Shown here one piece after another: positions 1-25,293 of a stretch of DNA of 25,293 nucleotides (its first letter is position 1; each line of letters starts with the position of its first letter). Both the position numbers and the translations under genes were made by a program. The DNA is from a virus, in IMG/VR virus record IMGVR_UViG_3300034375_005543, positions 1 to 25,293 of that record; one strand, 5' to 3'. The notes below the pieces were generated by a model. It did no database searches, had not been told where the DNA came from, and saw only the letters and a list, made by a program, of their open reading frames with translations.

Positions 1-99
1 GGTGTGGGTATCTTTGTAGGTAGTGTTATTTCTCCAATTGTTGCTCAATTGGTATGTGAAAAGATTGCGCCAAAGGGAATGAAAAACGCCGTGAGTTGA
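1..99 (+). CDS. 3' end of an unidentified CDS, possibly membrane-associated (partial)
   Basis: The first 32 codons visible are open from the window edge and end in TGA at 97-99. The visible C-terminus starts with a glycine- and valine-rich hydrophobic stretch (GVGIFVGSVISPIVAQLV) followed by a short basic tail, so it may be the last membrane segment of a small membrane protein. The start lies outside the window and I do not recognise the family. Its stop codon is part of the TTGACA box of the promoter at 96-124, which suggests that the small-gene cassette array continues upstream. Confidence 0.5.
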   Translation, partial: GVGIFVGSVISPIVAQLVCEKIAPKGMKNAVS

Positions 100-124
100 C
101 ATTAATTCATTTCTGTTGTATTAT
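96..124 (+). promoter_or_regulatory. Sigma70-type promoter P1
   Basis: An exact TTGACA lies at 96-101 and TATTAT at 119-124, separated by 17 bp. The 17 bases from TTGACA into the spacer are shared with P2 at 360. The -10 region and leader (119-150) nearly match those of P4 at 8948. It drives the 65-codon gene at 166. The TGA inside TTGACA is the stop codon of the preceding gene. Confidence 0.88.
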
Positions 125-130
125 ATAAAA

Positions 131-169
131 ATGATGAATGAGGGAGTGAATGTAGAGAGGGCATTATGA
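131..169 (+). CDS. Possible 12-codon leader peptide (MMNEGVNVERAL)
   Basis: A short frame opens at the likely transcript 5' end, about 7 bases after the -10 box. It reads MMNEGVNVERAL and stops at TGA 167-169, which overlaps the ATG of the next gene (ATGA). The same leader DNA recurs before the genes at 8984 and 9549, where it provides the Shine-Dalgarno GAAGGAGTG rather than an obvious peptide. Here the overlap would allow termination-reinitiation coupling. The repeat may equally be only a ribosome-binding leader that happens to be open, so a translated peptide is speculative. Confidence 0.3.
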   Translation: MMNEGVNVERAL

Positions 170-363
170 CAAATCAAGAAATGATCGCAGAGATGTTGGA
201 CCGTGCGGCCGCGGCACAAGAGCAGTTGGCTAGCACCTTTGACGTTATCGAAGCATTGGACCGCAACGGCAACTTTGACTTGCACGATCAGATCGCTACA
301 GCCGACGCCATGATGGCGGGGTTGGGTGCGTTAATTCAACGCATGCAGAAAATAAATGGTTGA
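166..363 (+). CDS. Small acidic protein of unknown function (65 aa)
   Basis: The ATG at 166 follows an AGAGAGG purine tract with suitable spacing and overlaps the stop of the short leader frame. The protein is predicted to be mostly helical: residues 1-35 are rich in Ala, Gln, Glu and Met, followed by DRNGNFDLHDQ and a methionine- and alanine-rich end. No family is recognised. All arginines use CGN codons, unlike the AGA-rich structural genes further along, and its own promoter P1 precedes it. It is probably an early accessory protein. The stop TGA at 361-363 lies inside the TTGACA of P2. Confidence 0.7.
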   Translation: MTNQEMIAEMLDRAAAAQEQLASTFDVIEALDRNGNFDLHDQIATADAMMAGLGALIQRMQKING

Positions 364-388
364 CATTAATTCATTTTGGTACTATACT
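360..388 (+). promoter_or_regulatory. Sigma70-type promoter P2
   Basis: TTGACA at 360-365 and TATACT at 383-388 are separated by 17 bp. It shares GTTGACATTAATTCATTT with P1. It drives the genes at 424 and 626. The upstream gene's TGA (361-363) sits within the -35 box. Confidence 0.88.
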
Positions 389-423
389 GTAAGAACACTA
401 ACACATAACAGAAGGAACACAAG

Positions 424-615
424 ATGTCCAAAATCCATCATTTTAAGACACCCGTAGATCTTTCTAAAGAATCCATCGGCAACTACTACGCCAACCTCTA
501 CAATGCCGAAACCGGAAAGTTCGTTGAAGGTCGGCACTACGAGAGTTTTAGCGGTAACGATATGATGGAGGTAGTCAGTTACCTTAAGCGTCAAGGCTAC
601 CGTGTAGAATGGTAA
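424..615 (+). CDS. Small protein of unknown function (63 aa)
   Basis: The ATG at 424 follows AGAAGGAA with good spacing, about 35 bases after the P2 -10 box. The sequence has aromatic residues spread throughout (NYYANLYNAETGKF, YESFSGNDM) and ends in YLKRQGYRVEW, which suggests a small alpha/beta fold with a C-terminal strand. I do not recognise the family. Arginine codons are all CGN. The next gene's Shine-Dalgarno (TAAGGAG) overlaps this gene's stop codon, so the two are probably cotranscribed and translationally linked. Confidence 0.7.
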   Translation: MSKIHHFKTPVDLSKESIGNYYANLYNAETGKFVEGRHYESFSGNDMMEVVSYLKRQGYRVEW

Positions 616-625
616 GGAGACAATC

Positions 626-805
626 ATGCCAAAAACGTTCACACCTCGATACCTCAAACCCAAAACAGGACACGCATATGAAGAAGAGTTTCGAGATCCT
701 AAGATTCGTGAGGAATACGAAGAATATCTGGACCGGCTTGCAGATGAATTTGATTATGTCAAGAGTCTAGAGATGGATAATATAAATATTAAATCTACCG
801 TCTGA
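626..805 (+). CDS. Small charged protein of unknown function (59 aa)
   Basis: The ATG at 626 sits 6 bases after TAAGGAG, a strong ribosome-binding site that overlaps the stop of the previous gene. The frame is open to TGA at 803-805. The product begins MPKTFTPRYLKPKTGHAYEE and continues as a highly acidic and basic helix (residues 18-50, many EE and EY pairs), so it is likely a small helical protein. Function is unknown. All four arginines use CGN codons. Its 3' end carries a TATAAATA box (781-788) before the tmRNA gene. Confidence 0.68.
   Translation: MPKTFTPRYLKPKTGHAYEEEFRDPKIREEYEEYLDRLADEFDYVKSLEMDNINIKSTV
781..788 (+). promoter_or_regulatory. Possible T4-type late promoter before the tmRNA gene
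   Basis: An exact TATAAATA octamer, the T4 late -10 element, lies inside the end of the 59-codon gene. Initiation a few bases downstream would start about 20 bases before the tmRNA acceptor piece, giving late transcription of tmRNA and perhaps the hydrolase-kdsA run. It may be chance in AT-rich DNA; the position is the main support. Confidence 0.4.
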
Positions 806-814
806 GAGGAGATA

Positions 815-1125
815 GAATAAACGTTCAGGACACGGGGGCAGTACCCGTCACCTCCACCATAAGCATATCACCGTCTCTAGTAATGAGACCTTGCTAGACA
901 CGAAAGAGTTTGTTGTGGTATGCTTATGCGGGGGGTGATATTAGGTTCGACTGACGTAGTAAAGATCAAATCGAGGTAGACGCCATGGTACCAGCGTATC
1001 GGACCAAAACTATAAATGCTAACTTTAATGTTGCAAATGACAACCACTTCGAGGATATCCGCCTAGCGGCTTAATCGACTTGTAGTCACGGGGTATGGGT
1101 TCCACCCTGTCATATAACGGGCCCA
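815..1125 (+). ncRNA. ssrA: Permuted two-piece tmRNA (ssrA), alphaproteobacterial type
   Basis: The usual 3' part comes first. A T-arm at 830-848 (stem ACGGG/CCCGT, loop GGCAGTA) is followed by acceptor strand CACCTCC (849-855), then A and CCA (857-859). The 5' part follows: GGGGGTG (931-937) pairs with CACCTCC over 7 bp, then the GGTTCGACTGACG D-domain. CTGACGT can pair with ACGTTCAG near 821, as P2. Between them lies an intervening segment (about 860-926) closed by the 12-bp inverted repeat TAAGCATATCAC/GTGGTATGCTTA, which would be cut out to leave two RNAs. The tag starts at GCA 1033 and reads ANDNHFEDIRLAA, then TAA at 1072. ANDN matches tags of alphaproteobacteria, and LAA is a typical ClpXP-type end. 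A 7-bp hairpin at 1088-1110 follows. With SmpB, this RNA would rescue stalled ribosomes. The exact ends are estimated. Confidence 0.93.
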
Positions 1126-1154
1126 ATCACTTATAACAATTAAAGGATATAACA

Positions 1155-1673
1155 TTGATTAAATTCTCCGAAGAGGGAATCGCAAAGTTTATCATTTTTT
1201 GTTTTTTCTACTTAATTCTTATTTTTGTATCTATGGCAACATTGCCGGGTAATGCAGACAGTCACGAAGTAGATAAAGATAGTCTGAACTGTTTAGCTAA
1301 AAACATATACTTTGAAGCTAGAGGAGAAGAAATTATTGGTCAATATGCTATTGGTCTCGTAACTCTAAATCGTGTAAAAGACAAAGATTTCCCTAATAAC
1401 ATCTGCGACGTTGTATATCAGGCAATAAAGATAAACAACAAAATAGTAAAATATAAGTGTCAATTTTCTTGGTATTGTGACGGTAAATCAGATACACCAA
1501 AAGATTTACAAACTTGGTATAAAGCTATTAATATAGCAGATACATTACTACACTTTAATGTAGAAGACTTCACAAGAGGTTCTAGATTTTATCATGCGGA
1601 TTATGTCGTACCTAAATGGAGCAAAAATAAAAAGGTATTAATTAGAATAGGAAAGCATATTTTTTATGAATAA
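1155..1673 (+). CDS. SleB/CwlJ-type cell-wall hydrolase, probable endolysin
   Basis: The best start is TTG at 1155, preceded by AAAGGA with good spacing; the next ATG (1233) would remove the hydrophobic N-terminus. Residues 11-29 form a hydrophobic segment ending in a possible cleavage region (GNA-DS), so the enzyme is exported or membrane-anchored. The rest matches the Hydrolase_2 family: CLAKNIYFEARGE at 46-58 with likely catalytic Glu54, then an ALVTLNRV-like helix, QFSWYCDG, and RFYHADYV. The family cleaves peptidoglycan. The spike protein gp5 of this phage has no lysozyme domain, so this gene probably supplies host lysis. The last 8 bases overlap kdsA. It could instead act in virion entry or release of sporulation-like bonds, but lysis is the simplest reading. 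Confidence 0.85.
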   Translation: MIKFSEEGIAKFIIFCFFYLILIFVSMATLPGNADSHEVDKDSLNCLAKNIYFEARGEEIIGQYAIGLVTLNRVKDKDFPNNICDVVYQAIKINNKIVKYKCQFSWYCDGKSDTPKDLQTWYKAINIADTLLHFNVEDFTRGSRFYHADYVVPKWSKNKKVLIRIGKHIFYE

Positions 1674-2460
1674 TTTTTATAATAGTCTCGCTAACGATAA
1701 GAAACTATCGATTATTGCTGGACCGTGCGTTTTTGAAAATCAAGAGTTGGCAGTGGAAATCGCAGAGACTCTAAAAGAGATTTGTGACGATTTATCTGTC
1801 AACTTTTGTTTTAAAATGAGTTTTGATAAAGCAAATAGAACATCATCCTCTTCATACAGAGGAGACTTTGATGGTGCGTATTATGCATTTGATTCAATAA
1901 GAAATAGAGGTATACCTACATTAACAGATGTACATGAATCTTGGCAATGTGCCGTAACTAATGCTGATATTCTTCAAATACCAGCATTTCTCTGTAGGCA
2001 AACTGATCTTCTAAAATCAGCTGCCGAAACTGGTAAACCTGTGAATGTAAAAAAAGGACAATTTTTATCTCCATGGGAAACGAAAAATATAGTTGACAAG
2101 ATAAAATCCTTTGGTTATAATGAAGTAATGTTAACTGAACGAGGTACAACATTTGGATATAACAATCTCGTTGTTGATATGCGTTCATTAGAAGTGATGA
2201 AAGAATATGCACCTGTCATTATGGATTGCACACATGCCGTACAATATCCAGGAGGTCAGGGAGGTTCAAGTGGGGGTGATAGACGTTTTGCTTCTGTTAT
2301 TGCTTATGCAGCTACCGCTGTATCAATAGCAGGACTCTTTATGGAAGTCCATCCAGATCCTGATAATGCACCGAGTGATGGTCCTAATATGATTAAATTA
2401 AAAGATTTTCCAAAAATAATAGAACAAATTTTAGAAATTGATGGAGTGGTTAAAAAATGA
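1666..2460 (+). CDS. kdsA: 3-deoxy-D-manno-octulosonate 8-phosphate synthase (metal-dependent class)
   Basis: The 264 residues align along the full KdsA family. The enzyme condenses phosphoenolpyruvate with arabinose 5-phosphate to make KDO 8-phosphate, a precursor of the lipopolysaccharide core. Visible motifs are AGPC at 18-21, KMSFDKANR at 50-58 with SYRG following, TDVHE, PAFLCRQTDL, NVKKGQF, RGTTFGYNNLVVDM, THAVQ and HPDPDNAPSDGP. The metal ligands of the Aquifex enzyme (Cys11, His185, Glu222, Asp233) correspond to Cys21, His190, Glu227 and Asp238, so this is the metal-requiring form. It starts inside the end of the hydrolase gene and overlaps the cupin gene by ATGA. A phage copy suggests alteration of host LPS or support of KDO supply during infection; that role is inferred. 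Confidence 0.95.
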   Translation: MNNFYNSLANDKKLSIIAGPCVFENQELAVEIAETLKEICDDLSVNFCFKMSFDKANRTSSSSYRGDFDGAYYAFDSIRNRGIPTLTDVHESWQCAVTNADILQIPAFLCRQTDLLKSAAETGKPVNVKKGQFLSPWETKNIVDKIKSFGYNEVMLTERGTTFGYNNLVVDMRSLEVMKEYAPVIMDCTHAVQYPGGQGGSSGGDRRFASVIAYAATAVSIAGLFMEVHPDPDNAPSDGPNMIKLKDFPKIIEQILEIDGVVKK

Positions 2461-2807
2461 TTTATGGTAAAGTTTGGGGTCAGACAGAATCTCTTTTAGT
2501 GACTCCCATGATTGAAGTCCACAGAATCATTACAAAGTCTGGTTATAAATGTTCAGAACATTTACATAAACACAAGTGGAACGGATTCTATTGTATTAGC
2601 GGTAAAATGAATATTTTTGTACGTAAGAATGATTATGATCATACAGATAAGACAGAACTAAGACCAGGAAATTTCACTACAGTGAAGCCGGGTGAATATC
2701 ATTGGTTTGAATGTGTAGAAGATGCTGAGGTACTAGAAATCTATTACGCTGAAGCAATCTCAGAAGATATTGTAAGAAAGAATACTGGAGGAATTATTTC
2801 GAAATGA
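2457..2807 (+). CDS. Single-domain cupin protein, probably sugar-related
   Basis: A 116-residue protein with the cupin signature. The first motif has HLHKHKWNGFYCISG around residues 36-50 and the second has PGEYHWFEC around 77-85, giving a metal-binding beta barrel. It overlaps kdsA at its 5' end and gp33 at its 3' end by 4 bases each (ATGA), so it is translationally coupled to both. The link to kdsA suggests a role in KDO or surface-sugar metabolism, for example an isomerase, epimerase or regulator, but catalytic identity cannot be read from the sequence. Histidines of motif 1 appear intact, while the usual glutamate after them is replaced by a hydrophobic-aromatic stretch. Confidence 0.75.
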   Translation: MIYGKVWGQTESLLVTPMIEVHRIITKSGYKCSEHLHKHKWNGFYCISGKMNIFVRKNDYDHTDKTELRPGNFTTVKPGEYHWFECVEDAEVLEIYYAEAISEDIVRKNTGGIISK

Positions 2808-3019
2808 TTGATAAGAATAAGTTCAATCAAGAAATTGAAGATTTTGTGTATGAAACTGGTGAATCTTATATTGACGCAATTATCAATTTTTGTGAAAAGA
2901 ATAATGTAGAGATTGAATCTGTTGCTAAAATGATTAATAAAGTTATCAAGGCGAAGATTGAATCAGAGGCTAGTGATTTAAATTTACTAACAGAGAAATT
3001 ATGCAGATTGCCCATGTGA
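2804..3019 (+). CDS. 33: gp33-like late transcription coactivator
   Basis: The 71-residue protein matches the core of T4 gp33. The segment GESYIDAIINFCEKNNVEIE, followed by a helix with IESEASDLNLL, parallels MSYLEATTAFLEENSIPE and IQSEAIDENLL of T4. In T4, gp33 binds the RNA polymerase beta-flap and links sigma factor gp55 to the sliding clamp, activating late promoters. It lacks the longer N-terminal arm of T4 gp33 (112 residues). The order 33-59-32 is that of T4 and supports the call. The start overlaps the cupin stop by ATGA. Confidence 0.82.
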   Translation: MIDKNKFNQEIEDFVYETGESYIDAIINFCEKNNVEIESVAKMINKVIKAKIESEASDLNLLTEKLCRLPM

Positions 3020-3618
3020 TGTCGTTTCCTGGTTTCAATGCGTATAAAACTTATCTTGCGCTGAGAAGTCATTTTACGACTGATTATGATTACTTTAAAT
3101 ATAATGGTAAACTGAGAGTAAAGGAGGAATCTTTTTTAAGACGTAAAGACAAGTTTTTCTTCGAGAAGATAGAAAGGAGGCATAAGAAGGAACTTGTTCC
3201 ATTCTTCGTTTCAAATCTAATCAAAGAGGATAATAATTGGAGTGGAGGTCTTGTTTCTGACAAGGCTGAACAAGTCTTTAACGAATGGAAGAGAAAGTTC
3301 CAGTCACTTAAATATTCATTCCGTGAAGATATGAGTAAACTTCGTGATTATATGGATCGGAATGATCTTCAGTTTGATGAGGTGTTTCAGTGTGATGATG
3401 GGCAACATCCAATAATTCTGAAACTCCTCATCTCTGAAGATATATCAATCGAGTCTTTTATTATACTAGACAAAGTGCTAGGATTCGTGAAAAAGATCAA
3501 TAAATACGTTGACGATTTCATTTGGATCGAGTATAATAAGAAGATAGTAAAGTATTCGTCATTTATTGAAATTGATCCAAAGGAGTATCGTCATGTCGTA
3601 AAATCTATATTTGTTTAA
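3019..3618 (+). CDS. 59: gp59-like DNA helicase loader
   Basis: The product resembles T4 gp59, which places gp41 helicase on gp32-coated forked DNA. N-terminal YKTYLALRSHF, YDYFKYNGKLRV and RRKDKFFFEKI match the family closely, and the length of about 199 residues is close to T4 (217). I chose the ATG at 3019 because it forms TGATG with the gp33 stop and leaves the usual short N-terminus before AYKTYLAL. An in-frame ATG at 3001 would add six residues but has no better ribosome-binding site. It sits between gp33 and gp32 as in T4. Confidence 0.88.
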   Translation: MSFPGFNAYKTYLALRSHFTTDYDYFKYNGKLRVKEESFLRRKDKFFFEKIERRHKKELVPFFVSNLIKEDNNWSGGLVSDKAEQVFNEWKRKFQSLKYSFREDMSKLRDYMDRNDLQFDEVFQCDDGQHPIILKLLISEDISIESFIILDKVLGFVKKINKYVDDFIWIEYNKKIVKYSSFIEIDPKEYRHVVKSIFV

Positions 3619-3654
3619 GTCGTATAAAGTCGTATTAAGTAGTTTTAAGGAGAA
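3615..3654 (+). promoter_or_regulatory. Four 10-base repeats in the gp32 leader, candidate translational operator
   Basis: The leader between gp59 and gp32 is built from four consecutive 10-base units: TTAAGTCGTA, TAAAGTCGTA, TTAAGTAGTT and TTAAGGAGAA. The last contains the Shine-Dalgarno AAGGAG nine bases before the gp32 ATG. In T4, gp32 represses its own translation by binding cooperatively to an unstructured leader with UUAAA repeats. A repeated, weakly structured tract in the same position suggests a similar autoregulatory site. The repeats are seen directly; the function is inferred. Confidence 0.55.
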
Positions 3655-3660
3655 TCAAAA

Positions 3661-4551
3661 ATGGCAGCAACATCTTTTGCCGCACTCAAGAAGTCAAGTA
3701 AGTCATCACTTCGTGACCTAGTAACAGCAGCCGAAAAGGTCACGGCACGAGACGAACTCAACACAAACGAAAATATCTGGAAGCCTGAAGTAGACAAGGC
3801 AGGAAACGGATACTCAGTCATTCGATTCCTACCAGCAGCCCCTGGTGAAGAACTTCCATGGGTCAAGGTATACAATCATGGATTCCAGGGTCCTGGTGGT
3901 TGGTGGATTGACGAATGTCGAACCACAATTGGCGAAAAGTGTCCAGTTTGCGAACACAACTCTATGCTTTGGAACTCAGGTGTAGAGTCCAACAAGGATA
4001 TTGTTCGTAAGCAGAAGCGTCGATTAAACTATTATTCCAATGTTCTAGTCGTATCAGATAAGGCAAATCCTCAGAATGAGGGTCAAGTGTTTCTTTATCG
4101 GTATGGCGCAAAGATCTTCGAAAAGATGCAGAATGCAATGCAACCTCAATTTGAAGATGAAGATCCAATGAATCCTTTCGATTTCTGGGAGGGTGCTAAC
4201 TTCAAGTTGAAGATTCGTCGATATGAAGGTTATCAGAACTATGACCTATCAGAGTTTGATAAGAGTTCTGCTGTATCTGACGATGATGCAAGGATTGAAG
4301 AGATTTGGAACTCTCAACATCCACTATCTAAGTTTCTTGATGTATCTGAGTTCAAGTCATATGAAGAACAAAAGACTCGACTCAATCGTGTTCTTGGTCT
4401 TGATGGTGGTCCTGAACTAAGTGAAGTTGCTCCAGCACCTCAACCTCGTGTTGCGGCAGCTAAGGAAGAAGATAGTGTTCCTTGGAGTAATGATGATGAA
4501 GAAGATGACGATAGTCTATCATTCTTCAAGAAATTGGCAGAGGAGGATTGA
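3661..4551 (+). CDS. 32: gp32 single-stranded DNA-binding protein
   Basis: The 296-residue protein has all gp32 parts. A basic N-terminal LAST-like arm (KKSSKSSLR at 10-18) mediates cooperativity. The core holds the zinc site His73, Cys86, Cys94, Cys97, spaced like T4 His64, Cys77, Cys87, Cys90. There are many aromatic and basic residues, and a very acidic tail (residues 264-296) binds partner proteins such as gp59 and the polymerase. It coats ssDNA in replication, recombination and repair. It uses CGN arginine codons almost throughout, unlike the AGA-rich late genes, which suggests high expression tuned to the host. It is preceded by repeated leader units and followed by a strong terminator. 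Confidence 0.97.
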   Translation: MAATSFAALKKSSKSSLRDLVTAAEKVTARDELNTNENIWKPEVDKAGNGYSVIRFLPAAPGEELPWVKVYNHGFQGPGGWWIDECRTTIGEKCPVCEHNSMLWNSGVESNKDIVRKQKRRLNYYSNVLVVSDKANPQNEGQVFLYRYGAKIFEKMQNAMQPQFEDEDPMNPFDFWEGANFKLKIRRYEGYQNYDLSEFDKSSAVSDDDARIEEIWNSQHPLSKFLDVSEFKSYEEQKTRLNRVLGLDGGPELSEVAPAPQPRVAAAKEEDSVPWSNDDEEDDDSLSFFKKLAEED

Positions 4552-4560
4552 TAAAATATC

Positions 4561-4589
4561 AGAGGGGACTTCGGTCCCCTCTTTTTTTT
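4561..4589 (+). terminator. Rho-independent terminator after gp32
   Basis: A perfect 9-bp stem (AGAGGGGAC/GTCCCCTCT) with a TTCG tetraloop spans 4561-4582 and is followed by a run of eight T. It lies between the convergent ends of gp32 and the - strand gene. On the - strand the hairpin has only a weak T run after it, so it works mainly for the + strand. Confidence 0.95.
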
Positions 4590-6576
4590 ATGTAAAAGCT
4601 ACAGAAAATCGAGACGCAGCAGATCTTGTTGGCGATTGTGTATATTGAGAAATACCACCAGAAATAGTAGTTTGACGATTACTATTATTGATAATAGTCT
4701 GTGATTGATCTACACTAGTTGGTGAAGAGGAACTAGGTGACGCTATAACTATAGGAGCTTGTGATTTCATTGCGTTATTCATTGAAACCATCTCCGCTTC
4801 TAAACCATTCATTCTAAGAGATCCAGCTGCGAAGGTTGGTGCCATCATTACTGTTTCTCCTGGCATCATAGACATCGGGATTGGAGTAACATCTTTTGGT
4901 AGTACATTGACTTTACCGCCCACGCTGGTTTCGTTCAATGTATCATTTCCGGTACCACCGATGAGAGATGAAGGAACTATCATAGGAGTAGGTGCCGTGG
5001 ATGATTTAGATTCTTTACTCGCTTCTTCTAGTCTATATCTGGCATCTTTTCTATTTGGACCTATTTTAATTGATCCAAACGCATCCTTTTGTAACTTTCC
5101 CGCATAATAAGAAAATACTCTCTCTTTCGGGATGCCGGCTCGGGGGGCGGGTAAAGTTTTAATCCAATCCACTATTGTTTTAAAATCGCCTTCGGTTAAA
5201 GATGCACCAGTACTTGTAGCCTGCAAAGCAAAGTTATTAATAAATTTTCGACCTTGTTTCCAATCTAGATATTTCAGTCCTTCTAATTGTTTTGATATTC
5301 TTTCATTTTGAGTCTTTCCAGCGGCTTCACCACCAACGTCTTTATTCTGTGCAATATTACTACCCAGTCCCGTGGCCACTCTTGTTAATTCTAAATTCTT
5401 CTCTCTTTCTTCAGGGGTCGACACCACTGATGAGGATCCATAGTCCATAGTATCGTTCTCACCAGGAGATTTTTCAAACTTTGGAATACCAAATTCTTGG
5501 CCAATAGTTTTTCCTTGTGCTTCAAATTCAGCAGCTTTCTTTTTATACTCTTCCATTTCTTCAGAAGCTTTTTCAATAATAAAACTAGTAAGTTCGTAAG
5601 CTGCAAATACAGCACCAGCAATAGCAAATCCTCTTATGGCAGTTCTAAATAAATTTTTAAATGAAGTTTTCAATCTTCCTCTTGTCTTATTAGCTGAATT
5701 CTTTAGATCTGTCTTATCTTTTGGATCTATTAGGTTGTTTGCGGCAGCTTCAGCCGCTTCTTCTGTTAATTCTCCAACACCAAGTCCAAAAGCTTTGCTT
5801 ATAGTTCCACTTAAAACTCTACCAACGCCTAGTGTAAGAATACCTAATCCTTTGAAGAAAGGTATAGGAAATAATGAAGCAAATAAACCTACACCACCAA
5901 ATACAGCCGGTAAATTTTCTGCTAGATAATTTTCTATTTGACTTCCAAGAGTAACCTCACCATTATCATCTTGTTCTTTTAAACCTAGTGATTCTACGAC
6001 TTTTCTACCCAACCAAGTAAACGCTGCTGTTATAGCACCAGCTCTCCAACCAAATAAAGCAGTAACAAATAAATTAGGTAAGTTTAAGTTTTCTTTAAAA
6101 ATTTCCCAAGCAGCGTTACCAACGCCTTTAAAAAAATCAGAGGTAAAGAAATTGCTCGCGGATTTTTTAATGGTATTAAGAAGCTCATCAGTCTTTTCTG
6201 GTGCTAGAAATGCACCTAGAATTAACGCACCAACAAGTGTACTTAAAACACCACCAAGAGATATACCCTTTCCTACTTCTATAGCTTTATCTTTTACGCC
6301 CGTCGCCGCGCTTTTTAAAGTAGTACCAAATTTAGACTCTCTTTTTTCTTCAGCGGCCGTCGCTCTTTCTCTAGCACGATTAATTTTCTCAGCAGTCTCT
6401 TGTTTTTTATCTAAGTTTAAATTTTCAGTGTTTACCTTCAAAAAAGATGCGAATAATTTTCTAAGACCTCTGATATTCTCATCTATGCTTTGAACAGCAT
6501 ACATGGTGCTTTCTTGAAATGATAACGCCATCATATCAGAAGTAGCTGCACCAGATGGATTAGGGTTAGGAAGCAT
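4588..6576 (-). CDS. Long hydrophobic tail protein, probable tape measure (gp29-like role)
   Basis: The 662-residue protein has a charged helical N-terminus (about 30-90, rich in Lys, Glu, Arg) and several glycine- and alanine-rich hydrophobic segments (near 105-125, 165-190, 225-265, 315-335). A KKKAAEFEAQGK-type helical region follows, then a Ser/Thr/Asn/Gln-rich C-terminus. Hydrophobic segments within a long helical protein are typical of tail tape-measure proteins. T4 gp29 is 590 residues, so the length suits a tail of about 100 nm. It lies immediately downstream of the gp26/gp51 frames, the place of the tape measure after the chaperone pair in many tailed phages. No sequence motif proves the role; a baseplate-associated structural protein is the alternative. 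The start overlaps the gp51 frame by 11 bases. Confidence 0.6.
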   Translation of the reverse strand: MLPNPNPSGAATSDMMALSFQESTMYAVQSIDENIRGLRKLFASFLKVNTENLNLDKKQETAEKINRARERATAAEEKRESKFGTTLKSAATGVKDKAIEVGKGISLGGVLSTLVGALILGAFLAPEKTDELLNTIKKSASNFFTSDFFKGVGNAAWEIFKENLNLPNLFVTALFGWRAGAITAAFTWLGRKVVESLGLKEQDDNGEVTLGSQIENYLAENLPAVFGGVGLFASLFPIPFFKGLGILTLGVGRVLSGTISKAFGLGVGELTEEAAEAAANNLIDPKDKTDLKNSANKTRGRLKTSFKNLFRTAIRGFAIAGAVFAAYELTSFIIEKASEEMEEYKKKAAEFEAQGKTIGQEFGIPKFEKSPGENDTMDYGSSSVVSTPEEREKNLELTRVATGLGSNIAQNKDVGGEAAGKTQNERISKQLEGLKYLDWKQGRKFINNFALQATSTGASLTEGDFKTIVDWIKTLPAPRAGIPKERVFSYYAGKLQKDAFGSIKIGPNRKDARYRLEEASKESKSSTAPTPMIVPSSLIGGTGNDTLNETSVGGKVNVLPKDVTPIPMSMMPGETVMMAPTFAAGSLRMNGLEAEMVSMNNAMKSQAPIVIASPSSSSPTSVDQSQTIINNSNRQTTISGGISQYTQSPTRSAASRFSVAFT

Positions 6577-6757
6577 TTTGTCTGTTCTTCTCTTCTTGTT
6601 CTCTCAGATGTTCTAGCAACATCTGAATGTATATTTCTCTCTCAAACGGTATCATATCATCTAATTCAGTCAAAGAATATTTATGATATTGCATCAACGA
6701 AAAGTTAAGTCTATAATAACTAGCTAGACTCGTATGACAGAGACTTATCCAAAAAAA
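6566..6757 (-). CDS. 51: gp51-like baseplate assembly frame, likely expressed by -1 frameshift from gp26
   Basis: After the gp26 T7 run, the -1 frame is open for 61 residues to TAA at 6568-6566. It begins WISLCHTSLASYYRLNF and continues SLMQYHKYSLTELDDM, then PFEREIYIQMLLEHL and a charged tail. The HKYSLTELDDMIPFEREIY part resembles gp51 of T4-like phages, a hub assembly factor not found in the virion. The only internal ATG (6694) has no Shine-Dalgarno and would cut off the YYRLNFSL part. The -1 frame is closed by a TGA just before the slippery run, so no independent upstream start exists. A gp26-gp51 fusion is therefore the simplest reading. Initiation at 6694 remains possible. Confidence 0.62.
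   Translation of the reverse strand, partial: FFWISLCHTSLASYYRLNFSLMQYHKYSLTELDDMIPFEREIYIQMLLEHLREQEEKNRQNAS
6708..6757 (-). promoter_or_regulatory. Candidate -1 ribosomal frameshift site at the end of gp26
   Basis: On the - strand, gp26 ends GAT TTT TTT GGA TAA. The heptamer T TTT TTT (6757-6751) is in the exact X XXY YYZ phase for a -1 tandem slip. The zero frame stops two codons later. About 20 bases downstream, AGTCTA (6730-6725) can pair with TAGACT (6713-6708), extended by a G-U pair, around an 11-base loop. That spacing is longer than the usual stimulator distance, so the hairpin is weak support; the slippery run and open -1 frame are the main evidence. Confidence 0.5.
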
Positions 6758-7449
6758 TCTTCAAAGCCAGATATATCTGTTTCAACCTCTTCACCACATT
6801 TTTCACATTTATACTTTGCTCTTAAACGACTGGCAGGCATAGTTTGAAAGAATCTTGTAATTTTATCAAATTGCTCTTTAGAAAGACTTTCTAAAAATTC
6901 TAAAACATCTTTTTGTGTAAAATCGTTGTAAACCGTTTCTTGATCGTAAACATATTCTATACTAGTAGAAAAAATATCAAGAACATTTGTAGGATCAATA
7001 TCCATAAAGTCAGTCAAAGAATTTATAGTAGGATACTTCATCTTCACACCAATATTATCGTTTAATAAAAATGTATCAGTATGATCTTCATTTGTATTAT
7101 AAACAATATTATCTAACTTGACTTCTACATCGTTCATGTGGCCACAATTTTCCACATCATGTTTTAGTTTAAACTGTGCCGTTTCTCCTACACTTTTAGA
7201 TCTTATATGAAGAAACATATGTTCAAAATCAAAATAAGCTAAACTATAAGGATCAATATCCTCCGGCTCAATAACACAATTTTTTAACATTTGACAGATA
7301 GCGTCTATCATGTCTTTTCTCTCACCACTTTCAGCAGCTATGAGAAGCAACTTTTCCTCTTTTACAAGAAAAGGTCTAAATTTAACATCAACTCCATTTG
7401 ACGGTAGTTTAGTCGTAAAGTGTGGGGCTACTATTGATGGTAAAGCCAT
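6745..7449 (-). CDS. 26: gp26-like baseplate hub assembly protein
   Basis: The 234-residue protein matches the T4 gp26/baseplate protein family. It has an N-terminal VDVKFRPFLVKEEKLLLIAAESG segment (typical 'xFRPxxVKEEKxLLxA'), a middle acidic region, and a C-terminal CxxC (Cys215, Cys218) in KCEKCGEEVETD. In T4, gp26 and gp51 act in assembly of the central hub rather than as major structural parts. The ATG at 7449 follows GGAGAG. The gene ends at a T7 run followed by GGA TAA, from which a -1 slip would enter the gp51-like frame. It sits after a tail-tube-like gene and before the tape-measure candidate. Confidence 0.88.
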   Translation of the reverse strand: MALPSIVAPHFTTKLPSNGVDVKFRPFLVKEEKLLLIAAESGERKDMIDAICQMLKNCVIEPEDIDPYSLAYFDFEHMFLHIRSKSVGETAQFKLKHDVENCGHMNDVEVKLDNIVYNTNEDHTDTFLLNDNIGVKMKYPTINSLTDFMDIDPTNVLDIFSTSIEYVYDQETVYNDFTQKDVLEFLESLSKEQFDKITRFFQTMPASRLRAKYKCEKCGEEVETDISGFEDFFG

Positions 7450-7477
7450 TTTATTCTCTCCAAATCAGTCATTTTTA

Positions 7478-8050
7478 TTAAGTAGATAAATTAGCAGTAC
7501 TTGTTGATCCTGCTGCGTTTTGTTCATAATATCTATAAGTGAACGTTACATTAATTCTAGGTATAGCATCAGAAGCCCAAGATAAACTTACTGGAGCGAC
7601 TTGTATAGGATATGCTTCTATCAATTTTGTATTATATCCTTTGGCACCAGTTCTTCGTAGATTGTGAATATCTATCGTTCCAATATAATCATCATAATAA
7701 CCAGAACGAAATCTCGAACCATCTGATACGGTACGATTAATTCGATGTGTTCCTACAACCTTATCTAACCATCTATCAAAATACTCTTTAACACGATAAT
7801 CGTCTGATTCTATGAAAGTTATAGTAGTCTCTAGATAAAGTGCTGCATACGCTACTTTTCTTTGAGGTCCAATATAAACCTGTTCTGTTGTAGCAATACT
7901 TCTTCCAGGCAATTGTACAGAGTCTGCTCTATATGTTAAATCTGGATCACCAATTCCAGCTGGACCACTTATTATAATTTCGTAGTCGCTTTCTCTCGCT
8001 GGAGGAACATTATTAAAAATAGAAGTAAATCTATTTAAATCTATAGGCAT
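7478..8050 (-). CDS. Tail-tube-fold virion protein, probable tube initiator (gp54/gp19-like)
   Basis: The 190-residue protein has the pattern of T4 tail-tube-fold proteins. There is an N-terminal segment with ISGPAGIGDPDLTYRADSVQ and then LPGRSI. The middle holds YIGPQRK and ITFIESDDYRVKEYFDRW. The end holds YYDDYIGTIDI, YPIQVAPVSLSW and INVTFTYRYYEQ. That LPGR, KxYFDRW and final YRYY strand recur in tube (gp19) and tube-initiator (gp54) proteins. Because it lies in the baseplate-assembly block next to gp26, not beside a sheath gene, I favour an initiator or second tube-like protein. The start overlaps the previous stop as TAATG and follows AAGGATG. Confidence 0.65.
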   Translation of the reverse strand: MPIDLNRFTSIFNNVPPARESDYEIIISGPAGIGDPDLTYRADSVQLPGRSIATTEQVYIGPQRKVAYAALYLETTITFIESDDYRVKEYFDRWLDKVVGTHRINRTVSDGSRFRSGYYDDYIGTIDIHNLRRTGAKGYNTKLIEAYPIQVAPVSLSWASDAIPRINVTFTYRYYEQNAAGSTSTANLST

Positions 8051-8637
8051 TATATCATCCTTCTTGAGTCTGCCCAGACTTTAGTCTTCGACGCTTTCGC
8101 AAATCTTTCCAGTGGTAGGAATAGGGCAATATCCCATTCACTAGACGATATTTCAATAAATCTAGATCTAACATGATTTGATAGATATCTTTTGAAAGTT
8201 GGTTTAAATGGAGCAAAACGAGAAGCCGCTTTTAATATCTGATAACCAATCTTCAATTTAGTCTTTTCATCGTATCTTCTGTCCGTAGACAGTTCGTATA
8301 ATTTATCCATTAACTTTGCTCTAAGAGTTAGTGGTAAATAATGCATGTTGATACCATAGAAACCACCTGGAGCTCCTTCTACTGGAAAGATCAAAGGATA
8401 TCTATCATAATATGGTAACGTATCTTTTGTTTTAGGATCATAATTGAAAAGATACATCTTTCCTATTGTGGTCCTATTTTTATATTTCGCTCTCTCACCC
8501 CTAACAACAGCTTCCGGCGTAACACTAGTCGTTCTCGCCGCGTTGCGAAACCAATCTCTAGACGTTTGTGTCCTAGCTGGTAATTGTCCAGACCTCACTC
8601 CCTGAGCCAGAATTTCGTCAAAAGTTTTTGATGCCAT
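8050..8637 (-). CDS. Conserved T4-like virion protein of unknown role (195 aa)
   Basis: This 195-residue protein resembles a protein family conserved in T4-like cyanophages and their relatives. It has FDEILAQGVRSGQLPARTQ at the start, then GKMYLFNYDPKTKDTLPYYD and RYPLIFPVEGAPGGFYGINM. LRAKLMDKLYEL follows, and the end is SSEWDIALFLPLERFAKASK with a final WADSRRM. The family role is not known to me; its place at the head of the gp26 block suggests a baseplate or tail part. The Shine-Dalgarno is weak (AAAAACGAAC). A late promoter box on the - strand lies 42 bases upstream (8686-8679). Confidence 0.72.
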   Translation of the reverse strand: MASKTFDEILAQGVRSGQLPARTQTSRDWFRNAARTTSVTPEAVVRGERAKYKNRTTIGKMYLFNYDPKTKDTLPYYDRYPLIFPVEGAPGGFYGINMHYLPLTLRAKLMDKLYELSTDRRYDEKTKLKIGYQILKAASRFAPFKPTFKRYLSNHVRSRFIEISSSEWDIALFLPLERFAKASKTKVWADSRRMI

Positions 8638-8650
8638 GTTCGTTTTTCTG

Positions 8651-8679
8651 TTGACAAAAAATAAGATACGTTATATACT
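8651..8679 (+). promoter_or_regulatory. Sigma70-type promoter P3
   Basis: TTGACA at 8651-8656 and TATACT at 8674-8679 are separated by 17 bp. It drives the gene at 8710. It lies between divergent genes, and its -10 box ends on the base where the - strand late box (8679-8686) begins. The transcript should start near ATGATGAA, as for P1 and P4. Confidence 0.87.
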
Positions 8680-8686
8680 ATTTATA
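8679..8686 (-). promoter_or_regulatory. T4-type late promoter for the - strand block
   Basis: The + strand reads TATTTATA, so the - strand has an exact TATAAATA late box directed toward the 195-residue virion gene, whose ATG is 42 bases downstream. It abuts and shares one base with the -10 box of the divergent early-type promoter P3. Confidence 0.6.
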
Positions 8687-8709
8687 TGATGAAAACAGGA
8701 GATAAGAAC

Positions 8710-8928
8710 ATGATTGCTAAGTTTCGTTCCATTCCTTCGCTTGACCGTTGGGTTTCCATGAACTGTGCAGACCACGAGATCGTCATTCGGAAGCATCCTG
8801 AAGGTGGTTTTATCGCTAAGGTAAGTGGTGCTAAGTTCTCAAACTTCCCTCGGTCGTGGGATGAATTGATTCGTGAACTGGAAGCAAATTTCGCTTGGCG
8901 TGTAGATTTTGGTAAAAAAAGTTGTTGA
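8710..8928 (+). CDS. Small protein of unknown function (72 aa)
   Basis: I chose the ATG at 8710 because AGGAGA lies 8 bases upstream. The ATG ATG at 8686 lies at the predicted transcript start and has no ribosome-binding site. The product begins MIAKFRSIPSLDRWVSMNC and contains IVIRKHPEGGFIAKVSGAKF, which looks like a small beta-rich domain, then a helix (SWDELIRELEANF) and FGKKSC at the end. I do not recognise the family. It uses only CGN arginine codons. Its TGA (8926-8928) lies inside the TTGACA of P4. Confidence 0.68.
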   Translation: MIAKFRSIPSLDRWVSMNCADHEIVIRKHPEGGFIAKVSGAKFSNFPRSWDELIRELEANFAWRVDFGKKSC

Positions 8929-8953
8929 CAAAAATTAAAATTCCTGGTATTAT
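8925..8953 (+). promoter_or_regulatory. Sigma70-type promoter P4
   Basis: TTGACA at 8925-8930 and TATTAT at 8948-8953 are separated by 17 bp. From the -10 box on, it matches P1 with three differences over about 35 bases (8948-8980 against 119-150), including the ATGATGAA transcript start and GGAGTGAATG leader. The upstream gene's TGA is within the -35 box. Confidence 0.88.
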
Positions 8954-8983
8954 ATAAACATGATGAACGAAGGAGTGAATGAG

Positions 8984-9535
8984 ATGACTACTTTTGATTT
9001 TGGCAACGGCCCAGTTCCTGCCCATCAGCATTCTAATGGCGGCGGATGGGTTGCTGATACCGCCACTGTTTCTGAGACCGCCTATGTTGGACCTAATGCT
9101 GTGGTGTCTGGTAACGCTAGGGTGATTGATAACGCTGAGGTGTATGATAACGCTGTGGTGACTGATAACGCTGTGGTGACTGATCGCGTTGTGGTGTCTG
9201 GTGACGCTAGGGTGTCTGGTAATGCTAAGGTGTATGATAACGCTTTGGTGTCTGGTTACGCTTGTGTGAATGGTAACGCTTGGGTGACTGGTGACGCTTG
9301 GGTGTCTGGTAACGCTTGGGTGACTGGTGACGCTAGGGTGTATGATAACGTTAGGGTGTTTGATGACGCTAGGGTGTCTGGTGACGCTTGTGTGTCTGGT
9401 AACGCTTGGGTGTATGATAACGCTAGGGTGATTGATAACGCTAGGGTGATTGATAACGCTAGGGTGTATGATAACGCTAGGGTGTCTGGTGGCACTAAGG
9501 TGTCTGGTAACGCTAGGGTGACTGGTAATGAATGA
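8984..9535 (+). CDS. Hexapeptide-repeat protein A, predicted left-handed beta helix
   Basis: The true start is ATG 8984 (MTTFDFGNGPV): GAAGGAG lies 8 bases upstream and the paralogue at 9950 begins identically. The in-frame ATGs at 8960 and 8963 belong to the repeated leader. After a 22-residue N-terminal part with AHQHSNGGGW, the remaining 161 residues are 27 hexapeptides, the last one short, of type V-x-[GD]-[ND]-A-x (VSGNAR, VYDNAR, VTGDAW). This fits nine turns of a left-handed parallel beta helix. Acyltransferases with this fold carry extra loops and catalytic residues that are absent here, so a structural or binding role is likelier. The function is unknown. Located in an accessory cassette on the strand opposite to its neighbours. 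Confidence 0.82.
   Translation: MTTFDFGNGPVPAHQHSNGGGWVADTATVSETAYVGPNAVVSGNARVIDNAEVYDNAVVTDNAVVTDRVVVSGDARVSGNAKVYDNALVSGYACVNGNAWVTGDAWVSGNAWVTGDARVYDNVRVFDDARVSGDACVSGNAWVYDNARVIDNARVIDNARVYDNARVSGGTKVSGNARVTGNE
9050..9532 (+). repeat. 18-bp tandem repeats within hexapeptide-repeat gene A
   Basis: Each hexapeptide is encoded by an 18-bp unit of the type GTGTCTGGTAACGCTAGG, with variants GTGTATGATAACGCT and GTGACTGGTGACGCT. Most units end GCTNNG before the next GTG. The 27 units run without a break from residue 23 to the stop. Near-identical units make unequal recombination with one another or with the copy at 10016-10681 likely. Confidence 0.9.
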
Positions 9536-9548
9536 AGGAGTGAATGAA

Positions 9549-9947
9549 ATGACTGCTTACACCTACGACGAAAACATCTTCTCCGATTTCCACAAGGACG
9601 CCTATGGTTTCCGCCCACGTGGTCATGAGTTCTACACCGCCACTCCTGCCCGCAAGCAGGAGATTTGGGATTCCGTTGGTCGTGCTTTCGATATTCGGCA
9701 AGCAGAGGAGGCGGAGGAAGAGGCTCGCGCTCTTCGTAAGTTCGAGGCTGAGATTGCCTCAGTTATCGAAGCAGGTGCGGGTGACCGTACCACTGCTCTT
9801 CGGTGGATGACTGAAGAGGATACCTTCTATCATTCCCAAGACATTGAGCATTGGGTATATCATCAGGGTATTCTATTTACCGATGTGGGTCGGGCTCTTG
9901 TCGAAGAGTTGAAGTCCATCGTCACGATTTCCGATTGGAGGGAGTAA
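9549..9947 (+). CDS. Acidic protein of unknown function (132 aa)
   Basis: The ATG at 9549 follows a third copy of the leader (ATGAATGAAGGAGTGAATGA), whose GAAGGAG serves as the ribosome-binding site. An ATG at 9528 lies within that leader and overlaps the end of the previous gene. The product begins MTAYTYDENIFSDFHKDAYG, has YTATPARKQEIWDSVGRAF, then a glutamate-rich helix (AEEAEEEARALRKFEAEI) and a C-terminal half with WVYHQGILFTDVGRALVEEL. It is probably helical. No family is recognised. Lying between two paralogous repeat genes, it may be part of the same functional unit. Confidence 0.7.
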   Translation: MTAYTYDENIFSDFHKDAYGFRPRGHEFYTATPARKQEIWDSVGRAFDIRQAEEAEEEARALRKFEAEIASVIEAGAGDRTTALRWMTEEDTFYHSQDIEHWVYHQGILFTDVGRALVEELKSIVTISDWRE

Positions 9948-9949
9948 CT

Positions 9950-10708
9950 ATGACTACTTTTGATTTTGGCAACGGTCCGGTCTCCGCCCACCAGCATTCT
10001 AATGGTGGTGGATGGGTTGCTGATACCGCCACTGTTTCTGAGAGCGTTTTTGTTGGACGCGAAGCTATGGTGTTTGATAACGCTGTGGTGTCTGGTGACG
10101 CTGTGGTGACTGGTAACGCTAGGGTGTATGGTAACGCTAAGGTGTTTGGTGACGCTTTGGTGTTTGATAACGCTGTGGTGTTTGATAACGCTGTGGTGTC
10201 TGGTGACGCTGTGGTGTCTGGTAAAGCTGTGGTGACTGGTAACGCTAAGGTGTTTTATGACGCTCAGGTGTTTGATTACGCTGTGGTGACTGGTGACGCT
10301 GTGGTGACTTGTAACGCTTTGGTGTATGGTTACGCTAGGGTGTCTGGTAACGCTATGGTGTATGGTGCCGTCGTGGTGTCTGGTGACGCTGTGGTGTCTG
10401 ATAACGCTAGGGTGTCTGGTGACGCTGTGGTGACTTGTAACGCTAAGGTGTTTGATAACGCTTGGGTGTCTGGTAACGCTGTGGTGTCTGATAACGCTAG
10501 GGTGTCTGGTGACGCTGTGGTGACTGGTAACGCTAAGGTGTTTTATGACGCTTGGGTGTATGGTGACGCTATGGTGTCTGGTAACGTTAGGGTGTCTGGT
10601 AACGCTTGGGTGTTTGATGACGCTGTGGTGTCTGGTAACGCTAGGGTGTCTGGTAACGCTAGGGTGTCTGGTGACGCTGTGGTGACTGATGAATTGATTA
10701 TCAAGTAA
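9950..10708 (+). CDS. Hexapeptide-repeat protein B, paralogue of protein A
   Basis: The ATG at 9950 follows TTGGAGGGAG and starts two bases after the previous stop. The first 31 residues are nearly the same as in protein A (MTTFDFGNGPV, AHQHSNGGGWVADTATVSE), with mostly third-position DNA changes between the copies. Then come 37 hexapeptides of type V-x-[GD]-[ND]-A-x from residue 23, ending in the cap VTDELIIK. About 12 turns of left-handed beta helix are expected. A block of five hexapeptides starting VSDNARVSGDAV recurs 90 bases later, a recent internal duplication. Function is unknown. The 3' end overlaps the convergent hydrolase gene by 8 bases. Confidence 0.82.
   Translation: MTTFDFGNGPVSAHQHSNGGGWVADTATVSESVFVGREAMVFDNAVVSGDAVVTGNARVYGNAKVFGDALVFDNAVVFDNAVVSGDAVVSGKAVVTGNAKVFYDAQVFDYAVVTGDAVVTCNALVYGYARVSGNAMVYGAVVVSGDAVVSDNARVSGDAVVTCNAKVFDNAWVSGNAVVSDNARVSGDAVVTGNAKVFYDAWVYGDAMVSGNVRVSGNAWVFDDAVVSGNARVSGNARVSGDAVVTDELIIK
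10016..10681 (+). repeat. 18-bp tandem repeats within hexapeptide-repeat gene B
   Basis: There are 37 units of 18 bp, most of the form GTG-NCT-GGT-GACGCT-NNG. A higher-order repeat of 90 bp (five units) begins near 10394 and again near 10484. The unit sequence is shared with the array at 9050-9532. Confidence 0.9.
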
Positions 10709-11246
10709 TTAAATTTACCACTTCATCGGAATAAAGAATTTCATAATGGTTATAGGGTAGTTCTAGATAGTTTATATCGTTTCTACAAGTCATAGAACTG
10801 ATAGGAACGATACCGTCATTTCTTTCAAGGTACCATGGTAAAGATCCTCTTGTTGTGATGATCTGAGTCCATGGTACCTTTATTTTTATGTTTCTAGATT
10901 TTGTTATGAATCGACTATACTTTCCGATATCCTTCAATAGATGAGAGCCAGGAAAAATCATCTTCATAAAGTCTGCCACGGCGACACCGGCATATGGAGT
11001 AGCAAGTGTCAATCCTTTCGTGACATTATGTGTTTGTGTTAGATATATTCCATAGATACCACCAAGACTATGACCAACAATCTGTATAGGTTCTTCAGTT
11101 GGAATCTGACTTCGTATTGAGATTAGATTTCTTCTGAATCCTAATGAACTGTCATAGTCAACAGTAATGTGATTCGCATCTATCTTTGATAGGATATATG
11201 ACCAGGACTTTGATGTAGCATTAGCACCGTGTATAAAGACAATCAT
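10701..11246 (-). CDS. Alpha/beta hydrolase (lipase/esterase-like)
   Basis: The 181-residue protein has a short alpha/beta hydrolase fold. IVFIHGAN at the start gives the oxyanion region, GHSLGG at 58-63 carries the nucleophile Ser60, and NDGIVP (Asp144) and NHYE (His167) complete the triad. It lacks a signal peptide and a large lid domain, so it is a small cytoplasmic esterase- or lipase-like enzyme; the substrate is unknown. It is the last gene of a - strand unit after gp4 and the GIY-YIG-type protein and converges with repeat gene B, overlapping it by 8 bases with no visible terminator. Confidence 0.83.
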   Translation of the reverse strand: MIVFIHGANATSKSWSYILSKIDANHITVDYDSSLGFRRNLISIRSQIPTEEPIQIVGHSLGGIYGIYLTQTHNVTKGLTLATPYAGVAVADFMKMIFPGSHLLKDIGKYSRFITKSRNIKIKVPWTQIITTRGSLPWYLERNDGIVPISSMTCRNDINYLELPYNHYEILYSDEVVNLIT

Positions 11247-11254
11247 AGAGATTC

Positions 11255-11530
11255 CTAATATTTCATTTTCATATGAATTAATTCTAATTTAGCGTCTTCC
11301 GGAGAGATATCAAACCATTCTCCTTTTAGTCTTCTGTGAGATAATGTGTGATGTAATATACGTTCTGCTTCCATCATATCTTTTTTACTATCAAATTGTT
11401 CTGAATAAAAAACTTCAATTTTTTCTGAATTACCAGTTTGTATAGCTTTTAATCTTTTTTTTAAGTTATTGGTAAAACCAATTTTTACAGGACCGTTTTC
11501 TGGTCCGATGGCGTATACAAAAAAACTCAT
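11255..11530 (-). CDS. GIY-YIG-type nuclease domain protein (T5orf172/MUG113-like)
   Basis: The 91 residues cover one GIY-YIG-superfamily domain: FFVYAIG at 3-9, VKIGFT at 15-20, Arg26 in the LKKRLKAIQTG helix, then DMMEAERILHHTL with a likely catalytic Glu and GEWF at 70-73. The spacing fits the T5orf172/MUG113 branch, which is often free-standing in phages. No DNA-recognition domain is attached. It starts with an ATGA overlap at the end of gp4. It may be a homing-type or repair nuclease, or a fixed accessory gene; an intron or intein target is not visible nearby. Confidence 0.78.
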   Translation of the reverse strand: MSFFVYAIGPENGPVKIGFTNNLKKRLKAIQTGNSEKIEVFYSEQFDSKKDMMEAERILHHTLSHRRLKGEWFDISPEDAKLELIHMKMKY

Positions 11531-11967
11531 TGGTTTATATCCAAATCTTTTTCTGTTAACACATAAAACTCCCAGAGTCTATCTTTACAAAAACTAGACG
11601 CCGCTTTCCATTTTGCTTGATTTACAGCATAGGTAAAGACTTCGTTTATATATTTCTTTGTTTTTCTTTTTTGAACTTTTGGTTCTTTTTTTTGATACTC
11701 TGGTTTTATCTCTATCATAATCGTCTTAATACCACCATCTTTTTGTTTTACTTTAATAATAAAGTCTGGATAGTATCTATGAACTTTACCATCGACAGGG
11801 CTTCGATAAGGTACTATTATTTCTTCTGAAGACCACCAAATTACATTTTCATTTTTATCAAAATAAGACATACATCTTGCTTCCCAACTTGAACGGTATA
11901 CTATATTCGATGGGTTGCCTTTATACTTCTTTGGGTTTTTTGGTTGAAACTTTCCTGAATATGCCAT
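11527..11967 (-). CDS. 4: gp4-like head completion protein
   Basis: The 146-residue protein matches the T4 gp4 (gp50/65) head-completion family: YSGKFQPKNPKKYKG, NIVYRSSWEARCMSYFD, WWSSEEIIVPYRSPVDGK and RYYPDFIIKVK. Glu29, Asp68 and the pair Glu86-x-Lys88 give the PD-(D/E)xK nuclease pattern seen in this family. In T4, gp4 acts after packaging, before tail joining. The ATG at 11967 lies inside the late-promoter palindrome at 11965-12007, and a late box on the - strand (12005-11998) lies about 30 bases upstream. Confidence 0.9.
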   Translation of the reverse strand: MAYSGKFQPKNPKKYKGNPSNIVYRSSWEARCMSYFDKNENVIWWSSEEIIVPYRSPVDGKVHRYYPDFIIKVKQKDGGIKTIMIEIKPEYQKKEPKVQKRKTKKYINEVFTYAVNQAKWKAASSFCKDRLWEFYVLTEKDLDINQ

Positions 11968-12007
11968 ATAAATAATAAAAAGTGTTATAATAAGGATTAT
12001 TTATATG
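11965..12007. promoter_or_regulatory. Divergent late promoters within a perfect 12-bp inverted repeat
   Basis: CATATAAATAAT (11965-11976) and ATTATTTATATG (11996-12007) are exact inverted copies with a 19-bp centre. Each contains TATAAATA: at 11967-11974 on the + strand and at 12005-11998 on the - strand. Each box also carries, at its edge, the start codon of the opposite gene (gp4 and the 323-residue gene). So the two structural blocks start from back-to-back, overlapping late promoters. Confidence 0.78.
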
Positions 12008-12976
12008 GCAGATCTTAGATTACCATTAGACGTATCTGAGTACGACCAATTTATGATGTTTCGTATTTCTAAAAGTTACAAATACAAAAGAGAAGATTTT
12101 GATAAAAAGTTAGTTTATTGTACTGTCACCTTACCTTTACCGCAAAATCTAAGTACAAGTTGGCAAACGACCTGGAATGGTCAATCACTTGGACCAGTAG
12201 GAGCGGCGGCTGCTAGTAAGGCACCAGAATTAATAGGTGCGGTTCAACAAGCCGCGCAAGGAGACCGTGATGGTGCTATTAATAGACTTAAAAGTGTATT
12301 AGGAAATGAAGGACTAAGTTTAGATTCGGAAAGTCTAAAAGAAGTTGCTGGTAATCTTGCCTTATATTATGGTTCTGAATTAACAGCGAGTGCTGGAGGA
12401 TTGCTTGCATCATCAGCTGGACCGGTCGGCGCTATATTGGGTGCTGGTTTAGGACAAGCAGTACAAGGAATTACTATTGGTGCTGGTATAGCTAGAAATC
12501 CATATCTAGCCGCTGCATTTGAAGGTGTAAACTTTAAAACACACAACTTTTCTTGGAATATAGTTCCAAAGAATGAAAAAGAAAGTGATATATTAAGAAG
12601 TATTATTAGCGCGTTTAGGAATGCTATGTTACCAGGAGTAAATAAATTGAAACATTTTTATGATTATCCTAAACAATTTGGTATCACTTTATCTGATAAT
12701 AAGTATCTTTTTGATATTAAGACTTCTGTTTTGACAAGTTTTGATGTTAATTTTCATGGTAAAGGGGCACAATATCATTATCCAACAAACGCTCCTGTAG
12801 AAGTTACACTAAACGCTTCATTCTTAGAAACGGTTGTTCGTGTGTCTAACGACGAAAATTATGGTATAGCTAAGGCCCTCGGTGGTGGGTATATTAAATC
12901 TCCAGAAGAGCTCGAATTTTCAATACGACCCGCCGAACCTACTTTATCATTCTCTTCTGATACGGGCCCGAATTAA
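12005..12976 (+). CDS. Baseplate tail-tube cap/initiator candidate (gp48/gp54-like)
   Basis: The 323-residue protein begins MADLRLPLDVSEYDQFMMF and has a glycine- and alanine-rich middle (about 125-170, LLASSAGPVGAILGAGLG). The C-terminal half has KTHNFSWNIVPKNEKESDIL and HYPTNAPVEVTLNASFLET. The FxW-x-x-x-P pattern with a following IIxxFR helix resembles the tube-associated baseplate proteins gp48 and gp54 of T4, which cap the hub and start tube polymerisation. I cannot decide between the two; the tube-like protein at 7478 may be the partner. The Shine-Dalgarno is AAGGAT. It opens the + strand structural operon. Confidence 0.55.
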   Translation: MADLRLPLDVSEYDQFMMFRISKSYKYKREDFDKKLVYCTVTLPLPQNLSTSWQTTWNGQSLGPVGAAAASKAPELIGAVQQAAQGDRDGAINRLKSVLGNEGLSLDSESLKEVAGNLALYYGSELTASAGGLLASSAGPVGAILGAGLGQAVQGITIGAGIARNPYLAAAFEGVNFKTHNFSWNIVPKNEKESDILRSIISAFRNAMLPGVNKLKHFYDYPKQFGITLSDNKYLFDIKTSVLTSFDVNFHGKGAQYHYPTNAPVEVTLNASFLETVVRVSNDENYGIAKALGGGYIKSPEELEFSIRPAEPTLSFSSDTGPN

Positions 12977-12988
12977 TGGAACATTTAA

Positions 12989-13555
12989 ATGTCTTTTTAT
13001 TTTAATAACTTTCCAAAAATCTCATACGATTTGAAGTTTAAAAACAAATCTCAAATCGTAACAAATATCATGTTACGATATAAAATAGTAGAAACGATAA
13101 AAAAGAATCGTGGTTTTTATTATACTTATACTGTTCAAGAAGCGCAAAGACCGGATAATGTAGCGTTTGAATTATATGGACAATCTGATTTGAGTTGGTT
13201 TCTTTTACTTATTAATAATATGCATGATCCTATCTATGACTGGCCTTTAGGATATAGAGATTTCATATCTTATATTGAAAGTAGATATGGTAGTGTTCCT
13301 GCTGCTCAAAGTACAGTTCATGAATATAGAAAGATACTTAATCAACAAAAGGTTCTATTTGATGGAACAATTATACCAAAAAGAACATTGAAAGTTGATT
13401 TAACGACTTATAATACTTTATCTACCACAGTTAAAGAATCTATTAGTAAATATGATTATGAAGTAGAATTAAATGATAATAAAAGAAATATAATTTATGT
13501 TGATACAAATACTTTAGGAAGCGTACTTTCAGAATTATCGGATGTTTTTAGATAA
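12989..13555 (+). CDS. 53: gp53 baseplate wedge protein
   Basis: The 188-residue protein matches T4 gp53 in its first half: FNNFPKISYDL, RYKIVETIKKN, YYTYTVQEAQRPDNVAFELYG, LSWFLLLINNMHDPIYDWPL. The pattern RPDNVAxELYGxxxLxWxLLLxNNxxDPxxxW is typical of the gp53/LysM-like wedge proteins. gp53 joins the wedge arms around the hub in T4. The next gene starts at the overlapping TAATG at 13555. Confidence 0.92.
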   Translation: MSFYFNNFPKISYDLKFKNKSQIVTNIMLRYKIVETIKKNRGFYYTYTVQEAQRPDNVAFELYGQSDLSWFLLLINNMHDPIYDWPLGYRDFISYIESRYGSVPAAQSTVHEYRKILNQQKVLFDGTIIPKRTLKVDLTTYNTLSTTVKESISKYDYEVELNDNKRNIIYVDTNTLGSVLSELSDVFR

Positions 13556-14973
13556 TGGCGGCACAACCAGAATTTTTAAATGAAAATATTGAAATAGAAT
13601 TGGCTAGTCTATTAGGTTCAAACGGAACATCTATAGATGTTCGTTATAGTATCACAGATTTAGTTATACAAGAAAATATATTTTCTTATTGTATGAATGG
13701 TAGTGTTTCTATAATGGATGGTCTTGGTCTAATAGATAAGTTACCTATTATTGGAGATGAATTATTTACGATTCGTTTTAGATCTCCTGAATCTGGAAAC
13801 ATTTTTGTAACGAAAACGTTTTTTGTTTATTCTGTTTATAATAGAACTAAAGTTGATGATAAATTAGAACATTATACGCTTGGTTTAATATCTATTGAAG
13901 GTATGATTGATAGCTTAACAAATATAGACATTAATTTTGTAGGCAAGACTTATTCAGAAATCGTTAAAAATATCTTTGATTCTTATGTTCTAAAATCGAA
14001 TATAAAATTTAGAGGTGTTAGATTAATAGATTATCCTAAATTTAAAAAAACACTATCAGCAGATAGTACTGATGGATTGCAATCAATTACAGTAAATGGT
14101 GAAAGACCTTTTGATTTTATTCAGAGATGTGTTGATAACTCTAGGTCAACAGAATATCCTGATTCGGATTTTGTCTTTTATGAAGATAGAGACGAATTTG
14201 TTTTCACACCTATAAGCTATCTCTTAGAACAAGACGTTGTAGAAACTTTTATAATGGGTGACCATGGTATCGAAGAAAGAACTTTAAATAAAGTAGATAA
14301 TAATACCAGATATGAAACTATAAGTCAGTTTGAATATACAGGAGGTAATGATGTAATTAGAGGGTCTAGTGGTGGTAAATTTGGTAATCGAATTGATGTA
14401 ATTGATCCTATAACAAAAAGATTTAAGTCGATAGTTAATAACTATCTGAATATTCAAAAAAGTAAAGATAAATTCAAGACTCTAGACAGAAATAATATCA
14501 TTATAGATGAATCCATTTTCAAAGAAGATACAGGCCAATCAAACAAACAATATCATGTAGCAAGATTGTTCAACGATACATATCAAGAAATTGAATATAT
14601 TAAAAATAGAATAACAGAAAAAAATGACAGGTTTATTTTTCATGCTGATACCGCTTACAAATCTTATGGTCGAAAAGCAATGAAATTTAATCTTTTAGAT
14701 AATACTACATTGACAATAGCAGTTCCAGGAAATAGCAATCTACTTTGTGGTAAAACAGTAAATGTAAATATTCCAATTTCTTCTAGTTTAGAAGAAGATA
14801 AAATGAATCCGTATTCACATTTATTTGGAAATAAGAAAAATAATAAATTTCTAATCACTTCTCTAACTCATAACTTTATTGGCAATGAGGGTAGATATTT
14901 TACATATCTAACATTAGCTAAAGATAGTTATTTTGTTGATGTGAATAAAAAATACTCCGGTAGATACAAATAA
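13555..14973 (+). CDS. Baseplate hub protein (gp27-like)
   Basis: The 472-residue protein is beta-rich and resembles hub proteins of the gp27/Mu gp44 type. N-terminal strands (IDVRYSITDLVIQENIFSYC, GSVSIMDGLGLI, DELFTIRFRSP) are followed by IVKNIFDSYVL and ERPFDFIQRCVDNS, a helix-strand module of the hub fold. The C-terminus has TIAVPGNSNLLCGKTVNVNI and FLITSLTHNF. The spike gene follows within 11 bases, so a hub-spike pair as in T4 gp27-gp5 is likely. The protein is longer than T4 gp27 (391) and the similarity is at the fold-pattern level. Confidence 0.68.
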   Translation: MAAQPEFLNENIEIELASLLGSNGTSIDVRYSITDLVIQENIFSYCMNGSVSIMDGLGLIDKLPIIGDELFTIRFRSPESGNIFVTKTFFVYSVYNRTKVDDKLEHYTLGLISIEGMIDSLTNIDINFVGKTYSEIVKNIFDSYVLKSNIKFRGVRLIDYPKFKKTLSADSTDGLQSITVNGERPFDFIQRCVDNSRSTEYPDSDFVFYEDRDEFVFTPISYLLEQDVVETFIMGDHGIEERTLNKVDNNTRYETISQFEYTGGNDVIRGSSGGKFGNRIDVIDPITKRFKSIVNNYLNIQKSKDKFKTLDRNNIIIDESIFKEDTGQSNKQYHVARLFNDTYQEIEYIKNRITEKNDRFIFHADTAYKSYGRKAMKFNLLDNTTLTIAVPGNSNLLCGKTVNVNIPISSSLEEDKMNPYSHLFGNKKNNKFLITSLTHNFIGNEGRYFTYLTLAKDSYFVDVNKKYSGRYK

Positions 14974-14984
14974 GGAATATTATT

Positions 14985-16385
14985 ATGGCTGTCTCAGATA
15001 AAGTTAAAAATAGTTATTTTGGTATGGATCTTATATGGTTTTTTGGTGTTGTCGAAGATCGAAAAGATCCATTAAAACTTGGGCGTGTCCGTGTCAGATG
15101 TTATACTTGGCATACAGACGATAAGAAGAAAATTCCAACTGAAGCATTACCTTGGGCTCAATGTGTTCAACCAGTCACTTCTGCTGCTACTAGTGGAATA
15201 GGAAGATCACCAACTGGTCTTGTAGAAGGCTCTTGGGTTTTTGGTTTCTTTATGGATGGCGAAGATGCACAGAAACCCATGGTCTTAGGTTCACTTGCTG
15301 GTATACCCACAGAATTATCAAATAAAGAAAAAGGATTTAATTCGCCCAATGGTTTATATCCAGATCTTCTAAAAGAACCGGATATTCCTCGTGCAGCTAG
15401 AGGTGAAAAAGAATCTAATCTATCTAATAAGAGTGCGGAAGATGTTGGTCTTATAACTGAATTAAAAGATAGACCTACTCGTGATACACATTATGAAACT
15501 AAAATTCTGAATAAAGTAAATGATGTCCACGAGGCCGTAGCACCAGAAGTAAATTCTATTGAAAATAAAGGCGGTGTAGATTATCCCGCAGATTTTCCAA
15601 AATGGAGTGAACCTAATCCTCGTTATGGTGGAGAGACACCAAAAGAATATTCTACAAAGAAAAGATCAGTCTATCCTTTGAATCATGTACATATTTCAGA
15701 ATCTGGACATGTTACTGAGGTAGATGATACTCCCGGCGCTGAAAGAATTCATTCTTTTCATAAAACTGGTACCTTTGTAGAAACACAACACGACGGTACA
15801 AGGTCTACTAAAGTTGTAGGAGATGATTATGAAATTGTTGTAAAAAATAAAAAGGTCTTTATACAAGGTTCTATGACTGTTACAATCGTTGGTGATTGTA
15901 AATTAAAAGTGCAAGGAAATCACTATACAGAAGTTAGCGGTGACCAATTTGTTACCGTTCGTGGTGATCGTATTACTAAGATACAGGGAAGTGATATTAA
16001 AGAAGTATTTACAGACCAACAGACAAACATTGAAGGTAAAAAAGAAGAGCGGGTTGCTAAAGATAGAACTGAACTTATTCAAGGAAATCACGATGAAACT
16101 ATTCAGAAAAACTATACACAGAAAGTAACAGAGAATAGTAATATACAGATAATGGAAGATTCTTATCAATTAATACGTGGTAGTCACAGTCTTATTAGTA
16201 TTGGTCAGATGAATATAGCCACACTCGATAGTATTGATATAGCGGCAAGTGAGAAAGTAAAAATCCATTCAGAAAAAGAAATGGCTATTGATACTACAGC
16301 GGGTGATCTATCTATAATTTCAGGACTAACTGATGATAGTAAAGTAATTAATCTTAACCCAGTCCCTAAAACGCCAGCGGTATAA
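14985..16385 (+). CDS. 5: gp5-like baseplate spike without a lysozyme domain
   Basis: The 466-residue protein has an N-terminal OB-fold (residues 17-110: FFGVVEDRKDPLKLGRVRVR, PWAQCVQPVTS, GLVEGSWVFGFFMDGEDAQ, PMVLGSLAG). A charged linker follows (about 115-240). Then come repeating V-x-G strands that form the three-stranded spike beta helix (about 265-440: VTIVGDCKLKVQGNHYTEV, GDQFVTVRGDRITKIQG). This is the gp5/VgrG plan. In T4 a lysozyme domain lies between these parts; here the linker has no lysozyme motifs. The spike punctures the outer membrane during contraction. The PAAR tip gene is encoded two genes on. Confidence 0.9.
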   Translation: MAVSDKVKNSYFGMDLIWFFGVVEDRKDPLKLGRVRVRCYTWHTDDKKKIPTEALPWAQCVQPVTSAATSGIGRSPTGLVEGSWVFGFFMDGEDAQKPMVLGSLAGIPTELSNKEKGFNSPNGLYPDLLKEPDIPRAARGEKESNLSNKSAEDVGLITELKDRPTRDTHYETKILNKVNDVHEAVAPEVNSIENKGGVDYPADFPKWSEPNPRYGGETPKEYSTKKRSVYPLNHVHISESGHVTEVDDTPGAERIHSFHKTGTFVETQHDGTRSTKVVGDDYEIVVKNKKVFIQGSMTVTIVGDCKLKVQGNHYTEVSGDQFVTVRGDRITKIQGSDIKEVFTDQQTNIEGKKEERVAKDRTELIQGNHDETIQKNYTQKVTENSNIQIMEDSYQLIRGSHSLISIGQMNIATLDSIDIAASEKVKIHSEKEMAIDTTAGDLSIISGLTDDSKVINLNPVPKTPAV

Positions 16386-16395
16386 GGAGTAAATT

Positions 16396-16980
16396 ATGTC
16401 TTGCGGTATAGATTTAGGATCAAATCTGGTAAAATCCTTGACAGGGGGACTTGTAACACAGGTAAAAGGTCTTATTAATACTGGCGCGGGTGCTTTGGCG
16501 ACCAATATTAATGCATTAAAAATTTTAACAAATACACAATTAAATACTATAGCAAATAGTATTCTATCATCTCTACCATTACCAACTAGTCTGTTACCTG
16601 CTGCTAGTCTGATATCAGACATGACTGCTTTAATAGCATTGGCAAATAATCCAGCAGCATTTGCATCCCAAATTACAAATATTATTAAAACATATGGTGA
16701 CATTCCTGGAGTAGATATACAGGGATTAGCAACAGACATTTTATCAGGAAAAATAAATCTTGATAATGTGTGTTCATTAGTACCCAATGTAGAAAAATTA
16801 ATAACTGGCGAGATAGTAAAGAAAGGTATAATACCTGTACCACCAACCTTGCCCGTATTAAAACTACCTGAACCTCCCGAATTACCTAAGATAGAAACTG
16901 TTTTGGCTGGTGCAAAGATAGATCTAGAAGCAGGTTTAGCTGATTTATTCGGCGAAGATGATGATTTAGAAGGAGAATAA
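16396..16980 (+). CDS. Unidentified virion-operon protein (194 aa)
   Basis: This protein lies between the spike and the PAAR tip and starts after AAGGAG. It has a hydrophobic, Asn/Thr/Leu-rich N-terminal two thirds (SSLPLPTSLLPAASLI), then a proline-rich stretch (PVPPTLPVLKLPEPPELP) and an acidic end (FGEDDDLEGE). It has a cysteine near the start (MSCGID) and one near residue 130. No family is recognised. Its place in the operon suggests a spike- or hub-associated protein, or a chaperone for the spike tip. It stops one base before the PAAR gene ATG. Confidence 0.68.
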   Translation: MSCGIDLGSNLVKSLTGGLVTQVKGLINTGAGALATNINALKILTNTQLNTIANSILSSLPLPTSLLPAASLISDMTALIALANNPAAFASQITNIIKTYGDIPGVDIQGLATDILSGKINLDNVCSLVPNVEKLITGEIVKKGIIPVPPTLPVLKLPEPPELPKIETVLAGAKIDLEAGLADLFGEDDDLEGE

Positions 16981-16981
16981 C

Positions 16982-17446
16982 ATGCCCGGTGTAGTTCGAA
17001 CAAATCTGGATAGACATATTGGACATTTAAGTTTTTCACCAAATCCTTTTCATCAAACTAGATATGCTACTGGTTCGCCAGACACTTATGCTAATAACGA
17101 AAAGGCTGTTAGAATAGGAGATAAGACTTATTGTACAGATCCTGCTTTAGCAGGATCACCAAACGTGTTTGTAAATAATATAAAATGGCATAGACAAGGT
17201 GATGCTACTGCTGGACATTCATCATGGATTCCAAATAAAGCACAAACGGGATCAACTAATATATTTGCAAATGGAGGAGGATCTGGTACGGTCTCTGTAG
17301 GAAATACTGTAACTACAATAACAACAACTATAGGAGTTCATGGTATAGACTTAGTTGCTGTTGAAGTAGATTTTGAAGATACAACACAGATAGAAACTTA
17401 TGGACTTGATCAAGCAGGCCCATCTGATCCGGCTAATTATCCCTAA
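16982..17446 (+). CDS. PAAR-type spike tip protein (gp5.4-like)
   Basis: The 154-residue protein has PAAR-type repeats: GSPDTYANNEKAVRIGD, AGSPNVFVNNIKWHRQGD and TGSTNIFANG. His12, His15, Cys51, His70 and His79 are candidates for the metal site that sharpens the tip. PAAR proteins cap the beta-helical spike (T4 gp5.4, VgrG). A 40-residue C-terminal extension with Thr-rich strands follows. It lies after the spike and unknown gene, as expected for a tip. Confidence 0.87.
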   Translation: MPGVVRTNLDRHIGHLSFSPNPFHQTRYATGSPDTYANNEKAVRIGDKTYCTDPALAGSPNVFVNNIKWHRQGDATAGHSSWIPNKAQTGSTNIFANGGGSGTVSVGNTVTTITTTIGVHGIDLVAVEVDFEDTTQIETYGLDQAGPSDPANYP

Positions 17447-17466
17447 AATCTAGAATAGGAATTCTA

Positions 17467-17706
17467 ATGTTTGTACGAAATAAAGTATTAGTTTCACTTC
17501 ATGTATTTTACTATATGCCTGATCATAGAGATTTAATACAAGAGTTTATGTGGCAAACAATGGATATAAAACCAAAATACCCAAGAGTGAATAAGTTTTT
17601 AAATTATTGGAAAGAAAACATTGAGGCTGTTATAGCAGACATAGAGATGATAGAAACAGAAAAAATATCCAAATACAAGTCTGTAGAAGATATCTTTAAA
17701 TATTAA
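17467..17706 (+). CDS. Small conserved tail-operon protein (79 aa)
   Basis: The protein begins MFVRNKVLVSLHVFYYMPDH and has IQEFMWQTMDIKP, then VNKFLNYWKENIEAVIADIEM. A strand followed by helices is likely. Similar short proteins occur in T4-like phages near the gp25 gene, to my recollection, with no assigned function. The ATG at 17467 follows ATAGGAATT. A possible late promoter lies just after its stop, before gp25. Confidence 0.65.
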   Translation: MFVRNKVLVSLHVFYYMPDHRDLIQEFMWQTMDIKPKYPRVNKFLNYWKENIEAVIADIEMIETEKISKYKSVEDIFKY

Positions 17707-17707
17707 T

Positions 17708-17715
17708 AATAAATA
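17708..17715 (+). promoter_or_regulatory. Possible variant late promoter before gp25
   Basis: AATAAATA in the short gap before gp25 differs from the late box TATAAATA by one base (first T). It lies 22 bases upstream of the gp25 ATG. Chance occurrence in AT-rich DNA is possible. Confidence 0.3.
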
Positions 17716-17737
17716 TAAGAAAACAAGAGAAAAGATT

Positions 17738-18184
17738 ATGGTATCAATAGCAACTTTTTCTGGAGCAAAAAATCCTTCGAGAACGACATCGCCTATAAAC
17801 GATGTCATTTATTCTGATTTAGGATTAAATTTTATAGCTCATCCAGTAACAAAAAAAGTTACAGTATTAAAGAATGAAGATGCAATTAAAAGAGCGTTGA
17901 GAAATCTTATTCTAACAGACAGTGGTGAAAAGTTTTTCGAACCCCTATACGGTGGTAATATCAGAGCATTATTATTTGAGAATCTAGATCGAGTCACCGA
18001 AATAACGATTAAAGAGAACATTAAAGATACCGTAAGACAATTTGAACCAAGAGTAACAGTTGTCGATGTAGACGTTAATTCAAACAGAATAGACAACAAT
18101 GCTATAACAATTAGTATAATATTTCGTATCAATGAATCACCTATATTATCAGAACTAGAATTTACAGTTGAAAGAATCCGATAA
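17738..18184 (+). CDS. 25: gp25 baseplate wedge protein
   Basis: The 148-residue protein matches gp25 along its length: GLNFIAHPVTKKVTVLKNEDAI, RALRNLILTDSGEKFFEPLYG, and the conserved EPR motif in QFEPRVTVVDVDV. gp25 connects the wedge core (gp6, gp53) to the sheath in T4 and related contractile systems. The next gene starts with TAATG at its stop. Confidence 0.95.
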   Translation: MVSIATFSGAKNPSRTTSPINDVIYSDLGLNFIAHPVTKKVTVLKNEDAIKRALRNLILTDSGEKFFEPLYGGNIRALLFENLDRVTEITIKENIKDTVRQFEPRVTVVDVDVNSNRIDNNAITISIIFRINESPILSELEFTVERIR

Positions 18185-20061
18185 TGGCCAGCAACAAATC
18201 AACATTAAATGTTTCTGAATTAAACTTTGATGATATTAAAACAAGTTTAAAGACATATCTACGAAGCCAAACTGAATTTTCAGACTACGATTTTGACAGT
18301 TCAACTTTGTCTATTTTATTGGATGTTTTAGCTTATAATACTTATCATAATTCATTCTATCTTAATATGGTTGGTAATGAAATGTTCCTTGATTCAGCGC
18401 AGTTAAGAAATAGTGTTGTATCTCGCGCAAAGATGTTAAACTATGTACCAAGATCTGCAAGAGGAGCTACGGCTGCATTATCTGCTGTTATAACACCCGA
18501 TGATAGCCCTACCGGAGTTACTGTTCCTGCTAATACTCAATTTACATCTACTATAGATGGTATTGAATATACCTTTGTCACGTCAGGAGCAACAACAATG
18601 TCTCCTCAAGATAATGGTACATTTACTGGTACTCTTAATATCGTAGAAGGCACACCACTTCAACATAGATTTACTGTAAGTACTGCTAATCCTGTAAGAT
18701 ATATTCTACCTAACGAAAATACTGACACAACTAGTTTTACAGTTAGAATACAAGAATCATCATCTAACACAACAGTATCTACTTATAATCTTGCTGGTGA
18801 TTTATCTTCTGTAAATAGTACTTCAAAAATATATTTTGTCCAAGAGAATGAAGACAATCTTTATGAAATTCAATTTGGTGATAGTATTTTTGGTAATAAA
18901 CCCATAGATGGTAACATTATTATTGTAGACTATAGAATAACATCAGGTAATACTGTTAATGGTGCTAATACGTTTAGCGCACCAGAATCTCTTGCTGGAT
19001 ATTCAAACTTTACTATTACAACTACATCATCAGCCCAAGGCGGCGCACCACAAGAAACAATAGATTCTATTAAGTTTAATGCACCATTCAAATTCCAAGC
19101 ACAAGATAGACTTGTAACCAAGCAAGATTATAAGAATATAATTTTATCTGAACAAGGCGATATTCAATCAATTAGTGTTTGGGGTGGCGAAGAAAATATA
19201 CCTGCTGTATATGGTAAAGTTTTTATTGCTACTAAACCTCTATCTGGTGCAATTCTTTCAAATCAAAGAAAAGAAGCTATTAGAGCTTCATTGAAAACAA
19301 GAAATACTGTTTCTATAGACGTTGAAATGGTCGATGCTACTTATCTTTACATTAATCCAACGATTACTGTCAGATATAATCCTCAAACAACATCTTTGAC
19401 AGCAGGTGAATTAAATACTATTATTCAGAATTCTCTAATTTCTTACGAATCAAATAATCTTGGAACTTTTGATCAAAAATTCTATCTATACAAAATGATA
19501 GAAACAATCAAAGATGTTAATTCCAGTTTTGTGTCTGTAGATGCTGATATTACAATTGAGAAAAGATTTATTCCACTAACTACAACAAATACATATCAAT
19601 TAGTATTTAATCAAGCCGTATATCATCCACATGAAGGACATCTCAATGGTCTAGTGTCTACTTCTTCGTTTACTATAGATGGTATTAGTGGTCAAAAAAT
19701 TGATGACAACGGGTATGGAATTTTAAGATCCTTTACTCAGACTCCTACAGGTAAAGTATATAGAAATAGAAATTTTGGTATTATAGACTATGACACTGGT
19801 CTAGTTACAATTAATAACACTTTAATTTCAGCGTATGATGGCGAATATCTTTCTGTGAAAGTTAAACCAAGAAACAAAAACATATTTGCTTCGCGTAATC
19901 AGATACTATTAATATCTGGAGCAACTATTAGTACAGTTGATGACAATACAAATAATATTACATCAACAGTAGGTACAGTAGCAACGGCTGGTGTTAGCAC
20001 TACTATTAACACAGAAAATGCTATTGCAACTACCTCTTCTGGATTTACTTTTGCGGTCTAA
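18184..20061 (+). CDS. 6: gp6 baseplate wedge protein
   Basis: The 625-residue protein has the gp6 plan: NFDDIKTSLKTYLRSQTEF, LSILLDVLAYNTYHNSFYLN, and EMFLDSAQLRNSVVSRAKML with NYVPRSARGA. Later parts are RLVTKQDYKNIILSEQGDIQ and SVWGGE, then QNSLISYESNNLGTFDQKF and YLYKMIETI. gp6 forms the inner iris of the baseplate; T4 gp6 is 660 residues. It directly follows gp25 as in T4-like phages. Confidence 0.95.
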   Translation: MASNKSTLNVSELNFDDIKTSLKTYLRSQTEFSDYDFDSSTLSILLDVLAYNTYHNSFYLNMVGNEMFLDSAQLRNSVVSRAKMLNYVPRSARGATAALSAVITPDDSPTGVTVPANTQFTSTIDGIEYTFVTSGATTMSPQDNGTFTGTLNIVEGTPLQHRFTVSTANPVRYILPNENTDTTSFTVRIQESSSNTTVSTYNLAGDLSSVNSTSKIYFVQENEDNLYEIQFGDSIFGNKPIDGNIIIVDYRITSGNTVNGANTFSAPESLAGYSNFTITTTSSAQGGAPQETIDSIKFNAPFKFQAQDRLVTKQDYKNIILSEQGDIQSISVWGGEENIPAVYGKVFIATKPLSGAILSNQRKEAIRASLKTRNTVSIDVEMVDATYLYINPTITVRYNPQTTSLTAGELNTIIQNSLISYESNNLGTFDQKFYLYKMIETIKDVNSSFVSVDADITIEKRFIPLTTTNTYQLVFNQAVYHPHEGHLNGLVSTSSFTIDGISGQKIDDNGYGILRSFTQTPTGKVYRNRNFGIIDYDTGLVTINNTLISAYDGEYLSVKVKPRNKNIFASRNQILLISGATISTVDDNTNNITSTVGTVATAGVSTTINTENAIATTSSGFTFAV

Positions 20062-20063
20062 AA

Positions 20064-22391
20064 ATGGCTATTACTAAAAAAACATCCGCTCTTATAAGTC
20101 AACAGTTACCGGATTTTGTTCGGGATGAAGGTCCCAAACTGGAAGCCTTTATTAAGGCTTATTATGAATTCTTAGAACAAAGCAATAACTACATTGAAGT
20201 CAGTAAAAGTCTTCTTTCACGAGCAGATGTTGATACTACCGTAACAGATTATTTTCAATACTTTCGCGAAGAAATATATAAAAATATTCCAGACGACGCC
20301 GTAGTAGATAAGGCTCTTCTTGCGAAACATATTCGCGAGATGTATTATCAAAAAGGTAATGAGAAATCTTTTAAGTTTCTTTTCAGAGCTTTATATAACG
20401 AAGATTTAGAAGTATATTTTCCATCAGATAATATCTTGAGAACATCTGATGGTAGATGGAATCAACCTTCTATTGTCAGATTAACTAATGTATCTTCTAG
20501 CGATCTTGATAGTTTTTTGGGCCAATTAATTACAGGACAAAGCACTGGCGCTACTGGTAGAGTAGAAGAACAAATACAAACCATTGAACTCGGTTCTACT
20601 ATTACTGAACTTGTAGTTTCTAATTGGAACAATATAGATTTTTCGGATGGTGAAGAAGTAGTATCAGATGTTACTAATACAAGAGGTTTTATCTATGCTA
20701 CCTCTGGTAGTTTACAAGGCGTTACAATACAAGAAAAAACCATTTTAAGACCTAGAGGTTTTGGAGGTGGTGTTTTTCATCGTTCTAGTGATGTAGTTAC
20801 ATTTACGTCTGATACTGGTAGTGGTGCAAATGGTTATGTAATATCTACTAATGATAAATCTGCTATTAATGTTTCTATTATTTCAGGTGGTTCTGGTTAT
20901 ATTAATAATCTGCCAATTGTATTTACCGGTGGTAGTGGCAGTGGTGCAGAAGCAAAAATTACTTCTATTGGAAATACTTCTATTTTAAGTATTTGTCAAG
21001 ACGTTATATCACCTATGAGTAATGTTATTTTAAACACCGGACCAACCTTTGTAAGTTTAGGTACTAATACCGCCGCTGTATCTGCTAATCTAGCCGCTGC
21101 TAATGTTTCTAGTTCTATAATTAATGGTTTGTTATTTCAGAATACAGAGACTGGTACAATTCAAACTATATCTATGATTAACTATGGAACCGGTTATAGT
21201 GTTTTACCAAGACCTTCTGTTAGATTAGCAAATGTAGCTAATGAAGGTCTAAAAGATCCTCATGATGGTGGAATATATGGTGATAACGCCGAACTATCGG
21301 CTGTATATCTACCAGGATCAATAACCGCCGTAGGAATTACAAATAAAGGTAGTTCTTATTCTAAGTTTGAAAATATTGGTATTGTAAACCAAACTAGAGC
21401 AGGCACTGTAAACGCTCTTGCTTCTCCAGTTGTTAGTGGTGTAGAAGTAAGAGAAGGTAAATATCTATCAACAAAAGGATTTATTAGTTGGGATCAATAT
21501 TTACAAAATGATTACTATCAAGAATTCAGTTATGTATTAAGATCCCAAAAATTTGTTGATACATACAGACAGGTTGTAAATACTCTTTTACATCCTTCAG
21601 GAACAAAATTATTTGGTACAGTTTTAATTTCAAACGTTTTAAATGTAGATTCTAGTATTGTCTTTGATTCAACAATATTCATCAATTATGATGTAGGCAC
21701 ACCAAATTCAGCTTCAATCGCATCTCTAGTTGAACCTCCTTTCAATAGACATAGTGGTAGACTTTTCATATATAACTATACTACTTTGTCTCCATTTGTA
21801 GATCAACCAACTGTAGGTACAGGAGTGCCTACAACTATAGATGCTTTTGCTAATATTTCAATTACGGATTTAAATAGTAAGAAACTTGTTTTTGGTAACA
21901 CTACACATTTTAGTTCTAATAGTGATAATAATAACGACGCAACACCAGGATATATAAGACAATTAACAGCTTCCCCAAATACGATTATTGGTAATGGAAC
22001 AACCTTTACTACTTCGTTTAATGTTGGAGATGCTATATATGCTAGAAACGAGGCTAACGACGAATCAGTATTTGTGACGGTCGTATCTATTGCCAACGAT
22101 ACACACATGGTAACTAATGGATCATTGATACATATAGGTACCACATATTATCCTAATACATTATTTGCCCAAACCGCTACAAGTTCTTCTGGTTCAAGAC
22201 TACATTATCCACGTCAAATTACTTCACAAATGGATATGATTATATTTAATTCTACCGGTGCTAATACAGATGGACAGTATGCTATAAACGTGGTTTCATC
22301 TACTAGTTCAGGAAACGTGGTGATGGCTTTAAGTTCGCCTTATGAAGGTGCAAATCTTTCTCAAGGAGTATTTTCTTGGATTAGTAGTTAG
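20064..22391 (+). CDS. 7: gp7-like baseplate wedge protein (short form)
   Basis: The 775-residue protein aligns at its N-terminus with the C-terminal part of T4 gp7: LPDFVRDEGPKLEAFIKAYYEFLE, KHIREMYYQKGNEKSFKFLF and RALYNEDLEVYFP. T4 gp7 (1032 residues) has a large N-terminal region that is absent here. Instead, the C-terminal half is long and beta-rich with repeated glycine/serine/threonine strands (GGSGYINNLPIVFTGGSGSGA, GTGYSVLP). It is likely a wedge protein with an altered periphery. It begins two bases after the gp6 stop and shows no other promoter. Confidence 0.78.
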   Translation: MAITKKTSALISQQLPDFVRDEGPKLEAFIKAYYEFLEQSNNYIEVSKSLLSRADVDTTVTDYFQYFREEIYKNIPDDAVVDKALLAKHIREMYYQKGNEKSFKFLFRALYNEDLEVYFPSDNILRTSDGRWNQPSIVRLTNVSSSDLDSFLGQLITGQSTGATGRVEEQIQTIELGSTITELVVSNWNNIDFSDGEEVVSDVTNTRGFIYATSGSLQGVTIQEKTILRPRGFGGGVFHRSSDVVTFTSDTGSGANGYVISTNDKSAINVSIISGGSGYINNLPIVFTGGSGSGAEAKITSIGNTSILSICQDVISPMSNVILNTGPTFVSLGTNTAAVSANLAAANVSSSIINGLLFQNTETGTIQTISMINYGTGYSVLPRPSVRLANVANEGLKDPHDGGIYGDNAELSAVYLPGSITAVGITNKGSSYSKFENIGIVNQTRAGTVNALASPVVSGVEVREGKYLSTKGFISWDQYLQNDYYQEFSYVLRSQKFVDTYRQVVNTLLHPSGTKLFGTVLISNVLNVDSSIVFDSTIFINYDVGTPNSASIASLVEPPFNRHSGRLFIYNYTTLSPFVDQPTVGTGVPTTIDAFANISITDLNSKKLVFGNTTHFSSNSDNNNDATPGYIRQLTASPNTIIGNGTTFTTSFNVGDAIYARNEANDESVFVTVVSIANDTHMVTNGSLIHIGTTYYPNTLFAQTATSSSGSRLHYPRQITSQMDMIIFNSTGANTDGQYAINVVSSTSSGNVVMALSSPYEGANLSQGVFSWISS

Positions 22392-22419
22392 TGGCGCGCG
22401 ATCAGGTCGTCAATTATAA

Positions 22420-22427
22420 TATAAATA
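22420..22427 (+). promoter_or_regulatory. T4-type late promoter before gp8
   Basis: An exact TATAAATA lies in the 67-base gap between gp7 and gp8, 31 bases before the gp8 ATG. This is the same distance as that of the late box at 11967 from its gene. Confidence 0.7.
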
Positions 22428-22458
22428 AATAAAACAAACTTAATAGAGAATATGAGAC

Positions 22459-24030
22459 ATGCCAGGAATCGTAACTTATAAATTTAGACTCAATAATGCG
22501 ACTCAATTATATGAGTCTTTTACTGAGGCAGCAAATATTAACACAAGATATTATATGTTTTTGGGTAGAGCGCAGCCTTGGGGAACAAGTGATACCGTTG
22601 CGCCTACACCTACTGATACTATCCAAAACACAGATTTTAATGTCTGGCGAAATATGCTTGCTGTAAAAAGATGTACAGCAACAGATGTAAGATTTGTTAC
22701 TACAAGATATACCTGGACTACAGGTACAGTATATACTCCATATTCTCATAGAAATACTTCTTTATACTCTAGTAATTTCTATGTTGTAACTTCATCTTAT
22801 AATGTTTACAAATGCATTGATAATAATAATGGAGCAACTTCTACAGTTGAACCAACCGCTACTGGCACATCAACTTTTAAAACTTCTGATGGTTATAGTT
22901 GGAAGTTTATGTATAATATTACTGCATCAGAGGTGTTGAAGTTTGTCACATCTTCTTATATTCCTGTAAAAACTCTTACATCTGACGATTCTTCTATTCA
23001 GTGGGATGTTCAACAAGCCGCAGTTAATGGTGCTGTAGAGTTTGTTAAACTTACTGCCAATGGTAGTGGATATCTATCAACGAATGGTACTTTTGCAGCA
23101 GTTACTAATTCAACAGTAGTTCAACTAGCATCACATTCTAGTGGTACAGATGACGTATATAATTATTCTTCATTATACATTAAGAGCGGTCTGGGTTCAG
23201 GTCAATTAAGAAGAATTGTAAATTATGTTGGCGCTACTAAAACAATAACTGTAAATGGCGCTTTTACCACAACACCAAATACAGAGTCACAATACTATAT
23301 TGGTCCACGTGTTAGTGTGGTAGGTGATGGGACCGGGGCTTTAGCTTATGCTAATGTAACTCTACCTGCATTAGCTTCTTCTACAACAGGAAACTCCATC
23401 AATGGTATTGTTATTATCAATAAGGGATCTAATTATTCCAAATATGAAATAGTGATTGATGCTAACACTTCTCATGGTAGTGGTGCTACTGCAAATGGTA
23501 ATATTGCTCCATATGGCGGACATGGATCTGATCCTGTTAAAGAATTAGGCGCTTATAATGTTATGTTGTCTGTTAAGTTTGATGGTTCTGAATCTAATAC
23601 ACTTTTCACAAACAACGACTTCCGTATTATTGGATTGATGTCAAATCCTAATCTAGCAAACGGAAATCAGGCAAATAGTACAGTATACGATATGACAACA
23701 AGACTTACTGTTACAAGTAAATCAGGATCTTTTAGCGCTGATGAAATTATTAGTGGTGGAACAAGTGGTGCTAAAGCAAGATTTGTAACTTTCTCGAATA
23801 CTAATGCAACCGGAACTGCTGGTGTCGTAAGCGTTACTGGTCTAGATGGTGCATTTAGTACTAGTGAAACATTAACAGGAAATACTTCTTCTGTAACAGC
23901 TACTCTATCTTCTATAAATAAAAGAGATTTAAAAGACTTCGATGGTGATATTCTATATGTAGAAAATCGACTACCAATCTCTAGAGCTTCCGATCAATCA
24001 GAAGATATTAAACTTACCGTAAGATTTTAA
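22459..24030 (+). CDS. 8: gp8-like baseplate wedge protein
   Basis: The 523-residue protein matches gp8 in its first half: YESFTEAANINTRYYMFLGR, QPWGTSDTVAPTPTDT, WRNMLAVKRC, WTTGTVYTPY and NFYVVTSSYNVYKCI, then FKTSDGYSWKFMY. T4 gp8 has 334 residues; the extra C-terminal part here is Gly/Ser/Thr-rich with repeats of glycine-tyrosine turns like those in the gp7 gene. gp8 dimerises on gp7 in the T4 wedge. The Shine-Dalgarno is weak (AGAGAA). A late box precedes it. Confidence 0.82.
   Translation: MPGIVTYKFRLNNATQLYESFTEAANINTRYYMFLGRAQPWGTSDTVAPTPTDTIQNTDFNVWRNMLAVKRCTATDVRFVTTRYTWTTGTVYTPYSHRNTSLYSSNFYVVTSSYNVYKCIDNNNGATSTVEPTATGTSTFKTSDGYSWKFMYNITASEVLKFVTSSYIPVKTLTSDDSSIQWDVQQAAVNGAVEFVKLTANGSGYLSTNGTFAAVTNSTVVQLASHSSGTDDVYNYSSLYIKSGLGSGQLRRIVNYVGATKTITVNGAFTTTPNTESQYYIGPRVSVVGDGTGALAYANVTLPALASSTTGNSINGIVIINKGSNYSKYEIVIDANTSHGSGATANGNIAPYGGHGSDPVKELGAYNVMLSVKFDGSESNTLFTNNDFRIIGLMSNPNLANGNQANSTVYDMTTRLTVTSKSGSFSADEIISGGTSGAKARFVTFSNTNATGTAGVVSVTGLDGAFSTSETLTGNTSSVTATLSSINKRDLKDFDGDILYVENRLPISRASDQSEDIKLTVRF
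23913..23920 (+). promoter_or_regulatory. Possible internal late promoter before the DUF4815-like gene
   Basis: An exact TATAAATA lies inside the end of gp8, about 124 bases before the next gene. It encodes part of Ser-Ile-Asn-Lys, so chance is possible. Confidence 0.3.
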
Positions 24031-24043
24031 GGTTGTGTAAAAA

Positions 24044-25293
24044 ATGGCTAAATTAGAAACAAACTTTAATGTTTCACCTTATTTTGATGACTACGAAACT
24101 AGTGCTAAATTAAAAGACTATCATAGAATTTTATTTAAGCCTGGTCTTGCTGTCCAAACTCGTGAACTTACACAGCTTCAAACTATTCTACAAGAACAAG
24201 TAGCTAGATTTGGTGATAATATTTACAAAGACGGAACAGTTATCGATGGTTGTGATTTTCAATATGATGCTAACGTCGCTTTTGTAAAGTTAAGAGATAA
24301 CGACTCAGGTGGTAACACAGTAACCGTTTCTACTTTTGCTAATGTTACAATACAAGGTGTAACTTCTGGAGTTCGCGCTAAAGTTATTGCTACTGCTTCT
24401 GGCGCAGAAGTCGATGCACCAGACTACAATACATTTATAGTTAAATATCTCGACGGTGGTACTGATAAAGTACATAAAACTTTTGATTTAAATGAAGAAT
24501 TAGTATATCTACCTGCTGATGGTGGTTCTGGACAAAGAGCAAATACTATCTCTTCTGGTGCTTTTGGTTTTGGTAGTATTTTTCATACAGGTGACGGTAT
24601 CATATTCCAAAAAGGTCATTTTATTAATGTAGACTCACAAGTAATTATTTTAGAAAAATATTCTACCACACCTTCTTATAAAGTTGGATTTAAGACTGTC
24701 GAAAGTATCGTAACATCAGTAACAGATACAACATTACTTGATAATGCCACTGGTTCTTATAACTATACGGCTCCAGGCGCAGACCGTTTAAAGCTAACAC
24801 CTAATCTAGTAAAAAGAAGACTTACTGATACTTCTAATACAGAAAATCTATTACCATTATTTAAAGTGGAAAATGGTAACGTCCAGATTATTAAGAAAGA
24901 TACTGAATTTAATAGTATTGCTCGTGAACTAGCAAAAAGAACTTACGAAGAATCTGGTAACTATCAGTTAAGACAAATTAATGCTCAAGTAAAAGAACAT
25001 TTAAATACTGGTTCAAACTTTGGTAGATTTTCCTCTGGTGAAGGCGGAGATAAGAATAAACTTGCCATTGGTATCGAACCGGGTATTGCATATATTCAAG
25101 GTTATCGTAATGAAACACTAACTACTGAGTACATTGAAACAACCAAAGCTATTACCACAAACACAGAAACATCACTCACCGTAACTACTAATTTTGGTAA
25201 CTATGTTATTGTAAATGAATTGTGTGGCCCTTGGGATATGACACAATATTCTAGTGTAAGTCTTAGAGATACTGCTGGAACGGCAGTATCTTC
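24044..25293 (+). CDS. DUF4815-like virion structural protein (partial, 5' end)
   Basis: From ATG 24044 the frame is open to the window edge (416 codons). It begins MAKLETNFNVSPYFDDY and has HRILFKPGLAVQTREL, TQLQTILQEQVARFGDNI and KDGTVIDGC. This is the start signature of the DUF4815 family, large virion proteins of T4-like phages. It often lies downstream of wedge genes and may form fibres or wedge-attached parts. Later parts have ELAKRTYEESGNYQLRQ and GIEPGIAYIQGYR. The C-terminus is outside the window. A weak AAGG precedes the start. Confidence 0.82.
   Translation, partial: MAKLETNFNVSPYFDDYETSAKLKDYHRILFKPGLAVQTRELTQLQTILQEQVARFGDNIYKDGTVIDGCDFQYDANVAFVKLRDNDSGGNTVTVSTFANVTIQGVTSGVRAKVIATASGAEVDAPDYNTFIVKYLDGGTDKVHKTFDLNEELVYLPADGGSGQRANTISSGAFGFGSIFHTGDGIIFQKGHFINVDSQVIILEKYSTTPSYKVGFKTVESIVTSVTDTTLLDNATGSYNYTAPGADRLKLTPNLVKRRLTDTSNTENLLPLFKVENGNVQIIKKDTEFNSIARELAKRTYEESGNYQLRQINAQVKEHLNTGSNFGRFSSGEGGDKNKLAIGIEPGIAYIQGYRNETLTTEYIETTKAITTNTETSLTVTTNFGNYVIVNELCGPWDMTQYSSVSLRDTAGTAVS

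Follow-up and report, generated by a model that had tools for sequence, protein, structure and literature searches.

Gene 26 of a T4-like phage fragment very probably encodes two proteins, a short and a long tail assembly chaperone, the second being produced by a programmed −1 ribosomal frameshift near the 3′ end of the gene in the manner of lambda G/GT. Comparative sequence analysis establishes the components of this proposal, namely, the frame relation of gp26 and gp51, the slippery heptamer, the coding status of the −1 frame, the absence of a usable start codon from the window as well as from many relatives, and a counterpart joined in frame in T4 gp51. The window is the whole stretch of DNA analyzed, 25,293 nucleotides of IMG/VR record IMGVR_UViG_3300034375_005543. 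It is a marine-type fragment of a T4-like myovirus and also contains genes for a gp32-like ssb, a tube cap, and a gp53-like wedge protein. This 25-kb record, which may be a fragment, holds a single gp26-type gene, and the T4-type arrangement of separate short and long genes is absent from it. The features of the locus are as follows.

8050..8637, − strand: DNA end protector, gp2-like, at the head of the same gene string (phrog_429, 1.1e-56)
7478..8050, − strand: tail-tube-like protein, upstream of gp26 (phrog_45, 1.3e-27; PF23849 Phage_TTP_2, 1.6e-7)
6745..7449, − strand: gp26 short form, 234 aa (PF12322 T4_baseplate, 2.4e-57, Pfam; phrog_150, 1.3e-60, PHROG)
6761..6763, − strand: TGA shutting the −1 frame upstream of the slip site, one codon (AGA) ahead of the T run
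6751..6757, − strand: slippery heptamer T TTT TTT in gp26 codon phase (same heptamer class in 141/147 non-redundant homologues)
6745..6747, − strand: zero-frame stop TAA of gp26, one codon past the heptamer
6566..6750, − strand: gp51-like −1 extension, 61 residues after the slip and then TAA (phrog_634, 1e-24; dN/dS 0.15 across relatives)
6692..6697, − strand: earliest TTG/ATG pair for an independent gp51 start, with no Shine-Dalgarno (SD) sequence and located after the conserved HxSLxxYYxxN block
4588..6576, − strand: long protein of 662 aa, its reading frame overlapping the last 11 nt of the gp51 frame

We propose that gp26 of the window is the short, G-like chaperone. Most ribosomes would terminate at the TAA and release the 234-aa protein, while a minority would move back by one base on the T TTT TTT heptamer and read through, giving a GT-like fusion (...GFEDFF-WISLCHTSL..., about 294 aa) with the gp51 tail at its C terminus. 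Both forms would serve as tail assembly chaperones that bind a component inside the tail or of the baseplate hub; recruitment of a tube or hub partner would fall to the long form. The occurrence of slippage, its efficiency, and the binding partners are the parts of the proposal that we infer.

The predicted slip site of gene 26

On the − strand of the window, gp26 ends in GAT TTT TTT GGA TAA, and its run of seven T's (6757-6751) is in the X XXY YYZ phase. The −1 frame is closed by the TGA at 6763-6761, just upstream of the run, and begins to be open 13 nt before the gp26 stop; it then continues to a TAA at 6568-6566, encoding 63 residues if the two Phe residues of the slip are included and 61 after them. 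The initial annotation had read the gp26 end, the phase of the run, and the closure and length of the −1 frame in the same way, and the window sequence confirms each of these points.

Whether other T4-like phages have a slippery run in the same phase, a point raised in that annotation, was answered by the relatives. In the set first examined, consisting of IMG/VR loci plus the window, every one of the 159 loci placed gp51 at −1 relative to gp26. T TTT TTN was present in phase in 141 of 147 non-redundant homologues (reduction at 80% amino-acid identity), and the gp26 stop followed 0 to 1 codons after the heptamer in 132 of these 141. The second slip codon was TTC in 88 of the 141 loci, so that the run there consists of T6 followed by C.

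The codons used at the site are fixed to an extent not expected from codon usage. The codon ahead of the heptamer ended in T in 141/141 loci (mean expectation from each locus's codon usage, 60%), even though the residue that it encodes varies among Ser, Asp, Asn, Ala, Gly, and Thr, and the first Phe codon was TTT in 141/141 (mean expectation, 69.5%). If lineages are treated as independent, the joint probabilities are ∼1e-33 for the T-ending codon and ∼1e-25 for the TTT Phe codon; since the loci are not fully independent, these values express the strength of the pattern and are not to be read as probabilities. In-frame copies of the heptamer elsewhere in these genes were depleted, with 27 observed versus 74 expected from synonymous shuffling. 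The conservation of the heptamer in phase is well above chance.

Coding status of the −1 frame

The peptide encoded in the −1 frame of the window matched the PHROG profile phrog_634, "baseplate hub assembly catalyst," with an E value of 1e-24. It also matched 577 phage records by tblastn, and the alignments mostly began at residue 1 or 2 after the slip. Across relatives, codons 2 to 17 after the slip showed a dN/dS ratio of 0.15 in the −1 frame versus 1.4 and 1.6 in the other two frames. The pN/pS ratio was still 0.30 in the 59 loci whose codons 2 to 17 include no ATG, GTG, or TTG. There were no gaps between the slip and codon 17 among the sequences aligned, and His7, Leu10, and Asn17 of the −1 peptide were kept in 89 to 96%. 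On these substitution patterns, the −1 frame is under purifying selection and translated from the slip onward, including in loci without a start codon in this stretch. The gp51-like content that the initial annotation had ascribed to this frame is thereby borne out, and its central claim, a −1 frameshift linking gp26 to the gp51 frame in the lambda G/GT manner, gains strong comparative support from the dN/dS value together with the heptamer in 141/147 homologues.

Of the alternatives, the one that survives best, although we regard it as unlikely, is that gp51 is encoded by a small gene of its own, which ribosomes would translate by reinitiation or coupling once gp26 has ended, using a nearby ATG, GTG, or TTG, with the T run being incidental. 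Such a codon does lie within 13 codons of the slip in 89/141 loci. Some relatives have an ATG 3 to 6 codons after the slip, from which GenBank annotates a separate gp51; annotators choose such internal starts, and the phages VAP7 and K474 have TAATG overlaps. However, the remaining 52/141 loci contain no start at all in the first 13 codons. In the window, the first candidates, TTG at 6697-6695 and ATG at 6694-6692, are 20 to 21 codons into the conserved peptide and beyond the HxSLxxYYxxN block, which is under purifying selection even in startless loci. No SD sequence was found upstream of either codon in the window, as the initial annotation had stated for the ATG, and across relatives an SD match of at least 4 nt preceded the first start in only 4/141 loci. 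Given the missing start codons, the absence of SD sequences, and the selection on the early codons, a separately initiated gp51 would lose selected residues in many phages, including that of the window. Separate initiation would also leave the fixed NNT TTT TTN codons unexplained, and the GGAGG element described below is too distant from the ATG to act as its ribosome-binding site.

Elements around the predicted slip site and exceptional loci

In most relatives, the heptamer is preceded at about 10 nt by an SD-like element of the kind that stimulates frameshifting. Affinity for an E. coli-type anti-SD sequence peaks just upstream of the heptamer (mean of −6.8 versus 0.1 kcal/mol for background in the relatives) and reaches −6 kcal/mol or lower in 65% of loci versus 1.3% of background. 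GGAGG was located exactly 10 nt upstream of the heptamer in 49/141 loci, with 0.7 expected, and the conserved Glu residue that carries this element was encoded by GAG in 76/110 cases, with 29 expected. These excesses indicate that the SD-like signal exceeds what the protein itself requires. With its many natural variants, the conserved element offers material for the study of −1 frameshift stimulation.

Downstream of the heptamer, the P-SSM2-like group has a clade-specific 11-bp hairpin that begins 5 nt after it. At one position, U-A, G-C, and A-U pairs interchange in a compensatory manner, and this swap costs residue changes in the −1 frame (Glu/Ala/Val). Pairing was found in 78% of cells versus 30 to 49% when the arms were slid, the covariation score was 0.180 versus 0.041 to 0.119 in slid controls, and folding downstream of the heptamer gave a mean z of −1.50 versus −0.15 to −0.72 at control positions. 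RNAalifold produced no consensus fold over the 38-sequence set because part of that set lacks the stem, and there was no Rfam match at the gp26-gp51 junction. In the window itself, neither an SD-like element upstream of the heptamer nor downstream structure beyond chance level was found.

Even less probable than separate initiation is transcriptional slippage on the T run, which would fuse the frames in the mRNA rather than on the ribosome. Polymerase slippage on runs of 6 to 8 T's is known in bacteria, and the run here has that length. On the other hand, the run in most loci is no longer than T6 before a C, the phase is invariably T TTT TTN, and the SD-like element 10 nt upstream and the hairpin downstream are stimulators that act on the ribosome, as in dnaX. 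The notion that the offset reflects a sequencing error or a broken gene whose true form is a single in-frame fusion has a negligible probability, since the one locus in frame across the junction (L230) is one base off in the T run and is itself likelier an error or a rare variant, while the same −1 offset recurs in hundreds of independent records and isolate genomes. In L230 (3001-3891), gp26 and gp51 form one frame of 297 aa; its junction may represent a natural but rare fusion, or the T run may be in error by one base.

A second apparent exception, the gp51 of IME-SM1 in the +1 frame, was rejected: its close relative Bhz51 carries the standard T TTT TTC, a difference of one T, and the +1 offset is probably due to an indel. 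In the Ackermannviridae-like phages VAP7, T765, K474, and SUMAE, no standard heptamer was present, the −1 extension is kept, and the site ends in NTT TTY (the gp26 stop regions concerned are L170, L173, L174, and L169). The TAATG overlaps of VAP7 and K474 have no SD sequence, and T765 and SUMAE have no early start.

Tail context, T4, and other known systems

The initial annotation had likened the local gene order to that of lambda-type phages, with tube, G/GT chaperones, and tape measure. The upstream part of this comparison stands, in that the neighboring gene is tail-tube-like (phrog_45). The downstream part found no such backing: the 662-aa protein had no confident match to tape-measure families in PHROG or Pfam and no match to its downstream counterparts in phiM12 and Melnitz, although by its position it could possibly be the tape measure. 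Elsewhere in the window, two 18-bp (six-residue) tandem-repeat proteins of the YdcK-type beta-solenoid are encoded on the + strand at 8960-9535 and 9851-10708 (PF18836, 9e-25 and 8e-30), with an unmatched open reading frame (ORF) between them and a locally higher GC content. On the + strand at 1666-2807, genes for a DAHP/KDO-8P synthase-type enzyme (PF00793, 1e-57) and then a cupin protein constitute unusual metabolic cargo adjoining the baseplate genes, and a GIY-YIG/T5orf172-MUG113 protein lies beside a TnsA-like endonuclease N-terminal protein (11255-11967, − strand).

The AF2 model of the short form had a pLDDT of 91.6 and matched gp26-like proteins of many myoviruses among predicted viral structures. 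No PDB homologue was found by sequence, and Foldseek gave no significant PDB match to the model. HK97 gp13 (2ob9) was among the PDB matches with a probability of 0.60 to 0.63, an E value of 0.4 to 0.7, and a TM score of 0.37 to 0.41 on the target; this match is weak, and the structure alone thus does not prove the chaperone family. The chaperone reading is based instead on the decoding pattern, the tail-tube-like neighbor, the assembly role of gp26 and gp51 in T4 (PMC3004832), and the published identification of the chaperone genes of T4-like phages, gp26/gp51 (Vladimirov, Gautam and Davidson 2022, as cited in PMC10885494 and PMC12846349).

The window belongs to the T4 gp26/gp51 family, its short form matching PF12322 (2.4e-57) and its tail phrog_634 (1e-24). 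In T4, not only gp26 (8.8e-64) but also residues 1 to 201 of gp51 (3.9e-52) match PF12322, and the C-terminal tail of T4 gp51 matches the −1 peptide (BLASTP, 3e-5; hhalign, 96.6%, 5e-10). T4 gp51 is thus a gp26-type domain fused in frame to the tail, so that T4 has as two genes what the window would have by frameshift; gp26 and gp51 of T4 are, by this homology, the short and long chaperone forms as two paralogous genes. The unification with T4 suggested in the initial annotation therefore holds, in a way that it had not foreseen, because T4 gp51 comprises a full gp26-type domain in addition to the same C-terminal tail. In cyanophages, gp51 was noted to be missing the first ∼200 residues of the T4 protein (Sullivan et al. 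2010, PMC3037559); this shortness would be explained if the absent residues are gp26, joined through the frameshift. The frameshift model likewise gives gp26 and gp51, poorly understood hub factors of T4, a concrete working model.

Two genes were also found in 44RR, Aes508, an Acinetobacter phage, an RB49-like phage, and the Slopekvirus phiKp_12. In phiKp_12 (L265, 2501-3795), a long gp51-type and a short gp26-type PF12322 gene stand in tandem after genes for the tube cap and a gp19-like tube protein, and both are annotated as hypothetical. In a phylogeny based on the domain common to both forms, the long copies grouped together (100/100), as did the short copies (89/83); a third clade (99/95) held every single-gene lineage, KVP40-like phages and phiAS5 among them. 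Taken as unrooted, this tree fits one duplication in the T4 branch. It is an evenly balanced possibility that a single ancestral T4-like chaperone gene with T TTT TTN gave rise to three decoding strategies: frameshifting, kept in cyanophages, Vibrio KVP40-like phages, and others and often aided by dnaX-like stimulation from an SD-like element and a hairpin; tandem duplication, yielding a short gene and a long fused one, in Slopekvirus and then T4; and an altered slip site, sometimes with TAATG, in the Ackermannviridae.

T4-like gp26/gp51 chaperones and poly-T slippery sites are already known, with credit to Vladimirov et al. 2022 as represented in the papers that cite it. A literature search, covering that study via its citing papers, found no published cyanophage gp26-gp51 frameshift and no description of the breadth or codon-level proof, the fixed-spacing SD-like element, the covarying hairpin, or the Slopekvirus tandem pair. 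Both the dnaX-like set of stimulators and the tandem intermediate of Slopekvirus may be previously undescribed. In none of 17 single-gene isolates plus Bhz51 were gp26 and gp51 joined in the annotation; gp51 is annotated as a separate ORF, although it is probably the tail of a fusion protein, in the marine T4-like genomes covered here and probably in hundreds of others.

A tail assembly chaperone frameshift of the lambda G/GT type is conserved among phages (Xu, Hendrix and Duda 2004, as summarized in PMC5009743), and some T4-like phages are reported to dispense with the frameshift, the short form and the fused long form each having a gene (Vladimirov et al. 2022, as cited in PMC10885494). In Vandenendeviridae and Andersonviridae, the chaperone frameshift occurs at GTTTTT (phage Adele, PMC12846349). 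Adele resembles the window in having a poly-T −1 slippery site that ends the short chaperone gene and a downstream part that is often annotated as a separate ORF, but it belongs to other phage families and is likened here by description. T4 has a homologous short form (gp26) and a long form (gp51) with the same C-terminal tail as the window; they are encoded by two paralogous, divergently transcribed genes, in contrast to one gene with a frameshift.

Like lambda G/GT, the window has a predicted −1 shift close to the 3′ end of a small gene that a tail-tube-like gene precedes; the expected products are a short and a long one, and the extension lacks a start of its own. G/GT-type pairs are recognized by a frameshift product made at a low ratio and by two proteins that are both required for the tail but do not form part of the virion. 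The lambda heptamer is G GGA AAG, whereas that of the window and its relatives is T TTT TTN, and the protein family here is PF12322. The −1 signal of E. coli dnaX, finally, consists of an SD-like element ∼10 nt upstream, a slippery heptamer, and a downstream hairpin. All three are present in the P-SSM2-like relatives, although in a different gene, and of the three the window site has the heptamer only.
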